Source: Oscillospiraceae bacterium
Lineage (GTDB): Bacteria; Bacillota; Clostridia; Oscillospirales; Ruminococcaceae
Assembly: GCA_021199795.1 (NCBI GenBank)
Contig: JAJQHJ010000003.1
Coordinates: forward strand, 248,001 to 312,000
DNA: 64,000 bases
Direction: 5' to 3'
Positions 1-64,000 of the stretch are shown here, one piece after another. A program made the position numbers and the translations under genes. The notes under the pieces are model-generated. The model had not been told where the DNA came from, did not search any database, and worked only from the letters and a program-made list of their open reading frames with translations. Positions within the stretch are counted from its first letter, which is position 1; every line of letters starts with the position of its first letter.

Positions 1-234
1 TATAAGCGATGTGATTGGCTCAATAAGTTCAGTCAGAGCAGAAAGCGCACCCGAAGCTTTGAACATTTCAACACTAAGCATAAGAGCGACCAAAGAGGGG
101 AGTATGTCAAAGCAGACTAGAATGTTCTCCTTGGCACCGGTTATAAATGTGTCAAAAACTCCGACTTTTTTGTGGAGACCGTATAGAATTACTCCTAGAA
201 CAAATACCGGAATTACCAGGCTGGTGATATTCAT
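1..234 (-). CDS. spmB: Spore maturation protein B (partial, C-terminus outside window)
   Basis: Only the first 78 codons are in the window, read leftwards from an ATG at 234. The translated part starts MNITSLVIPVFVLGVILYG, a hydrophobic segment, followed by a KKVGVFDTFITGAKE stretch and LPSLVALMLSV. This is the usual N-terminal layout of SpmB, a nucleoside-recognition (Gate) domain membrane protein. SpmA and SpmB act together in spore core dehydration in Bacillus and Clostridium. The start overlaps the spmA stop in an ATGA (231-234), so the two are translationally coupled. The family call is from sequence pattern and neighbour; the missing C-terminus cannot be checked. Confidence 0.85.
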   Translation of the reverse strand, partial: MNITSLVIPVFVLGVILYGLHKKVGVFDTFITGAKENILVCFDILPSLVALMLSVEMFKASGALSALTELIEPITSLI

Positions 235-815
235 TTCTTCCGTCCTATTCCGTCAAAAACATATGAGCATGTTATAGCTGCACCAAGCGAGAGAATCGAT
301 ACCATCAGTACGCATGGCAATATTTCCATAGGCGATTTGCTCCCGTATGTAAGCCTGAGCGTGGCAACGGTTGAGGGTATCAGCTCTATTGAAGACGTGT
401 TGATGACTGTCAGAAGCACCATATTTCTTGATGCAATTTCACAGCAGTTATCTTCTTTTTGAAGCTCTTTCATCGCTTCGATTCCCAAAGGCGTTGCGGC
501 GTTTCCGAGACCGAAGAGATTTGCTGTTATATTCATGGCAATGGCTTTGAATGCCTTGGAATTCTTGTCAATGCCACGGAATATAAGACTTATAAACGGA
601 CTTATCAGTCGAGCAATCTTGTCTGTAAGCCCACTTTTTTCTGCCAGTTTCATTACTCCTCCCCAGGTGGCCATTGCTCCTAAGATACTTAAAGTAAGCG
701 TGACCGCAGTTTGTCCGCTGGTTAGGACAGCGTTGGAGACAGCATCCGCTCCGCCGTTAATAAAGCCATAAATGCAGGAGATTGCGATTATTCCCGCAAG
801 TATAAAATCTATCAT
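231..815 (-). CDS. spmA: Spore maturation protein A
   Basis: A 194-residue membrane protein, close to the usual SpmA length. It starts MIDFILAGIIAISCIYGF and carries the Gate-domain features of the family: a long hydrophobic N-terminal half, the NLFGLGNAATPLGIEAM segment near the middle, and a hydrophobic C-terminus. The reading frame stays open upstream to 938, but the ATG at 815 is preferred because AAGGAGT lies about 8 bases upstream and the family N-terminus matches there. It is the first gene of a coupled spmA-spmB pair. In Bacillus the pair is expressed in the forespore and needed for full spore core dehydration and heat resistance. This marks the host as a spore former or a recent descendant of one. 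Confidence 0.9.
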   Translation of the reverse strand: MIDFILAGIIAISCIYGFINGGADAVSNAVLTSGQTAVTLTLSILGAMATWGGVMKLAEKSGLTDKIARLISPFISLIFRGIDKNSKAFKAIAMNITANLFGLGNAATPLGIEAMKELQKEDNCCEIASRNMVLLTVINTSSIELIPSTVATLRLTYGSKSPMEILPCVLMVSILSLGAAITCSYVFDGIGRKK

Positions 816-892
816 ACTTAATACTCCTTTCATAAGATGACATAAAAATTGCCTTTTCACACCAATTTCTGAAATTTTACCTCGTTTGGTAC

Positions 893-921
893 TTGCATTA
901 TGTCGAATTATGCTGTATAAT
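893..921 (+). promoter_or_regulatory. Sigma-A-type promoter for the AbrB-family gene
   Basis: TTGCAT (893-898) and TATAAT (916-921) are separated by 17 bases. The AAGGAGGT ribosome binding site of the regulator follows about 16 bases later, so the 5-prime leader is very short. Confidence 0.8.
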
Positions 922-952
922 ATTTGTATAAACGTCAAGGAGGTACGACATT

Positions 953-1201
953 ATGAAATCAACTGGTATTGTAAGAAGAATCGACGAGCTTGGAAGAATT
1001 GTCATCCCCATGGAACTAAGAAAGTCTATGGATCTTAACATCAAGGATCCCATCGAGATTCTGACCGATGGTGACAACATCATTCTGAGAAAGTATTCCA
1101 ACTCCTGCGCTCTTTGTGGTGAGGGTGAGGACATCATTCCTTTTGGCAACAAGCATATTTGCCCCGCTTGCCTCAAGAAGATCAAGGAAATGGACATCTG
1201 A
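953..1201 (+). CDS. AbrB/SpoVT-family transition-state regulator with Cys4 tail
   Basis: An 82-residue protein. Residues 1-50 are the AbrB/MazE/SpoVT swapped-hairpin DNA-binding domain, recognisable from GIVRRIDELGRIVIPMELRK. The remainder holds two Cys-x2-Cys pairs (CALC at about 52-55 and CPAC at about 71-74), which looks like a small zinc-binding knuckle. AbrB-type proteins bind AT-rich promoter DNA as multimers and time the onset of stationary phase and sporulation genes. The start has a perfect AAGGAGGT 9 bases upstream. The gene is monocistronic: its own promoter lies at 893-921 and a strong terminator at 1225-1262. It diverges from spmA-spmB, though a regulatory link is only inference. 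Confidence 0.88.
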   Translation: MKSTGIVRRIDELGRIVIPMELRKSMDLNIKDPIEILTDGDNIILRKYSNSCALCGEGEDIIPFGNKHICPACLKKIKEMDI

Positions 1202-1224
1202 GCTGTCTTACTTATGTCGTATAG

Positions 1225-1262
1225 ATTCAAGCGCATATTCCGATGTGCGCTTGAATTTTTTT
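1225..1262 (+). terminator. Rho-independent terminator after the AbrB-family gene
   Basis: A perfect 11-bp inverted repeat (ATTCAAGCGCA at 1225-1235 and its complement at 1246-1256) with a 10-base loop, followed by a run of seven T. Confidence 0.92.
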
Positions 1263-1331
1263 GTATGGTAATATTCCCTCGGTAGATATATATGATTACT
1301 GACTCTGAAAGATGAAATTAACGTGTAACTC

Positions 1332-1360
1332 TTGCATTAAATCACGTATTGTGATACAAT
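1332..1360 (+). promoter_or_regulatory. Extended -10 promoter for lgt-folD
   Basis: TTGCAT (1332-1337), 17-base spacer, TACAAT (1355-1360), with a TGA extension just before the -10 (1352-1354). Confidence 0.75.
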
Positions 1361-1413
1361 ATCGTAGGTGGTAAGGATTTACGCACCAAATTTATACGAA
1401 AGGTATTCTCAGT

Positions 1414-2709
1414 ATGACCTTAGCAATGACTTCTGACTTTGTCCGTGAACTCTTAGACAGCGACGGCAATGTTATCTATTTTCCGAACAGTACGCTTTTT
1501 ACAAAGCTTTTTCCGAATGGATTATCTATTGACAACGTAATGTTCACAATTCCGGGAATCAATCTCGATATATACTGGTATGGCTTCCTGATAGCTCTTG
1601 GAATGGTTCTGGCAATGATATACGCCTTTTCAAGATGCAAAAAATTCGGTCTTGATATTGACAGAGTGACCGACACTGTTCTCGCCGGTCTTATCGGCGG
1701 AATTATCGGAGCCAGGCTCTACTATGTTATATTCAGCATTGATAATTATATGACAGAGGAGGGCACACTTGACTTCTCGCTTATATTCAATATCCGTGAC
1801 GGTGGACTTGCTATCTATGGCGGAATCATCGGAGGTCTTCTCATCGGCGGAATAATGGCAAAAATCCGTAAAGTCAAGCTTGCACCTATGCTTGACCTTG
1901 CCGGAATGGGATTCCTCATCGGTCAGTGCCTGGGACGTTGGGGTAACTTCTTCAATCAGGAGGCTTACGGTTATTCTGAGACATTTTCAGCAGCCAATCT
2001 TCCTTGGGGCATGGTTTCAAAGAGCATCCTCAACGGAATCTACTACTTTGTCTACCCTGACAATACATCAGTAGTCACGAACCGTGCGCTCAGTATGATT
2101 GCGCACCCGTGCTTCTTGTATGAATCGCTCTGGTGCCTTTTAGGCTTCATTCTTCTTCATATCTACTCGAAGCACCGTAAATTCGATGGACAGCTGTTCC
2201 TGATGTACATCGGCTGGTACGGCTTCGGCAGATTCTGGATTGAGGGCTTAAGAACGGACAGCTTGTATCTTATCAATAATGATGTTATTTCTCTCAAGGT
2301 TTCGCAGCTTCTTGCTGGTGCCTGCTTCATGTTTGCCGTTATAATGCTTATCTACATGCATGTAAGAGGAAAGAAGCTCGGCGGATATGTCCTCTATTGC
2401 GATACCGACGAGTCAAAGGCGTTTCTCAAGGAAGCCTACAAGAAGACGAAGAAAGGTCAGAATGAAAGCCTTGAAGAGGATGAGCATATCGTTGATGAGA
2501 ATCAGCATATACTTGCGGATGAGTTCCTGAGCGATGGCGAGGAAGAGATAGCAGAGGAAGAAGAGTCAGAGCCGGAGGAAGCAGAATCAGAGCCAGAAGA
2601 AACTGAGGCTACTGAGCCTGAGGAGATTCCGGAATCTGTGGAAGATCCCGTCGTGGCAGAGCCTGAACAGGAATCTGAAGCAGAAGCAGAAAACGAACCA
2701 AAAGAATAA
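1414..2709 (+). CDS. lgt: Prolipoprotein diacylglyceryl transferase with acidic C-terminal tail
   Basis: Lgt moves the diacylglyceryl group from phosphatidylglycerol to the lipobox cysteine of preprolipoproteins at the membrane. The Lgt signature is present: GRWGNFFNQEAYG at about 175, the GxxRFxxEGLR motif near residue 270, and several membrane segments between about 45 and 315. The His of the E. coli HGGL motif is Tyr here (AIYGGIIGG). I believe this is common in clostridial Lgt, but I did not check it. At 431 residues it is much longer than the usual 260-300. There are about 30 extra residues at the N-terminus, and an Asp/Glu-rich tail fills roughly residues 345-431. folD follows after 28 bases. 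At least two lipoproteins in this window are potential substrates. Confidence 0.9.
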   Translation: MTLAMTSDFVRELLDSDGNVIYFPNSTLFTKLFPNGLSIDNVMFTIPGINLDIYWYGFLIALGMVLAMIYAFSRCKKFGLDIDRVTDTVLAGLIGGIIGARLYYVIFSIDNYMTEEGTLDFSLIFNIRDGGLAIYGGIIGGLLIGGIMAKIRKVKLAPMLDLAGMGFLIGQCLGRWGNFFNQEAYGYSETFSAANLPWGMVSKSILNGIYYFVYPDNTSVVTNRALSMIAHPCFLYESLWCLLGFILLHIYSKHRKFDGQLFLMYIGWYGFGRFWIEGLRTDSLYLINNDVISLKVSQLLAGACFMFAVIMLIYMHVRGKKLGGYVLYCDTDESKAFLKEAYKKTKKGQNESLEEDEHIVDENQHILADEFLSDGEEEIAEEEESEPEEAESEPEETEATEPEEIPESVEDPVVAEPEQESEAEAENEPKE

Positions 2710-2737
2710 AGTATTATAGAAAACAAAGGGGAATCAT

Positions 2738-3592
2738 ATGGCAGAAATTATAGATGGAAAAGCCGTTGCGGCGGCAGTCAAGGAAAGAATACGCAAGGAC
2801 GCAATCAGATTTCAGAAGACTTCGAAGATTGTTCCGGGTCTCGCAGTAGTCCTCGTCGGAAACGATCCGGCATCGAAAATATACGTAAGAAACAAGAAGA
2901 AAGCATGCGAGGAGGTCGGCTTCAAGTCGTTTGAGCACGTTCTCCCGGCTGAAACGCCTGAGATAGTTCTTTTGGAACTTATCGATACACTCAACCGTGA
3001 TCCCAATATCCATGGAATCCTTGTTCAGCTCCCGCTTCCCAAGCATATCGATGAAGATGAAATTATAGCGGCAATCAATCCTAAAAAGGATGTCGACTGC
3101 TTCCATCCGATAAACGTCGGTAAACTCGTCACCGGTGGCGGCGACTTTGCACCTTGCACTCCTGCAGGAGTAATGGAGCTGATAAAGTCGACAGGCACTG
3201 ATGTAGCAGGTAAGAGGTGCGTCGTGGTCGGAAGAAGCAACATTGTAGGCAAGCCAATGGCTATGCTTCTGCTCCAAGCCAACGGAACTGTAACCGTTTG
3301 CCATTCCAAGACAGAGAATCTTGGAGACATTTGCCGTGAAGCAGATATTCTTGTAGCGGCTGTAGGCAAACAAAAGCTCATAACTGGCGATATGATAAAG
3401 CCAGGAGCGATCGTTATTGACGTCGGAATGAACCGTGACGCCAATGGAAAGCTCTGTGGAGACGTTGATTTCAAGGCGGCATCCAAGGTTGCGGGCTATA
3501 TAACTCCTGTTCCAGGCGGAGTCGGACCGATGACAATAGCAATGCTGATGGAGAACACCTACACAGCGGCAAAACTTTCAGTAGTCAAGTAA
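2738..3592 (+). CDS. folD: Bifunctional methylenetetrahydrofolate dehydrogenase / methenyltetrahydrofolate cyclohydrolase
   Basis: A 284-residue cytosolic FolD that interconverts 5,10-methylene-THF and 10-formyl-THF for one-carbon metabolism. The catalytic Tyr/Lys region is YVRNKKKACEEVG at about 50-62, with the expected YxxxK spacing. The HGILVQLPLPKH motif, GRSNIVGKPMA of the NAD(P)-binding domain and the C-terminal TPVPGGVGPMTIAML signature are all intact. Length is normal. The start has AAAGGGGA about 7 bases upstream. It is probably co-transcribed with lgt and is closed by a terminator at 3603-3637. Confidence 0.96.
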   Translation: MAEIIDGKAVAAAVKERIRKDAIRFQKTSKIVPGLAVVLVGNDPASKIYVRNKKKACEEVGFKSFEHVLPAETPEIVLLELIDTLNRDPNIHGILVQLPLPKHIDEDEIIAAINPKKDVDCFHPINVGKLVTGGGDFAPCTPAGVMELIKSTGTDVAGKRCVVVGRSNIVGKPMAMLLLQANGTVTVCHSKTENLGDICREADILVAAVGKQKLITGDMIKPGAIVIDVGMNRDANGKLCGDVDFKAASKVAGYITPVPGGVGPMTIAMLMENTYTAAKLSVVK

Positions 3593-3602
3593 TAATGAGT
3601 GG

Positions 3603-3637
3603 GTCCTGTCTCATATTGTAGTGAGACGGGACTTTTT
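3603..3637 (+). terminator. Rho-independent terminator after folD
   Basis: An 11-bp stem (3603-3613 with 3622-3632, one wobble pair), an 8-base loop and a five-T tail. Confidence 0.85.
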
Positions 3638-3726
3638 ATGTGCATGCGCATCTTCACAAATATATTTTTTTGTCCCAAAAACAGCATTTTCGAGCCGAAA
3701 GTAGAAAAAATCTTGCTTAAAAAAGC

Positions 3727-3755
3727 TTGACAGAGTAAATCTCAGGTGATATAAT
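3727..3755 (+). promoter_or_regulatory. Consensus promoter of the mntP riboswitch operon
   Basis: A perfect TTGACA (3727-3732) and TATAAT (3750-3755) with a 17-base spacer and a TGA extension at 3747-3749. Such a strong promoter suits an operon controlled mainly by transcript termination. Confidence 0.88.
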
Positions 3756-3761
3756 TCTCAC

Positions 3762-3974
3762 TAGTGAATATCCCGTGAGGGAGTAGCAAGCGCGTCTGAC
3801 GCGTAGCAAGTCAACATCCTGATTGTAGCGTAAGTGTCTCTTAACAGACTGCAAAAGCGGCTACATCTGGCTTGTTTTAAATTGCGAGACTCATGTATAA
3901 CTGTAAAGCTGTACAAGTGTCGTATATCTGGTTTATACACCCAAGTTCGGCTTCTCAGTCGTACTTGGGTTTTT
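3762..3974 (+). ncRNA. yybP-ykoY family (manganese) riboswitch with terminator
   Basis: A structured leader of about 210 bases lies between a consensus promoter and mntP. It contains the GGGAGTAGC element of the yybP-ykoY aptamer (about 3779-3787), a GCGCG/CGCG hairpin just after it, then an AAGTCA strand that can pair with TGGCTT and a TGTAGC strand that can pair with GCTACA, giving the expected long second arm. It ends in an intrinsic terminator: ACCCAAGT (3939-3946) pairs with ACTTGGGT (3963-3970), followed by five T. The family binds Mn2+ and switches on Mn export genes. Assignment rests on the element, the fold and the downstream mntP; no covariance model was run. Confidence 0.82.
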
Positions 3975-4005
3975 GCTACTAACTTTATTGGAGGTAGATA
4001 TTTAT

Positions 4006-4593
4006 ATGGAGTGGAGCTTTCTGTTCTTCTTCAACAGCGTACTTCTTGGTGTAGGACTGGCGATGGATGCATTTTCGGTTTCCATGGCAAACGGTCTCAA
4101 TGAGCCGAAGATGCGTAAAGGAAAGATGTGTGGAATTGCAGGCGTATTCGCTGGATTCCAGGCTTTGATGCCGATGATAGGATGGATATGTGTACATACG
4201 ATCGTTCAATATTTCACGGCATTTGAGAAACTTATTCCCTGGATCGCACTGATTCTTCTAGGCTTTATAGGCGGAAGAATGATTGCTGAGGGAACTAAGA
4301 AAGGTGATTCCGAAGAGGAAAGTACAGGTCTTGGAGTAGGTGCACTTCTGATTCAGGGTGTTGCAACCTCGATTGACGCACTTTCTGTCGGCTTTACAAT
4401 CGCCGATTATAATTGGCTGATGGCACTTGTAGCATCGCTGATAATTGCAGCGGTCACATTTGTAATCTGTATGGTTGGTCTCGTAATCGGAAAGAAATTT
4501 GGAACCAAGCTTTCAAACAAGGCACAGATTTTGGGTGGAGTAATATTAATCGCCATAGGTCTTGAGATTTTTATTACCGGTCTTATCGGATAA
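4006..4593 (+). CDS. mntP: Manganese efflux pump MntP
   Basis: A 195-residue membrane protein of the MntP (YebN) family, which exports Mn2+. It is built as two similar halves. The paired acidic motifs are MDAFSVSMANG near residue 20 and SIDALSVGF near residue 120, and there are about six hydrophobic segments. The chosen ATG at 4006 has GGAGGT nine bases upstream; an in-frame ATG at 3973 falls next to the riboswitch terminator and is rejected. Expression is expected to rise with Mn2+ through the riboswitch at 3762-3974. The P-type ATPase gene follows 20 bases later in the same operon. Confidence 0.93.
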   Translation: MEWSFLFFFNSVLLGVGLAMDAFSVSMANGLNEPKMRKGKMCGIAGVFAGFQALMPMIGWICVHTIVQYFTAFEKLIPWIALILLGFIGGRMIAEGTKKGDSEEESTGLGVGALLIQGVATSIDALSVGFTIADYNWLMALVASLIIAAVTFVICMVGLVIGKKFGTKLSNKAQILGGVILIAIGLEIFITGLIG

Positions 4594-4613
4594 AAAATTA
4601 AAGGAGAATTGTT

Positions 4614-7250
4614 GTGAGATATTATTGTGAAGAAAAAGAGAATGTTCTTAATGAACTTGGCTCTTCCGAGAACGGTCTGAGCTCGGAAGAAGCGAGTAAA
4701 CGACTCGAACGCGACGGTAAAAACGTTTTAGCCGCCAAGAAAGGCAAGAGCCTTATAAGGAGATTCCTCGAAGAGCTCGCTGACCCAATGATAATCATAC
4801 TTCTGGTTGCGGCTCTCGTAAGCGGTATTTTAGCTGTAGTTCAGAATGACAGCTTTGCTGACGTCATAATAATCCTGTTTGTCGTCATAGTTAATGCTGT
4901 TTTGGGAGTTTATCAGGAAAGCAAGGCAGAAAAAGCGATAGAAGCATTGCAGGAAATGTCCGCCGCAACGTCAAAGGTCATGCGTGATGGAAAGATCACA
5001 ACTGTAAGAAGTGAAGACCTGGTTGTAGGCGATGTTGTAATCCTTGAAGCCGGAGACGCAGTTCCAGCTGATTTAAGAATCCTTTCAAGCGCAAGCCTCA
5101 AGGCTGAGGAAGCGGCACTTACTGGTGAATCTGTCCCGGTCAACAAGTTTATAGACATCATAAATCTCAGAGACGGAGAAAAGGATGTCCTTTTGGGCGA
5201 CAGAAAGAATATGCTCTATATGGGCAGTACTGTTGTCTATGGAAGAGGAACAGCAGTCGTAACTGCCACCGGTATGGACACCGAAATGGGCAAGATTGCT
5301 GATGCACTCCAGAATGCAGAAGAGGGCGATACTCCGCTTCAGATAAAGCTCAATCAGCTTTCAAAGATTCTTACCTGGCTTGTTCTTGGCATCTGCGTTG
5401 TAATATTCGCAGTTCAGCTTATCCGTGCCGGAAGCATGAGCTTTGAGCTGGTTCTCGATTCGTTCATGATTGCTGTTTCCCTAGCAGTTGCAGCTATTCC
5501 TGAGGGACTTGCAGCGGTGGTAACAGTCGTGCTTTCAATCGGCGTTACGAACATGTCAAAGCGAAATGCAATTATCCGCAAGCTCACAGCTGTTGAAACT
5601 CTCGGCTGTGCTCAGATAATTTGCTCTGATAAAACTGGCACCCTCACTCAGAATAAAATGACCGTCGTAGATTTCTACGGCGATGACGAAAAAGCAGTCG
5701 CAACTGCTATGGCACTCTGCAGTGATGCCGAGCTTACGGAGGACGGCTTCGTTACAGGTGAGCCCACAGAAGCGGCTTTGGTTGCCTGGGCAAATACCTT
5801 GGGTCTGGACAAGCCCACACTGAAATCCAAGCTTGAGCGCAAGGGCGAAGCTCCGTTTGACTCACAGAGAAAGATGATGTCAACTGTTCATTCGTCTGAG
5901 AATGGTTTCATCCAGTTTACCAAGGGTGCTCCGGACATAGTTGTTGACAAGTGCACATTCTATCTTAAGGATGGCAAGCGTGTTCCGATGACTGATGAGC
6001 ACAAGGCTGAAATCCTTGCTGCAAACAAGTCCATGGCGGATAAGGCTTTAAGAGTTCTTGCCTGTGCCGAGAGAACCTGGAATGATATGCCCTCAGATTG
6101 TGACTCTTCAAATCTTGAGCATGATCTTTGCTTCATCGGTTTATGTGGCATGATTGACCCCGTTCGTCCTGAGGTCAAGGATGCCATTGAGGAGTGCCGT
6201 GAAGCCGGAATCAGACCTATAATGATAACCGGCGACCACATAGACACAGCAGTTGCAATTGCAAATGAGCTCGGCATCATGACAGGGGACTACAAGGCAG
6301 TTACAGGTGCTCAGCTCAATGAAATGGATGATGAAACATTCGCTAAGGAATTTATGAATATCAGCGTCTACGCCCGTGTTCAGCCTGAGCATAAGACAAG
6401 AATAGTCAATGCCTGGAGAAATGCCGGCTACGTCACGGCTATGACCGGTGATGGTGTAAACGATGCGCCCTCAATTAAGGCGGCGGACATCGGCGTCGGA
6501 ATGGGAATCACCGGAACCGACGTCACAAAGAATGTCGCCGACATGGTTCTGGCAGATGACAACTTTGCAACAATTGTCAATGCTGTAGAAGAGGGAAGAC
6601 GTATCTACGACAACATAAGAAAGGCTATTCAGTTCCTCTTGGGCTCAAACATAAGCGAGGTATTGAGTATATTCTTTGCAACGCTGATGGGCTTTACCAT
6701 TCTGAAGCCTGTTCATCTTCTCTGGATCAACCTTGTTACCGACTGCTTCCCGGCACTTGCTTTGGGAACGGAAAAGGCGGAGCCCGACATCATGAAGCGC
6801 AAGCCGCGTAATGCAAAGGCGGGAATATTCGCTGACGGCATGGGCATTGATATCGCTTATCAGGGGCTTATGGTTACGTTCCTGGTTCTTGCATCCTACT
6901 TTATCGGCGACTTTTTGGAGACAGGCACTTTCACAATAGGAAACAGTGCAGATGGAACAACAATGGCGTTCTTAACAATGTCTATGGCTGAGATATTCCA
7001 TAGCTTGAATATGCGCTCCCAGAGAGGCAGTATTTTCAGGCTCGGCTCACAGAATAAGTTCCTTATCCTGGCGGCTGTTGGTTCACTTGTTGCTACAACA
7101 CTCGTCTGTGAAATCCCTGTAATCGCAAGTGCATTCGAGTTCACAAGCGTTGAGCTTAGTGAGTATGTAATTGCAATTGCTATGGGCGCACTCATCATTC
7201 CGATGGTCGAGATAGTGAAGTTCTTCCAGCGCAAGTTCGCGAAGAAGTAA
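4614..7250 (+). CDS. Type II P-type cation (Ca2+/Mn2+) transporting ATPase
   Basis: An 878-residue P-type ATPase of the SERCA/PMCA-like class. Visible marks are the N-terminal cation ATPase domain, TGES at about 170 (actuator), DKTGTLTQNK with the phosphorylated Asp at 339, KGAPD (nucleotide domain) and TGDGVND at about 611. The ion-binding residues of both SERCA Ca2+ sites appear to be present: IPEGLAAVV in M4, NISEV in M5, NLVTD in M6 and a Glu in M8 (MAEIFHSLN). Start is GTG at 4614 with AAGGAGA upstream. It sits behind mntP under the Mn riboswitch. Related riboswitch-linked ATPases in lactic bacteria handle Mn2+ or Ca2+, so export of Mn2+, Ca2+ or both is likely. Substrate cannot be settled from sequence. 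Confidence 0.9.
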   Translation: MRYYCEEKENVLNELGSSENGLSSEEASKRLERDGKNVLAAKKGKSLIRRFLEELADPMIIILLVAALVSGILAVVQNDSFADVIIILFVVIVNAVLGVYQESKAEKAIEALQEMSAATSKVMRDGKITTVRSEDLVVGDVVILEAGDAVPADLRILSSASLKAEEAALTGESVPVNKFIDIINLRDGEKDVLLGDRKNMLYMGSTVVYGRGTAVVTATGMDTEMGKIADALQNAEEGDTPLQIKLNQLSKILTWLVLGICVVIFAVQLIRAGSMSFELVLDSFMIAVSLAVAAIPEGLAAVVTVVLSIGVTNMSKRNAIIRKLTAVETLGCAQIICSDKTGTLTQNKMTVVDFYGDDEKAVATAMALCSDAELTEDGFVTGEPTEAALVAWANTLGLDKPTLKSKLERKGEAPFDSQRKMMSTVHSSENGFIQFTKGAPDIVVDKCTFYLKDGKRVPMTDEHKAEILAANKSMADKALRVLACAERTWNDMPSDCDSSNLEHDLCFIGLCGMIDPVRPEVKDAIEECREAGIRPIMITGDHIDTAVAIANELGIMTGDYKAVTGAQLNEMDDETFAKEFMNISVYARVQPEHKTRIVNAWRNAGYVTAMTGDGVNDAPSIKAADIGVGMGITGTDVTKNVADMVLADDNFATIVNAVEEGRRIYDNIRKAIQFLLGSNISEVLSIFFATLMGFTILKPVHLLWINLVTDCFPALALGTEKAEPDIMKRKPRNAKAGIFADGMGIDIAYQGLMVTFLVLASYFIGDFLETGTFTIGNSADGTTMAFLTMSMAEIFHSLNMRSQRGSIFRLGSQNKFLILAAVGSLVATTLVCEIPVIASAFEFTSVELSEYVIAIAMGALIIPMVEIVKFFQRKFAKK

Positions 7251-7274
7251 AAATATAAACTTGGAGGATATGTT

Positions 7275-8705
7275 ATGAAAGAATACCTGAAAGGTGCTAA
7301 CCCCTACATGCCGCTTTGGGAGCATGTTCCTGACGGCGAGCCGAGAGTATTTGACTATAACGGTGAAAAGCGTGTTTATGTCTATGGCTCTCACGACACA
7401 ATGAGAACTGAGTATTGCGGAAAAGATCAGGTTGTCTGGAGTGCACCTGTCGATGATCTGACAAACTGGACTTATCATGGAGTTTGCTATGAATCGACGG
7501 ATGGAAGCATTCTCTATGCTCCTGACGTTGTTCAGAAAGGTGACACCTACTACCTTTACGCTGCAGAAGCCAAGGGCTCAAGAATTATGGTTGCAAGCTC
7601 CAAAAATCCTGTTGGACCGTTTACAGATCCCGTAAAGACCGATTTAGGCTTTGATCCTGGAATCCTTGTAGATGACGACGGCAAGGTCTATGCGTATTGG
7701 GGCTTCTGTGCCTGCTACTGCTGTGAACTGAATGATGATTTGGCAACAATCAAGGAGGGAACGCTCCATGCCCATCCTATGGGTCATGCTATGGCTTCCT
7801 GGATAAAAACCGACGATGGTCATATCGATCCGGTTGATGCTTTCTTCGAGGCTTCGTCACCAAGAAAGGTAATGGGCAAGTACGTTTATATCTATTCTAA
7901 GAGATATTCAACCCCTGTTCCCGAGCTCGGAGTTTATGGCGAGAATAACGGCTTCCTGTCTTATAAATATAGTGACAGCCCGCTTGAGGGCTTCCAAGCT
8001 GGCGGAGACATAAGCTTCAACGGCGGCGAGATTCTTAAGAATCCCGACGGCACCGGTGAACAGACATATCGCTGGGGCAATAATCACGGAAGTATCGCTG
8101 AGATAAACGGCAAGTGGTATATCTTCTATCATCGCCATACAGGAACAGATGAATATTCCCGTCAGGGTATGATCGAGCCTGTGGACGTTGCAATGGATAA
8201 GAACGGCAAAATCTACATCGGCGATACTACTTATGTAAATGGCGAGCCGGTATCATCCAGACCTGTCGAAATGACCTCCCAGGGCGCACATATAAACGGT
8301 ATGGATGCCTATAAGCTGATTTCAGCCGGATATGCCTGCCATCTTCGCGGTGGAAGCGTAAAGCCTTACATAAAGCCCGTCTATGAGCATGACGACAATA
8401 TCTCTGCACCCATTGTCAACATCACAGATGGCACAGTCGCAGGCTATAGATACCTCCAGTTTGGCAACAATGCTCCGAAGACTGTTACTGTAGAGCTGAC
8501 CGCTTTGCAGGATGTGACTGTAAACGTCCGTCTCGACACTTACGACGGCAGAATAGTAGCAACTATGAACCTGAAAGCAGGAGACACCTCAGCAACTGCT
8601 GATCTGACAACCGGAATAATCGGGAAGCACGCTGTCTACTTTGAGTTCAAATCAGAAAGTACCGAGCCTCTCTGTGAGTTCTCAAGATTCACATTTGACA
8701 GATAA
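7275..8705 (+). CDS. Glycoside hydrolase family 43 protein, cytoplasmic
   Basis: A 476-residue five-bladed beta-propeller glycosidase of the GH43 type, which acts on arabinose- or xylose-containing sugars. The N-terminal EPRVFDYNGEKRVYVYGSHD region carries the likely catalytic base Asp. FDPGILVDDDGKVYAYWG holds the expected second Asp, and FFEASSPRK has the general acid Glu. A C-terminal beta-rich region of about 130 residues (from about 345) resembles a carbohydrate-binding module. There is no signal peptide, so it should act on imported oligosaccharides. It starts 24 bases after the P-type ATPase, with GGAGG upstream, and may be read through from that operon, although the functions are unrelated. 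Exact substrate unknown. Confidence 0.85.
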   Translation: MKEYLKGANPYMPLWEHVPDGEPRVFDYNGEKRVYVYGSHDTMRTEYCGKDQVVWSAPVDDLTNWTYHGVCYESTDGSILYAPDVVQKGDTYYLYAAEAKGSRIMVASSKNPVGPFTDPVKTDLGFDPGILVDDDGKVYAYWGFCACYCCELNDDLATIKEGTLHAHPMGHAMASWIKTDDGHIDPVDAFFEASSPRKVMGKYVYIYSKRYSTPVPELGVYGENNGFLSYKYSDSPLEGFQAGGDISFNGGEILKNPDGTGEQTYRWGNNHGSIAEINGKWYIFYHRHTGTDEYSRQGMIEPVDVAMDKNGKIYIGDTTYVNGEPVSSRPVEMTSQGAHINGMDAYKLISAGYACHLRGGSVKPYIKPVYEHDDNISAPIVNITDGTVAGYRYLQFGNNAPKTVTVELTALQDVTVNVRLDTYDGRIVATMNLKAGDTSATADLTTGIIGKHAVYFEFKSESTEPLCEFSRFTFDR

Positions 8706-8710
8706 AGAAA

Positions 8711-8743
8711 TCCCTCACAGTCTGTGCTGTGAGGGAATTTTTT
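8711..8743 (+). terminator. Terminator between GH43 gene and asnB
   Basis: A perfect 10-bp stem (TCCCTCACAG at 8711-8720 with 8727-8736) followed by AATTTTTT on the plus strand. It separates two convergent genes and overlaps the asnB stop by two bases. Confidence 0.88.
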
Positions 8744-10568
8744 AATCTCCGAAGTACACTTTATACCAGACCAAGAACGTATAGATAGTCCAGATCTTTC
8801 TTGAGTTGTCGTACTTGCCGTTTCTGTGGTCGTCAAGAAACTGAACAGCTTTCTCGGTGTTGAAGAACTTCCTGCCGTTCTCGCTCTCGAATTCGCTTCT
8901 GACTATGTTATAGTACTTATCCTCTTTTAGCCATACGCGAATCGGGACAGGGAAGCCGAGCTTCTTCTTGTCTGCCGTTCTTGGCGGGCAGGCTCTGTGC
9001 GCTGCAAGCCTCATGGCGTACTTTGTGTTTTCTTTCGTTACTCTGTATTTAGTTGGAATCTTTTCGCCAAGAGCCATAACCTCTTTATCAAGGAAAGGAA
9101 CTCTCAGCTCTAAGGAATTAGCCATGCTCATCCTGTCTGCTTTCAAGAGAATGTCTCCTGCAAGCCACATGTTGAGGTCTAGGTATTGCATCTTGGTGAC
9201 ATTGTCTTTGTCAGAAACCTTATCATAGAACGGCTTCGTAATTTCCATTGCGTTCGGAGCGTCGGTTTCTATTTTCAGAAGAGCTTTTCTCTCTTTTTCG
9301 GAGAAAATATAGGCGTTTCCAATGAATCTCTCCTCAAGGTCTTTTCCTCTCCTTATAAGGAAATTCAGACCTCTGTGTGCAGGCAGATGCTCGCAAATCT
9401 TTCCGATTCCTCGTCTTATGGGGCGGGGGATTTTATTGTATACAGCAATGTCGTCCGGCTCTTTGTAGATGTTGTATCCGCCGAAAATTTCATCTGCGCC
9501 CTCGCCACTCAGAACAACTTTTACACTTTCAGAAGCGAGCTTGCAAACAAAGTATAACGCTACAGCTGCAGGATCGGCAAGGGGTTCATCCATGTGATAC
9601 TGAATTTTAGGGAATTCGCCCCAGTATTCATCCGCAGTGATAACTTTCGATATGTTTTCCTTACCAATGAACTTCGAGAACTCTTTTGCATATCCGATCT
9701 CATTATATCGTTCATCCTCGCCGAAGCCGACTGTGAATGTCTTGTCAACATTAGCAACTGCGGCAACATAGCTTGAATCTACGCCACTTGAGAGGAAGCT
9801 TCCGACTTCAACGTCTGCAATCTTATGAGCCTCAACCGAATCCTTGAATGTATCTGAAATCTTATCGACCCATTCATCTAGCGTTGGCTCTTCATCTGCT
9901 TCAAATTCCACGCTCCAATATCTTTCAACAGTGAGCTTGCCATCCTTGTATAGGAATGAGTGCGCCGGAGGAAGCCTGTAAACACCCTTGAAGAATGTCT
10001 CAACGCACGGGGAATACTGGAATGTAAGATAACTTTCAAGTGCCGATTCGTTGAGCTCTTTTTTGAAAAGCGGGTGCAAAATAAGGCTTTTTATTTCCGA
10101 ACCGAAGATTAAGCTTCCGCCCATTTCGGTGTAATAGAGAGGCTTGATTCCGAAATAGTCCCTGGCTCCGAAGAGCTCTTTTTTGTTCTTATCCCAGATG
10201 ACGAATGCAAACATCCCTCTGAGCTTATTAAGCATTTCCTTGCCCCACTGCTCGTAACCGTGAACAAGAACCTCGGTGTCGGTGTTCGTTTTGAAAGTGT
10301 GACCTTTCATGATGAGCTCTTCTCGGAGCTTCTGGTAGTTGTAAATTTCACCGTTGAAGACTATAACCATTGAGCCGTCTTCATTGTAGATAGGCTGGTC
10401 TCCACCCGCAAGGTCAATAATCGAGAGCCTGCGGAATCCCATCGCAATATCCTGATCGATGTATTCTCCGTCAGAATCGGGACCGCGATGCTTGATTGAA
10501 TCCATCTGACGCCTGAGAACTGTTTTTGCGTCGCTAATAGTGTTTGTAAAGCCGACAAAGCCGCACAT
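8742..10568 (-). CDS. asnB: Asparagine synthase (glutamine-hydrolysing)
   Basis: A 608-residue class II amidotransferase that makes asparagine from aspartate, ATP and glutamine. The true start is the ATG at 10568, so that Cys2 (MCGFVGF) becomes the N-terminal nucleophile. AAAGGAGG lies 8 bases upstream. The frame stays open 48 codons further but that part is not family-like. The glutaminase half (1 to about 210) has the NGEIYN and GSEIKSL segments. The synthetase half has the pyrophosphatase loop LSSGVDSSYVA, the GEGADEIFGGY motif and DRMSMANSLELRVPFLD. It is monocistronic, on the minus strand, with its own promoter at 10630-10658. Confidence 0.95.
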   Translation of the reverse strand: MCGFVGFTNTISDAKTVLRRQMDSIKHRGPDSDGEYIDQDIAMGFRRLSIIDLAGGDQPIYNEDGSMVIVFNGEIYNYQKLREELIMKGHTFKTNTDTEVLVHGYEQWGKEMLNKLRGMFAFVIWDKNKKELFGARDYFGIKPLYYTEMGGSLIFGSEIKSLILHPLFKKELNESALESYLTFQYSPCVETFFKGVYRLPPAHSFLYKDGKLTVERYWSVEFEADEEPTLDEWVDKISDTFKDSVEAHKIADVEVGSFLSSGVDSSYVAAVANVDKTFTVGFGEDERYNEIGYAKEFSKFIGKENISKVITADEYWGEFPKIQYHMDEPLADPAAVALYFVCKLASESVKVVLSGEGADEIFGGYNIYKEPDDIAVYNKIPRPIRRGIGKICEHLPAHRGLNFLIRRGKDLEERFIGNAYIFSEKERKALLKIETDAPNAMEITKPFYDKVSDKDNVTKMQYLDLNMWLAGDILLKADRMSMANSLELRVPFLDKEVMALGEKIPTKYRVTKENTKYAMRLAAHRACPPRTADKKKLGFPVPIRVWLKEDKYYNIVRSEFESENGRKFFNTEKAVQFLDDHRNGKYDNSRKIWTIYTFLVWYKVYFGD

Positions 10569-10629
10569 ACTGTCATCCTCCTTTGTTGAAAAGCTGCAAG
10601 CCGTTCTTACAGCTGAAACTATATAAAAT

Positions 10630-10658
10630 ATTATAGACGATTCGGGAGCATTTTTCAA
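10630..10658 (-). promoter_or_regulatory. Promoter of asnB
   Basis: Reading on the minus strand, TTGAAA (10658-10653) and TATAAT (10635-10630) are spaced by 17 bases. The leader to the ATG is about 55 bases. Confidence 0.75.
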
Positions 10659-10718
10659 GCCCATAAGTTGAAATATGGTTACAAGCGGGTTACAAATGAT
10701 GAAAATTCGCAAAATTCC

Positions 10719-10747
10719 TTGAAAGTCTCGCTATTTTGCTATATAAT
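10719..10747 (+). promoter_or_regulatory. Promoter of the SGNH-hydrolase gene
   Basis: TTGAAA (10719-10724), 17-base spacer, TATAAT (10742-10747), about 30 bases before the ATG at 10779. Confidence 0.78.
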
Positions 10748-10778
10748 AATCCGTAGAAAGCTATAAAGGAGCATACCC

Positions 10779-11651
10779 ATGGCTAATGTCAGCAGAACCA
10801 AAAAGCCCATCAAGATAAGATATAATTTCGGAATAGTTCTTCTCGGAGTTATCATAATTTTTGGAGTGGTCTTTTACAGATATATGAAGAGCACAACTCT
10901 TGAAGAAGTGCTTTCTGAGGATAGGGAGATATACGTCCCGTCGTTCGCATCGCTACTTGGCAATGATGACGATGAGGAAGAAGAAAACGCAAAAGTCAGC
11001 ACAGATACAAATTCCGAGTCCGAAGATTCAGAACCGTCTGAGATAATTAATCCTGTTCCGGAGAGCGAAGCTGTGTCAAGTGAGTATCTTGACAGCTGTG
11101 TTTTCGTCGGAGATTCTATAACCTATGGGCTCTCATCATATGGCTTGGTTTCCTCCTCAAATGTCTATGCCAGTGTTTCTATGAGCATCGCTAAAATTGA
11201 GACAGAAGAAATCGAAACACAGTATGGAACGATGACTGTTTTAGATGCTCTCGAAGAAAGTCAGCCTGAAAATATCTATGTGATGCTCGGTTCAAGCGGA
11301 GCCGCATGGCTGTCAGTTGATGACATGTACGACTATTTCACGTCATTCATGAAAAAGCTGATGAATAAGTGCCCTGACTCAGAAATTTATATAATCTCAG
11401 TGACACCGGTTACGTCAGATAAAGAGTCCTCAGTTGAGACGCCTATTCTCAACAGCGATCTAGACAGCTTCAATGAGCTTCTTTTGGAATACGCCAATGA
11501 AAAATCCATACACTATCTGGATATCAATTCATATCTCAAAGACGGCGGTAGCTCTCTTCCGTCATCATACGCTGAAAACGACGGTGTACATCTTAAATAT
11601 TCTACCTATGAGCTCTTTATTGACTACATATTGACTCATGTTGCAGGTTAA
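10779..11651 (+). CDS. Membrane-anchored SGNH/GDSL-type hydrolase-like protein
   Basis: A 290-residue protein. A cytoplasmic Lys/Arg-rich start is followed by one membrane segment at about 17-33 (FGIVLLGVIIIFGVVFY). Next comes an acidic, probably disordered linker (about 60-100), and then a cell-surface SGNH fold. VGDSITYGL near residue 112 is the nucleophile block (Ser in GDS). The MLGSSGAAW segment may replace the Gly/Asn blocks, and DGVHLKYSTY near the C-terminus is the Asp-x-x-His block. Relatives include O-acetyl esterases acting on cell wall or surface glycans; substrate unknown. It has its own promoter and is followed 11 bases later by a DUF4358-like lipoprotein, so the two probably work together at the cell surface. 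Confidence 0.8.
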   Translation: MANVSRTKKPIKIRYNFGIVLLGVIIIFGVVFYRYMKSTTLEEVLSEDREIYVPSFASLLGNDDDEEEENAKVSTDTNSESEDSEPSEIINPVPESEAVSSEYLDSCVFVGDSITYGLSSYGLVSSSNVYASVSMSIAKIETEEIETQYGTMTVLDALEESQPENIYVMLGSSGAAWLSVDDMYDYFTSFMKKLMNKCPDSEIYIISVTPVTSDKESSVETPILNSDLDSFNELLLEYANEKSIHYLDINSYLKDGGSSLPSSYAENDGVHLKYSTYELFIDYILTHVAG

Positions 11652-11662
11652 GGAGAAGTAAA

Positions 11663-12133
11663 ATGAGAAGAATCACAATTTTGTGCATATTGACATCGGT
11701 ACTGGTGCTGTTTTCGTCATGTGGAAGTACACTTCCGTCTCCGGATGCCACGGAATTGGCAACAGAAGTCCTTGATAGCCTCGGTGAAACAGATAATTTC
11801 GCACTTGCCGACAGCGAAACCGTCGAAATAGTCTTCTCCTGTGACAGCTCCATATATGAAGATTTCTGCGTAATGTACTCAACTGAAGATATTTCTGCAG
11901 ATATAGTTGCAATTTTCAAATCGCCTGACAGCGAAACTCAGGATGCAACTCAGGAAATGCTCGAAGAATTTTTGGAGTCCAGGCTCAACGATTTCAAGGG
12001 TTATGCTCCACTTGAGGTTCAGAAAATTGAGAATTCAGAGCTGATTACCTATGGAAGCTATGATATTCTGATTATAATTTCCGATTTCGACTCTGCGAAA
12101 AGCGTTGTGGACAGCGCGTTTGCGACTGAATAA
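11663..12133 (+). CDS. DUF4358-like lipoprotein
   Basis: A 156-residue secreted protein with a clear lipoprotein signal (MRRITILCILTSVLVLFSSC, lipidation at Cys20), so it is a predicted substrate of Lgt in this window. The mature part resembles DUF4358: a short helix after the lipobox, an aromatic/acidic middle, then an alpha helix with an FKGYAPLEVQKIE turn and a buried ILIIISD strand. The function of the family is unknown. It sits 11 bases downstream of the SGNH protein, with AAGGAGAAG before the ATG, and both share the promoter at 10719-10747. Confidence 0.75.
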   Translation: MRRITILCILTSVLVLFSSCGSTLPSPDATELATEVLDSLGETDNFALADSETVEIVFSCDSSIYEDFCVMYSTEDISADIVAIFKSPDSETQDATQEMLEEFLESRLNDFKGYAPLEVQKIENSELITYGSYDILIIISDFDSAKSVVDSAFATE

Positions 12134-12198
12134 AGGAATAATACTTTACTGTGGGTAGCTCTTGAATTTCTCAAATCAGCTACTTGGCTTTACATCCG

Positions 12199-12230
12199 TG
12201 CGTCGGAATTATCATGTCCGACGCATTTGT
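12199..12230 (+). terminator. Putative terminator after the lipoprotein gene
   Basis: A perfect 9-bp stem (TGCGTCGGA at 12199-12207 with 12217-12225), 9-base loop, short T-rich tail (TTTGTT). The tail is weak. Confidence 0.65.
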
Positions 12231-12294
12231 TAAGCTTTAAACCTTGCTTGACATAATACACAAAACCCGAGAAAAAAATTTCTTCATTTTTGTC

Positions 12295-12323
12295 TTGACA
12301 AAAGAGCCAAGATACCATATACT
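12295..12323 (+). promoter_or_regulatory. Promoter of the nrdD operon with a 150-base structured leader
   Basis: TTGACA (12295-12300), 17-base spacer, TATACT (12318-12323). The rest of the gene-free stretch 12134-12473 holds the terminator at 12199-12230 and a leader of about 140 bases. In that leader CTTGAC (12322-12327) can pair with GTCAAG about 16 bases on, and TGTTGT (12351-12356) with ACAACA near 12374-12382. No known riboswitch is recognised there. Confidence 0.75.
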
Positions 12324-12473
12324 TGACTTACTGAGACGTCAAGCCCAATATGTTGTGTTCAATTGCTTTTATGACAACAACATCTACCGGTTTAAAATAT
12401 ATAGCGATATATCCCCTAAACCTGATTTGAGACGACCACTGACGCAGAATAAAACCGTAGCGGAGGAAGAAAA

Positions 12474-14798
12474 ATGATTACCAAGATTCAAAAAAGGGAC
12501 GGAAGAATAGTCACTTTCAATGTTGAAAAGATTGCAAGTGCGATCTATAAAGCGGCAGAATCTGTCGGCGGCACCGATTACGATCAGGCTCTTGAAATTG
12601 CAGAAAGAGTCTGTGACGCTGTAGAAGCAAGCGGGAAGAAGATTCCAACTGTTGAAGAGATTCAGGATGAAGTTGAGAGAACCCTTATCGAAGAGGGTCA
12701 TGCTTCAACTGCCAAGGCATATATTCTCTACAGAGCTAACAGAACCCGCGTCCGTGAAATGAATACCAAGATCATGAAGATCTATGAGGAGCTTACTTTC
12801 AGCTCCGCCAAGGACAGCGACACCAAGCGCGAGAACGCCAACATTGACGGCGACACCGCAATGGGAACCATGCTTAAGTACGGTTCATGCGGCGCAAAGG
12901 AATTCTATGAGATGTACGTCCTTGACCCGAAGTTTGCAAAGGCTCATTCTGAGGGCGATATTCACATTCATGACCTCGATTTCTACACTCTTACAACCAC
13001 CTGCACCCAGATTGATTTGACCAAGCTCTTCAAGAACGGTTTCTCAACTGGTCATGGACACCTAAGAACTCCTAATGAGATTTCGAGCTATGCTGCTCTT
13101 GCCTGCATCGCTATCCAGTCCAACCAGAACGACCAGCACGGCGGTCAGTCAATTCCTAAGTTTGATTACGATATGGCTGAGGGCGTCAAGAAGACGTTCA
13201 TGCATCGCTACCGCGATAATATCATCCGCTCGCTTGAGCTTCTCGATGACGTCGATTCAGTCGGAGCAGGGGACTATGTGAAAGATTATCTCCATGAGCT
13301 TTCCCATAAAGGCTTGGTTCCTACCCTTGATATGACTGATGAATACCGTGCGGCTGAGGCTGAGTATCTCAAGAAATATTGCTCTGATGAGCAAATTGCT
13401 AAGATTCAGAAGTTTGCCTATGAGTCATCTGTCAAGGAGACCGACAAGGCGACCTACCAGGCTATGGAAGCACTTATCCATAACCTCAACACAATGAACT
13501 CCCGTGCCGGCGCACAGACTCCGTTCAGTTCCATAAACTATGGCACCGATACCTCGACAGAGGGCAGAATGGTTATAAGAAATATCCTGCTTGCTGAGGA
13601 TGCAGGTCTTGGAAACGGCGAAACTCCTATTTTCCCGATCCATATCTTCAAGGTCAAGGAAGGCATTAATTACAATCCGGGAGATCCGAACTACGACATG
13701 TTCAAGCTTGCTTGCAGAGTTTCGGCAAAGCGTCTTTTCCCGAACTTCTCATTCATCGATGCTCCGTTCAACCTCCAGTACTACAAAGAGGGCAATCCTG
13801 ATACTGAGATCGCCTACATGGGTTGCCGTACAAGAGTTATCGGAAATGCTTATGATCCAACCCGCCAGATAGTCACCGGAAGAGGTAATCTTTCGTTCAC
13901 ATCAATCAACCTCCCTCGTCTTGCCATCGAATCCAAAGGCGATGTTGATCTCTTCTATAAGAAGCTTGACGACATGATGGATCTCGTTATCGAACAGCTT
14001 ATGGCAAGGTTTAAAATCCAGTCTGAAAAGAAAGTAAAGAACTTCCCGTTCCTTATGGGTCAGGGTGTTTGGCTTGATTCTGAGAAGCTTTCCTCGGACG
14101 ACACTGTCGGTGAAGTATTGAAGCATGGCACACTTTCTGTCGGCTTCATCGGTCTGGCAGAAACGCTCAAGGCTCTTATAGGCAAGCATCACGGCGAGAG
14201 TGAAGAAGCAAGGAAGCTTGGCTACGAGATTATCTCGAGAATGAGAGCAAGACTCGACGCTGAAATAGAGAAAACCCACCTCAACTGGTCACTTCTCGCC
14301 ACTCCCGCTGAGGGTCTGTCAGGTAGATTTGTCAAGATGGATAGAGAAAAGTATGGCTCCATCGAGGGCGTAACCGACAGAGAATACTACACTAACTCGT
14401 TCCACGTTCCTGTTTACTATCCGATCAGTGCATTTGAGAAGATAAGAATTGAAGCTCCATACCACGCTCTCACTAATGCAGGACATATCAGCTATGTTGA
14501 GCTTGATGGCGACCCGCTTCAGAATCTCGATGCATTTGAGAAGATCATCCGCTTCATGAAAGAATCCGGCATAGGCTACGGTTCAATCAACCATCCAGTC
14601 GACAGAGATCCCTGCTGTGGCTTCACCGGCATAATCGGTGACACCTGCCCAAAGTGCGGCAGAAAAGAGAATGAGGGTAGCTACGGCTTCGAGAGAATCC
14701 GCAGAATCACTGGCTACCTTGTAGGAACTCTCGACCGCTTCAACGACGCCAAGCGTGCAGAGGAAAGGGACAGAGTCAAGCACTCTATCACTGAGTAA
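12474..14798 (+). CDS. nrdD: Anaerobic (class III) ribonucleoside-triphosphate reductase
   Basis: A 774-residue glycyl-radical enzyme that reduces ribonucleoside triphosphates without oxygen. Residues 1-95 are an ATP-cone allosteric domain (KRDGRIVTFNVEKI start). The barrel domain follows. The zinc site is the DPCCGFTGIIG and CPKCGRKE pair near residues 705-725, and the radical Gly is at about 747 in RRITGYLVGT. Length is normal. Start ATG at 12474 has GGAGGAAG upstream. nrdG, its activase, follows after 17 bases. This gene and the absence of class I or II reductases in the window fit a strict anaerobe. Confidence 0.97.
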   Translation: MITKIQKRDGRIVTFNVEKIASAIYKAAESVGGTDYDQALEIAERVCDAVEASGKKIPTVEEIQDEVERTLIEEGHASTAKAYILYRANRTRVREMNTKIMKIYEELTFSSAKDSDTKRENANIDGDTAMGTMLKYGSCGAKEFYEMYVLDPKFAKAHSEGDIHIHDLDFYTLTTTCTQIDLTKLFKNGFSTGHGHLRTPNEISSYAALACIAIQSNQNDQHGGQSIPKFDYDMAEGVKKTFMHRYRDNIIRSLELLDDVDSVGAGDYVKDYLHELSHKGLVPTLDMTDEYRAAEAEYLKKYCSDEQIAKIQKFAYESSVKETDKATYQAMEALIHNLNTMNSRAGAQTPFSSINYGTDTSTEGRMVIRNILLAEDAGLGNGETPIFPIHIFKVKEGINYNPGDPNYDMFKLACRVSAKRLFPNFSFIDAPFNLQYYKEGNPDTEIAYMGCRTRVIGNAYDPTRQIVTGRGNLSFTSINLPRLAIESKGDVDLFYKKLDDMMDLVIEQLMARFKIQSEKKVKNFPFLMGQGVWLDSEKLSSDDTVGEVLKHGTLSVGFIGLAETLKALIGKHHGESEEARKLGYEIISRMRARLDAEIEKTHLNWSLLATPAEGLSGRFVKMDREKYGSIEGVTDREYYTNSFHVPVYYPISAFEKIRIEAPYHALTNAGHISYVELDGDPLQNLDAFEKIIRFMKESGIGYGSINHPVDRDPCCGFTGIIGDTCPKCGRKENEGSYGFERIRRITGYLVGTLDRFNDAKRAEERDRVKHSITE

Positions 14799-14815
14799 TC
14801 TTTTGGAGGCTCATT

Positions 14816-15343
14816 ATGAAACTCAGAATGTCCGGAGTCGTCGGCGAATCAATCGTCGACGGTCCCGGAATAAGATACACCGTTTTCGTTCAGGGCTGTC
14901 CTCACCATTGCGAGGGCTGCCATAACCCCGGGACTCACGATTTCTCTGGAGGCTATGACGACGATACGGACTCTCTTTACGAAAAAATAATTCAGAATCC
15001 GCTGCTGGACGGTGTCACGTTCAGCGGTGGCGAGCCGTTTTGCCAGGCAAGTGCTTTAGCTTTACTGGGTCGAAAGATTAAAGAAAAGGGCTTGGGGGTT
15101 ATATCATACACCGGATATACTGTCGAATATCTTCTTAAGAGCGCAAACGAAGAAAACGGCTATATGGAGCTCTTGAAAACCATAGATTGGCTTGTTGACG
15201 GAAGATTCGTACTTGCACTCAAGAGCTATGAATGTCGTTTCAGAGGAAGCACCAACCAGCGGATAATAGACGTTCCCAAAACGCTTGAAAAATTCACGGA
15301 AGGATTGCCCGAGGAAGAATGGGCTGTTGTCATTGACCTGTAA
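14816..15343 (+). CDS. nrdG: Anaerobic ribonucleotide reductase activating protein (radical SAM)
   Basis: A 175-residue radical SAM activase that generates the glycyl radical on NrdD. The 4Fe-4S-binding cysteines are C28, C32 and C35 (CPHHCEGC, the Cx3Cx2C pattern). The SAM-binding GGEP is in VTFSGGEPF near residue 67. Start ATG has TTTGGAGG upstream. Its 3-prime end overlaps the probable TTG start of the following lipoprotein gene by about 17 bases, so translation of the two may be coupled. Confidence 0.96.
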   Translation: MKLRMSGVVGESIVDGPGIRYTVFVQGCPHHCEGCHNPGTHDFSGGYDDDTDSLYEKIIQNPLLDGVTFSGGEPFCQASALALLGRKIKEKGLGVISYTGYTVEYLLKSANEENGYMELLKTIDWLVDGRFVLALKSYECRFRGSTNQRIIDVPKTLEKFTEGLPEEEWAVVIDL

Positions 15344-16991
15344 ATCCCATTGGACTGTCTCAGTCCTGAAGAAAATACTACTGATTCTACTGATAAGCTG
15401 TCTTGTTTTCATGACGGCTTGTTCCCCTTTAGAGAGGGTTATCGAATTTTTCAGTGACGATGGAACCGGTTATATCTTCAAGATAAGTCTTTCAGATGAT
15501 CCTGAAATACTCGACCCTCAGATAGCCTCAGATGAAAGTTCAATTGCGGTCTTAAAGAACTTGTTTGTGGGGCTGCTTAAGCAGGATTCTGATGGCACAA
15601 TAACTACAGCAGGAGCCGAAGATTACACTATCTCTGCAGACGGCTTGACATACACGTTCTATCTCGACTCAAGATACACCTGGAAGACGATAGGCGACTG
15701 GGAGGGAAGCGTCACTGCCTATGATTACGAATTCGCTTTCAGGCGACTTTTTAATCCGGAGACAGGCTCACCATACGCTTCCGACTACTTCTCGATTCTC
15801 AATTCCGAAGCCGCGTATAATGGCAAAGCAGGGCTTTCTGAAATCGGTGTTCACGCAATAGATGACTATACGCTTGTGATAACTCTCGAATACCAGAATG
15901 CTGAATTTCTCAGCCTCTTGACAAGACTGCCTGCTTCACCTTGCAACGAGGAATTCTTTGAGTCCTGTAAAGGCAAATACGGTCTTGAAGCTGAATGTAT
16001 AGCATCAAACGGAGCTTTTTATGTGAGATATTGGCTCCACGAGGAATACAGCACTGACAATTATGTCCGCCTCAGAAGAAACGATTACTATTGCGAATTC
16101 AACGATGTCTATCCCTACGGCGTAAATTACCTGATAGAGAGTGATGAGGCTGTAATGCTATCTGACTTTACAGATGGCACAACTGATGTTTATATCTCAT
16201 CCAAGTTTGAAAGCGAGCTTGAGGAGTCGGAGTACCAGAGTTATTCTATTTATTTCTGCGGACTTGTTATAAACCCTGAGAATGAGATTCTGTCAAGAAC
16301 GGAGGTTGGCGAAATAATCTCTTTGGCGATAGACAGGGAATCCCTTGATTCTGAAACTCCTGACATTCTGACAGCAGCCTACGGAATAATCCCTCCTGAC
16401 GCCTATATCGGAAGCTCAAATTATCGCAGGAATGCCAGTAGTTCTCTCGAAGAAATTCTTGTTTACAACAAGCAGCTTGCTGAATACAAATGGAGCTTCA
16501 CCCTGACAGACACTGAGAAGAAGACTATCACTGGAATGAAGATAATGGTTCCGGATAGCTTCGAGTATACAGATTATCTCTCACTTGTTACTGATATGCT
16601 CAACGATACTCTTGGAATAAGCATAGGGATAGATATAGTGAATGAGTCCGACTATGCTTCTCGTCTCGAAAGCGGCGATTATGATATCTGCCTTGTGGAA
16701 ATAGAATCGACCTCTGGTTCAGCTTTTGACTATGTCGAGGCTTTTTCAGACGGAAGCTATGGCATCGTCAATGAAAGTTGCTTTGAAGCTGTCGGATTAA
16801 GCGGCAAGTATTCCACCTTGTCATCTGCAATCTACGCTATATCCGAAGCAGAAAAGGACATTATCAGCTCGTATCAGTGTATTCCGCTGTGGTATGCACA
16901 GAAGTTTGTTTTTACAGCTGATGATGTATCAGGTCTCGAATACGACGTATTTTCCGGAGCGGCAATTTTTGAATTGGTAAAAAAGCTTTAA
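15327..16991 (+). CDS. Peptide/oligopeptide-type ABC substrate-binding lipoprotein (SBP family 5)
   Basis: About 554 residues. The signal segment [18 protein letters not shown] ends in a lipobox Cys. The mature protein follows family 5 solute-binding proteins of OppA/DppA type: [12 protein letters not shown] near the start, then [13 protein letters not shown], a [18 protein letters not shown] segment and SLAIDRESL. The likely start is TTG at 15327, nine bases after GAGGAAG. An in-frame ATG at 15285 lacks a ribosome binding site, and a TTG at 15333 is also possible. It lies between nrdG and deoC with no permease or ATPase gene nearby, so it is either an orphan receptor using components coded elsewhere or has another role. 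Ligand unknown; a nucleoside-related ligand would be speculation. Confidence 0.8.
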
Positions 16992-17032
16992 GCTTGTTTA
17001 TACTACACAACCATAAGATAGGAGAAAAAGTT

Positions 17033-17704
17033 ATGGACACTAATATCGATATCAGGACAATTCTCTCGATGTGCGATCACACACTTTTATCGCAGTCTGC
17101 AACATGGGAGGAAATTAAGACTATCTGTGATGACGGAATGAAGTATCACACCGCATCAGTCTGCATTCCATGTTCTTATGTCAAGCAGGCAAAAGAATAC
17201 GTCGGCGATAAGCTTCCCATTTGCACTGTAATCGGTTTCCCGAATGGCTACTCAACCACATCGACAAAGCTTTTTGAGACTGAAGATGCACTTAAGAACG
17301 GCGCAGATGAAATTGACATGGTAATAAATATCGGCTGGCTCAAGGATAAGAAGTACGCTGAAATTCAGTCTGAAATCTCCGAGCTCAAGAAAGCCTGTGG
17401 CGACAAGATCCTTAAAGTCATCATCGAAACCTGTCTTCTCACCGACGAAGAGAAGATCAAGATGTGCGAGATTGTCTCCAATTCCGGAGCCGACTTCATA
17501 AAGACTTCGACCGGTTTCTCAACAGCCGGAGCCACCAAGGAAGACGTTGCACTCTTCAAGGCTCACGTAACTAACGGTCTCAAGATTAAGGCGGCAGGCG
17601 GAATCAAGTCGATAGAGGACGCTGAGGACTTCATCAGGCTTGGAGCAAACCGCCTCGGAACATCAAGAATAGTAAAAATAGTCAAAGAAAAGGAGCTACT
17701 GTAA
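17033..17704 (+). CDS. deoC: Deoxyribose-phosphate aldolase
   Basis: A 223-residue class I aldolase that splits 2-deoxyribose 5-phosphate into glyceraldehyde 3-phosphate and acetaldehyde. The Schiff-base Lys is K157 in FIKTSTGF, and the second catalytic Lys is K186 in KIKAAGG. The ATG at 17033 (MDTNIDIR) with AGGAGA upstream is chosen over an in-frame ATG at 16994 that has no ribosome binding site. Its stop overlaps the deoD start by one base (17704). It opens a deoC-deoD-deoB-cdd-pdp catabolic run. Confidence 0.95.
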
Positions 17705-18429
17705 TGAGTGAAATGAAATCTACACCGCATATCAAGCTTGAAGAGGGCGGATATTTTGCTAAAACCGTACTTATGCCGGGCGATCCTCTCCGTTCGTCTA
17801 AGATAGCACATGACTACCTTGAAGATCTCAAGCTTGTCAACAATGTAAGAGGCGTTCAGGGCTACACTGGTCTCTACAAAGGCGTTCCTGTCTCAGTAAT
17901 GGCAAGCGGAATGGGTATGCCGTCAATCGGCATCTACTCCTATGAGCTTTTCAATTTCTTTGGAGTTGAGAATATAATTCGTATCGGGTCTGCCGGTACA
18001 ATCCAGGAGAATATCCACGTCCGTGACATAGTTTTCGGACAGGGTGCCTGCACCGATTCGAGATATGCTGAAACTTTCAAGCTCCAAGGTACTTTTGCCC
18101 CGATTGCAGATTTCGGAGTTCTGAGCGTAGCTGTTGAGGAGGCTCAGAAGCTTGGTGCCAGATATCATGTCGGAAATCTCCTTTCATCTGACGTCTTCTA
18201 TGGCGACAACACAACTGCAAACCCCGGTTGGCAGAAGATGGGCGTCATGGCTATTGAAATGGAAGCCGCAGCTCTCTACATGAATGCAGCACGCGCAAAG
18301 AAGAAAGCACTTGCAATGTGCACAGTTTCCGACAGCTTGGTTACCGGTGAGGTAACTACGGCTGAAGAGAGGCAGAATTCATTCACTCAGATGATGGAGA
18401 TAGCCCTCAACACTGCAATACGTCTGTAA
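17704..18429 (+). CDS. deoD: Purine-nucleoside phosphorylase, DeoD type
   Basis: A 241-residue hexameric-type phosphorylase that frees purine bases from (deoxy)nucleosides to give (deoxy)ribose 1-phosphate. Family marks are MPGDPLRSSKIAHDY near residue 22, the RIGSAGT segment, MEAAALYM for the ribose, and SDSLVTGE with the catalytic Asp. Translation is coupled to deoC through the TAATG overlap. Its product feeds DeoB. Confidence 0.96.
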   Translation: MSEMKSTPHIKLEEGGYFAKTVLMPGDPLRSSKIAHDYLEDLKLVNNVRGVQGYTGLYKGVPVSVMASGMGMPSIGIYSYELFNFFGVENIIRIGSAGTIQENIHVRDIVFGQGACTDSRYAETFKLQGTFAPIADFGVLSVAVEEAQKLGARYHVGNLLSSDVFYGDNTTANPGWQKMGVMAIEMEAAALYMNAARAKKKALAMCTVSDSLVTGEVTTAEERQNSFTQMMEIALNTAIRL

Positions 18430-18470
18430 AGCAAATTGATTTACAGCAAATGTACGGAGGTACAAACAGA

Positions 18471-19640
18471 ATGAAAAGAGTATTTTTAATAGTTTTAGAC
18501 AGTGTCGGCTGTGGTGCTCTTCCTGACGCAGACTTATTCGGCGACGAGGGAACCAATACGCTTAGAAGCTGCTACAACACAGGCATTCTGAACATCCCTA
18601 ATCTTCAGAGGATGGGAATCGGAAATATCGAGGGTCTTTCATTTTTAGGAGAGACCGACAAGCCTACTGCCGCAGTTGCAAGGCTTCGTGAGAAGTCGAT
18701 GGGAAAGGACACCACCACGGGTCACTGGGAAATGGCAGGAATAGTTTCAAGCAAGCCGATGCCAACTTATCCGAATGGCTTTTCCGAGGAAATACTGAAT
18801 GAATTTTCTGAGAAGACAGGCAGGGGAGTCCTCTGCAACCTGCCGTATTCGGGAACCGATGTAATCAGAGACTACGGCGAAGAGCACATGAAAACGGGAA
18901 AACTTATTGTCTACACATCCGCCGACAGTGTCTTTCAGATTGCTGCTCATACAGATGTTGTTCCACTTGAAGAGTTATATCAGGATTGCCGGATTGCCCG
19001 TGAAATTCTCACTGGTGATAACGCAGTAGGACGTGTAATAGCAAGACCCTTTACAGGCGAGCCTGGCAATTTCACCAGAACTGCAGACAGAAAGGACTTC
19101 TCTTTGGAGCCGACTTCTGTAACAATGCTTGATGTTCTCAAGTCAGCCGGAAAGGATGTCATCGCAGTAGGCAAGATTACCGATATTTTTGCTGCGAAAG
19201 GCATCACGAAGTCTCTTCTGTCTCACGGAAATCCTGATTGTATGAGGGACACAATTGTGGCTCAGAACATGGATTTTGATGGTCTTGCATTCACCAACTT
19301 AGTTGACTTCGACATGGTCTATGGTCACAGAAATAATGCCGTCGGATATGCAACTGCCCTGAATGAATTCGATTCCTGGCTGGGCGGCTTCATTAGTGAT
19401 ATGAAGCCTGATGACATACTCATGATAACTGCTGACCACGGCTGTGACCCTGGCGACATCAGCACTGACCATTCCCGTGAATATGTACCGCTCATAGTTT
19501 ATGGCGAGAATGTAAAGCCCGTTAACATGGGAACGCTTCAGTCATTCACCGGAATTGCTTCAACCGTTTGCGATTACTTCGACTTGGATTCCGACTTTTA
19601 CGCTAAGAGTTTCCTTGGTGAAATTCTGAAAGAGGGCTGA
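18471..19640 (+). CDS. deoB: Phosphopentomutase
   Basis: A 389-residue member of the alkaline phosphatase superfamily that converts (deoxy)ribose 1-phosphate to the 5-phosphate, the DeoC substrate. Metal ligands appear in VLDSVGCG (Asp10), the nucleophile region GKDTTTGHWE, and ADHGCDPGDISTDHSRE near the C-terminus. The ATG at 18471 has GGAGGT about 9 bases upstream; an in-frame ATG at 18450 does not. cdd follows two bases after the stop. Confidence 0.96.
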   Translation: MKRVFLIVLDSVGCGALPDADLFGDEGTNTLRSCYNTGILNIPNLQRMGIGNIEGLSFLGETDKPTAAVARLREKSMGKDTTTGHWEMAGIVSSKPMPTYPNGFSEEILNEFSEKTGRGVLCNLPYSGTDVIRDYGEEHMKTGKLIVYTSADSVFQIAAHTDVVPLEELYQDCRIAREILTGDNAVGRVIARPFTGEPGNFTRTADRKDFSLEPTSVTMLDVLKSAGKDVIAVGKITDIFAAKGITKSLLSHGNPDCMRDTIVAQNMDFDGLAFTNLVDFDMVYGHRNNAVGYATALNEFDSWLGGFISDMKPDDILMITADHGCDPGDISTDHSREYVPLIVYGENVKPVNMGTLQSFTGIASTVCDYFDLDSDFYAKSFLGEILKEG

Positions 19641-19642
19641 AA

Positions 19643-20062
19643 ATGAGTACAATCACAAGAGAAGAGCTCTCAAGAATGGCTGTAGAAGCTATGTCTCATT
19701 CCTATTCACCCTATTCCGGATATAAGGTCGGAGCGGCACTTCTGTGTGCAGATGGAACAGTTTACACCGGAGCCAATATCGAAAATGCAAGCTATGGTGT
19801 TTCTAACTGTGCTGAAAGAACTGCTTTCTTCAAAGCTGTATTCGATGGCAAGCGCGAATTCACTGACATAGCTGTCTGCGGCGGTAAGGGCGGAGTGCTT
19901 GATGACGAGATTTTCTCTCCCTGCGGTGTTTGCAGACAGGTTATGAGGGAGTTCTGCGATGACGATTTCAGAATTCATATGGTTACAAAGTCTGATATTA
20001 CAACTGTAACGCTTGCAGAGCTTCTCCCATATGGCTTCAAGCCAGACAGACTTGAAAGATAG
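19643..20062 (+). CDS. cdd: Cytidine deaminase
   Basis: A 139-residue tetrameric-type zinc deaminase turning (deoxy)cytidine into (deoxy)uridine. The zinc site is Cys-Ala-Glu in NCAERTAFF and the PCGVCRQV pair near residue 93. YSPYSGYKVGAALL at the N-terminus is typical. It directly follows deoB and precedes pdp by 11 bases; its product is the substrate of Pdp. Confidence 0.97.
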   Translation: MSTITREELSRMAVEAMSHSYSPYSGYKVGAALLCADGTVYTGANIENASYGVSNCAERTAFFKAVFDGKREFTDIAVCGGKGGVLDDEIFSPCGVCRQVMREFCDDDFRIHMVTKSDITTVTLAELLPYGFKPDRLER

Positions 20063-20073
20063 GAGAAATCACT

Positions 20074-21372
20074 ATGACAATGTACGATATAATCCTCAAA
20101 AAGCGCAGAGGATATGAACTTACTGATGAGGAAATCAAGTATGCTGTTGACGGTTTCACCGACGGCAGTATTCCTGATTACCAGATGTCTGCGCTCGCGA
20201 TGGCAATATGCTTTAACTCCATGACCGATCGCGAAACTGCAACCCTCACTTTTGCAATGGCTGATTCTGGAGACCAGCTGGACTTGTCCGAATTCGGCAA
20301 CATGACCTGCGATAAGCACTCGACCGGTGGAGTGGGTGACAAAACCTCTCTTATCGTTGCACCACTTGTCGCATCCTGTGGCGGAGTTTTTGCTAAGATG
20401 AGCGGCAGAGGACTTGGCCACACTGGTGGAACAATCGATAAGCTTGAATCCATCCGTGGCTATAGAACAGAACTTACTGAGGAAGAATTCCTGGACCAGA
20501 CAAGGAAGATAGGCATCTGCGTCATCGGTCAGACCGGAAACATGACTCCCGCCGACAAGAAACTCTATGCACTAAGGGATGTAACTGCAACTGTTGACAG
20601 TATTCCTCTCATTGCTTCTAGCGTCATGTCAAAAAAGCTTGCCGCAGGTGCCAAGTCGATAGTACTTGACGTCAAAGCCGGAAGCGGTGCATTTATGTCA
20701 GATGCTGAATCAGCAAAGGTTCTGGCTGAAAAGATGGTTGAAATCGGAAGAAGATGTGGGCGTAACGTCTCTGCACTGATAACAAATATGGATGTACCTC
20801 TCGGAAAGAACGTAGGAAATTCCCTTGAGGTTCTGGAAGCCATTTCAGTTCTCAAGGGCGAAACCAAGGGTGAGTTAAGAGAGCTTTGTCTTGAGCTTGC
20901 TTCAACGCTTCTTTCGATGTGTCATGATATTTCGCATGATGCTGCACGAAAGATGGCTGAGAATGCCCTTGACAGTGGCTCAGCATTCGAGAAATTCAAG
21001 CAGTGGATTTCCGCTCAGGGCGGCAATGCCGATTGGGCAGATAATACCGACCTCTTCCCGAAAGCTCAGTATAGCTTTGAAGTCAGAGCAACAAAGAATG
21101 GCGTAATCCAGTCGATGAATACAGCCCAGATAGGCAGAGCCTCTTCTGCGCTTGGTGCAGGCAGAATGAAAAAGGGCGATCCTATAGATCTTGAAGCCGG
21201 AATCATCATCGAAAAGAAGACTGGCGATGAAGTAAAAAAAGGCGATTTGCTTGCAACACTCTATTCAAACAAGCAGGATACACTTCTTAGCTCGTCGATA
21301 ATCTATACTGATGCACTTACAATTTCTGACGAGCCAGTGGAAAAGCCAAAGCTCATCTTTGATAGAGTCTGA
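20074..21372 (+). CDS. pdp: Pyrimidine-nucleoside phosphorylase
   Basis: A 432-residue phosphorylase of the thymidine/pyrimidine nucleoside type. The phosphate-binding KHSTGGVGDKTSL motif is near residue 80, followed by SGRGLGHTGGT and the C-terminal Pyr_NP domain (from about 345, with KKGDPIDLEAG). It splits uridine and thymidine to base plus sugar 1-phosphate. Last gene of the deoxynucleoside salvage run. AGGAGAAAT precedes the ATG. Confidence 0.95.
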   Translation: MTMYDIILKKRRGYELTDEEIKYAVDGFTDGSIPDYQMSALAMAICFNSMTDRETATLTFAMADSGDQLDLSEFGNMTCDKHSTGGVGDKTSLIVAPLVASCGGVFAKMSGRGLGHTGGTIDKLESIRGYRTELTEEEFLDQTRKIGICVIGQTGNMTPADKKLYALRDVTATVDSIPLIASSVMSKKLAAGAKSIVLDVKAGSGAFMSDAESAKVLAEKMVEIGRRCGRNVSALITNMDVPLGKNVGNSLEVLEAISVLKGETKGELRELCLELASTLLSMCHDISHDAARKMAENALDSGSAFEKFKQWISAQGGNADWADNTDLFPKAQYSFEVRATKNGVIQSMNTAQIGRASSALGAGRMKKGDPIDLEAGIIIEKKTGDEVKKGDLLATLYSNKQDTLLSSSIIYTDALTISDEPVEKPKLIFDRV

Positions 21373-21413
21373 CAGCTGTAAAACTCTCTCGCTTTACATC
21401 GACAAAATTCATC

Positions 21414-21441
21414 TTGAAAACCAGTCCTGATGTGATATCAT
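21414..21441 (+). promoter_or_regulatory. Putative extended -10 promoter for the DUF6514-like gene
   Basis: TTGAAA (21414-21419), 16-base spacer, TATCAT (21436-21441) with TGA just upstream (21433-21435). Confidence 0.6.
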
Positions 21442-21472
21442 CTTCCCGAAAAAGCTTTCGGGAGGTGAAAAT

Positions 21473-21682
21473 ATGGTTACATACAAGGTGATTGGTGACT
21501 GTAAAGGCGTTTGCACTTACGGCATAATTGCTGTCGACTCTGACAGGGTCTTGGATGAAATCAAAGACATAAGCGTAAACAAGAATGCAGTCGAAGAGCT
21601 TGCCTGGCTTATGAACCGTGAGCAGCTGTCTCTGATTCATTTCAGGGATGCAGTTGAGGATTTTCTTGTCAGGGAATATTAA
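21473..21682 (+). CDS. Small DUF6514-like protein
   Basis: A 69-residue soluble protein. The pattern is a short beta hairpin (YKVIGDCKGVCTYGIIAVD), then an Asp/Lys-rich turn (VLDEIKDISVNKNAVEELAWL) and a C-terminal helix ending in HFRDAVEDFLVREY. This resembles the clostridial DUF6514 family, whose function is unknown; the assignment is from memory of the pattern. A strong GGGAGGTG precedes the ATG. The alpha/beta hydrolase gene follows after 18 bases. Confidence 0.7.
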   Translation: MVTYKVIGDCKGVCTYGIIAVDSDRVLDEIKDISVNKNAVEELAWLMNREQLSLIHFRDAVEDFLVREY

Positions 21683-21700
21683 AACTTCGGAGGAATTAAT

Positions 21701-22462
21701 ATGGAAGCAGTTTCAATCACACTCAATGAAGAAAGAAACGTCAGCCTTACTGCATATTTGCAGCCAGTTGGCGGAGAATTCTGGGGAATAGAAAAGCGTC
21801 CTGCTATGATAGTCCTCCCTGGTGGAGGATATATGTACTGTTCAGCCAGGGAAGCAGACCCAATAGCTTTTGTTTACTTGCAGGCAGGTTATCAGGTATT
21901 TATTCTGAGATACTCTCTGGGAGAGAACTGCACATGGAGCAATCCTCTTGACGATTATGAACAGGCTTATAAGCTGATTCAGGACAACAGCGAAGAGTGG
22001 CATGTCGATATGAGTAAGATTGCCGTAATCGGATTCTCTGCCGGAGGACACCTTGCAGCGGCAACTGCTACTATGTCGAAGTATCGTCCTCAGGCTTGCA
22101 TCTTAGGCTATCCTGTCATTGTAAAGGATACAGCAGATGTCTATTGCCCGACAGCTCCTGACATAATCGCCGCAGTTGACGAGAAGACAAGCCCATGCTT
22201 CATCTTTTCTTCAAGAACTGACGGAACTGTCCCTCCGGAGAATACTATCCAGCTTTTGGATGCTTTGTACAAGCATAATGTCCCGTTTGAAGCCCATATC
22301 TATGGCTATGCCAATCATGGCTTCTCCACCTGCGAGCCCTGTTTGCAGAATACCGACTGGATATGTTCAAGAACCCGGAACTGGGGCAAGGACAGCCTCG
22401 AATGGCTGGGAGATACAATCGGGGTTCTAAGAGTAGGAGACCCCGACTGGATGAAGAACTGA
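21701..22462 (+). CDS. Alpha/beta hydrolase, carbohydrate-esterase-like
   Basis: A 253-residue cytoplasmic hydrolase without signal peptide. The oxyanion loop is MIVLPGGGYMYCSAREADP near residue 35. The nucleophile elbow is IGFSAGGHLAA near residue 112, an acidic residue follows in SSRTDGTVPPEN, and the His is in YANHGFS. The HGGG-like loop and length match the BD-FAE/acetyl-xylan-esterase-like group, often acting on acetylated or feruloylated sugars. With the GH43 and a second esterase in the window it may help process plant oligosaccharides, but that is inference. A terminator follows at 22472-22511. Confidence 0.8.
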   Translation: MEAVSITLNEERNVSLTAYLQPVGGEFWGIEKRPAMIVLPGGGYMYCSAREADPIAFVYLQAGYQVFILRYSLGENCTWSNPLDDYEQAYKLIQDNSEEWHVDMSKIAVIGFSAGGHLAAATATMSKYRPQACILGYPVIVKDTADVYCPTAPDIIAAVDEKTSPCFIFSSRTDGTVPPENTIQLLDALYKHNVPFEAHIYGYANHGFSTCEPCLQNTDWICSRTRNWGKDSLEWLGDTIGVLRVGDPDWMKN

Positions 22463-22471
22463 TTTTTCCTG

Positions 22472-22511
22472 TCCGCCGATGTCAATCACTGCGTCGGCGG
22501 ATTCTTTTTTA
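22472..22511 (+). terminator. Rho-independent terminator after the alpha/beta hydrolase
   Basis: An 8-bp GC-rich stem (TCCGCCGA at 22472-22479 with 22494-22501) followed by TTCTTTTTT. Confidence 0.88.
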
Positions 22512-22540
22512 CATTCTCAAAATCTTTTTTGAAAAAAGGC

Positions 22541-22569
22541 TTGACAAACGCTTTCGGATTTAGTATAAT
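22541..22569 (+). promoter_or_regulatory. Consensus promoter of tRNA-Val
   Basis: Perfect TTGACA (22541-22546) and TATAAT (22564-22569) with a 17-base spacer. Confidence 0.88.
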
Positions 22570-22586
22570 CTATTCTGTTCTCAAAC

Positions 22587-22662
22587 GAAGGTATAGCTCA
22601 GCTGGTAGAGCACCTGCTTGACGTGCAGGGGGTCATAGGTTCGAGTCCTATTATCTTCACCA
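22587..22662 (+). tRNA. tRNA-Val (anticodon GAC)
   Basis: A 76-base cloverleaf with encoded CCA. The acceptor stem is GAAGGTA with TATCTTC, the D-loop has AGCTCAGCTGGTAGAGC, the anticodon stem CCTGC/GCAGG encloses TTGACGT, and the T-arm has GGTTCGAGTCC. Anticodon GAC reads GUC/GUU. Confidence 0.95.
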
Positions 22663-22664
22663 TC

Positions 22665-22695
22665 ACCGCTTCAATCCGAAGCGGTTTTATTTTTG
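22665..22695 (+). terminator. Terminator of tRNA-Val
   Basis: A perfect 8-bp stem (ACCGCTTC at 22665-22672 with 22678-22685), five-base loop, T-rich tail. Confidence 0.85.
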
Positions 22696-22706
22696 CAAAA
22701 AAGTAC

Positions 22707-22734
22707 TTGACATTTGTAAATATGATGTTATAAT
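22707..22734 (+). promoter_or_regulatory. Promoter of the first MarR/ABC exporter operon
   Basis: TTGACA (22707-22712), 16-base spacer, TATAAT (22729-22734). The palindromic candidate operator begins immediately after the -10. Confidence 0.82.
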
Positions 22735-22735
22735 T

Positions 22736-22768
22736 AGTTGCGAACGCGATAGTTGCGATTGCAACTAT
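22736..22768 (+). promoter_or_regulatory. Candidate MarR operator
   Basis: A perfect inverted repeat, ATAGTTGC at 22749-22756 and GCAACTAT at 22761-22768 with a 4-base centre. A further copy of AGTTGCGA lies 15 bases upstream (22736-22743). It overlaps the expected transcription start and precedes the MarR gene, so autorepression is likely. Confidence 0.65.
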
Positions 22769-22797
22769 TTTATTACAATCGAAAGGGAGAATTTTTT

Positions 22798-23247
22798 TTG
22801 CCTAAAATACTAAGACAAACAGACGTAATCAGCCGCTGCGGAAATCTCTTCAGGGCTGACAGACTCAAGGAAAATGAGCTATGCGAGGGGCTCTGCTCCT
22901 GGCACTTAGCCTACATCATACCAATAGTTCGTCACCCGGGAATCTCTGCTGAAGAGCTTGGAAGACATGTATTCGTCAACAAGAGCAATATTGCAAGGAA
23001 TCTTGCCCATCTTGAGGAAGACGGTTTCATCACCCGCGAGCAGTCAAAGACCGACAAGAGGATATTATGCTGTTACCCTACGGAAAAGCTTGAAGCAGTG
23101 CTTCCAGCTGTAATGGAAGCTACAAACGAATGGAACGACTACATCACAGAAGATTTGACTCCGGAGGAAAGGGAGACTTTTGTGTCTTTGTTAGCTAGAG
23201 TCGCCAATCGTGCAAGAGAATACTATGAGGGGAGAGAGAAGCCATGA
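22798..23247 (+). CDS. MarR-family regulator of the adjacent ABC exporter
   Basis: A 149-residue winged-helix regulator. The DNA-binding part is ISAEELGRHVFVNKSNIARNLAHLEEDGFITREQSKTDKR in overview (about residues 60-100; recognition helix NKSNIARNLAHL), ending in the usual wing with a DKR motif. The start is TTG at 22798, with GAAAGGGAGA about 8 bases upstream; an earlier TTG at 22753 lies inside the operator. The stop overlaps the first exporter gene in ATGA, so regulator and pump are made together. MarR proteins of this layout usually repress their own operon until a drug-like ligand binds. Confidence 0.88.
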   Translation: MPKILRQTDVISRCGNLFRADRLKENELCEGLCSWHLAYIIPIVRHPGISAEELGRHVFVNKSNIARNLAHLEEDGFITREQSKTDKRILCCYPTEKLEAVLPAVMEATNEWNDYITEDLTPEERETFVSLLARVANRAREYYEGREKP

Positions 23248-24968
23248 AGCTGATCTTGCGTTATCTCAAGCCGATATGGAGCTCTGTGGTAATTGCTATG
23301 ACAATCAAGTCAGTCGGAACTATCGCTGAGCTTGCCCTCCCGTATATTTTGAGTTACGTTCTGGGAAGTGTTGTCGTACATGAGAATGTTTCTGAAATTG
23401 TATTCTGGGGAGGACTCATGGTAGTCTGCTCCGTATTTGCGTGCACTTTGAATGTAATTGCAAACCGACGTTCAGAATTGATTACAAGGACTGCAGTAGA
23501 AAAGCTCCGTCAGGATCTCTTTGAGAAAACTATCCGGCTTTCTGCGGCACAGACGGACAAATTCACGATAGCATCCTTGGAATCAAGAATCACGACTGAT
23601 ACCTACAACATCAGGCATTTTTTAGGAACCATGCAACGAATGGGTATCCGTCAACCGATAATGCTTATCGGTGGAGTTATCATCACCCTTGCCATGGACG
23701 CTCATCTTGCAATTGTTATGATAGCAATGGTTCCGATAGTGTTTGCCGTAGTCTGCTTCATTTCCATGAGAGGCGTACCGCTCTACACCAAAGTCCAGCA
23801 TTCAGTTGATGGAATGACAAGAGTAGTACGTGAAGATGTTTCCGGCATCAGAGTGATAAAGGCTCTTTCAAAGGAAACCTACGAGCAGAACCGTTACGAC
23901 GTCACAAACAAAGCACTCGTAAAGGACGAAAAGAAAGCTAACATCACTATGGGTCTTGTCAACCCGATAATGACCCTCTCTATGAACCTTGGCATTGTAG
24001 TTGTTGTAGTACTTGCTGCGTACAGAATCCAGGGCGGAACCTCCGCTCCGGAAACAGTAATAGCTTTCATGCAGTACTTTACTCTCATTTCAAACGCACT
24101 TATGGGTGTAACTAGGCTTTTTGTCATGTTTACAAAAGCAGAAGCGTCCTCGAAACGTGTCGATGAAATTCTCTTCTGTGAAGAGGATCTTGAAGTATCT
24201 GATAAATCGGAGCATCCTGATATTGAAACTGACAAGCACATCGTTTTCAAAAACGTTTCTTTCTCATATGAGGGCAAAAAGAACAACCTTGAAAATATCA
24301 ATTTTGAGATAGAACGCGGCGGAACCCTTGGCATAATCGGTGCCACCGGCAGTGGCAAATCAACAATTATCAAGCTCCTGATGCGATTCTATGATGTAAC
24401 CGATGGTGCAATCTACATTGACGGCAAAGATATAAGAACCATCCCGAAAGATGAGCTCTATAAGCTTTTCGGCAGTGCAATGCAGAATGATTTTCTTTAT
24501 GCAGATACGATAGAAGAGAATATCCGCTTCGGCAGAAATCTTTCGCATGAAGAAATTGTTGAAGCTGCCAGAATAGCTCAGGCAGATGGCTTCATATCCG
24601 CAAAGAAAGATGGCTATGAAAGCGTTCTGGCTGTCAAGGGAGCTAACCTCTCCGGCGGTCAGAAGCAGAGAGTTCTTATCTCCCGAGCAGTAGCGACCAA
24701 GCCGGATATACTTATTCTCGACGACAGCTCATCTGCACTTGATTACAAGACAGATGCAAATCTCAGAAAAGCACTTGCAGAAAATATTCACGATTCAACG
24801 GTAATAACTGTTGCTCAGAGAGTTTCTTCAGTCAAGAACTGCGACAGAATTCTTGTCCTCGATGAGGGAGAAATTATCGGCTATGGCACTCATGATGAGC
24901 TGATGGAAAGCTGCACTGAGTATCGCGAAATTAGTGAATCACAGATGGGAGGCGGTTTCGTTGAATAA
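23244..24968 (+). CDS. ABC exporter half-transporter with degenerate catalytic site (MDR type)
   Basis: A 574-residue membrane-ATPase fusion: six-helix exporter domain (about 1-310), then a nucleotide-binding domain with Walker A GATGSGKST, signature LSGGQKQR and Walker B ILILDDSSSAL. The catalytic Glu after Walker B is Asp, and the switch His is Gln (VAQRVSS). These are the marks of the non-catalytic half of heterodimeric exporters such as BmrC/TM287. Its intact LSGGQ serves the active site of its partner. It overlaps MarR by four bases and the next gene by eight, so a stoichiometric heterodimer is expected. Confidence 0.92.
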   Translation: MKLILRYLKPIWSSVVIAMTIKSVGTIAELALPYILSYVLGSVVVHENVSEIVFWGGLMVVCSVFACTLNVIANRRSELITRTAVEKLRQDLFEKTIRLSAAQTDKFTIASLESRITTDTYNIRHFLGTMQRMGIRQPIMLIGGVIITLAMDAHLAIVMIAMVPIVFAVVCFISMRGVPLYTKVQHSVDGMTRVVREDVSGIRVIKALSKETYEQNRYDVTNKALVKDEKKANITMGLVNPIMTLSMNLGIVVVVVLAAYRIQGGTSAPETVIAFMQYFTLISNALMGVTRLFVMFTKAEASSKRVDEILFCEEDLEVSDKSEHPDIETDKHIVFKNVSFSYEGKKNNLENINFEIERGGTLGIIGATGSGKSTIIKLLMRFYDVTDGAIYIDGKDIRTIPKDELYKLFGSAMQNDFLYADTIEENIRFGRNLSHEEIVEAARIAQADGFISAKKDGYESVLAVKGANLSGGQKQRVLISRAVATKPDILILDDSSSALDYKTDANLRKALAENIHDSTVITVAQRVSSVKNCDRILVLDEGEIIGYGTHDELMESCTEYREISESQMGGGFVE

Positions 24969-26799
24969 ACTTCAAAATGATATAAAAGGTCAGTCTAGGA
25001 AGGGTGAAACGCAGAAGCTCGACAAGAAGACAAGAAACGGCGTCCTCCTAAGGCTTTCAAAATACATACTCCAGCACAAGTTTCTCTTTGCAATTGCAAT
25101 AATCCTGACTCTCGTTTCAAATCAGCTCGCTCTTATGGGACCGCAGTATTCTGGAGACGCAATAGACGCCATGGCTTCAACTGGAAATGTCGATTTCCAG
25201 GCGGTCTGGCAGAACGTTGTACGTATGCTTGCCTGCTATATTTTTTCAGCAGTTCTATCCTACGTAATGGCGGTTCTGATGATTCATATAAGCCAGAAGA
25301 TTGTCTACACTATGCGGCGTGAGCTTTTTGAAAAGCTTACAAATCTGCCTATTGGCTACTTCGATACCCATCCGGCAGGCGACATGATAAGCCGAATTTC
25401 TTATGACATCGATACTGTCAATACCTCGTTGTCGACCGATTTGGTACAGGTTCTCACCAGTATCTATACGGTTGTAGGTTCGCTTGTTTTCATGTGGCAG
25501 ATATCTAAGCCACTGATTATCGTATTCGTCATAACTGTTCCTATTTCGGTAATCATGACTCAGTATCGATCTAAAAAAGTCCGTCCTCTTTTCCACAAGC
25601 GTTCATCTGAGCTAGGAGAGCTCAATGGTTATGCAGAGGAAATGCTCTCCGGTGGAAGAACAATCTCCGCATACGGCATGGAAGAGGAAATCTCTTCGCG
25701 CTTCGGCAAAAGAAACAAGCAGGCTATGGACGCCGACTACACAGCAGAATATTACGGCGCACTTTTGGGACCGTCTGTAGGACTTGTAAATAACCTGTCA
25801 CTGTCTCTTATCATGATCTTAGGCGGAATAATGTACATGTTCTCGAGCTCTGGTGCTGTACAGGAAGCCTCTCTCTTCTTCATATCGCTCGGTGGAGTTG
25901 CGAAGTTCGTCCAGTATTCTAGAAAGTTTGCGGGACCTATAAACGAATTCGCACAGATAATGAACGAATTCCAGTCTGCATTCTCAGCAGCTGAGCGCGT
26001 ATTCAGAATCTTGGATGAGAATCCGGAGCCAGCTGACTCACCTGATGCCTTGCCGCTGAATGAAGTCAACGGAGAAGTAGAGCTCAAGGACATCACATTC
26101 AGCTATAACAAGGGCAGAACTATTCTAAAGGGCATTGATATTCATGCTGAGCAGGGCAAGACCATAGCCATAGTCGGACCTACAGGAGCAGGCAAGACAA
26201 CGATAATAAACCTACTGATGCGCTTCTATGAACCCGACAGCGGAGAAATCACCGTTGATGGCACTGAGATTCACGACCTGAAGCGATCCGACTTGAGGCG
26301 TGCATACACAATGGTACTCCAGGACACTTGGCTATTCGGCGGTACTATCTACGAAAATATTGCCTATGGCAGGGAAGACGCCACGATGGAAGAAGTCAGG
26401 GAAGCAGCCAGAGCCGCAAAGATGGAGTCCTATATTGAACACCTCCCGAACGGCTATGACACCGTAATTTCCGATGATGGCGTGAATATTTCCAAGGGTC
26501 AGCGTCAGCTCATAACTATTGCAAGAGCCATGCTCATGAATGAGAAAACGCATATGCTTATCTTAGACGAAGCGACTTCCAATGTCGACTCAAGAACCGA
26601 AATTCTCATTCAGGAAGCAATGAAGAAGCTTATGAGCGGAAAGACTTCGTTCGTAATAGCACACAGACTTTCTACGATTCGGAACGCAGATATGATCCTT
26701 GTTCTCCAGAATGGTGAAATTACCGAGTGTGGAACCCATGACGAGCTGATGGAAAAAGGCGGCTTCTATGCAACGCTTTATAATTCACAGTTTGTGTGA
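24961..26799 (+). CDS. ABC exporter half-transporter with intact catalytic site (MDR type)
   Basis: A 612-residue partner of the upstream exporter half: a short Lys-rich cytoplasmic lead, six membrane helices (to about 330), then an ATPase domain with Walker A GPTGAGKTT, Walker B MLILDEATSNVD and H-loop IAHRLST, all canonical. Its signature is degenerate (ISKGQRQ instead of LSGGQ). So the two proteins together make one active and one degenerate ATP site. The start is TTG at 24961, about 8 bases after GGGAGG and overlapping the previous stop; an in-frame ATG at 24934 has no ribosome binding site. Confidence 0.92.
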   Translation: MNKLQNDIKGQSRKGETQKLDKKTRNGVLLRLSKYILQHKFLFAIAIILTLVSNQLALMGPQYSGDAIDAMASTGNVDFQAVWQNVVRMLACYIFSAVLSYVMAVLMIHISQKIVYTMRRELFEKLTNLPIGYFDTHPAGDMISRISYDIDTVNTSLSTDLVQVLTSIYTVVGSLVFMWQISKPLIIVFVITVPISVIMTQYRSKKVRPLFHKRSSELGELNGYAEEMLSGGRTISAYGMEEEISSRFGKRNKQAMDADYTAEYYGALLGPSVGLVNNLSLSLIMILGGIMYMFSSSGAVQEASLFFISLGGVAKFVQYSRKFAGPINEFAQIMNEFQSAFSAAERVFRILDENPEPADSPDALPLNEVNGEVELKDITFSYNKGRTILKGIDIHAEQGKTIAIVGPTGAGKTTIINLLMRFYEPDSGEITVDGTEIHDLKRSDLRRAYTMVLQDTWLFGGTIYENIAYGREDATMEEVREAARAAKMESYIEHLPNGYDTVISDDGVNISKGQRQLITIARAMLMNEKTHMLILDEATSNVDSRTEILIQEAMKKLMSGKTSFVIAHRLSTIRNADMILVLQNGEITECGTHDELMEKGGFYATLYNSQFV

Positions 26800-26805
26800 T
26801 TTCTC

Positions 26806-26834
26806 TTGCAAACTCTTCTGAAATCGTGTATAAT
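26806..26834 (+). promoter_or_regulatory. Promoter of the HAD hydrolase gene
   Basis: TTGCAA (26806-26811), 17-base spacer, TATAAT (26829-26834). Confidence 0.78.
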
Positions 26835-26866
26835 ACTCTCGAACGATAACCTGGGAGGGAATGCAA

Positions 26867-27574
26867 TTGAGAATTAAAGCAGTGGTTTTCGATGTCGGAA
26901 GAACGCTGATGGAATACATAGATATGCCAAACACCTGGCTTGATTATTACGCACCCGCACTTAATCATGTGAGAGAGGCTTTGAACCTGCCTGTGAGTGA
27001 TGAAGAGCTTGATAAGTCGATAGAAATATATCGCTCTTATAGTCCACAAATCAAGCCACGTGAAAAAGATTTCACGCCGGAGGAAATTTTCTCAGATGTA
27101 ACAAAAGACTGGAACTGCGATTTCAATATGTCGGATGTCATAAGAGAATTTTTCGCCTATATGGATCTGAAGCCATATATCTATCCGGATTCAGTTCCAA
27201 TCTTAAAGAAGCTTCGTGAGGATGGTTATATAGTTTGTACACTGACAGACGTCGCAACCGGAATGCCGGACGAGCTTCACAAGAGCTATTTCTCGGAGCT
27301 TTTGCAGTACTTTGATATGTATGTCTCGTCCATCACCTGTGGATACCGCAAGTCGTCTCCGAAAGGTCTTGAAATAATTGCAGAGCATTATCATCTTGAT
27401 CCCTCTGAAATGGTAATGATAGGTGACGAGCCAAAGGATATACTTACAGCAAAGCGTTTTGGCTGCCACTCGGTTCTTATTGACAGAGCGAGTGAGAAGC
27501 CTGATTTCGGGCAGGAATACTCTGTGTCAGACCTGAATGAATTTTATACACTTCTCAGGACAAAACTTTTTTAA
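26867..27574 (+). CDS. HAD-superfamily hydrolase
   Basis: About 235 residues. Motif I is VVFDVGRTL (nucleophile Asp; the usual second Asp is Gly, as in some HAD-IA proteins). A helical cap follows at about 20-95, motif II is TLTDVAT, motif III is the Lys in RKSSPKG, and motif IV is MIGDEPKDI. This is the phosphoglycolate-phosphatase-like HAD-IA layout; substrate unknown. TTG at 26867 is preferred, 8 bases after GGGAGGG. The in-frame ATG at 26861 would be only two bases from that site. Monocistronic. Confidence 0.8.
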   Translation: MRIKAVVFDVGRTLMEYIDMPNTWLDYYAPALNHVREALNLPVSDEELDKSIEIYRSYSPQIKPREKDFTPEEIFSDVTKDWNCDFNMSDVIREFFAYMDLKPYIYPDSVPILKKLREDGYIVCTLTDVATGMPDELHKSYFSELLQYFDMYVSSITCGYRKSSPKGLEIIAEHYHLDPSEMVMIGDEPKDILTAKRFGCHSVLIDRASEKPDFGQEYSVSDLNEFYTLLRTKLF

Positions 27575-27579
27575 AACGG

Positions 27580-27608
27580 TTGACAAGTGGCAAAAAAGCG
27601 AATATAAT
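27580..27608 (+). promoter_or_regulatory. Promoter of T-box-alaS
   Basis: TTGACA (27580-27585), 17-base spacer, TATAAT (27603-27608). Confidence 0.88.
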
Positions 27609-27614
27609 AGTCTC

Positions 27615-27840
27615 TGGTTAAAGGCGTTGATGGGAATGACTGCGTAAACTGCCATTAAGAGAGCGAACGGTTGGTGCGAGTTCGCAAGTAGTTTCCAGGT
27701 GCTCCCCCTGAGCTTTGCGGAAAACCGCAACGGTTGGCACCGTTACAGCCGTATGAGATTATGCAGGATTCTCTTGCATAATAAAATTGGGTGGTACAGC
27801 GATTGCCTCGCCCCATGTTTGTGGGTCGGGGCATATTTAT
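27615..27840 (+). ncRNA. T-box leader of alaS
   Basis: A leader of about 225 bases with the T-box hallmark GGGTGGTACAGCG at 27789-27801; its TGGT can pair with the ACCA end of tRNA-Ala. The distal stem I signature (AGAGAG near 27658, GGTTGGTGCGAG near 27669-27680) is present. A GCT near 27699 in AGGTGCTCC is a possible Ala specifier. The leader ends in a GC-rich terminator hairpin (about 27805-27832, imperfect) before alaS. Uncharged tRNA-Ala should favour readthrough. The specifier position is tentative. Confidence 0.9.
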
Positions 27841-27874
27841 TTGCCTATTAAAAGAATCTGAAAGGAAGATGTTT

Positions 27875-30532
27875 ATGAAATGGATGGGGCTCAATGAGCT
27901 TCGGGAGAGCTATCTTAAATTCTTTGAGTCGAAGGGCTGTCTTCGTCATAAGAGCTACTCTCTGGTGCCCCAGAACGACAAGAGCGTTCTTCTCATAATT
28001 GCTGGTATGGCTCCTTTGAAGCCGTATTTCACCGGTCAGGAGGTTCCTCCGAGAACCAGAATGACAACCTGCCAGAAGTGCATAAGAACCAACGACATTG
28101 AGAATGTAGGTAAGACCGCACGTCACGGCACATTCTTTGAAATGCTCGGTAACTTCTCATTCGGCGATTACTTCAAGGAAGAAGCGATCACATGGGCATG
28201 GGAGTATGTCACAAAAGTCCTTGAAATCCCGGAAGACAAGCTTTATGTAACAGTATATGAAGACGACGATGAAGCGGAGCAGATCTGGCATGAAAAAGCT
28301 GGAGTCCCGATGGACAGAATCTATCGCATGGGCAAGGAAGACAACTTCTGGGAAGCAGGAGTCGACGGACCTTGCGGACCTTGTTCCGAAATCTACTTTG
28401 ACCGTGGACCTGAATACGGCTGCGGCAAACCCGATTGCCATGTCGGCTGCGACTGCGACAGATACATGGAGTTCTGGAACCTCGTCTTCACTCAGTATGA
28501 ACGCCACGAAGACGGAACCTACACTCCTTTAGCTCAGAAGAATATTGATACCGGAATGGGTCTTGAAAGACTCGCAGCCCTCATGCAGGGTGTTGATTCG
28601 ATATTCGATGTAGATACAATCAAGGCTGTAAGAGATCAGATTTGCGAAATTGCAGGCTGTGAATATGGCAAAGATCATAAGAAAGATGTTTCAATCAGAG
28701 TCATCACCGACCACATAAGATCAGTAACATTCATGGCTTCTGACGGAATCCTCCCATCCAATGAGGGCAGAGGCTACGTTATGCGTAGACTTTTGAGACG
28801 TGCCGTGAGACATGGAAAGCTCTTAGGAATTGACGGACTCTTCCTGAAAGACCTGGTCAAGACTGTTGTCGATAGTTCCAAGGCTGAGTATAACGAGCTT
28901 GAGGATAAGTACGACTACATCGAAAAGCTTCTTACCAATGAAGAGAAGAACTTCAACGCCACAATTGACAGAGGCATGGGGATTCTCAATGGCTATATTG
29001 AAGAGCTTGAAGCATCTGGCGAGAAAGTTCTTGATGGCAAGAAGTGTTTCACCCTTTCCGATACCTATGGCTTCCCGATTGATCTGACAAGAGAAATCCT
29101 CGAAGAAAAGGGTCTTGAGTGCGATGAAGAGGGTTATGAAGAGGCTCTCAGGCACCAGAAAGAAACTGCAAGAGCTGCAAGAGGCGACTCAAAGTACATG
29201 GGAGCTGACGAGACAGTCTTCCATAAGATAGCTAAGGAGTATTCAACAGAATTTGTCGGCTATGATACACTCAGTGCACATTCAACTATCGATTACATCG
29301 CCAATGATGAAGAGCTTCTTGAGTATGCCGGAATCGGCGACGAGGTCTATATAGTTTCTCCCGTTTCACCTTTCTACGCTGAAAGTGGAGGACAGGTAGG
29401 AGACAGGGGAGTCATTACAACCAAGACAGGCAAGTGTGAAGTCTTAGATACCACAAAGGCAGTCGGAGGAAAGATTGCTCACAAGGTAAAAGTTGCTGAG
29501 GGTGCAATTGAGGCAGGCGAAGAAGCTGATTTTGAGGTTGATGCAGATTACCGTATGGCTGTCAGAAGAAATCACTCCTGTGCTCATCTTTTGCAGGCAG
29601 CTTTGAGAAAAGTTCTCGGAGACCATGTTCACCAGGCAGGTCAGCTCGTCGACAGCGAGAGACTCAGATTCGACTTCTCCCACTTCTCAGCTATGACCAA
29701 AGAAGAGATTGCCGAGGTTGAAAAGCTTGTCAACACCTGGATTCTTTCAAGCATGGATGTTAAAACCGAGGTTATGCCGATAGTCGAAGCCCAGAAGCTC
29801 GGAGCAATGGCACTTTTCGGAGAGAAATACGGCGAAACCGTCAGAGTCGTCAGAATGGGAAATTCAGACGAAACCGCTTCGCTTGAATTCTGCGGAGGAA
29901 CCCATCTTGACAACACCTCTCAGGCAGGACTCTTCAAGATAGTGAGCGAATCTTCTGTTGCAGCAGGAGTAAGAAGAATAGAGGCTGTAACCGGCTGGGG
30001 AGTACTTGATCTTATGTCTAAAGAAACCTCCCAGATTAACGAGGCAGCTGCTTCTTTGAAGCTCAGCAATCCAAGTGACTTAGTCATGAAGTGCAAGGGA
30101 GTTTCTGAAGAGGTTCACACTCTTGAAAAAGAGAATGAAAAGCTTCACGCTGCATTGGCAGAGATAAGAGCAGAAAGCGTTCTTTCAAGTGGTGAAGAGC
30201 TTAACGGCTTGAATATCTATCATGCCAAGTTTGATGGCTTGAAGCCGGACGACATAAGACTCATTGCCGAAATGGTAAGAGATAAGGCTCCTGATAATGT
30301 CTGTGTTATCGCTTGCGTCAATGGAAGCACTGGTAATTTAGCTGTTTCCTGCGGCAAGGAAGCTATTGCCAAGGGAGTTCTGGCTGGAAAGCTAGCCGGG
30401 AATGTCGCAGGTCTCACCGGAGGCAAGGGCGGCGGACGTCCTGATTCTGCTATGGCAGGAGTAGGGGACGTCTCCAAGCTCGACGATGCTTTATCACAGG
30501 TCGCAGAAGTAGTATCTGAATTCATCAAGTAA
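27875..30532 (+). CDS. alaS: Alanyl-tRNA synthetase
   Basis: An 885-residue AlaRS: catalytic core (1 to about 370, with GLNELRESYLKFFESKG at the start and GRGYVMRRLLRRA), then the editing domain with the zinc/editing residues in NHSCAHLLQAALR and EFCGGTHLDNT. The C-terminal DHHA1 domain is Gly-rich near the end (GKGGGRPDSAMAG). The ATG at 27875 is chosen: AAAGGA is 8-9 bases upstream, whereas the ATG at 27869 is too close. Regulated by the T-box at 27615-27840. HIT and apt-like genes follow. Confidence 0.97.
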   Translation: MKWMGLNELRESYLKFFESKGCLRHKSYSLVPQNDKSVLLIIAGMAPLKPYFTGQEVPPRTRMTTCQKCIRTNDIENVGKTARHGTFFEMLGNFSFGDYFKEEAITWAWEYVTKVLEIPEDKLYVTVYEDDDEAEQIWHEKAGVPMDRIYRMGKEDNFWEAGVDGPCGPCSEIYFDRGPEYGCGKPDCHVGCDCDRYMEFWNLVFTQYERHEDGTYTPLAQKNIDTGMGLERLAALMQGVDSIFDVDTIKAVRDQICEIAGCEYGKDHKKDVSIRVITDHIRSVTFMASDGILPSNEGRGYVMRRLLRRAVRHGKLLGIDGLFLKDLVKTVVDSSKAEYNELEDKYDYIEKLLTNEEKNFNATIDRGMGILNGYIEELEASGEKVLDGKKCFTLSDTYGFPIDLTREILEEKGLECDEEGYEEALRHQKETARAARGDSKYMGADETVFHKIAKEYSTEFVGYDTLSAHSTIDYIANDEELLEYAGIGDEVYIVSPVSPFYAESGGQVGDRGVITTKTGKCEVLDTTKAVGGKIAHKVKVAEGAIEAGEEADFEVDADYRMAVRRNHSCAHLLQAALRKVLGDHVHQAGQLVDSERLRFDFSHFSAMTKEEIAEVEKLVNTWILSSMDVKTEVMPIVEAQKLGAMALFGEKYGETVRVVRMGNSDETASLEFCGGTHLDNTSQAGLFKIVSESSVAAGVRRIEAVTGWGVLDLMSKETSQINEAAASLKLSNPSDLVMKCKGVSEEVHTLEKENEKLHAALAEIRAESVLSSGEELNGLNIYHAKFDGLKPDDIRLIAEMVRDKAPDNVCVIACVNGSTGNLAVSCGKEAIAKGVLAGKLAGNVAGLTGGKGGGRPDSAMAGVGDVSKLDDALSQVAEVVSEFIK

Positions 30533-30550
30533 CAGAAAGGATAGTGTGAA

Positions 30551-30892
30551 ATGTCAGATTGTCTGTTTTGCAAAATCATTAACGGCGAAGTTCCGTCAAC
30601 AAAGGTCTTCGAGAATGAATACGTCTACGCTTTCAAGGACATATCGCCTGTAGCTCCTGTTCATGTTCTCTTTGTCCCAAAAGAGCATATCTCAGGGGTA
30701 AGTGCAATCACTTCTGAAAACAGCGCGGTAGTATCGAAAATTTTTGAAGCTATCGCTGAGTATGCCCATTCAGTAGGACTCGATGAGAGCGGCTACAGAG
30801 TGGTGTCAAATTGCGGTGAGTCTGCCGGTCAGACGGTCATGCATCTGCATTTCCATCTTCTTGGCGGCGAAAAACTAGGAGGAATGGTCTGA
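30551..30892 (+). CDS. HIT-family nucleotide hydrolase
   Basis: A 113-residue histidine triad protein of the HINT type. CLFCKIINGEVPS at the N-terminus carries a CxxC. The triad HLHFHLLGG sits near the C-terminus with the active His in HxHxH. HINT proteins hydrolyse AMP-lysine or similar phosphoramidates, and they often lie next to tRNA synthetase genes because these make aminoacyl-AMP. It starts 18 bases after alaS with AAAGGAT upstream, so it is probably in the alaS transcript. Confidence 0.93.
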   Translation: MSDCLFCKIINGEVPSTKVFENEYVYAFKDISPVAPVHVLFVPKEHISGVSAITSENSAVVSKIFEAIAEYAHSVGLDESGYRVVSNCGESAGQTVMHLHFHLLGGEKLGGMV

Positions 30893-30947
30893 GGCAGAGC
30901 CAAATGACCTTATATTGAGAAATTTTTTCGAGAAAGGAAAATGTATC

Positions 30948-31496
30948 ATGGAAACAAAGACTTATACGCTTAATGTTGCCGGATTGACAAGGGAGCTCCC
31001 CTTATGCGAGGTAAACGAGCATCTTGACATCGCTGCATTCATAATGTTCTCCGACGTTGAGCTGACCGTTGCCTGTGCCAAGGAGCTTATAAAGAAGATT
31101 CCTGAGCGTGATGTAATTATCACAGCAGAATCAAAAGGCATTCCGCTTGCTTATGAAATGGCACGTGAGATAGGCGACAGTGTAACCTACATCGTAGCAA
31201 GAAAGATGGCTAAGCTTTATATGCGTAACCCTGTATCTGTAGATGTAAAGTCAATCACAACAGCTTCTTCCCAGAAGCTCTGGCTCGATCAGAATGAAGC
31301 AGACTTCATGAAAGGCAAGAGAGTTCTCATTGTTGATGACGTAATCTCTACCGGTGAGTCACTTGAAGCTGTCCACAAGCTTGTAGAGTATGCCGGAGGA
31401 AATATTGTCGGTCAGTGTGCAGTCCTTGCCGAGGGCGACGCAGCCGAGAGAAAAGATATATTCTTCCTTGAAAAGCTCCCGCTGTTCCCTAAGTGA
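30948..31496 (+). CDS. Adenine-phosphoribosyltransferase-like enzyme
   Basis: A 182-residue type I phosphoribosyltransferase. The PRPP-binding loop is VLIVDDVISTGES near residue 130, and a SKGIPLAYEMAREIG segment (ESKGIPL) matches adenine phosphoribosyltransferase. The N-terminus (YTLNVAGLTRELPLCEVNE) resembles the clostridial Apt-like group rather than classical Apt. It would recycle a purine base with PRPP; adenine is the best guess. The ATG at 30948 has AAAGGAA upstream; the ATG at 30915 does not. A perfect hairpin without T tail follows. Confidence 0.8.
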   Translation: METKTYTLNVAGLTRELPLCEVNEHLDIAAFIMFSDVELTVACAKELIKKIPERDVIITAESKGIPLAYEMAREIGDSVTYIVARKMAKLYMRNPVSVDVKSITTASSQKLWLDQNEADFMKGKRVLIVDDVISTGESLEAVHKLVEYAGGNIVGQCAVLAEGDAAERKDIFFLEKLPLFPK

Positions 31497-31505
31497 TTGT
31501 TTTTA

Positions 31506-31542
31506 GTCCGGAAGACTCCAATATTGCCCGAGTCTTCCGGAC
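31506..31542 (+). terminator. Strong hairpin after apt-like gene, no T tail
   Basis: A perfect 13-bp inverted repeat (GTCCGGAAGACTC at 31506-31518 with 31530-31542) with an 11-base loop. It is not followed by a T run on either strand, so it may protect the 3-prime end of the mRNA rather than end transcription by itself. Confidence 0.55.
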
Positions 31543-31590
31543 AAGATAAAATCTTCAAAGAAAAATGACAAAAAAATTTGCAAAAAGGGC

Positions 31591-31619
31591 TTGCATTTTT
31601 CTTTGCACCCTGCTATAAT
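31591..31619 (+). promoter_or_regulatory. Extended -10 promoter of the tRNA-Gln pair
   Basis: TTGCAT (31591-31596), 17-base spacer, TATAAT (31614-31619) with TGC just upstream. Confidence 0.85.
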
Positions 31620-31652
31620 ATAAAAGCTGTGTGAAACGCTGTCAATAATCGG

Positions 31653-31728
31653 TGGGATATAGCCAAGAGGTAAGGCAGCGGACTTTGACTCCGTCATTCC
31701 GGTGGTTCGAATCCACCTATCCCAGCCA
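31653..31728 (+). tRNA. tRNA-Gln (anticodon TTG)
   Basis: A 76-base cloverleaf with encoded CCA. Acceptor TGGGATA/TATCCCA (the U-A first pair is typical of tRNA-Gln), anticodon loop CTTTGAC, T-arm GGTTCGAATCC, discriminator G. Confidence 0.95.
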
Positions 31729-31749
31729 AAGTCTCTCATAGTTTCCTTT

Positions 31750-31825
31750 TGCGGCTTCGCCAAGTGGTAAGGCACTGGACTCTGACTCCAGCATTCCCTA
31801 GGTTCGAATCCTAGAGCCGCAGCCA
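31750..31825 (+). tRNA. tRNA-Gln (anticodon CTG)
   Basis: A 76-base cloverleaf with encoded CCA. Acceptor TGCGGCT/AGCCGCA, anticodon stem CTGGA/TCCAG around CTCTGAC, T-arm GGTTCGAATCC. It lies 21 bases after the first tRNA-Gln, in the same transcript. Confidence 0.95.
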
Positions 31826-31828
31826 ATC

Positions 31829-31860
31829 TACCGCAGATGCTATCATCTGCGGTATTACTT
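31829..31860 (+). terminator. Terminator of the tRNA-Gln pair
   Basis: A perfect 11-bp stem (TACCGCAGATG at 31829-31839 with 31844-31854), 4-base loop, T-rich tail TTACTTT. Confidence 0.8.
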
Positions 31861-31877
31861 TATCTGGGGGTTATTGC

Positions 31878-32669
31878 ATGGAATTAGTAGAACGTGAACC
31901 AAGTAGCTCTACTGAAATTATTTCTGGCATTCAGTACGGCACTTTCGAGAAAGTAACAATCCACTCGGAAATCTGCAACCGCAACAAGAGCTTCAATGTC
32001 TTATTGCCTGCCGGATATTCAGAGGATAAGTCATATCCCGTTCTCTACATCCTCCACGGCTACTGGGGCAACGAGGATTCGCTTCTTGATGCCGGTCATA
32101 CGACATACAGACTTCGTGAAATAATAGGTAATGCAATAGCAGACGGCGAAGCTGAGGATATGATAGCGGTATTTCCCAACATCTATGCAAGCCCCACTCA
32201 GGACAAGTGCGACGGTCTTAACCCAAAGAACAACGCATTTTACGATAACTTCATAAATATGCTTCTTGGTGAAATAATGCCCTATATGGAAAGCAACTAC
32301 TCCATCAGAACAGGAAGCATTAATACAGCAATCACCGGCTTCTCGATGGGCGGCAGGGAATCGCTTTACATAGGTTTTACAAGACCTGATTTATTCGGCT
32401 ATGTCGGGGCAATATGCCCTGCGCCCGGACTTACTGATGATCTTATATCTCCTGATGATATGGTATTCAAAGCTGAAACGCCGTATTTGCTAATAAGCGC
32501 AGGCTCTGATGACGATATCGTGAATCCGTATCCGATGAATTATCATGCTATCTTGGAGAATAATGGCGTTAGGCACGATTGGAACTACGTTAATGGCGGA
32601 AACCACGGTGAAAACGTAGTCAGACCGCACATTTACAATTTCATAAGATTTATATTCAGGCGGAATTAA
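31878..32669 (+). CDS. Esterase of the feruloyl esterase / esterase D-like group
   Basis: A 263-residue alpha/beta hydrolase without signal peptide. The strand and oxyanion region YPVLYILHGYWGNEDS is near residue 55. The nucleophile elbow is ITGFSMGGRESLY near residue 155, an acidic pair follows in SAGSDDDIVNP, and the His is in NGGNHGENVV. This order matches the putative esterase (Esterase_PHB / FaeC-like) family that removes acyl or feruloyl groups from sugars. Start ATG has GGGGGTT upstream. No promoter beyond the tRNA region was recognised. Confidence 0.82.
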   Translation: MELVEREPSSSTEIISGIQYGTFEKVTIHSEICNRNKSFNVLLPAGYSEDKSYPVLYILHGYWGNEDSLLDAGHTTYRLREIIGNAIADGEAEDMIAVFPNIYASPTQDKCDGLNPKNNAFYDNFINMLLGEIMPYMESNYSIRTGSINTAITGFSMGGRESLYIGFTRPDLFGYVGAICPAPGLTDDLISPDDMVFKAETPYLLISAGSDDDIVNPYPMNYHAILENNGVRHDWNYVNGGNHGENVVRPHIYNFIRFIFRRN

Positions 32670-32798
32670 ACATTCAGCCTGATTTTTGTTGCAGTAGAGT
32701 TTCTCTATCATTCTCTCTACTGCTAAAATCAAGAGAGTAGAGTATTGTATCTGAAGCTGTGGCTTGATTTATTTCAGGCGTTTTGGTAAAATTAGCTG

Positions 32799-32827
32799 TA
32801 GACGAACTGCGGAAAATATGCTATAAT
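32799..32827 (+). promoter_or_regulatory. Extended -10 promoter of the acyltransferase/GT8 cluster
   Basis: TATAAT (32822-32827) preceded by TGC, with a weak -35 (TAGACG at 32799-32804). The preceding gap (32670-32798) holds a 9-bp hairpin, 32691-32699 with 32715-32723, without a T tail. Confidence 0.6.
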
Positions 32828-32861
32828 ATAAAATAGCGATTTTAAGCAGGGAGTGAGAATA

Positions 32862-33638
32862 GTGGACTGTGAGCCAAAAGAGATTAGATATTACGATGAG
32901 TTCACCGATGACTTTGTCGACAGCGGCAAATCGGAAGCTAAGATTCCCGAAAGCTACAAATGGTATCATACCAACAAAATATATCGTTTCTTCTCGTGGA
33001 TAGCATATTCACTCGCTTTCATCTTTGGCTTTTTCCATTCAAGACTTGCACTTCATACAAAAGTGGTTGGCAGGGAAGCATTCAAAGAATGTAAGGACAC
33101 CGGCTTTGTTCTCTATGGAAATCACACTCAGACACTCGGAGACGTATTCTCACCTACACAGTATGTCTTCCCGAAAAGAATCTTTTCCGTCGCCGGTGCA
33201 GATAACCTTGAGCTCCCGGTGATAGGGAAGATAATCCCGATAATCGGAGGGATAGTGGTTCCGGATTCGATGGAGCATATGAAGTTGTTCCTGGACGCTA
33301 TCAGGAGGCACTTGGAAGATGGACGAGCCGTAGTTATATACCCTGAAGCTCACCTCTGGCAGAACTGCACTTTTGTAAGACCGTTCCCGATAACTTCTTT
33401 CAGATTTCCAGTCATGTTTGACGCTCCTGCATACTGCATGACAACTACCTATCAGAAGCGCAGATTCGGCAGAAAGCCAAAGACCACTGTCTATATTGAC
33501 GGACCATTTTATCCGGATAAGACTTTGAAGAACAAGGAAGCTCAGAAAAAGCTATGCGATGAGATCCACGAGACAATGGTCAGAAGAAGTGAAAACAGTA
33601 CCTATGAATATATAAGGTATCTGAAGAAAGGGTCATAA
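32862..33638 (+). CDS. PlsC-like acyltransferase
   Basis: About 258 residues of the 1-acylglycerol-3-phosphate acyltransferase (PlsC) superfamily. The catalytic HxxxxD motif is NHTQTLGD near residue 88, an acyl-acceptor block VVIYPEAHLW follows near residue 160, and a hydrophobic stretch at about 42-62 should dip into the membrane. It would transfer an acyl chain to a lipid precursor. The start is probably GTG at 32862 (8 bases after AGGGAG); GTG at 32853 overlaps that site. Its stop overlaps the next gene (TAATG), so it is coupled to the GT8 gene. Confidence 0.82.
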   Translation: MDCEPKEIRYYDEFTDDFVDSGKSEAKIPESYKWYHTNKIYRFFSWIAYSLAFIFGFFHSRLALHTKVVGREAFKECKDTGFVLYGNHTQTLGDVFSPTQYVFPKRIFSVAGADNLELPVIGKIIPIIGGIVVPDSMEHMKLFLDAIRRHLEDGRAVVIYPEAHLWQNCTFVRPFPITSFRFPVMFDAPAYCMTTTYQKRRFGRKPKTTVYIDGPFYPDKTLKNKEAQKKLCDEIHETMVRRSENSTYEYIRYLKKGS

Positions 33639-34474
33639 TGAACGTACTCTACTGTGGCGACGGTAATATCGAACGTGGACTGATAATTTCAGTGATGTCT
33701 CTCCTGAAGAATATAAGTGTTGAGCTCCATGTCTGGGTTGTGACCGCTGAAATGGATTTTAACGGCAAGCATATTTCTCCCGTCAGGGAAGATGTTATCT
33801 CTTCACTCAATGAGTATATGAGGGGTTATAACAGTCTTAACAGTATTACTCTTATAGATGTTTCCGAGCATTTCAAGAAAGAAGTTCCCACTGTAAATAT
33901 GGGCACAAGGTTCACTCCATTTTGTATGCTCAGACTGTTTTCTGATGAGGTTCCGGAAATTCCAGACAAGATTATGTACCTTGACAATGACGTAATATGC
34001 CGAAGCGACCCGAGTGAATTCTATAATCAGGACATTACTGATTACGAGCTTGCCGGAGTTCTTGACTACTATGGCAGCTGGTTTTTCAGAAGAAATCCTT
34101 TTAAACGCGATTATCTCAATTCCGGAGTTCTTCTCATGAACATGGCTAAGATAAGAGAAACCGGACTCTTTAAAAAGTGCCGTAAGCGTTGCTGTGAAAA
34201 GCAGATGTTTATGCCTGACCAGTCGGCGATAAATAAACTGGCGGTATCAAAGAAGATTTGCCCACGCAGATTTAATGAGCAACGTAAGCTTAGGTCTGAC
34301 ACCGTTATGCAGCATTTCACGACCAGCTTCCGATTTTTCCCGTACATAAGAACAGTAACCGTAAAGCCGTGGGACATTGAGAGAGTCCATGAGGTTTTGA
34401 AGCTACATGAATACGATGATCTTCTATCTGAATACACCGTATTTTATAATTCAATCACAAATAACAGGCAGTGA
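33638..34474 (+). CDS. Glycosyltransferase family 8 protein (first)
   Basis: A 278-residue GT-A fold retaining glycosyltransferase. The metal-binding DxD is in IMYLDNDVICRSD near residue 112; GVLLMN and MFMPDQSAINKL are the usual GT8 blocks. GT8 enzymes move galactose or glucose from a UDP-sugar. It is coupled to the preceding acyltransferase by a one-base overlap, so the acceptor may be a lipid (glycolipid) made by the same operon. Acceptor unknown. Confidence 0.85.
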   Translation: MNVLYCGDGNIERGLIISVMSLLKNISVELHVWVVTAEMDFNGKHISPVREDVISSLNEYMRGYNSLNSITLIDVSEHFKKEVPTVNMGTRFTPFCMLRLFSDEVPEIPDKIMYLDNDVICRSDPSEFYNQDITDYELAGVLDYYGSWFFRRNPFKRDYLNSGVLLMNMAKIRETGLFKKCRKRCCEKQMFMPDQSAINKLAVSKKICPRRFNEQRKLRSDTVMQHFTTSFRFFPYIRTVTVKPWDIERVHEVLKLHEYDDLLSEYTVFYNSITNNRQ

Positions 34475-34504
34475 ACAACTTACAGACTACGAAAGGAAAT
34501 CAAT

Positions 34505-35461
34505 ATGTCAATAATTCCAATATTCTTTACAGTCGATGAGGGTTATGCTCCTTACCTCGACTGTGCAATCCGCTCAATGGTTGATAATGCATCTGAAGAC
34601 AACGAATACGTTATCTATGTTTTGCATCAGGATCTGACTGATGATTCTATCGAAAAAATCACGACTGGTGTCAGACATCCGTTTTCGATTGAGTTTATAA
34701 AAATGGAGGATGAATTACACGGCATCGTTGCAAGGGAAGAAAATAAGCTGAGATGCGATTATTTCACACTCACTATCTACTTCAGAATTTTCATCGCAGA
34801 CATGTTCCCGCAGTATGACAAGGGAATATACATTGACAGTGACATAATTGTCCCGGGTGACATTTCTGAGCTATATAATACCGACCTTGATGGCAATATA
34901 ATCGGTGCCTGCTGTGACCGTTCTATTCAGGGCGTCCCGGATTTGGTATTCTATACCGAAAACGCCGTTGGTACTGCTTCGGATGACTACATAAATTCGG
35001 GAATTCTTCTGATGGATTTGAAGCTGATGCGTGATAAACACTTCAGCGAGCATTTTTTAAATCTCATGAACGAGTATCATTTTGATACTGTCGCACCTGA
35101 TCAGGATTACATTAATGCTATGTGCAATGGCAATATCAAGTATCTTTCTGATGACTGGGATACGATGCCTCCTCAGGGCGGTGAGGTGAAGCTTAATCCT
35201 AATCCTAAGCTGATACACTTCAATCTCTTCCAGAAGCCCTGGTGCTATGATAATATCCCGTATGAGGAATATTTCTGGAAGTATGCCGAGAAATCGCCGT
35301 TCAAGAACGATATACTTCAGTTTAAGGCGAATTACGACGAATCAAAGCAAAAGGCCGACAGTGATACACTCATGAAGCTTATCTCTAAGGCATCTGTCTT
35401 GGATAAAAACGAGATTACATTCAAAAAAGTTTACGAAAGCGGAGTTAAGGTCAGAATATGA
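34505..35461 (+). CDS. Glycosyltransferase family 8 protein (second)
   Basis: A 318-residue GT8 enzyme. It starts IPIFFTVDEGYAPYLDCAI, the common GT8 opening. The DxD is in GIYIDSDIIVPGD near residue 118, followed by NSGILLMDL and DQDYINAM. The C-terminal part has LIHFNLFQKPWCYD, a lipopolysaccharide-galactosyltransferase-like block. It starts 30 bases after the first GT8 gene with AAAGGAA upstream. Its stop overlaps the next acyltransferase start in ATGA. Confidence 0.88.
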   Translation: MSIIPIFFTVDEGYAPYLDCAIRSMVDNASEDNEYVIYVLHQDLTDDSIEKITTGVRHPFSIEFIKMEDELHGIVAREENKLRCDYFTLTIYFRIFIADMFPQYDKGIYIDSDIIVPGDISELYNTDLDGNIIGACCDRSIQGVPDLVFYTENAVGTASDDYINSGILLMDLKLMRDKHFSEHFLNLMNEYHFDTVAPDQDYINAMCNGNIKYLSDDWDTMPPQGGEVKLNPNPKLIHFNLFQKPWCYDNIPYEEYFWKYAEKSPFKNDILQFKANYDESKQKADSDTLMKLISKASVLDKNEITFKKVYESGVKVRI

Positions 35462-36474
35462 TTATAGGAAGCCACAAGGACGAGGTAATCAGGAATATTG
35501 AAGAGAAAGTAGCGGAGCAGGACTTCAACAGTAAGGTTGAAGTGGATGATGCCTCGCTTTCCCGAGATGAAAAAAACGCGCTTGTAGATGAGTTTATCAG
35601 CAAAAGCAAAACTCTCAAGAAGCGTGTGGACACTCTATGCGCAAGAGCAATAACCGATTCAGTTTCAAGAATGGTCAATCGCAAGACGCGTGTTGAGGGT
35701 GCAAAAAACATCATTGGAATAACGAGCGGTGCTATAATAACGAGCAATCACTTCAATCCTCTTGACACAACGATTGTCCGCACTGCAATGCGCAGAACAG
35801 GGCATAAGCATATGCGCATCGTCAGCCAGGAGACCAATCTTGCCATGGGCGGCTTCTTTGGCTACATCATGAAGAATGCAGATACAATTCCTCTTCCAAG
35901 CCAGAAAGAACGCCGTTCTGAATTCTTTGCTGAAAAAATAAGGCAGGAGCTTAAGAAGAATTCTGTTATTCTTATTTACCCCGAACAGGAAATGTGGTTC
36001 AACTATCGTAAGCCCCGTCCTCCCAAGCGTGGTGCCTACTACTATGCCGCTGAAAACAATGTCCCGATAATCTCATGTTTTGTTGAAATCAGAGATACCG
36101 ATGAAATGGATAACGATGAGTTCTACAAGACAGAGTACGTCATTCACATCTTAAAGCCTATCTATCCTGACCCGGATAAGTCTGCCCGCGAGAATAGCTT
36201 TATAATGATGGAAACAGACTACCGGCAGAAGATTGAGGCATATGAAAAAGCATATTCAAAGAAGCTTGTCTATGACTTCGAGGATTCGGATATAGCTGGC
36301 TGGATAGGGCATGATGCCTCCAAAGCAAAATCAACAGCTCTTGCACCTATGTCTGTTGTCGAGGATCACAAAAAGAAAAGTGCTGAAAGGAAACTCAGGC
36401 ACAGAGAACGTCGCGAATGCAGAAATGTCAAGCGAAAGACGAGGATATCAAGGATATTCCGTAGAAAGAGATAA
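35458..36474 (+). CDS. PlsC-like acyltransferase with basic C-terminal tail
   Basis: A 338-residue acyltransferase. HxxxxD motif is NHFNPLD near residue 98, the second block is VILIYPEQEMWFN near residue 165. The N-terminal 60 residues are charged and likely helical. The last 40 residues are strongly basic (Arg/Lys-rich with RRK repeats), which could bind the membrane surface. It is the second acyltransferase of a four-gene unit (acyltransferase, GT8, GT8, acyltransferase) joined by overlaps, closed by the terminator at 36478-36510. Confidence 0.82.
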   Translation: MIIGSHKDEVIRNIEEKVAEQDFNSKVEVDDASLSRDEKNALVDEFISKSKTLKKRVDTLCARAITDSVSRMVNRKTRVEGAKNIIGITSGAIITSNHFNPLDTTIVRTAMRRTGHKHMRIVSQETNLAMGGFFGYIMKNADTIPLPSQKERRSEFFAEKIRQELKKNSVILIYPEQEMWFNYRKPRPPKRGAYYYAAENNVPIISCFVEIRDTDEMDNDEFYKTEYVIHILKPIYPDPDKSARENSFIMMETDYRQKIEAYEKAYSKKLVYDFEDSDIAGWIGHDASKAKSTALAPMSVVEDHKKKSAERKLRHRERRECRNVKRKTRISRIFRRKR

Positions 36475-36477
36475 ATT

Positions 36478-36510
36478 AAAGAGGATACCATGCTCAGGTG
36501 TCCTCTTTTA
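36478..36510 (+). terminator. Terminator after the acyltransferase/GT8 cluster
   Basis: A 12-base stem with one mismatch (36478-36489 with 36497-36508), T-rich end. It separates the cluster from the convergent phosphodiesterase gene. Confidence 0.8.
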
Positions 36511-36512
36511 AA

Positions 36513-37055
36513 TTATAGCTCTCGCCTCATATATTCGTTTCCGTCAATGTCTTTCCAGATGATTGTGCCATCTTCAATAACAATATAACTGTGAGGGCTG
36601 TCTTCTTTTGGAATAGAAACCGAACCCGGGTTGATGTAGATGTAGCTGTCATAGTCCTGGCACTTCGGAACGTGAGTATGTCCACAGACGAGGATTGTAC
36701 CGTTCGCAATCGGAGGTGGATTGGTTTCGCCATAATTGTGTCCATGCGTCAGGTAAAACTCATGCTCGCTGGCGTACACAATCGCGCTGTCAGACATGAT
36801 AGGGAAGTGTAGCATCATCTGATCCACTTCCGCATCGCAGTTGCCTCTTATCGAGAAGACGTGATTCTTGATTCCGTTTAACATCTCTGCAACCCCGGCG
36901 GGATTATAATCGCGAGGCAAGGCGTTTCTCGGACCATGATACAGAATATCTCCCAAAAGAATAAGCTTTTCTGGTTTTTCAATCTTGAATCTTTCAAGTA
37001 GCTTCTTGCAGTAGTATGCTGAGCCATGTATATCCGAAGCAATCATCAATTTCAT
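36513..37055 (-). CDS. yfcE: YfcE/MJ0936-type metallophosphodiesterase
   Basis: A 180-residue calcineurin-like phosphoesterase. Metal-binding motifs in order are SDIHG (8-12), LGDILYHG near residue 35, RGNCDAEVD near residue 70, THGHNYG and CGHTHVPK near residue 125. This is the small cytosolic phosphodiesterase YfcE type. GGGGTG lies about 8 bases before the ATG at 37055. It is transcribed leftwards from a promoter that overlaps that of the MATE gene. Confidence 0.93.
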   Translation of the reverse strand: MKLMIASDIHGSAYYCKKLLERFKIEKPEKLILLGDILYHGPRNALPRDYNPAGVAEMLNGIKNHVFSIRGNCDAEVDQMMLHFPIMSDSAIVYASEHEFYLTHGHNYGETNPPPIANGTILVCGHTHVPKCQDYDSYIYINPGSVSIPKEDSPHSYIVIEDGTIIWKDIDGNEYMRREL

Positions 37056-37068
37056 ATAAATTCACCCC

Positions 37069-37097
37069 TTGACTGAAATTCACATTGGTATTATAAT
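37069..37097 (+). promoter_or_regulatory. Promoter of the MATE exporter gene (overlaps the yfcE promoter)
   Basis: TTGACT (37069-37074), 17-base spacer, TATAAT (37092-37097). Same boxes and spacing as the opposing promoter. Confidence 0.78.
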
Positions 37098-37118
37098 ATG
37101 TGCTTGGAGATAAGTCAA
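37090..37118 (-). promoter_or_regulatory. Promoter of the phosphodiesterase gene (overlaps MATE promoter)
   Basis: On the minus strand TTGACT (37118-37113), 17-base spacer, TATAAT (37095-37090). Its -10 shares bases 37092-37095 with the plus-strand -10. Confidence 0.75.
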
Positions 37119-37150
37119 TAGCTTTTGAGTTTTATAAACGGAGGAAAATT

Positions 37151-38506
37151 ATGAACAGAGATTTAACGACATCAGACCCTACCAAAGTGCTGCTGAGGTT
37201 TTGCATACCGCTTTTCGGAAGCATAATCTTTCAGCAGCTCTACAATATTGCCGACAGCCTAGTTGCCGGAAAATTCATCGGAAACGATGCATTGGCAGCA
37301 GTAGGAAACAGCTACGAGATAACACTTATATTTATAGCATTTGCTTTTGGCTGCAATATCGGTTGCTCTGTAATTTCGGCTCAGCTATTCGGAGCAAAGA
37401 AATATAAAGAGCTTAAAACGGCTGTATACTCAGCTCTTATCGTGAGCGCAGTACTATGTGCAGTTCTTATGATTCTAGGACTTATATTCTGTGGAACTCT
37501 TTTGAGGCTTATAAATACTCCTGATGATGTCTTTGCCGATTCCAAGCTCTATCTCGACATTTACATATGTGGTCTCCCATTCATGTTCTTCTACAATATA
37601 GCCACTGGTATTTTCTCTGCACTAGGCGATTCAAAAACCCCGTTCTTCTTCCTGATGTGCTCATCCGTTGCGAATATAGGAGTAGATATTCTCTTCGTAG
37701 CTGTATTCGATATGGGAGTAGCTGGTGTTGCGCTGGCAACTCTAATCTGCCAGGGAATCAGCTGTATTCTTGCGGTAGCTGTCGTGTTCATCAGATTCTC
37801 GAAGATAAAAACAGATGGCAAGGTTCAGATATTCTCGTGGGATTGCGTCAAACAGTTTGCTGTAATTGCAATTCCAAGTATTCTCCAGCAGAGCTTTATA
37901 TCCGTTGGAAATATAGTAATCCAAAGCATTATAAACAGCTTCGGCACAGCCGCAATGGCAGGCTATTCAGCAGCAGTAAAGCTCAACAATATGGTTGTAA
38001 CCTCGCTGACAACCCTTGGCAACGGTATCTCAAGCTTTACCGCCCAGAACCTAGGTGCAAAGAAGTATTCAAGAATCAGTCTTGGCTGGAAAGCCGGACT
38101 TAAGATTGTCTTTGTTCTATGTGTTCCGATAGTGCTTGTTTACTGGATATTCTCAAGCAATATTCTCTATCTCTTCCTCGAAAGCCCGACAGGGGAGTCG
38201 GTCGACGTTGGCGTTTCGTTCCTCAAAATTATATCTCCGTTCTACTTTGTAGTCGCCGCAAAGCTCGTAACCGACGGCGTCCTGAGAGGTGCCGGACTCA
38301 TGAAAAAATTCATGGCGGCAACATTCACAGATCTGATTATAAGAGTAGTCCTCGCACTTGTTCTTTCCAAGACATCACTCGGCATAACCGGAATCTGGTG
38401 TGCTTGGCTTGTGGGCTGGTCAATTGCAACTGTACTTTCTTTGGTCTTCTTCAAGACAACCAAGTGGGGAGAGAAAAATAAGCAGGAAATCAACTTTCAG
38501 GAATAG
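37151..38506 (+). CDS. MATE-family multidrug/cation exporter
   Basis: A 451-residue membrane protein with about 12 hydrophobic helices arranged as two similar halves. The MATE-type opening is IPLFGSIIFQQLYNIADSL, the matching second-half segment is AIPSILQQSFISVGNIVIQ, and PxxR-type AGLMKKFM and NLGAKKY blocks follow. MATE proteins expel cationic drugs or metabolites by Na+ or H+ exchange. The ATG at 37151 has GGAGGA upstream; an in-frame ATG at 37100 is at the transcription start and is rejected. The short gene-free stretch after it leads to tRNA-Ser. Confidence 0.93.
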   Translation: MNRDLTTSDPTKVLLRFCIPLFGSIIFQQLYNIADSLVAGKFIGNDALAAVGNSYEITLIFIAFAFGCNIGCSVISAQLFGAKKYKELKTAVYSALIVSAVLCAVLMILGLIFCGTLLRLINTPDDVFADSKLYLDIYICGLPFMFFYNIATGIFSALGDSKTPFFFLMCSSVANIGVDILFVAVFDMGVAGVALATLICQGISCILAVAVVFIRFSKIKTDGKVQIFSWDCVKQFAVIAIPSILQQSFISVGNIVIQSIINSFGTAAMAGYSAAVKLNNMVVTSLTTLGNGISSFTAQNLGAKKYSRISLGWKAGLKIVFVLCVPIVLVYWIFSSNILYLFLESPTGESVDVGVSFLKIISPFYFVVAAKLVTDGVLRGAGLMKKFMAATFTDLIIRVVLALVLSKTSLGITGIWCAWLVGWSIATVLSLVFFKTTKWGEKNKQEINFQE

Positions 38507-38530
38507 CGAAAAATAAATATAAAAAAAGAC

Positions 38531-38559
38531 TTGACTTTTGCCCCGACTGTCGCTATAAT
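38531..38559 (+). promoter_or_regulatory. Promoter of tRNA-Ser
   Basis: TTGACT (38531-38536), 17-base spacer, TATAAT (38554-38559). Confidence 0.85.
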
Positions 38560-38618
38560 AATATAGTCGCCTGCCGATAGTACTTCAAACTTCAAATAGG
38601 CAGGAAACGCAGTCACCT

Positions 38619-38708
38619 GGAGAAATACCCAAGTGGTGAAGGGGCTCCCCTGCTAAGGGAGTAGGTCGGGTTACCGGCGCGAGGGTTCAAATCCCTCTTT
38701 CTCCGCCA
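38619..38708 (+). tRNA. tRNA-Ser (anticodon GCT)
   Basis: A 90-base class II tRNA with a long variable arm (TAGGTCGGGTTACCGGC region). Acceptor GGAGAAA/TTTCTCC, anticodon loop CTGCTAA, T-arm GGTTCAAATCC, discriminator G and encoded CCA at 38706-38708. Confidence 0.95.
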
Positions 38709-38745
38709 TGAAAAATAGCACCCATTTGGGTGCTATTTTTCATGG
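38706..38745 (+). terminator. Terminator of tRNA-Ser, includes the CCA end
   Basis: A perfect 18-bp inverted repeat (38706-38723 with 38728-38745) around ATTT. The A5 and T5 runs inside the stem make it a working bidirectional-type terminator, and its first three bases are the tRNA CCA. Confidence 0.85.
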
Positions 38746-38780
38746 CAAAAAGAAGCATCCGAAGTATAAACTCCGGATGC
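38746..38780 (-). terminator. Terminator of the minus-strand MarR/ABC operon
   Basis: On the minus strand GCATCCG (38780-38774) pairs with CGGATGC (38761-38755), followed by TTCTTTTTG. Confidence 0.82.
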
Positions 38781-38790
38781 ATTATTATTA

Positions 38791-40722
38791 TCAGTCAAGC
38801 TCTTTCTTGCCGGTATACAGCTCGTAATACCTGCCTTTGAGTTTGAGTAAGTCGTCGTGATTGCCGCGCTCAATTATCTCACCGTTCTCAAGAACCATGA
38901 TGGCTTCAGCATTTCTTACAGTTGAAAGCCTGTGGGCAATGACGAATGTCGTTCTGCCTTTCATGAGTCTGTCGAGACCGTGCTCGATGTGCCGCTCAGT
39001 TCTCGTATCAACAGAGGAAGTAGCCTCATCCAGAACGAGTATCGGAGCCTTTGAGAGAGCCGCTCTGGCGATGTTCAGAAGCTGTCTCTGACCCTGTGAC
39101 AGGTTGGCACCATCACTTTCAAGAACTGTGTCGTAGCCTTTCTCAAGTCTCATTATGAATGAATGTGCACTTGCGGTCTTAGCCGCGGCGATAACCTCGT
39201 CGTCAGTTGCATCAAGTCTGCCATAGCGGATATTCTCCATAACCGTGCCGGTGAACAGGTGAGTGTCCTGAAGAACCATGGCTATGTTCTTTCTGAGGTA
39301 CTCGCGGTTGTACTCCTTGACCTCATGACCATCAATCAGAATTTCGCCCTCGTTGATATCATAGAAGCGGTTGAGCAGGTTAGTAACTGTTGTCTTACCA
39401 GCACCGGTTGAACCAACAAACGCTATCTTCTGTCCCTGATGTGCCCAGAGGCTGATATGCTTTAAGACTATCTTGTCTGGAACGTAGCCGAATGTAACGT
39501 CCTTAAGGACAATTTCACCCTGGATAGGAGTAGTGAGCGCATTTTCACAATCCGCTAGTTCAGGCTCAGTATCCATAACCTCGAATACTCTTTCAGCTCC
39601 AGCGAGTGCCGCAAAGATGGTTGACATCTGCTGAGACATCTGGTTGATAGGACGCGAGAACTCCTTGGAGTAGTTTGAGAATACTGTCAATGCACCGGTT
39701 GAAAGATTACCTGTGAGCATCAGTATGCCGCCGACACCGATTGTTACGCCGTAAGCAATCTGGGAGGTGTTGCCCATGATTGGTCCCATTACAGAGCCCC
39801 AGAACTGCGCTCTGAACTGCTTGTCACGCATATCGTCGTTAAGCTGGCTGAATTCCTCGACTGCAGTGTCCTCATGATTGAAGACCTTTACAACTTTCTG
39901 ACCGGTTATAGTCTCCTCAACGTAGCCGTTAACTGCTCCGAGAGCAGCTTGCTGACCGGTGTAGTATTTTGAAGAACGCTTTGCAATTGCTGAACCGCCA
40001 AAAGTAAATATCGGGATAAATACTATAGTAACAAGTGTCAGAACCCAGTTTGTAGTTATCATGAAGATAAATGTACCCAAAAGTGTTATGACGCTTGATA
40101 TAAGCGACGTAAGCGTGTTATTGATCATCGTATCGATGTTATCGATATCGTTTGTGAACCTTGACATGATTTCACCAGTCGGATGAGAGTCGAAGTAACG
40201 TACAGGAAGCTTCTGGAGCTTTTCAAACAAGTCGTTTCTTATCTTCTCAATCGCATTGTGCGAAATCGTTATCATTATTCTTGACTGCAGGTAGTTAGTG
40301 ACGATACCCACTAGATAGATACAGAGAAGAACTATTGCAACTCTGACTATATATTCAAGTACTTCACAGTCTCCCGTTATGCTTGCAAGTATATTGTCAG
40401 CAAGCTTCTCCATGGTGCTCATTTCCTGCTCAACGCCTGTTACTGCAACAGTAAGCTTGTTTATAATAGGTGCAAGAAGATATGAGCAGAAGAGGGAAGT
40501 GACCGTAGTTATGAGCATACAAAGAAGTACCAGAACCAGTCTGAGCTTGTACTGAGCGATGTATCCAATCAGTCTTTTGATTACCTTTCCGGTATCCTTG
40601 GGTCTTCCACCGTCTCCTCTTCCGCCTCCAGGACCGCGTCCCGGACCTCCGCCTGGACCACCTTTCTGGTCGGCAGCTTTTTTGTTATACTGCTTTTGAA
40701 GGGCTGTTAAGTCTCTTGCCAT
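38791..40722 (-). CDS. ABC exporter half-transporter with intact catalytic site (second system)
   Basis: A 643-residue exporter half. The N-terminal 45 residues are Gly/Pro/Arg-rich (PGGGPGRGPGGGRGDGG) and probably disordered. Six membrane helices follow (to about 375), then an ATPase domain with Walker A GSTGAGKTT, Walker B ILVLDEATSSVD and H-loop IAHRLST, while the signature is LSQGQRQ (degenerate second Gly-Gly). It is the active-site half of a heterodimer with the gene just upstream (2-base gap). The same division of labour is seen in the pair at 23.2-26.8 kb. Confidence 0.92.
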   Translation of the reverse strand: MARDLTALQKQYNKKAADQKGGPGGGPGRGPGGGRGDGGRPKDTGKVIKRLIGYIAQYKLRLVLVLLCMLITTVTSLFCSYLLAPIINKLTVAVTGVEQEMSTMEKLADNILASITGDCEVLEYIVRVAIVLLCIYLVGIVTNYLQSRIMITISHNAIEKIRNDLFEKLQKLPVRYFDSHPTGEIMSRFTNDIDNIDTMINNTLTSLISSVITLLGTFIFMITTNWVLTLVTIVFIPIFTFGGSAIAKRSSKYYTGQQAALGAVNGYVEETITGQKVVKVFNHEDTAVEEFSQLNDDMRDKQFRAQFWGSVMGPIMGNTSQIAYGVTIGVGGILMLTGNLSTGALTVFSNYSKEFSRPINQMSQQMSTIFAALAGAERVFEVMDTEPELADCENALTTPIQGEIVLKDVTFGYVPDKIVLKHISLWAHQGQKIAFVGSTGAGKTTVTNLLNRFYDINEGEILIDGHEVKEYNREYLRKNIAMVLQDTHLFTGTVMENIRYGRLDATDDEVIAAAKTASAHSFIMRLEKGYDTVLESDGANLSQGQRQLLNIARAALSKAPILVLDEATSSVDTRTERHIEHGLDRLMKGRTTFVIAHRLSTVRNAEAIMVLENGEIIERGNHDDLLKLKGRYYELYTGKKELD

Positions 40723-40724
40723 AC

Positions 40725-42464
40725 TTACACCGCCTTCTTTTCCGAGTCATTCTGGGAGTAGTAAATCTCCTGATATGCCTCGTTATTTTCAAGAAGCTCT
40801 TCATGAGTTCCGACGCCTGAGATCTGACCCTCATTCATGACAATTATCATATCAGCATCTTTGACGGAGCTGATTCTCTGAGCGATAATTATCTTGGTGG
40901 AGTCTTTAAGCTCGTTGCGGAAAGCAAGTCTTATCTGAGCTTCGGTTGCAGTATCAACTGCACTTGTGGAATCGTCAAGAATGAGAACCTTTGGCTTCTT
41001 GAGAAGAGCTCTTGCAATGCAAAGCCTCTGCTTCTGTCCACCGGATACGTTTGTACCGCCTTGATCAATAGCAGTCTGGTAGCCATCTTTGAAAGAGGAG
41101 ACGAATTTGTCCGCCTGTGCGTTGCTTGCCGCAGTCTTAATCTCTTCCTCGGTTGCATTCTCATTACCCCAGCGAAGATTCTCTTCAATGGTTCCAGAGA
41201 ACAATGTGTTGTTCTGAAGCACCATGCCGATTCCCTCGCGGAGATTGTAAAGTGAATAATCCTTGACATTTACTCCGTCAACAAGAACCTCGCCCTCATC
41301 AACTTCATAGAGCCTTGCAATCATCGAAACAAGGGTTGTCTTTCCACAGCCAGTTGATCCGACTATGCCAACTGTAGAGTGTGCAGGGATTTTGAGGTTG
41401 ATATTCGTTAGAACACTGTCTTCGGAATTCTTGTAATAACGGAAAGTGACGTTCTTAAATTCAACTTCGCCGTTTTGGACGGTAAGATCCTTGCAAGCGG
41501 CATCGTCGTCATTGATATCGGGCTCTTCATTGAGAACCTGTGCGATTCTTCTTGCACTTACAAGTGCTCTTGATGAAGTCATCAGAAGCATCGAAACCAT
41601 CATGAGGGATGAAAGAATCTGAGCTGCATATGTAATGAAAGCAGTCAGGTCTCCGACCTCCATGCCGTTATCGAGAACTATCTGTCCGCCGAAATAGATT
41701 ATGCAAATAGTGGTGACATTCATTATAAGTGTCATAACAGGACCTATGAAAATCATAATTTTCATAGCACTGAGTGAAGCTGACTTATAGTCGCCATTTG
41801 CCTTGCCGAATTTGTCTATTTCCTTGTCTTCTCTCACAAAGCTTTTGACAACACGTACGTTAGTTACGTTTTCACGGACGGTTGCGTTCAGACCATCGAG
41901 CTTTTTCTGAACGGTCTGGAACTTCGAGAAGCCTTTGAAGATTATAAGTCCAACACTGCAAAGCAGCACTGGAATTGCCACAGCGAAAACAGCTGAGAGG
42001 GAGGGGCTTATGCTTATAGCCATAATGAGTGCCATAATCATCATTCCCAGTGCGCGGAATGCCATTCTCAGAAGCTGATTAACAAAGTTTTGCATCTGAG
42101 TAATATCGTTAGTCAGTCTGGTTACTAATGAACTTGTGGAGAATCGGTCTATATTTGCAAAAGAGAAGGTCTGCACCTTCTCAAATACATCCTGTCTCAG
42201 GTCGCATGCAAAATTGACCGATGCCTTGGCTCCGAAGTAGGAGCCACCGGCACCACCAGCCATCATAATGACAGCACAAACAACTATTCCGAGCATTACA
42301 AGTATACAGGTTGAAAGAGTCAGCGTTCCCGCATTCTGCTGATTGATAATAATAGCCATCAGCCTGGGAATTATTACTTCACCGAATACCTCAACGAGCA
42401 TACATATCGGAGTGATGATGAAAAGCGGCAAATATGGCTTAATGTATTTGTACCAGCGTTTCAC
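40725..42464 (-). CDS. ABC exporter half-transporter with degenerate catalytic site (second system)
   Basis: A 579-residue exporter half with six membrane helices (to about 315) and an ATPase domain: Walker A GSTGCGKTT, intact signature VSGGQKQR, Walker B VLILDDSTSAVD (Asp in place of the catalytic Glu) and Gln in place of the switch His (IAQRISS). It is therefore the non-catalytic partner. It starts 13 bases after the MarR gene and is followed two bases later by the other half. Confidence 0.92.
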   Translation of the reverse strand: MKRWYKYIKPYLPLFIITPICMLVEVFGEVIIPRLMAIIINQQNAGTLTLSTCILVMLGIVVCAVIMMAGGAGGSYFGAKASVNFACDLRQDVFEKVQTFSFANIDRFSTSSLVTRLTNDITQMQNFVNQLLRMAFRALGMMIMALIMAISISPSLSAVFAVAIPVLLCSVGLIIFKGFSKFQTVQKKLDGLNATVRENVTNVRVVKSFVREDKEIDKFGKANGDYKSASLSAMKIMIFIGPVMTLIMNVTTICIIYFGGQIVLDNGMEVGDLTAFITYAAQILSSLMMVSMLLMTSSRALVSARRIAQVLNEEPDINDDDAACKDLTVQNGEVEFKNVTFRYYKNSEDSVLTNINLKIPAHSTVGIVGSTGCGKTTLVSMIARLYEVDEGEVLVDGVNVKDYSLYNLREGIGMVLQNNTLFSGTIEENLRWGNENATEEEIKTAASNAQADKFVSSFKDGYQTAIDQGGTNVSGGQKQRLCIARALLKKPKVLILDDSTSAVDTATEAQIRLAFRNELKDSTKIIIAQRISSVKDADMIIVMNEGQISGVGTHEELLENNEAYQEIYYSQNDSEKKAV

Positions 42465-42477
42465 CCTTTAACTCCTC

Positions 42478-42933
42478 TCAATTTTCTGCGTTGGCGTAAG
42501 CCTTGAGATTCTCAATGAGTCTCTTCATGTATCCGCTGAATGCAGCGATTTCCTCGTCAGAGAATCCCTCAAAAGCTGTTTCGTCGATAACACCATAGAA
42601 GTCATTGGTCTTCTTGACAATATTCTTGCCCTTTGAGGTGATAGCAATGTTGTTGACTCTTGAGTCGTCGGAGGAGGGGGTTCTTTCGATATAACCCTGA
42701 GTTTCGAGTTTCTTGAGAGTTACGGTAACTGCAGCAGGGGAAATTTCCATCTTTTCAGCAAGATCTTTCTGGCAGAGTCTTGAGTCGCGGCTAGCTTCAA
42801 TAAGCATAGAGTGCTGGCTTCCTCTTAATCCCAAGGTGTCAACATACTTGTCGATGAGCTGACGGCGAAGACGGTCAAATCTCGCAAACTGGTTGATGCA
42901 TTTCTCGTATTGTTCTTTTCTGGTATTTGCCAT
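42478..42933 (-). CDS. MarR-family regulator of the second ABC exporter
   Basis: A 151-residue winged-helix protein. The recognition region is QKDLAEKMEISPAAVTVTL (about 65-85), then a wing with GYIERTPSSDDSRVN. The ATG at 42933 (MANTRKEQ) is preferred: the upstream in-frame ATG at 42981 lies at the transcription start region. AAGGAT is 12 bases upstream, slightly long. It leads a three-gene operon with both exporter halves and probably represses it. Confidence 0.9.
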   Translation of the reverse strand: MANTRKEQYEKCINQFARFDRLRRQLIDKYVDTLGLRGSQHSMLIEASRDSRLCQKDLAEKMEISPAAVTVTLKKLETQGYIERTPSSDDSRVNNIAITSKGKNIVKKTNDFYGVIDETAFEGFSDEEIAAFSGYMKRLIENLKAYANAEN

Positions 42934-42985
42934 TAATAACACTATCCTTTCAATGAAGTTTTGATAAAAACTATTTAACACTAGA

Positions 42986-43014
42986 ATAATAACATGGCTC
43001 TGTTAAATTGTCAA
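42986..43014 (-). promoter_or_regulatory. Promoter of the second MarR/ABC operon with flanking inverted repeat
   Basis: On the minus strand TTGACA (43014-43009), 17-base spacer, TATTAT (42991-42986) with a TG extension. TTTAACA (42974-42980) and TGTTAAA (43001-43007) form an inverted repeat around the -10, a possible MarR site. Confidence 0.72.
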
Positions 43015-43120
43015 GCACTTAATGTGAAAATGTGAAGAAATTTAAAGCCTATTGTTTTCATTGAAATATCTTATCGGGAAATGAAATTTTGTAAAACTCC
43101 AAGTTCGGGCAAAAAAGTGG

Positions 43121-43149
43121 TTGTAATTATCGCAAAAATATGATACACT
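43121..43149 (+). promoter_or_regulatory. Extended -10 promoter of the TPR/SpoIIM/DUF624 cluster
   Basis: TTGTAA (43121-43126), 17-base spacer, TACACT (43144-43149), TGA upstream of the -10. Confidence 0.68.
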
Positions 43150-43212
43150 AATTATAAGCTGGCTGGCGGTACTGACCGACAGCTGAGGCTGGGCTGAAGT
43201 TGAGGTGTTTAT

Positions 43213-44157
43213 ATGATTAGGACTCTTACTGAAATAAAGAATTTTAAGATTTGGATGATATGCCTGACGCTGTTTTTGTGGGCTGTGCTGATTGCTTCTC
43301 CATTTTTGGGGCTGCTGGATGATTCATTGCTATACAGCTTGTTTCCTTTTCTGAATTTTGGACTTGTGATTGATGGAACTATTGCGGGCAACGAAATTCC
43401 ACAGTTTATCAAGGATAATTTCAGCTTTGCTCTGAGCCTTGCGTGTGTGATGATAGCAATAGCTCTGATTGTTCTTGTTGTCTATCTTATTGTGAAATGC
43501 GTTCTTGCTTCTCAGCGATCAAAGGCAAAAAAAGTTTTGAGAAAAACAGGCTACTCCGCAGAGTATTTTGCACTACTTGAGAAAAAGAAGAAGCATCTTA
43601 GCGGCAGCTATCTCGAAGCAGTCAACGATTTATGTCTCGCCAAGGAATATGGCGACGGCAGGCGTTATGATAGTGCTCTTGAAATTCTCCGGAATGTGGA
43701 TATTGACAAATTTAAAGTCAAGGACGCAGCACACTACTATTCTTTGTATGCCTATATATTTATTCTGACGGGGAATCTTGATAATGCCGGATTCGCAATC
43801 GACCTTGGAGTTCCGTTCGCTGAAAAAGCCAAGGATAAATCCGGAATGGAATTTGTCAGTGCTCTTCTTCTGTACGCTCAAAAGGATTATGATGGAGCAG
43901 AAAACGCATTTACGCCTCTTCTCAAATGTCACAATAATGAGGTAAGAGTCTGGGCTGGTATGTATCTGGGACTCATCTTCCTCCGCCAGCATAAGAATGA
44001 CAGTGCAAGGAAGACTGTCGTTGCTCTAAGCAAGTTCAAGAAAACTCCTCGCCAGAGTGAGGATATCCTGAAGCTTCTCAAGAAGATCGAAACTGCTTAT
44101 GCTCTCGAAGAGGAGGAACGCAGGCAGGAAAGTGCCGAAGAGACTCAGGCTGAATAA
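43213..44157 (+). CDS. Membrane-anchored TPR-like protein
   Basis: A 314-residue protein with two membrane helices (about 13-33 and 72-95) and a cytoplasmic region from about 100. That region is built of helical pairs resembling tetratricopeptide repeats: YDSALEILRNVD, AHYYSLYAYIFILTGNLDNAG, LLYAQKDYDGAENAF and MYLGLIFLRQHKNDSAR. The end is Glu-rich. I do not recognise a specific family. TPR regions usually hold partner proteins, so it may organise a membrane complex with the two genes downstream, which start within 60 bases and are also membrane proteins. GAGGTG precedes the ATG. Confidence 0.72.
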   Translation: MIRTLTEIKNFKIWMICLTLFLWAVLIASPFLGLLDDSLLYSLFPFLNFGLVIDGTIAGNEIPQFIKDNFSFALSLACVMIAIALIVLVVYLIVKCVLASQRSKAKKVLRKTGYSAEYFALLEKKKKHLSGSYLEAVNDLCLAKEYGDGRRYDSALEILRNVDIDKFKVKDAAHYYSLYAYIFILTGNLDNAGFAIDLGVPFAEKAKDKSGMEFVSALLLYAQKDYDGAENAFTPLLKCHNNEVRVWAGMYLGLIFLRQHKNDSARKTVVALSKFKKTPRQSEDILKLLKKIETAYALEEEERRQESAEETQAE

Positions 44158-44210
44158 TATCATATTTGTCCGCCCTTTCTCATAGTATGGGACAAGGGAG
44201 GCGAGTGAGT

Positions 44211-44786
44211 GTGCACAACAAGAAACAAACCGGAATAAGCATTGAAACAATTCTGATTGTTTCGCTTATAGCTGGAATAGCAATAGGTGCAGTTATAGGA
44301 ATGAAGCTCTCCGAAGATGAGATTTCAAATCTTATCAAGACAAGCTTTCTTACATACAAGGAAAACCGTATTGAATCGTTTCTCTTATTTTTTGTGAGCT
44401 CGGCATCATTTGTAACAGCAATATTCCTCATGGGCTTCTGTGCTGTTTTTCAACCATTGGAAGTGCTTTTGGTAGCACTGAAAGGCTTGGAACTTGGCTT
44501 TATTGCAAGGTGTGTCTATGCAGATGAAAATGTGCTTTCTAAGTTGCTTATTTTCCTGCCGTTTTCTGTGATTACATCCGGGATTCTGATACTACAGGCA
44601 AGAGATTCCGTCTCAATGTCGATGGGGTATTTTTCAATCTCGATAACAACTGAAAATCGCCTCGGAATGGCAAATGAATTCAGAGAGTATATTTTCAGAT
44701 TTTTCATATATCTTCTCTCCTGTGCCGTAGTCAGCGCGCTTGGATGTCTCATGTTAAGCGTGATGAATACGCACGGACTGTTTTAG
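44211..44786 (+). CDS. SpoIIM-like (stage II sporulation M family) membrane protein
   Basis: A 191-residue protein with about five membrane helices. The middle block FLMGFCAVFQPLEVLLVALKGLELGFIARCVY carries the SpoIIM/DUF95 pattern: a Gly, a conserved Pro about seven residues on, then KGxxxGF. It is seen at about 80-110, with a FLPFSVITSGILIL helix after it. SpoIIM in Bacillus helps the engulfment hydrolases remodel peptidoglycan, but its partners SpoIID/P are not here. The start is GTG at 44211, 9 bases after GGGAGG; GTG at 44205 is too close. Family call moderate. Confidence 0.68.
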   Translation: MHNKKQTGISIETILIVSLIAGIAIGAVIGMKLSEDEISNLIKTSFLTYKENRIESFLLFFVSSASFVTAIFLMGFCAVFQPLEVLLVALKGLELGFIARCVYADENVLSKLLIFLPFSVITSGILILQARDSVSMSMGYFSISITTENRLGMANEFREYIFRFFIYLLSCAVVSALGCLMLSVMNTHGLF

Positions 44787-44810
44787 CTAATCGAAAGGAT
44801 GTTTATAATC

Positions 44811-45773
44811 ATGGGTCTTTTTTCAAAATACGAGGAGCCAGGTAAGGGTGTTCCCAAAAATCCCGACCAGAAGCTCCCGTTCTTCAGATTTTTTGAGCTT
44901 TATTTCGGACATTTCTCAAAGCTGATACTCCTGAACTTCATCTATATTATCTGCTTCTTGCCGATGTTTGCCGGAATCATTGTAATGCAGATATTCATCA
45001 GTGAAGATTCAAATCTCTATTATCTTGCATTCTATCTTATAGTAGCATTGAGTGGCATAATCATAGGTCCAGCAACCTGTGGCATGGCGAAGCTCTCAAG
45101 AAATATGTCGATAGAAAAGCCAACTTTCTTGTGGCATGACTTCTGGACTGCTTTCAAATCCAATTTCAAGCAGGGTGCAATTATGGGCGTTATCGATATG
45201 CTCTTTATCTCTGCTGTCTCGGTTTCGTTCCCGATGTACTACAACATGGCGGCGAGCAGTAATATCTTCTATGTTCCGTTTGCTATCTGCCTCATCTGTT
45301 CAGTTATCTTCCTGATGATGCATTTTTACATCTATTTCCTGATAGTTACAACCGACCTTGGACTCTGGAAGATACTCAAGAACTCGTTCCTGTTAACTGC
45401 AATTGATATCAAGAGCTCTGTGATTAATCTAGTCGTCACAGCTATAGTTCTGATACTCGTTGTAATCTTCTTCCCGTACACGGCAATTCTGATCATCATA
45501 CTCCCGACGTTCATGATGTTCTTGTATGCATTCAATTGCTATCCGGTCATCAGAAAATACGTCATTCAGCCTTACTATGATGAAAGAGGCGAGCGCAACC
45601 CTGAGCTCGATTATGTAGATGAAGATGGAGAGACCGTATTTGTTGATGCTCCCGAGCTTGAAGAAGAAACGCCCAAGGAGAAATCCGGCGGAATCTTCCC
45701 AAAGAGAGAAGCAAGCAACACCTCGACGCCTCGGTCATCCGGCTCTGGCAAAAAAAAGAAAACAATCAGATAA
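44811..45773 (+). CDS. YesL-like DUF624 membrane protein
   Basis: A 320-residue protein with about five to six membrane helices between 25 and 230. It has the DUF624 look: FLPMFAGI, GPATCGMAKLSRNM and a FWTAFKSNFKQGAIMG segment. The last 75 residues are soluble, first acidic then rich in Lys/Ser/Gly. DUF624 proteins often accompany carbohydrate uptake genes, but their role is unknown. The ATG at 44811 (MGLFSKYEEP) is preferred because the ATG at 44799 overlaps the AAAGGATG ribosome binding site. Last gene of the three-gene cluster; terminator at 45782-45811. Confidence 0.75.
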   Translation: MGLFSKYEEPGKGVPKNPDQKLPFFRFFELYFGHFSKLILLNFIYIICFLPMFAGIIVMQIFISEDSNLYYLAFYLIVALSGIIIGPATCGMAKLSRNMSIEKPTFLWHDFWTAFKSNFKQGAIMGVIDMLFISAVSVSFPMYYNMAASSNIFYVPFAICLICSVIFLMMHFYIYFLIVTTDLGLWKILKNSFLLTAIDIKSSVINLVVTAIVLILVVIFFPYTAILIIILPTFMMFLYAFNCYPVIRKYVIQPYYDERGERNPELDYVDEDGETVFVDAPELEEETPKEKSGGIFPKREASNTSTPRSSGSGKKKKTIR

Positions 45774-45781
45774 TAAAAAAG

Positions 45782-45811
45782 CCGCCGTTGCAATTTGCTC
45801 CGGCGGTTTTT
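45782..45811 (+). terminator. Terminator between the DUF624-like gene and the small minus-strand gene
   Basis: Stem CCGCCG (45782-45787) with CGGCGG (45801-45806), A-run before and T-run after, so it can serve both strands. Confidence 0.85.
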
Positions 45812-45829
45812 CGTAGGTGAACTTTTTGA

Positions 45830-46009
45830 CTAAGAGAACATACAACCGAGACCCTCAAGCATAGAGCTGACTGATCTCACCGCTTTCATAGCATTCGACT
45901 TAACCATTCTCTTGTTAGACTTTGTGGCGTTTGTAACTGCATATACAGCCGCGCCTGTCACTACACCTACAGCTATTCCCTTGCACAGTGATGGAATATT
46001 CATGTTCAT
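45830..46009 (-). CDS. Small 59-residue membrane-associated protein
   Basis: A short gene read leftwards from the ATG at 46009 to a TAG at 45830-45832. The product begins MNMNIPSLCKGIAVGVVTGA and continues AAVYAVTNATKSNKRMVKSN, then ends in SSMLEGLGCMFS. That gives one Gly/Val/Ala-rich membrane or amphipathic segment at about 10-27, followed by a basic region. A good AAAAGGAGAG lies about 8 bases before the ATG, which supports it as real. It resembles YtxH-like small proteins only in layout; I do not recognise a family. Its 3-prime end faces the DUF624-like gene. Confidence 0.68.
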   Translation of the reverse strand: MNMNIPSLCKGIAVGVVTGAAVYAVTNATKSNKRMVKSNAMKAVRSVSSMLEGLGCMFS

Positions 46010-46076
46010 TAAAATCTCTCCTTTTCGGCTTGGTAATTGTATTGTGCTCTGTTTTCAAAAAAATACTCATAAAAGA

Positions 46077-46105
46077 TTGTTTTGCATCCGTAAAAGTGAT
46101 ATAAT
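46077..46105 (+). promoter_or_regulatory. Extended -10 promoter of the pyridoxal kinase operon
   Basis: TTGTTT (46077-46082), 17-base spacer, TATAAT (46100-46105) with TGA upstream. Confidence 0.75.
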
Positions 46106-46140
46106 CTTTACGGTTCAATTAAATTAAAGGGGATATCTAA

Positions 46141-47001
46141 ATGAACAAACAATATAGAGTAGCAGCAATTCACGACCTTTCCGGAGTAGGAAGATGCTCG
46201 CTTTCAGTTATACTTCCTACATTGTCGATTATGGGTATACAGGTCTGCGCCGTACCTACAGCTCTTATGAGCTCACACACAAGTGGTTTTGGAGACGTTG
46301 TAATGGAAGATATGACTTCATATATTCCGCAGGCACTCAAGCATTATCAGACTGCTGATGTCGATTTTGACTGCATATATTCAGGATTTCTTGCTTCCGG
46401 AGGTCAGGTCGACTGTTGTCTCGATTTCTTCAAAGCATATCCCGACGCGCTGAAAGTAGTAGACCCTGTTATGGGTGACCAGGGAAAAAGATACCGAACC
46501 TACACCGATGAGCTTTGCCGCAGAATGGCTGAGCTTGTATCGGCAGCAGATGTTATAACTCCAAACCTGACTGAGGCAGCAATTCTCCTTGAAATCGAGT
46601 ACCCGGTTTCACGCCTTAGCATAAGTGAAATCAGAAGTATGCTTGTCCGTCTTTCAGGAAAAGGTCCCGATACTGTTGTAATAACAAGTGTCCCGATGAT
46701 GGATGGTTCCGCTTGCAACGTAGGCTATGATCGGAAGAATAACTCATTCTGGCGGGTTCCCTATGAAATCATTCCGAAGCACTATCCAGGAACAGGTGAT
46801 TTATTTGCCAGTGTGCTTACTGGCGGTCTTATCTCAGGGGATAGCTTGCCAATTGCTATGAGCAGGGCAACCTCATTTTTAGAGTATGCCATTAAGACAA
46901 CGTATGGCTATGGAACCAATCCCCGCGAGGGAGTTATGCTTGAAAAGTGCCTGCCAGAGCTCATCAATCGCACAAGCTTCACCGACTATTCGGCACTTTA
47001 A
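46141..47001 (+). CDS. Pyridoxal/pyridoxamine kinase
   Basis: A 286-residue ribokinase-fold kinase that phosphorylates pyridoxal, pyridoxine or pyridoxamine to make the PLP cofactor. Family marks are HDLSGVGRCSLSVILP at the N-terminus, VVDPVMGDQGK near residue 107, TPNLTEAAIL, and the anion-hole motif PGTGDLFASVLTGG near residue 217 with catalytic Asp. This is the PdxY/PdxK-type layout. AAAGGGGA precedes the ATG. trmL follows 9 bases later. Confidence 0.92.
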   Translation: MNKQYRVAAIHDLSGVGRCSLSVILPTLSIMGIQVCAVPTALMSSHTSGFGDVVMEDMTSYIPQALKHYQTADVDFDCIYSGFLASGGQVDCCLDFFKAYPDALKVVDPVMGDQGKRYRTYTDELCRRMAELVSAADVITPNLTEAAILLEIEYPVSRLSISEIRSMLVRLSGKGPDTVVITSVPMMDGSACNVGYDRKNNSFWRVPYEIIPKHYPGTGDLFASVLTGGLISGDSLPIAMSRATSFLEYAIKTTYGYGTNPREGVMLEKCLPELINRTSFTDYSAL

Positions 47002-47010
47002 GGAGGCAAT

Positions 47011-47505
47011 ATGAATTTAAATATAGTTTTGGTCGAGCCTCAGATTCCTCAGAATACCGGCAATATTTCAAGAACATGTGCTGTCACAGGTGCTAAGCTT
47101 CATCTTGTGAAGCCGCTTGGCTTTGAAACTGATGACAAGCACCTCAAGCGCGCCGGTCTCGACTACTGGGATAAGCTTGACATCACATATTACGACAATT
47201 TAGCTGATTTCTTTGAGAAGACAAATGGCGGAAAGTACTACTACTTCACGACCAAAGGCAGACATGTCCATAGTGATGTGAGCTATGAAGACAACTGCTA
47301 CATCCTTTTCGGCAGGGAAGATAAGGGTCTTCCGGAAGAACTTCTTCACGATAACCCTGACACTTGTGTCCGTATTCCAATGCGCCCCGATCTAAGAAGC
47401 CTGAATCTCTCAAACAGTGTCGCCATAGCAACTTATGAAATCCTCCGTCAGTGGGATTATCCCGATCTCACGAGGGAGGGAAAACTGACAAAATTTGAAT
47501 GGTAA
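47011..47505 (+). CDS. trmL: tRNA (cytidine/uridine-2'-O-)-methyltransferase TrmL
   Basis: A 164-residue SPOUT methyltransferase that modifies the wobble base of tRNA-Leu. Motifs are VEPQIPQNTGNISRTCAVTG (N-terminal), a FGREDKGLP segment and the knot motif RSLNLSNSVAIATYEILRQ. Length is typical of TrmL (YibK). Coupled behind the vitamin B6 kinase; permease A begins 25 bases after its stop and may share this transcript. Confidence 0.95.
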   Translation: MNLNIVLVEPQIPQNTGNISRTCAVTGAKLHLVKPLGFETDDKHLKRAGLDYWDKLDITYYDNLADFFEKTNGGKYYYFTTKGRHVHSDVSYEDNCYILFGREDKGLPEELLHDNPDTCVRIPMRPDLRSLNLSNSVAIATYEILRQWDYPDLTREGKLTKFEW

Positions 47506-47530
47506 AGATGGTAAAGAAAAGGAGAAAATC

Positions 47531-50035
47531 ATGAACAAGTATATTTTCGGACTTGCACTGGAGGGGACTCGACGCAGGAAGAGTCAGACTCTTCTTGTCT
47601 TGGCAATATTGGCTATTTCAATAGCTTTTGTTGTCATGATGATAAGCAGTACAGACAGTATTACTGAGACAAACAAGGACTATCGCTACTCTGTTTATGG
47701 CTCATGGTATGGGGCGATTGGCAATGGCATGGACGGCGACGAAGAGTTCCTGACAAGCCAGGAATGGCTCGATTCACTCGGCGTAAGTACAAGCTGTGGC
47801 ACTATCTCTACTTCCTACTATACTTCCGCTTTCGGTACGATAGATGAAAGCCTGTCAGACATGGGAATAACCCTCATTGAAGGACGTTTGCCACAGGAAT
47901 ACAATGAAATAGCTGTTGAGGAGTCACTTATCAGTGCTCTGGGCTTGGAATGTGAAGTGGGCGACAAGGTAACCCTCAACATTTCCTATATGAATTCAGA
48001 CGGAGGAGCTGTCAGCGTAAGAAGAAACTTCACTCTCTGTGGAATTATCTCCGACTACACTCAGCTCTGGGCAGTTTCCGACTATACAACTCTTGTCGGA
48101 GCAGCAGTTACAGAAGACACTCTTGAAGCTGTAGTGAGTGAAGCTAAAGCCAAAGGCGCAACAAACTCATATGGCACATCCTACTTCTTCACGGTTATTG
48201 AAGGCTACGAGGAAGAGATGCAAACGGATGTCAATAATTATCTCCGTGAATCAAGACCTGAGGGACTACTTTCAAGTCTCAAGTCGGTTGCAGTCAACAC
48301 CCGGGCTTATGGCTCCAACGAAACAGATTCTGATTACAATACAACCTATGTCGCAATGATCTTTGTCATCAGTCTTATAGCTGTTATAGTTATATATGTT
48401 TTGCAGATGCAGACTCAGATAAGGAAGATAGTGCGTTTAAGAAGCCTCGGCTCAACAAAAGGGCAGCTTGCGCTTCTCATTACCTATGAATCACTTATAA
48501 CCTGCATTCCTGCAATGATTATTGGAACGATAGCAGGCGCAATCGGTACATGGATTCTTCTGAGACTGTCTGTTTTCGGCGGCTCGGTTGCTGTTACCGT
48601 TTCGATTCCGTGGGGAATTCTCCTGTCGGCAATAGTTCTCTGGATTCTGGGAGTACTAGCAATCAAAATGGTGACTTTCATGGTCGCCCTTGCAACTCCT
48701 CTGACTGGAAGAATGGGCATGACAACGAAAAAGAAGAAATTCTATGTCAGGCTCCAGAGAATTCTTATTTCCACAATGTCGATAGTTTTATGTGCCTCAG
48801 TTATCTTTACTGTCTTAAATTTGCTCTCGCCTTTGTACGATTACAATTACTGGAGCAATATGTATGACTATTCACTGAGCAGGTGGACATATATAGCCAA
48901 TGCAAAAGCAGGCGATCAGGAGGAGCTTTATAACACCAACTCCCTTGAAGTCATCACCGATGAAAATATCGAGGCTATCCTTTCAGTTCCCGGAATCAAT
49001 AACGCAAGAGGCTACACCCAGATGGAAATCAATGTCCTCGTTGACGGTGAAGCTCAGGACGCTTATATCTATGTCATAGATTCGACCAAGGACTGGTCAA
49101 GCATATTTGATTTATCTGGCATTGATACAGAAGCCTTTGAAAACGGCGACGGTGTACTTCTTGCGTTCACGTCAAAGAATGCTAATCCCGGGTTCAGTAA
49201 AGGTGACACCATAACTCTCTGCCCCGATACATTCTTAGGCGCAATCGAAGCCTTCGTCGATGGTGAGGTCATGGATATAGACATTGTGGATTCCATGTCA
49301 TACTCCTACATAGGCAGCACAGGAAGCGATTTTGCGGTTGTCTGCTCACGTGCATACTTCCAGAAGATTTTAAGTGCCATGCCCGACAACATCAAGTGGT
49401 ACGGAGGAACAAGCAATTCAGGCTTCTACAATTATTCCAAAGTCGGATTTACCGACTTGTTCGTCTATGCAGACAGGAATATTGCCGATTCTGCAACCGA
49501 CAAAACTCTCACTTCAACAATCAGCAATCTGAATATCTATATCAATTCAAATCAACGAACGGTCAACAAAACCTATGCTCAGGATAATTTCCAGTCGGTA
49601 ATTCTCCTATTCGTCAGTGGGAGTTGTATAGCCGTTGTAGTCCTGATTATTCTGTTCAGCACAATCCGCCTCGAAACACAGCGTGAGAAAAAGAGATACG
49701 GGATCCTGCAGGCAATCGGCATGTCCCGCAAGCAGAGAAATCTTGAACTTATGCGAACTGCATTTATAAGAGCGATAGTTGCAGTTGCACTTGGTTGGGG
49801 AGCGTATTTCGTGACAGTAATTTTCAGGAATCTCGACTCTCTGAGAGAAGAGGGAGCGACTGTAGTCAGTATTATTTCAGGCTACATGTCCGATCTCGCA
49901 ACCCGTTATATCTCGAATGGTGCAATGGCGGTGATGACAGTTGTTATATTTGCAGTTATTCTTGCAATCTGCTATGTCTCAAAACTTGTGCTCAACAAAT
50001 ATACTCTCATGGAAATGCTACGTGAGGACAGGTGA
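47531..50035 (+). CDS. FtsX/MacB-type ABC permease, paralogue A
   Basis: An 834-residue membrane protein with two FtsX modules. TM1 is at about 20-40. A first extracytoplasmic domain (about 41-270) starts with YGSWYGAI and contains an EGRLPQEYNEIAVEE segment. TM2-4 follow (about 270-380) with the cytoplasmic RKIVRLRSLGSTKGQ coupling motif. TM5 is at about 410-430, then a second extracytoplasmic domain (about 430-690). TM6-8 carry the second coupling motif KKRYGILQAIGMSRKQR, and the tail is LMEMLREDR. Such permeases need a separate MacB/LolD-type ATPase, and none is beside it. They export peptides or lipoproteins or transmit force to cell wall enzymes. The ATG at 47531 has AAGGAG upstream. Confidence 0.88.
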   Translation: MNKYIFGLALEGTRRRKSQTLLVLAILAISIAFVVMMISSTDSITETNKDYRYSVYGSWYGAIGNGMDGDEEFLTSQEWLDSLGVSTSCGTISTSYYTSAFGTIDESLSDMGITLIEGRLPQEYNEIAVEESLISALGLECEVGDKVTLNISYMNSDGGAVSVRRNFTLCGIISDYTQLWAVSDYTTLVGAAVTEDTLEAVVSEAKAKGATNSYGTSYFFTVIEGYEEEMQTDVNNYLRESRPEGLLSSLKSVAVNTRAYGSNETDSDYNTTYVAMIFVISLIAVIVIYVLQMQTQIRKIVRLRSLGSTKGQLALLITYESLITCIPAMIIGTIAGAIGTWILLRLSVFGGSVAVTVSIPWGILLSAIVLWILGVLAIKMVTFMVALATPLTGRMGMTTKKKKFYVRLQRILISTMSIVLCASVIFTVLNLLSPLYDYNYWSNMYDYSLSRWTYIANAKAGDQEELYNTNSLEVITDENIEAILSVPGINNARGYTQMEINVLVDGEAQDAYIYVIDSTKDWSSIFDLSGIDTEAFENGDGVLLAFTSKNANPGFSKGDTITLCPDTFLGAIEAFVDGEVMDIDIVDSMSYSYIGSTGSDFAVVCSRAYFQKILSAMPDNIKWYGGTSNSGFYNYSKVGFTDLFVYADRNIADSATDKTLTSTISNLNIYINSNQRTVNKTYAQDNFQSVILLFVSGSCIAVVVLIILFSTIRLETQREKKRYGILQAIGMSRKQRNLELMRTAFIRAIVAVALGWGAYFVTVIFRNLDSLREEGATVVSIISGYMSDLATRYISNGAMAVMTVVIFAVILAICYVSKLVLNKYTLMEMLREDR

Positions 50036-50051
50036 GTAATCCGATACATAG

Positions 50052-50077
50052 AAAAGCCGGCTGTGTCCGGCTTTTTT
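50052..50077 (+). terminator. Terminator after permease A
   Basis: GAAAAGCCGG/CCGGCTTTTT hairpin with a 6-base loop and seven T. Confidence 0.9.
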
Positions 50078-50113
50078 TAAAGGCGAAAATCTAAAAAAGT
50101 AGTGTATAGTCTA

Positions 50114-50142
50114 TCGACATCTGAACCTGATTATGGTATACT
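50114..50142 (+). promoter_or_regulatory. Extended -10 promoter of permeases B and C
   Basis: TCGACA (50114-50119), 17-base spacer, TATACT (50137-50142) with TGG just upstream. Confidence 0.72.
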
Positions 50143-50187
50143 TTTGACTAAGGATATAGGATTGAAATCCTGGAACGGAGAATTCAT

Positions 50188-52713
50188 ATGATAAAAACCA
50201 TCTTTTCATTGGCTGCGCAGGGAATGTCAAGAAAAAGGCATCAGACACTTCTTATAGCTGCAATCCTGACAATCTCATTTGCTTTTGCCGTCATGATGAT
50301 AAGCTATACCAGCAGTATAGCTGCCACAAATGTCGAGTACCGCTCGGAGGTTTATGGCACCTGGTACGGGCTGATTCCTATAGGCTATGACGGCGATGTC
50401 GAATTTTTGGAGAGCACAGACGGCATTGACGAAGTCGGCACTACCGTGTCCTATGGCACTGTCAGGACAATCAGTTCAAGCTACAGCATAGGAACTATTG
50501 ACGAAAGCTTCGTTTCTATGGGACCGAACCTTCTTGAGGGCAGGCTTCCGGAAGAAAGCGGAGAGATAGCAATGGAAGCTAATCTTCTCTCGGCTCTTGG
50601 CTATGACTACACGCTGGGACAAAAAATAACTCTTTATCCCTATTTCGGTTATGAAACAGAAGATGGCACGGATTACGTTGGAGTATCGAGAACATACACC
50701 CTCACTGGAATCATAAACAGCTACACCAGCATCTGGGGCTTAACAAATAAGGTCGACCTGAACAGTGCTGTAATCGTTCCGGAAGATGCAGAATCACTCC
50801 TAGCCGAAGCTGCGGAAGAGGCGGAAACAGAAATGAACAGCCCGGTCACGTCCTACTTCTTTACTGTATTGCCTGATGCAGATTCGGACACCATAAAAAC
50901 TACAGTCAATGCCTATCTGAAATCCACCCGGAGCGTGATGAGCGAGCAGAGCATAACTCTGAATTCCTCAGTATCCGCAACCGAAGCGGAAGCAGACTAC
51001 AATACAGTCTATGTAATGCTGATATTCGTTGTCGCCATAATCGCTGTTGTCGTGATCTACATACTTCAGATGCAGTCGGAGGTAAGGCGAATCGTCCGCC
51101 TCAGAAGTCTAGGTGGAACCAAAGGACAGATACGTTTTCTCATAGCTATTGAGACACTTATGCTGACAATTCCATCGCTGATTATGGGTACACTTTTCGG
51201 AGCATTCGGAATCTGGCTTCTACTGACGCTTAGCGTATTTTCCGGTTCGGTAAGCGTTGTAGTGAGCATACCGATGCAGGTTCTTCTTATAGTTGCCCTT
51301 GCGTGGATTCTAGGTATCTTTGTAGTACGGTTCATAACTATCCAGGTTGCTCTTTCGACGCCCTTGACGGGTACAATGGGAATGCAGATAAGAAAGAAGC
51401 GGTTCTATGCGAGATTCCAGAAAGTTCTTATTCTTCTGATGGCGACAGTTTTCTGTGGAACGGTTATATTCACAACCTCAATCCTGCAGGGACCCATCTT
51501 CGGCTACTCATTGTTCTCCGAGAATTACGATTATTTGATAAGCCGGAAAATTCCCTTTATGTCAACAGAAAGACTCCCAGACATCACCGATGACAATGTA
51601 ATAGATATTTCTTCCGTTCCGGGAATCGAAGCAGTTATAGCTTTTTCGACCTATGATGTGAATGTAGGCGTTGAAGACACAGACCTCGGAAACGCTACTT
51701 TGCTTATAATCGATTCCTCACAGGATTGGTCAAAGTTCTATGACATGTCAGGCGTTGATCTTGAAGCATTCGAAAATGGCGAGCAGGTTCTGGTTGTCAG
51801 GACTGACAACTATGATCTCTATGTAAATGGGGAGTTATACTCTGATGATTCATCCTCTGCACCTGAGACCGGAGACATGGTATCGCTTTCCGTTATGACA
51901 GACGTATACTCGAAAGACGATGAGGGTAACGACATTATCGAGCCTGTAAAAGCCGCAACTGTCAACACTGAAATCTCTGATGTAACATCTTCAAAGTCTG
52001 CTATTATCGAGATTCTCGGCATTTCGATTTACGATTCATATTTCATTGTTTGCTCCCGTGCTGTTGTGCAGAGCCTTGTTGATTTGCTTCCGGAGGATGT
52101 GACATGGACTTCTTCTGGGTACGGTTCAGGCGATTGCATGGCAGGGGACACAGTCGGTTTCAATATGATCTTTGCATATGCCGATGAAACCGCCGGGTAT
52201 ATCTCAACCGACAAAACTCTTTCAACGCTTGTATCAACTTCAAAGCTTATGCTTCGGGATAATCTGAGGGAGTATAACTCTTCCTATGTACAAAGCTATC
52301 TCCAACAGATCATCATGTACTCAGTAAGCGGCGGGTGCATAGCTATTGTGGTTCTTATAATCCTTTCAAGTACAATAAGACTTGAGACCCAGCGTGAAAA
52401 GAAGCGTTATGGCATCATGCAGGCTCTTGGAATGTCACGTAGACAGAGAAATCTCAGGCTGATGGGAACTGCATTTGCGCGCTCAATCATTTCGGTCACT
52501 CTCGGCTGGGGAGCATACAGGCTATATGCATTCATCCGGAACATCGGAAGAGTGACAAGCGAAAGTACAGTAGTAGTTTCCGTGCAATCGTCTGGTGTAA
52601 ATCCGGTAATAATGTCTGTTATGCTGTTTTTAGTTGTATTTATGATATGCTATGTCTCTAAGCTCGGATTGAATAAATATAACCTTATGGACATGCTTCG
52701 CGAGGACAGATAG
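50188..52713 (+). CDS. FtsX/MacB-type ABC permease, paralogue B
   Basis: An 841-residue paralogue of A with the same architecture: TM1 at about 20-40, first outer domain opening with YGTWYGLIPIGYDGD, the RRIVRLRSLGGTKGQ motif, a second outer domain and the RYGIMQALGMSRRQR motif, ending LMDMLREDR. Where A, C and D have Ile/Leu-Pro-Trp before TM4, B has Ile-Pro-Met. It has its own promoter, with CGGAGAA before the ATG, and permease C follows 11 bases later. No ATPase gene is adjacent. Confidence 0.88.
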   Translation: MIKTIFSLAAQGMSRKRHQTLLIAAILTISFAFAVMMISYTSSIAATNVEYRSEVYGTWYGLIPIGYDGDVEFLESTDGIDEVGTTVSYGTVRTISSSYSIGTIDESFVSMGPNLLEGRLPEESGEIAMEANLLSALGYDYTLGQKITLYPYFGYETEDGTDYVGVSRTYTLTGIINSYTSIWGLTNKVDLNSAVIVPEDAESLLAEAAEEAETEMNSPVTSYFFTVLPDADSDTIKTTVNAYLKSTRSVMSEQSITLNSSVSATEAEADYNTVYVMLIFVVAIIAVVVIYILQMQSEVRRIVRLRSLGGTKGQIRFLIAIETLMLTIPSLIMGTLFGAFGIWLLLTLSVFSGSVSVVVSIPMQVLLIVALAWILGIFVVRFITIQVALSTPLTGTMGMQIRKKRFYARFQKVLILLMATVFCGTVIFTTSILQGPIFGYSLFSENYDYLISRKIPFMSTERLPDITDDNVIDISSVPGIEAVIAFSTYDVNVGVEDTDLGNATLLIIDSSQDWSKFYDMSGVDLEAFENGEQVLVVRTDNYDLYVNGELYSDDSSSAPETGDMVSLSVMTDVYSKDDEGNDIIEPVKAATVNTEISDVTSSKSAIIEILGISIYDSYFIVCSRAVVQSLVDLLPEDVTWTSSGYGSGDCMAGDTVGFNMIFAYADETAGYISTDKTLSTLVSTSKLMLRDNLREYNSSYVQSYLQQIIMYSVSGGCIAIVVLIILSSTIRLETQREKKRYGIMQALGMSRRQRNLRLMGTAFARSIISVTLGWGAYRLYAFIRNIGRVTSESTVVVSVQSSGVNPVIMSVMLFLVVFMICYVSKLGLNKYNLMDMLREDR

Positions 52714-52724
52714 GAGAAAGAATC

Positions 52725-55304
52725 ATGTTTAAAACAATTTTTGGACTCGCCTTTCAAGGCATCAAACGCAGACGCAGGCAGTCGCTTCTGATTTTCTTCG
52801 TCCTGCTCATTTCGTTCACATTTGCAATTATACTACTGAGCTATTCAAGCAGTATATCTTCAACCAATTCTCAGCTTCGGCTTGACACCTACGGCAGTTG
52901 GTATGGAGCTATTGGCGAGGGAACTGACGGAGACCTCGAGTATCTTGAAAGCACCGAATGGGTTGACGACATCGGGATGAGTGTCAACTACGGTAGCGCA
53001 AGTGCCATGCTCGGCGATACTGTTATGGGCTCTTTGGATTACGGGACCGTTGACGATTACATGCTCGATATGGGCGTAATCTTGGAAAGTGGAAAGCTTC
53101 CCGAGGCAGACGATGAGATTGCTATAGAATCGACCGAGCTTACTGAATTCGGCTTAGCATCTGCTTCTTCGATAACTCTGAGATTTACTATCTATTCTGA
53201 ATCGGGTGAGGAATCCACTGTTATAGAGAAGACCTTCAAGATTGTCGGAGTTATCAAGCAGTACACGGGTCTTTGGGACACAAACGCAACACTCAATGAA
53301 GCTATCCTCTCGGAAGAGGGTATAAACGAATTGTTGGCTGAGGCGACAGAGGCTCTTGGCTCTGAGGTGAGCGTTACTTCTGATTATGCATACTTCTTCA
53401 CGGTCAGATCAGGCTATGAAAGCACATTTGAATCGGAAGTCAACAGCTATCTGTGGAACGTAAGAGAGGGAGCAAACGTAAGATACGTCTCGGTAAACTC
53501 TGTCATGTCTATGGAAGCCGATGAGGCTCAGCTCAACACGTTCTATGTCTGGCTCGTGCTGGCTGTAACTCTGTTGGCGGTCGTAATGATTTACATACTG
53601 CAAATGCAATCGGATGTAAGAAAAATAGTAAGGCTCAGGAGCATCGACTCATCAAAAGGTCAGGTCAGACTGCTTATTCTCATGGAAGCCCTCATGCTCT
53701 GTGTTCCGGCTCTTCTCTTGGGTACTATTCTCGGACTTTTTGGAATCAAGGCACTTCTTGGACTGAGTGTCTATTCCGGCTCGGTCAATATTGCGGTAAG
53801 TCTCCCTTGGAATTATCTTCTCACCTCGGCTGCCGTCTGGATTGTGGGAGTGCTTCTCGTCAGGATTCTCACCATTCAGGTTGCCCTTGCAACGCCATTG
53901 ACTGGAAGAATGGGAATGCAGAGAAACAAGTCGAACTTCTACGGCAAATTCCGCCGTGTTCTCATCATGCTCATGGCAATTCTTCTCTCAGTATCAACGC
54001 TGTTCACCGTAGTAAACGTAGCCGAGCCTCTCAGTAACTATCAGGAATGGACTTCAAAGTGGTCCTATTGCTTCTATCCCAATTATCGCCACAATAATAT
54101 CGCAGTTTATCTTGATGACAGTACTTTATCTGAGATTGCTTCCGCTCCGGGAGTCACCGATGTGGTTGCTTTCTCAAGTTTCTACTATGTTATAACATCA
54201 GATGACAGCGAAGCAAAAAAAGTAAATGTGATTGTCATGGATTATGAAGATGTCGCAAAATATCTTGATGTTTCCGAAGTAGATGAGTTGTCTTATGAAA
54301 ACGGTGAATCGGTAATCGTTCAAAATGTTGAAAGCGAAAGCAATATTCCTGAAGCCGGAGACACCGTCACAGTTAATATTGACTATGCAAATAGCATGGG
54401 CGTTTATGGCTATGTTCTCAGTGAAGATCCATCGGAGTTGGTGAGCATATCGGTAAATGTTGCTTCTTCGCAGACCGTCCCGACTTTCAAAGATACGTTG
54501 CCATTTACGATGGAATTAATCTCTGATACATACGAGTTTGCCGGAAGTGGAGAAGGAATCTTGGGTACAAGCTTTGTCATATGTTCAAGGACGCTTCTCC
54601 AGAATATTCTGGATGAAATCCCGGAGGGCACAATCTGGGAAATTTATGATGGCGGTGTGATGTTCTATTACGGTCAGAGTGAAGCTCAGTATTATCAGGC
54701 GTTAGTCTATACAGATACAAACGCTGAGAACCTCGCTACCGACACCGCAATGTCGAATATTCTGAAGCTGACCAAAGACCCGACAAGTTACATGCAGGAT
54801 ATTTACTACTACAATCTCAACAGTCAGAGAGAAGTCAACTACTCTAACGCTCAGGTTTATCAGCAATCTATCATCATGATTATTGTGAGTGGCGTGTGCA
54901 TTGCAATTGTGGTGCTACTGATTCTTGTAAGTACGCTCAGGCTCGAAACCGAAAGCGAAAAGAAACGCTATGGCATCTTGCAGGCAATCGGAATGTCGAA
55001 GCGGCAAAGAAATCTTGAACTTATCCGCAAATCTCTGGTGCGAAGCGTTGTATCTGTAGTTGTGGCAGTTATCAGCTATCTGGGATATTATTTACTTCTT
55101 AATATCTCAAGTCTTATTGCAGGTGCAAGCCCGACAGCAATCATTTCCACACTGTTCACAGCTCTTGCGACCTATGGCTTAACAACGCCTGTGCTTCTTA
55201 TAATGCTACTGGTTATGTTTGTGGTAACATTCGCAATCTGCTTCGGCTCAAAGCTGAGTATAAATAAGTATTCCATCATGGACATGCTAAGTGAAGATAG
55301 CTGA
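52725..55304 (+). CDS. FtsX/MacB-type ABC permease, paralogue C
   Basis: An 859-residue paralogue; the N-terminal module is closest to copy E (both share QSLLIFFVLL and ESTEWVDxxGxSVNYGSAS). First outer domain opens YGSWYGAIGEGTDGD. Coupling motifs are RKIVRLRSIDSSKGQ and KKRYGILQAIGMSKRQR. Before TM4 it has SLPWNYLL, the place where copy E has its stop codon. The tail is IMDMLSEDS, less conserved than in A, B and D. Probably co-transcribed with B (11-base gap, AGGAGA site). Terminator at 55315-55345. Confidence 0.88.
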   Translation: MFKTIFGLAFQGIKRRRRQSLLIFFVLLISFTFAIILLSYSSSISSTNSQLRLDTYGSWYGAIGEGTDGDLEYLESTEWVDDIGMSVNYGSASAMLGDTVMGSLDYGTVDDYMLDMGVILESGKLPEADDEIAIESTELTEFGLASASSITLRFTIYSESGEESTVIEKTFKIVGVIKQYTGLWDTNATLNEAILSEEGINELLAEATEALGSEVSVTSDYAYFFTVRSGYESTFESEVNSYLWNVREGANVRYVSVNSVMSMEADEAQLNTFYVWLVLAVTLLAVVMIYILQMQSDVRKIVRLRSIDSSKGQVRLLILMEALMLCVPALLLGTILGLFGIKALLGLSVYSGSVNIAVSLPWNYLLTSAAVWIVGVLLVRILTIQVALATPLTGRMGMQRNKSNFYGKFRRVLIMLMAILLSVSTLFTVVNVAEPLSNYQEWTSKWSYCFYPNYRHNNIAVYLDDSTLSEIASAPGVTDVVAFSSFYYVITSDDSEAKKVNVIVMDYEDVAKYLDVSEVDELSYENGESVIVQNVESESNIPEAGDTVTVNIDYANSMGVYGYVLSEDPSELVSISVNVASSQTVPTFKDTLPFTMELISDTYEFAGSGEGILGTSFVICSRTLLQNILDEIPEGTIWEIYDGGVMFYYGQSEAQYYQALVYTDTNAENLATDTAMSNILKLTKDPTSYMQDIYYYNLNSQREVNYSNAQVYQQSIIMIIVSGVCIAIVVLLILVSTLRLETESEKKRYGILQAIGMSKRQRNLELIRKSLVRSVVSVVVAVISYLGYYLLLNISSLIAGASPTAIISTLFTALATYGLTTPVLLIMLLVMFVVTFAICFGSKLSINKYSIMDMLSEDS

Positions 55305-55314
55305 ACAAATATCT

Positions 55315-55345
55315 AAGCTCGAACTATTCGGGCTTTCTATATTTT
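55315..55345 (+). terminator. Terminator after permease C
   Basis: AAGCTCGAA (55315-55323) with TTCGGGCTT (55327-55335), one wobble pair, 3-base loop, T-rich tail. Confidence 0.78.
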
Positions 55346-55348
55346 CTC

Positions 55349-55377
55349 TTGCAATTTTATCTATACTATGCTATTAT
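55349..55377 (+). promoter_or_regulatory. Extended -10 promoter of permease D
   Basis: TTGCAA (55349-55354), 17-base spacer, TATTAT (55372-55377) with TGC upstream. It resembles the copy E promoter base by base (TTGCAATT.TATCTAT.) but has TATTAT in place of TATAAT. Confidence 0.75.
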
Positions 55378-55414
55378 TTTTTTGGAATTAGAATTTAAAA
55401 AGGGGAGATCAGCA

Positions 55415-57874
55415 ACGTTAAAAAACATCTTTTCACTTGCTTTTGAGGGCTTGAGACGGCGCAAGCGGCAGACGCTTATCATAGTCTCCGTTCTGACAAT
55501 ATCTCTTCTTGTAGCAGTTCTTGTAATAAGCTATTCCGGCAGCATCACCGCCACGAATGAAGCCTATCGCTACACCATCTACGGCAGCTGGTACGGCTCT
55601 ATACCAAAAACTCAAGATGGCGACTATGAGTTTCTCATATCTCAGGACTGGCTCGACTCTCTCGGAACAAGCACAAACTACGGCACTGTTTCAGGCTATG
55701 GTATAGGAACGGTTGACGATAATCTTTCCAATATGGGAATAACGTTGTCTGAGGGCAGACTTCCTGAATCGAGTGGCGAAATAGCCGTTGAAGAGGCTCT
55801 TTTGAGTGCTCTTGGCTATGACCCTGTTGTAGGGCAGAAAATTGCGGTGTCGATAGTGTTTTATCAGGATGATTTCAACACAGCGAACAACATCATCGTC
55901 ACAAAGAATTTCACTGTAACCGGCATTATCTCGAACTATACTAATCTCTGGTCAACTTCAATGTATTGCACACTGAATTCCGGCATAATTACCAAGGATG
56001 ATGCGGAATCTCTCTATGCTCAGGCTATACAAGCCGGCTCCCGGAAGAATATTACAGTACCCGACCCATCTGTGTCCTACTACTTCACTGTCAAGGATGG
56101 TTGTGAGGACATAATGAAAGAAAGCGTCAACGCTTATCTTCGGGAGACAAGAGACAGTGCTTTATCTACAGACAAGACGGTTTTCGTGAATTCTCTTGCA
56201 TATTCTCATAATGCCTCAGAAGCAAGCTATAACACTTTTTATGTTGCTTTAATTTTTGTAGTCTCATTGCTTGCTGTTATCGTTATTTACGCGCTTCAGC
56301 TTCAGCCTGAGGTTCAGAAAGTAGTGAGGCTCAGAAGCTTAGGCGCAACAAAAGGGCAGGTAAGGCTTCTCATTTTCACTGAGACAATGCTTTGCTGCAT
56401 TCCGTCTTTGATTTTAGGCACTGTTCTAGGAGCACTCGGAATTGTGATTCTTCTTAAGCTCAGTGTATTCACCGGTTCTATTGCTATTGTTGTGAACATT
56501 CCATGGTCGGCACTTCTCCCGGCAGTTGCCCTTTGGATATTGGGAGTATTGGCGATCAGAATAGTCACGCTACAGGTAGCCTTTGCTACTCCTCTTACCG
56601 GCAGAATGGGCATGACAGCAAAGAAAAGGCGTATATCTCAGAAGTTCCAAAAGATTCTCATCATTGCAATGTCGGCGACGCTATGCATTGCGGTGCTTTT
56701 CACGTTCCTTAACTCTCTTTCAGCTGTGTACAATTATGGCATATGGAACAACACTTATGACTATATAATCAGCGATATAACCTTAACCTATGAGGGAATT
56801 ACGAACGATGATATCGAAACTATGAATTCCGTTTTCGGCGTTGATAATGTTTTAGGCTGGTCTATATCATACGCAAACGTAACCGCGGGATCGGGCGATA
56901 GCATTTCTGCAACTCTTTTCATAATAGACGGCACAGCCGATTGGTCGTATACCTTTGACTTCACGAATGTTGATACAGAAGAGTTTGAAAACGGTGACAG
57001 CGTTATAGTCACGTTTGCTTCAAAGGACGATGCAACCGCCGCCAGCCTGAGTGATGAAGTAACTGTCAACTATCAGAATGTATCTGTTAGCGCAAGTGTC
57101 GCTTCAACTCAGATAACCGACATCCTGGACTACGGCGTTTATGGGATGCCGAGCGTTTATTCCGGCGAATGCGGGATTATCTGCTCAAGGGCATTTCTCC
57201 AAAGGATGATAGATTCTCTTCCCGAAAATTCCAGGATATACACCTTGCAACATTCCTATGGAGCAGGCGATGAAGTGTCGATATTTGAGCGTGCAGTCGG
57301 TTTTGCCAACAGAAATACCGCCGATGCTTCGACCGATAAGACTCTCGTTTCTACCGCATCCAGGCTTCACCTGAGCGTCAGCGACAACCGCCGGGCTGCC
57401 AATGATTCTTATGTTCAGGATTACTTGCAAACTATAATTATGCTCTATGTCAGCGGAATCTGCATATCTGTCATAGTTCTAATAATTCTTTCAAGCACTA
57501 TCAAGCTTGAAACCCAGCGCGAGAAGAGAAATTATGGTATCCTGCAGGCAATCGGCATGTCACGCAGTCAAAGAAATCTCAGGCTTATGGGAACTGCGCT
57601 TGTCCGTTCGACTGTGGCAATAATACTTGGCTGGGGAGCATACTTCTCCACAGTAATATTCAAGAATATAGACAAAATTATAGACGGGAGCAGCACAGTA
57701 TTAAGTCTTGCAGTTAACAATCTCAAAAACATCATAACCTACTATAACATGCCTGGTTGGATACTCATTCTGATTTCCGTTCTCCTGTTTGCGGCAGTAT
57801 TCATGATTTGCTATGTTTCAAAGTTAGGCTTGAACAAGTATACTTTGATGGAAATGCTCCGTGAGGACAGATAA
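55415..57874 (+). CDS. FtsX/MacB-type ABC permease, paralogue D, apparent ACG start
   Basis: About 819 residues with intact architecture: TM1, first outer domain (YGSWYGSIPKTQDGD), motif QKVVRLRSLGATKGQ, INIPWSALLP-like segment before TM4, second outer domain, KRNYGILQAIGMSRSQR, tail LMEMLREDR. Alignment with copy E (M-F-K-T-I-F-S-L-A) places the first codon at 55415, where the sequence is ACG. AGGGGAG ends 7 bases upstream, exactly where a start should be. In-frame TTGs at 55349 and 55382 lie in the promoter or at the transcription start. The next possible start, a TTG at about 55451, would trim the N-terminus and has no good site. Either ACG is used weakly or the gene lost its start recently. 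Confidence 0.8.
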   Translation, partial: TLKNIFSLAFEGLRRRKRQTLIIVSVLTISLLVAVLVISYSGSITATNEAYRYTIYGSWYGSIPKTQDGDYEFLISQDWLDSLGTSTNYGTVSGYGIGTVDDNLSNMGITLSEGRLPESSGEIAVEEALLSALGYDPVVGQKIAVSIVFYQDDFNTANNIIVTKNFTVTGIISNYTNLWSTSMYCTLNSGIITKDDAESLYAQAIQAGSRKNITVPDPSVSYYFTVKDGCEDIMKESVNAYLRETRDSALSTDKTVFVNSLAYSHNASEASYNTFYVALIFVVSLLAVIVIYALQLQPEVQKVVRLRSLGATKGQVRLLIFTETMLCCIPSLILGTVLGALGIVILLKLSVFTGSIAIVVNIPWSALLPAVALWILGVLAIRIVTLQVAFATPLTGRMGMTAKKRRISQKFQKILIIAMSATLCIAVLFTFLNSLSAVYNYGIWNNTYDYIISDITLTYEGITNDDIETMNSVFGVDNVLGWSISYANVTAGSGDSISATLFIIDGTADWSYTFDFTNVDTEEFENGDSVIVTFASKDDATAASLSDEVTVNYQNVSVSASVASTQITDILDYGVYGMPSVYSGECGIICSRAFLQRMIDSLPENSRIYTLQHSYGAGDEVSIFERAVGFANRNTADASTDKTLVSTASRLHLSVSDNRRAANDSYVQDYLQTIIMLYVSGICISVIVLIILSSTIKLETQREKRNYGILQAIGMSRSQRNLRLMGTALVRSTVAIILGWGAYFSTVIFKNIDKIIDGSSTVLSLAVNNLKNIITYYNMPGWILILISVLLFAAVFMICYVSKLGLNKYTLMEMLREDR

Positions 57875-57878
57875 GTTT

Positions 57879-57899
57879 GAATTTTTCTTGGAAAAATTC
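57879..57899 (+). repeat. AT-rich hairpin after permease D
   Basis: A perfect 9-bp inverted repeat GAATTTTTC (57879-57887) and GAAAAATTC (57891-57899) with a 3-base loop and no T tail. Possibly a weak terminator. Confidence 0.5.
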
Positions 57900-57910
57900 G
57901 GGGTTACCTA

Positions 57911-57939
57911 TTGCTATTTTCGGAGAAATTTTATATAAT
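57911..57939 (+). promoter_or_regulatory. Promoter of the pgk-tpiA-gpmI operon
   Basis: TTGCTA (57911-57916), 17-base spacer, TATAAT (57934-57939), leader of about 55 bases. Confidence 0.75.
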
Positions 57940-57999
57940 AGCTATAGTCGCTAATTGCGGCATTGAATAGTATTATTAAAAGCAAAGGAGATATATTCA

Positions 58000-59223
58000 A
58001 TGGCAGGATTAAACAAGGTCAGTATTGACGACATCAGTGTAAAGGGCAAGAAAGTTCTTGTCAGAGTTGATTTCAACGTTCCGCTCAAGGACGGCGTTAT
58101 CACCAATGACAACAGAATCACAGCAGCTCTTCCCACTATCAAGAAGTTAGTTGCAGACGGCGGCAAGGTTGTACTTTGCTCCCACCTCGGCAAGCCGAAG
58201 AACGGTCCTGAGGACAAGTTCTCACTCGCTCCAGCAGCCAAGAGACTTGCGGAGCTTATGGAGGGCACCAAGGTCACATTTGCCAAGGATGATGAGGTTG
58301 TAGGCGAGAATGCAAAGAAAGCTGTCGCTGAAATGCAGAATGGCGAAATCGTAGTTCTCGAAAACACAAGATTCCGTGGCAACGAAGAGACCAAGAACGG
58401 TGAGGGCTTCTCCAAGGAACTTGCTGATCTCGTTGACGACGAAGTATTCGTAATGGATGCTTTCGGCTCCGCTCACAGAGCTCACGCTTCCACAGCAGGT
58501 GTCACCAAGTTTGTCAAGGAAACTGCTGTTGGATACCTCATGCAGAAAGAAATCACATATCTTGGCAATGCAGTTGAGAACCCTGTCAGACCGTTCGTAG
58601 CTATTTTGGGCGGCGCAAAGGTAGCAGACAAGCTCAATGTTATCTCTAACCTCCTCGAAAAGTGCGATACTCTTATCATCGGCGGCGGCATGGCTTACAC
58701 ATTCCTCAAGGCTGAGGGCTATGAAATCGGTACTTCACTTGTAGACGATGAAAAGCTTTCCTATTGTGCAGAAATGCTCGAAAAGGCTAAGTCTATGGGC
58801 AAGAAGCTTCTTTTGCCGATTGATACAGTCGTTGCAAAGTCATTCCCTGATCCTATCGACGGTGAGATTGAGACCTGCGTCGTAGATTCTCATAACATTC
58901 CCGCTGATTGCATGGGTCTTGATATCGGTCCTAAGACCGCTGAGCTTTTCGCAAACGAAGTCAGCAATGCGAAGACCGTTGTCTGGAACGGACCTATGGG
59001 CGTATTCGAGAACCCGACTCTGGCAAAGGGAACTCTTTCTGTTGCAAAGGCTCTCGCTGAGACCGACGCTACAACTGTTATCGGCGGTGGCGACTCTGCT
59101 GCAGCAGTCATCAATCTCGGTTTTGCTGACAAGATGACCCATATTTCCACCGGTGGTGGAGCATCCCTTGAATACCTCGAGGGCAAGGTTCTCCCTGGAA
59201 TCGACGTTATCGCCGACAAGTAA
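58000..59223 (+). CDS. pgk: Phosphoglycerate kinase
   Basis: A 407-residue glycolytic kinase making ATP from 1,3-bisphosphoglycerate. The signature is [14 protein letters not shown] near residue 20, followed by [19 protein letters not shown], the hinge [11 protein letters not shown] and the nucleotide-site GGGDSAAAV near the C-terminus. Length is normal. AAAGGAGA precedes the ATG. First gene of a glycolytic operon lacking gap, embedded between permeases D and E. Confidence 0.97.
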
Positions 59224-59237
59224 TTGAATCTTTTTAT

Positions 59238-59262
59238 GGAGCGGAGCGATGAGTTCCGCTCC
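59238..59262 (+). repeat. Hairpin in the pgk-tpiA gap
   Basis: A perfect 8-bp GC-rich stem GGAGCGGA (59238-59245) with TCCGCTCC (59255-59262) and a 9-base loop. With no T tail it is more likely an mRNA stability or processing element than a terminator. Confidence 0.65.
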
Positions 59263-59292
59263 GTCTGTAATGCTTTTGAAAGGATAGATTTC

Positions 59293-60063
59293 ATGAAAAA
59301 AGATATTCGCCGCGCAGTTATCGCCGGCAACTGGAAGATGAATAAAACTCGTCCCGAGACTGAATCTCTCATCACAGACTTAAAGCCCCTGGCTGAGAAT
59401 GCGGGCTGTGAAGTAGTCATCTGCGTTCCGTTTACAAATCTTGAAACTGCTGTAAGACTTACTGCCGGAACCAACATCAAGGTTGGTGCGCAGAATTGCC
59501 ACTTTGCAAAGTCTGGTGCATACACAGGTGAAGTAAGTGCAGATATGCTCAAGGAAGTCGGAGTTGAATATGTAGTTCTTGGACATAGCGAGCGCAGACA
59601 GTATTTCGGCGAAACCGATGAGACAGTCAACAAGAGAACAAAAGCAGCACTTGAAGCTGGTTTAAAGCCTATAGTTTGCGTAGGCGAGCTTCTCTGGGAG
59701 CGTGAGGCTAACATAACTGAGGAAGTAATTTCACGCCAGATCAAGCTTGATTTCGCAGGAATCTCCTCGGATGAGCTTCAGAACTGCATCATCGCTTACG
59801 AGCCTGTCTGGGCAATCGGAACCGGCAAAACCGCAACTGCTGATCAGGCTGAGGAAGTATGTGCATTCATCAGAAATGTTCTTGCAGGTCTTTATGGCGC
59901 GGATGTTGCTGAGAAAATCACCATCCAGTATGGCGGCTCTATGAATGCGGGAAATGCGGCTGAGCTTCTGTCGAAAACCAATGTTGACGGTGGACTTATC
60001 GGCGGCGCATCACTCAAGGCTCCTGACTTTGCGGCAATCATTAATGCCGCAACCAACGGTTGA
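59293..60063 (+). CDS. tpiA: Triosephosphate isomerase
   Basis: A 256-residue TIM barrel interconverting the triose phosphates. Catalytic residues sit in IAGNWKMNKT (Lys), VLGHSERRQYF (His) and YEPVWAIGTGKTA (Glu, loop 6), with phosphate-binding YGGSM. The ATG at 59293 has GAAAGGAT upstream; the open frame begins right after pgk but its first 23 codons, across the hairpin, are not family-like. gpmI follows 14 bases later. Confidence 0.97.
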   Translation: MKKDIRRAVIAGNWKMNKTRPETESLITDLKPLAENAGCEVVICVPFTNLETAVRLTAGTNIKVGAQNCHFAKSGAYTGEVSADMLKEVGVEYVVLGHSERRQYFGETDETVNKRTKAALEAGLKPIVCVGELLWEREANITEEVISRQIKLDFAGISSDELQNCIIAYEPVWAIGTGKTATADQAEEVCAFIRNVLAGLYGADVAEKITIQYGGSMNAGNAAELLSKTNVDGGLIGGASLKAPDFAAIINAATNG

Positions 60064-60077
60064 AAGGGGACTGACAA

Positions 60078-61646
60078 ATGAAACCTGTTGTACTCATAGT
60101 TATGGATGGTGTCGGCTTCTCAAAGACCGGTCTTGGAGACGCTGTTACACTTGCAAATACGCCGAATCTCGATAAGCTTCTCAAGGAGCGTCCGAACACC
60201 CGTCTTAAGGCTCACGGAACAGCAGTCGGACTTCCGTCTGACGACGACATGGGTAACTCAGAGGTTGGTCACAACGCTCTTGGTTGCGGTCAGATTTACT
60301 CTCAGGGTGCAAAGCTAGTTAACGAGTCAATCGAATCCGGAAAGATGTTTACATCCGATACCTGGAATGAGCTTGTTTCAAATTGCAAGTCCCACCATTC
60401 AACTCTTCATTTCCTGGGACTTCTCTCTGACGGTAATGTTCATTCCAACATATCCCACCTAAAGCAGATGATCATCAAGGCTAAGGAATGCGGAGTTGAG
60501 CACGTAAGATGCCATATTCTTCTCGATGGAAGAGACGTTCCTGCAACCTCAGCTCTTGTCTATGTTGATGAGCTTGAGACTCTTCTTTCGTCGCTCAATG
60601 ATTCCACCTTTGAAGCTAAGATTGCATCCGGCGGCGGAAGAATGAAAATCACAATGGACAGATACCAGGCTAACTGGGGCATGGTTGAAGCTGGCTGGAA
60701 CACTCATGTTCATGGTCAGGGAAGACAGTTTGCATCTGCAAAGGAAGCAATTGAAACCTACCGCAGTGAAATTGACGGTGTAATTGATCAAGATCTCCCT
60801 GCATTCGTTATTGCTGAGAACGGTGAGCCTGTTGGAAAAATCAAGGACGGCGATTCAGTTATACTTTACAACTTCAGAGGTGACCGTGCGCTCGAGATTT
60901 CGATGGCATTCGATAACAAAGACTTTGCTGCATTTGACAGGGGAGAGAAGCCGGATGTTGTTTATGCTGGTATGCTCCAGTATGACGGCGATCTGAAGCT
61001 TCCCGAAAAGTTCCTTGTAAATCCTCCAGAAATCAAGAACACGCTCTCTGAGCTTCTGGTTGCAAATGGCTTGAGACAGTATGCTGTTTCCGAAACTCAG
61101 AAATATGGTCACGTAACCTACTTCTGGAACGGCAATAAGTCTGAAAAGTTCTCCGAAGAGCTTGAAACATTCAAGGAGATTCCCTCTGACAATGTTTCCT
61201 TTGACGAGCGTCCGTGGATGAAGTCCGCTGAGATCACTGACGACCTCATCGCTGCAATGCGCAGTGGTAAATATGATTTCATCAGATGTAACTATCCTAA
61301 CGGAGACATGGTAGGTCACACCGGAAACCTCGATGCAACCATCACTGGCGTTGAGTCGGTAGATCTCGGAATTGCAAGAGTCCTTAAGGTTGCTGATGAA
61401 CTTGGTGTCATCGTCCTTATCACTGCTGATCATGGTAACGCCGATGAAATGCTTGAGAAGAACAAGAAAGGTCAGATTCAGGTCAGAACCGCTCATTCTC
61501 TCAACCCCGTTCCGTTCATCATCTATGATAACGACCATGACTGGAGAATCAAGGATGGCAATTTCGGACTTGCAAACGTAGCTCCGACAGTTGCAACTCT
61601 CTTTAATCTCACTCCTCCTGATTGTTGGGAAGAGAGCATGATCTAA
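60078..61646 (+). CDS. gpmI: 2,3-bisphosphoglycerate-independent phosphoglycerate mutase
   Basis: A 522-residue Mn-dependent mutase of the alkaline phosphatase superfamily. It has LIVMDGVGFS at the N-terminus (metal-binding Asp), MGNSEVGHNALG with the phosphoserine near residue 61, LLDGRDVPATS, a NFRGDRALE segment, and ITADHGNADEM near the C-terminus. Slightly longer than the usual 510. AAAGGGG precedes the ATG. Activity of this Mn2+ enzyme could respond to the Mn homeostasis genes at 4-7 kb, but this is only inference. Confidence 0.97.
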   Translation: MKPVVLIVMDGVGFSKTGLGDAVTLANTPNLDKLLKERPNTRLKAHGTAVGLPSDDDMGNSEVGHNALGCGQIYSQGAKLVNESIESGKMFTSDTWNELVSNCKSHHSTLHFLGLLSDGNVHSNISHLKQMIIKAKECGVEHVRCHILLDGRDVPATSALVYVDELETLLSSLNDSTFEAKIASGGGRMKITMDRYQANWGMVEAGWNTHVHGQGRQFASAKEAIETYRSEIDGVIDQDLPAFVIAENGEPVGKIKDGDSVILYNFRGDRALEISMAFDNKDFAAFDRGEKPDVVYAGMLQYDGDLKLPEKFLVNPPEIKNTLSELLVANGLRQYAVSETQKYGHVTYFWNGNKSEKFSEELETFKEIPSDNVSFDERPWMKSAEITDDLIAAMRSGKYDFIRCNYPNGDMVGHTGNLDATITGVESVDLGIARVLKVADELGVIVLITADHGNADEMLEKNKKGQIQVRTAHSLNPVPFIIYDNDHDWRIKDGNFGLANVAPTVATLFNLTPPDCWEESMI

Positions 61647-61660
61647 AACCCATAAATACA

Positions 61661-61689
61661 AAAGCCCGATGGAAAATCGGGCTTTTTTG
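61661..61689 (+). terminator. Terminator of the glycolytic operon
   Basis: AAAAGCCCGA (61661-61670) pairs with the complementary strand ending in TCGGGCTTTTTT; classic stem with six T. Confidence 0.92.
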
Positions 61690-61700
61690 TTATATTTTGC

Positions 61701-61729
61701 TTGCAATTCTATCTATTATATGATATAAT
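61701..61729 (+). promoter_or_regulatory. Extended -10 promoter of permease E
   Basis: TTGCAA (61701-61706), 17-base spacer, TATAAT (61724-61729) with TGA upstream. Similar in sequence to the permease D promoter. Confidence 0.82.
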
Positions 61730-61762
61730 CTTCTATAAGATTAGATTAAAGGGGAAATCCTT

Positions 61763-64000
61763 ATGTTCAAAACAATTTTCTCACTTGCATTTGAGGGCAT
61801 AAAGCGAAGAAAGAGGCAGTCGCTTCTGATTTTCTTCGTCCTGCTCGTGTCGTTCACGTTTGCAATAATACTTCTGAGCTACACTTCAAGCGTCGCTGAG
61901 ACTAATTCACAGCTTCGCTACGATACATATGGCTCGTGGTATGGCGCAATCTCCGACGGAATCGACAGTGATCTTGAATATCTCGAAAGCACCGAATGGG
62001 TTGATGAGGTCGGCATAAGTGTCAACTACGGCTCAGCGTCGGTCATGGTCGGCGGACTTTCGCAAGGCTCACTTAAAATAGGAACAGCTGACGAAAACCT
62101 AGCCGAAATGGGAATAAACCTTGAAAGTGGACGAATGCCGACAAGTTCAAACGAAATCGCAATAGAAGCGGCGTCGCTCAATGAGGTCGGCTATGGTGCA
62201 ACCACCGGATCAAATATAACTATGCAATGGACATTCAAGAATGACAGCAATTCTGTCACAGTTGAAAGAACATTTAATGTTGTTGGTGTTATAAGCGAAT
62301 ACACGGGTCTATGGGATATCGATGCGAACTTGAACACCGCCATTATCACTGAAGAGGCTATGGCTGACATTCTTGCCGAAGCAGAAGAATCTATTGGCGA
62401 AATCACATCCCTCAGCACCGAGATAACCTACTTCTTCACCGTTAAATCAGGCATGGAGAATGGTGTTGAAAGCACCGTCAACAGCTATCTTTACCAGAAC
62501 CGTGAGGGCTCGACTATCAGAAGAGTCACTATAAACTCTGTCGTCGACATGGAAAGCGAAGCAGCACAGACCAATATGGTTTATCTTGTACTTATCTTAG
62601 CGATTACTATTTTAGCAGTTGTAATGATTTACATCTTACAGATGCAGGTGGAAGTAAAGCGAATCGTCCGATTCAGAAGCATTGGTGGTTCCAAGGGTCA
62701 GCTGAGATTTCTTATTCTCATAGAAACACTTATGCTTGCAATTCCGGCGGTCTTGATCGGAGTATTGCTTGGATTCTTAGGAATAAAGATTCTTCTCGGC
62801 GTGAGTGTATATTCCGGCTCGGTTGACGTTGCCGTTAGTATTCCGTGAAACTATCTTTTCATGGCATTGTCACTCTGGATTGTTGGCATACTTTTAGTCC
62901 GCATGATTACGTTCCAAGTTGCGCTTTCAACTCCATTGGTCGGCAGAATGGGAATGCAGAGAAGCAAGAACAAAGTCGTTGTCGGCTTCAGACGTGCCCT
63001 TATTATGCTTATGGCAACGCTTCTGTGTATTTCGGCGGTGTTTACTACTGTAAATCTGGCAGAACCGGTGAGCGAGTATAACTATTGGACTTCACTCTGG
63101 TCTTATTACATCAGTGAAATGGACGGAACTTTTTTAAGAAATGAATTTTCTCTTCCTGATCTGTCCGAATATGAAGCTGAGTTTCTGGCACTTGAGGGTG
63201 TCACTGATTTTGTTGGCTTTAATGACTTCTACGCATATGTAACCACCTCTGATGAAGAGTCCGGCGATTCTGTGGTCGTTATCACTATGGACTGGGACGA
63301 CCTGCAGAGGTATGTTGACACTACAGGGATTGACCAGGAAGCCTATGAGAGTGGAGAAAGCGTTATCGTCCAGATTGCTGCTGATAGAATAGACGGCACA
63401 TACTACGAAATGGAAGCCATCAATGTGAGCACCGGCGAAACAGTAACAATATCTGTGACTGAAAGCGAGGCTGTTACAGTTGTTCCGGAAGAGAACTCAG
63501 ATATTACAATCTCAATAGATTACAACCATTTCGACAGTTATTTCAGTGCTCACGGTAATACCACTCTTGATGAAAGCATTTTTGAGAGCTCGGGGCTTGT
63601 GAGTGTCGATGTAAATATCGGTGCTGTTCAGCTTATCGAGAGCGATGAGACCCTTGTTTCGCTCCTACAATACGACCGCTCCGACAGATACTCCATTGAG
63701 AACTACAACTACTACGTAATCTGCGCTCTGCCGGTTTTGCAGGAGATTGTCGACGAGATTCCCGAGGGCACACAATGGTGGATTGAAAACGAAAGATTTT
63801 TGCGTGGACAGCAGGAGGTCGGCTACAATCAGGGCTTCATATTCACCAACTTGAACGCAGGAGATCTCGGAGTGGACACAGCGGTAACAAAGCTTCTCTC
63901 TCAGATAGTGTATAAATCCTCCACTGATCTTGGACCGTTCGAAGCGGCATATTATAAGCTCTATAACTTCCGTGAGATAAATTACGCCAACGCACAAGTT
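61763..64000 (+). pseudogene. FtsX/MacB-type ABC permease, paralogue E, with in-frame TGA, runs off window
   Basis: Starts ATG at 61763 with AAAGGGGAAA upstream. Codons 1-361 give TM1, the first outer domain (YGSWYGAISDGIDSD), the KRIVRFRSIGGSKGQ motif and TM2-3. Codon 362 (62846-62848) is TGA in SIP-stop-NYL, where A, C and D have Trp. The same frame then continues for 384 sense codons to the window end. It encodes TM4 (LWIVGILLVRMIT), the TPLVGRMGMQRS linker, TM5 and most of a second outer domain that is about 30 residues longer than in C. Nothing else looks damaged. As written it yields a 361-residue fragment. TGA is a normal stop elsewhere in the window, so this is best read as a very recent nonsense mutation or a sequence error. 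The 3-prime end is not in the window. Confidence 0.8.

What the first reader, a model, noticed from the sequence alone, without database searches (positions are those of the whole stretch)
62846..62848. Single in-frame TGA in an otherwise intact permease (copy E)
Translating 61763 onwards, codon 362 is TGA, and the frame is then open for 384 further codons to the window end with clear homology to copies A-D on both sides. Copies A, C and D have Trp (TGG) here and copy B has Met, so one G-to-A change explains it. No other stop or frameshift is seen, so the event is very recent, or it is a sequencing error, a mixed strain population, or readthrough. No ribosome binding site precedes the next in-frame ATG (62861), so a two-part protein is unlikely.
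Basis: seen in the sequence. Interest (0 to 1): 0.7.

Follow-up and report, generated by a model that had tools for sequence, protein, structure and literature searches.

The report
Recently broken transporter gene, single stop
One gene of a large family of membrane transport proteins in a relative of Ruminococcus carries a single premature stop codon; intact copies exist in related species, and the break looks like an ordinary, very recent gene loss rather than a new way of reading the code.

Summary
The FtsX-type permease gene at 61763 has one in-frame TGA at codon 362 (62846-62848); the frame then stays open past the window end to a TAA at codon 895. Tryptophan stands at this column in 24 of 24 fetched close relatives, including the full-length syntenic orthologue of a sister species; remoter copies vary there. 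TGA is a real stop here: 11 of 38 chosen window ORFs end in it, prfB is uninterrupted, none of 40 tRNA matches reads UGA, and no tRNA-Sec passes its cut-off. The downstream part shows no relaxed constraint, so the change is young. It is not unique: of 84 family copies in 11 genomes, 8 show one visible break each (1 TGA, 3 TAG, 4 frameshifts) and 1 is truncated. Four long housekeeping genes in the same 11 genomes show none, which argues (p about 0.01) against plain sequencing error. Best reading: a fresh nonsense allele in an expanded, redundant permease family with gene birth and death. Reads, a second strain and proteomics were not available, and the genome's own tRNA-Trp is not in the assembly, so a one-base error, a mixed population or some leakiness cannot be excluded. 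Interest is low.

The parts
61763..62845 (+). 5' part of the FtsX-type permease gene (codons 1-361), with a ribosome-site-like sequence before it; holds the first FtsX domain up to the stop
   Evidence: (PF02687, 29.6 bits, cut-off 25.5)
62846..62848 (+). in-frame TGA, codon 362; Trp in 24 of 24 fetched close relatives
62849..64000 (+). 3' part of the same gene up to the window end, frame open; no Pfam or NCBIfam hit in this stretch; continues outside the window to a TAA (codon 895, ends at C9:312447)
62861..62863 (+). next in-frame ATG, without a recognisable ribosome binding site
47495..57874 (+). four uninterrupted paralogues A-D in tandem (47495-50035, 50188-52713, 52725-55304, 55349-57874)
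58000..61646 (+). pgk, tpiA and iPGM genes that lie upstream of the permease here and in the full-length syntenic orthologue L041

Best explanation
A single, very recent nonsense substitution in one member of a large redundant FtsX-type permease family. Shown: the TGA, the intact relatives, the normal use of TGA as a stop in this genome, and other copies with one break in sister genomes. Inferred: translation ends after residue 361, leaving a fragment with the first outer domain and about three membrane helices (by eye, no topology program) that is probably degraded; the locus is a nonsense allele, fixed or segregating in the sampled population, tolerated because nine other close copies remain in the genome.
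For: 24 of 24 fetched close relatives have Trp at the column. The syntenic orthologue L041 (PGK-TIM-iPGM-permease-regulator-ABC exporter) is full length. TGA ends 11 of 38 chosen window ORFs, and prfB is uninterrupted. Of 40 tRNA matches 38 anticodons were read and the 2 partial ones read CGT (Thr) by eye; none pairs with UGA. No tRNA-Sec over the cut-off. Changes private to the window gene are 63 synonymous to 13 nonsynonymous after the TGA and 72 to 19 before it, so no decay yet. Of 84 family copies in 11 genomes 8 show one visible break each and 1 is truncated. rpoB, rpoC, polC and uvrA are unbroken in 11 of 11 of these genomes; with equal error rates the chance that all 8 breaks fall in the family is 0.011.
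Against: No reads and no second strain of the species were available. The genome is probably a metagenome bin, since all 24 loci come from records titled MAG; the base is then a consensus. The lack of decay downstream is equally expected if the base is an error or is read through. The control genes are single-copy and a repeat family may assemble less well; control lengths were rounded to one value per gene. The genome's own tRNA-Trp was not found in the assembly, so its anticodon is inferred from relatives.
Confidence: 0.8

Rival explanations
1. The TGA is a sequencing or consensus error of the bin: the real gene is intact.
For: One base only and no decay downstream; the genome is probably a metagenome bin (by its relatives).
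Against: Breaks are concentrated in this family: 8 in about 71,000 codons against 0 in about 55,000 codons of four housekeeping genes in the same 11 genomes; p 0.011 only, and the controls are single-copy.
Confidence: 0.11
2. The TGA is read through, with Trp inserted at low level by tRNA-Trp, giving a small amount of full-length permease.
For: Leaky UGA with Trp insertion in E. coli and Salmonella, and readthrough of a TGA mutant in B. subtilis, are cited in PMC7918605 (discussion, part 1 of 2); close relatives have Trp here; no relaxation downstream.
Against: No dedicated signal: the 100 nt from the stop fold less well than the shuffle mean (z +1.18); no UCA tRNA among 40 matches and no tRNA-Sec over the cut-off; tRNA-Trp(CCA) found in 11 of 16 scanned loci of relatives has a 5-bp anticodon stem by eye, not the 4-bp stem linked to UGA decoding in PMC13092985. 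Other broken copies carry TAG or frameshifts, which this cannot explain. The own tRNA-Trp was not seen.
Confidence: 0.06
3. Two-part permease: the ribosome reinitiates at the ATG at 62861, 12 bases after the stop, and two half-proteins assemble.
For: An in-frame ATG lies close behind the stop and the frame is open for 528 codons from it. The syntenic orthologue L041 has no ATG at this place, so the ATG need not be ancestral.
Against: No ribosome site before it; 10 of 19 aligned homologues have ATG there without any stop before it, so it is a common sense codon of the family and no sign of a new start; the stop cuts the FtsX profile match at position 79 of 120.
Confidence: 0.03

Closest known systems
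FtsX-like permease family (Pfam PF02687), long type with two FtsX stretches
   Same: FtsX domain hit over the cut-off in the part before the stop; the four paralogues have FtsX hits with two stretches each in 841-859 residues
   Different: This copy ends inside the first FtsX domain; no separate ABC ATPase gene was seen directly beside it (by eye), only a fused ABC exporter two genes on
Young bacterial pseudogenes or population-level in-frame stops (PMC7918605)
   Same: Single in-frame stop, open frame on both sides, purifying signature retained; that paper reports that such stops tend to persist for a short time, on the scale of population polymorphism (results and discussion, part 1 of 2 of each)
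   Different: That paper argues that many such genes are not pseudogenes and favours readthrough; here no second strain with the same stop is at hand, so persistence cannot be measured

Membership tests
FtsX-like permease (PF02687) | FtsX domain at the curated cut-off | tested here: met
   29.6 bits against 25.5, residues 273-351, profile positions 2-79 of 120: the match is cut shortly before the stop
Pseudogene by nonsense mutation | Premature stop where intact homologues have a sense codon | tested here: met
   24 of 24 fetched close relatives have Trp (19, 5)
Pseudogene by nonsense mutation | Relaxed constraint after the stop | tested here: not met
   Private changes 63 syn to 13 nonsyn after the stop against 72 to 19 before it; expected if the stop is very young, but also if error or readthrough
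Pseudogene by nonsense mutation | No full-length product | not testable with these tools
   needs proteomics or ribosome profiling
UGA reassigned to Trp (code 4-like) | TGA not used as stop and RF2 lost | tested here: not met
   TGA ends 11 of 38 chosen ORFs; prfB uninterrupted
UGA reassigned to Trp (code 4-like) | tRNA-Trp with UCA anticodon or altered stem | tested here: inconclusive
   No UCA tRNA among 40 matches, but the own tRNA-Trp is not in the assembly; 11 tRNA-Trp genes of relatives have CCA
Selenoprotein | tRNA-Sec gene; Cys or Sec at the site in homologues | tested here: not met
   No RF01852 match over the cut-off, the six weak ones lie on Ser and Gly tRNAs; close relatives have Trp

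The most novel reading that the evidence does not exclude
The broken permease copies of this genus are a standing pool of silent or low-level alleles: the family exchanges segments between copies (mosaic identity), so a copy with one fresh break can still donate or regain segments, a form of recombinational variation of outer-facing domains.
Probability: 0.06. Interest if true: 0.5.

Novelty: new member of a known kind. Interest (0 to 1): 0.12.

Why it matters
By itself it matters little: one more young nonsense allele. It is a useful caution that 9 of 84 copies of this permease family in these genomes are broken or truncated, which matters when transporters are counted from annotated bins.

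Tried and rejected
Reassigned code: not supported; the one gap is that the own tRNA-Trp is not in the assembly. Selenocysteine: rejected. Structure after the stop: none unusual. Restart at 62861: no ribosome site. Same locus in viral contigs with either of two bases at the site: 0 matches. Recent copying of the stop region from an own paralogue: against 8 of the 9 other close own copies (C34:1007 was not held) the longest exact shared tract is 50 bases, at 2569-2618 of the gene, far from the stop. Paper searches: UGA readthrough, bacteria, pseudogene, tryptophan: 3 listed, two opened, one not; FtsX, permease, Ruminococcus, gene conversion: 3 listed, none opened; in-frame stop codon, metagenome-assembled genomes, pseudogene, permease: 3 listed, none opened. 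Of PMC7918605 I saw the abstract and part 1 of 2 of the results and of the discussion; of PMC13092985 the abstract and 12 passages of one term search.

A count in my notebook (18 homologues) is wrong; one search shows 19.

Full report
What was checked. The window is bases 248001-312000 of contig C9 in a 2.16 Mb genome in 43 contigs. The 24 loci found in the named collection come from records titled MAG: Ruminococcus sp., Oscillospiraceae bacterium or (one) Bacillota bacterium, so this genome is probably a metagenome bin too (inference). Translating from 61763 gives 361 residues, one TGA at 62846-62848, and an open frame to the window end. The next 447 bases outside the window complete the gene: 532 codons after the TGA, then a TAA. 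Only one stop interrupts it.

What the gene is. The part before the stop matches the FtsX permease domain (29.6 bits, cut-off 25.5), up to profile position 79 of 120 at residue 351. The part from the stop to the window end hits no Pfam or NCBIfam family. Four uninterrupted paralogues lie upstream in tandem. The protein search finds 11 places in the own genome: the window copy, nine others at 43-74% identity with open frames of 795-916 residues, and one remote match at 28%. Of 31 genomes of the genus, G000 and G006-G015 hold the close family; G025 has one copy at 35%; the others have only weak matches.

Is the stop derived? 24 loci were fetched by one scan. I aligned 19 of them, and all 19 have a Trp codon at the column. 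The five left out (L050, L053, L055, L058, L061) also have Trp there; L050, L053 and L061 are themselves copies with a break elsewhere. In remoter copies, own copy B and several in other genomes, the column holds Met, Val, Ile or Thr, so Trp is not essential to the whole family. Locus L041 is the syntenic orthologue: pgk, tpiA and iPGM before it, and the same small regulator-like gene, ABC exporter and mtaB after it. It is full length.

Is TGA a stop in this organism? Of 54 listed ORFs I took 38 by eye, leaving out 16 short or overlapping ones (the two parts of the gene itself among them): 24 end in TAA, 11 in TGA, 3 in TAG. prfB (RF2) is present and uninterrupted. The assembly has 40 tRNA matches. 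38 anticodons were read, and two partial ones at contig ends read CGT (Thr) by eye; none pairs with UGA. No tRNA-Sec match passes the cut-off; the six weak ones lie on Ser and Gly tRNAs. Against a clean answer: the own tRNA-Trp is not among the matches, nor are Lys(CTT) and Glu(CTC). I scanned 16 of the 30 loci; 11 hold tRNA-Trp, all with CCA, and in 9 of these it stands in one cluster with Lys(CTT), Glu(CTC) and Met. So the cluster most likely lies in an assembly gap here (inference). The anticodon stem of these tRNA-Trp genes has 5 base pairs by eye. The 4-bp stem variant linked to UGA decoding (PMC13092985: abstract and 12 passages seen) is therefore not indicated in relatives.

How old is it? 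Against L041, dN/dS is 0.085 before and 0.128 after the stop; against L043 it is 0.092 and 0.095. L041 against L043, neither with a stop, gives 0.103 and 0.121. Codons at which the window gene alone differs from L041 and L043 are 72 synonymous to 19 nonsynonymous before the stop and 63 to 13 after it. There is no sign of decay. The stop is much younger than the split of these species, or it is an error, or the downstream part is still made; this test cannot tell these apart.

Is it special? Of 84 copies in the 11 genomes (one contig-end fragment, the G025 copy and the weak remote matches left out), 75 have an open frame of 769-952 residues, the shortest at a contig end. 8 show one visible break each: the window TGA; TAG in G007, G012 and G009; and changes of reading frame between matched pieces in G009 (two), G012 and G015. 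One in G013 lacks the end of the protein. The comparison genes rpoB, rpoC, polC and uvrA have no stop and no broken frame in 11 of 11 of the same genomes. The polC search also lists weak partial matches below the cut-off, in another and smaller polymerase-like frame; six of them, in G000, G006, G007, G009, G011 and G015, contain one stop and start further upstream than their stop-free counterparts. I took these as running over the gene start and did not count them. In the other 20 genomes some control hits are split: G004 rpoB and rpoC, G002 rpoC and polC (one TAA), and several at contig ends; these are outside the comparison. Given equal error rates, the chance that all 8 breaks fall in the permease family is 0.011 (control lengths rounded to single values per gene). 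So the excess is probably real, though a repeat family may assemble less well than single-copy genes.

Mechanism. Most likely translation stops after residue 361 and the product is a non-functional fragment (inferred). The ATG at 62861 has no ribosome site; 10 of 19 aligned homologues have ATG there, though the syntenic L041 does not. The RNA from the stop on is no better folded than shuffles (z +1.18). Low-level UGA leakage with Trp insertion is cited for E. coli and Salmonella (PMC7918605, discussion) and needs no special feature here. The same paper reports that in-frame stops are widespread and tend to be short-lived, on the scale of population polymorphism (results), and argues that many are not pseudogenes (abstract). 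The first fits this case; the second cannot be tested here.

Verdict.

Noticed in passing
61763-64000 and its continuation in L009; L041, L043, L045, L046, L048: The gene is a mosaic: its second outer domain is 83-100% identical to L041 and L043 in blocks of 30 codons (columns 450-780), while parts of its membrane segments are closer to other family members (columns 300-330: 91% to L045 against 77% to the syntenic L041), which suggests segment exchange within the family.
   Followed up: partly
L117 and L146 (G000:C35:20755-20782); L115 (G007), L136 (G008), and G013:C27:1047 by the listing only: A displaced 3' half of the tRNA-Trp gene, like an attachment site of an integrated element, occurs in this genome and in three relatives. 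The own intact tRNA-Trp is not among the 40 tRNA matches of this assembly.
   Followed up: partly
L109, L110, L111, L142-L145, L148: Seven other family copies with one visible break each (three TAG, four changes of frame) and one truncated copy in sister genomes.
   Followed up: partly
L009:3435-5657 (just outside the window): A short regulator-like ORF and an ABC exporter follow the permease and are conserved in order in L041; names are by eye from the sequence.
   Followed up: no
G000:C34:76116, G007:C11:72859, G006:C11:23201 and similar places: Weak uvrA-profile matches to ORFs of about 226-262 residues lie within about 3 kb of some family copies; they may be the ABC ATPase partners of these permeases.
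   Followed up: no
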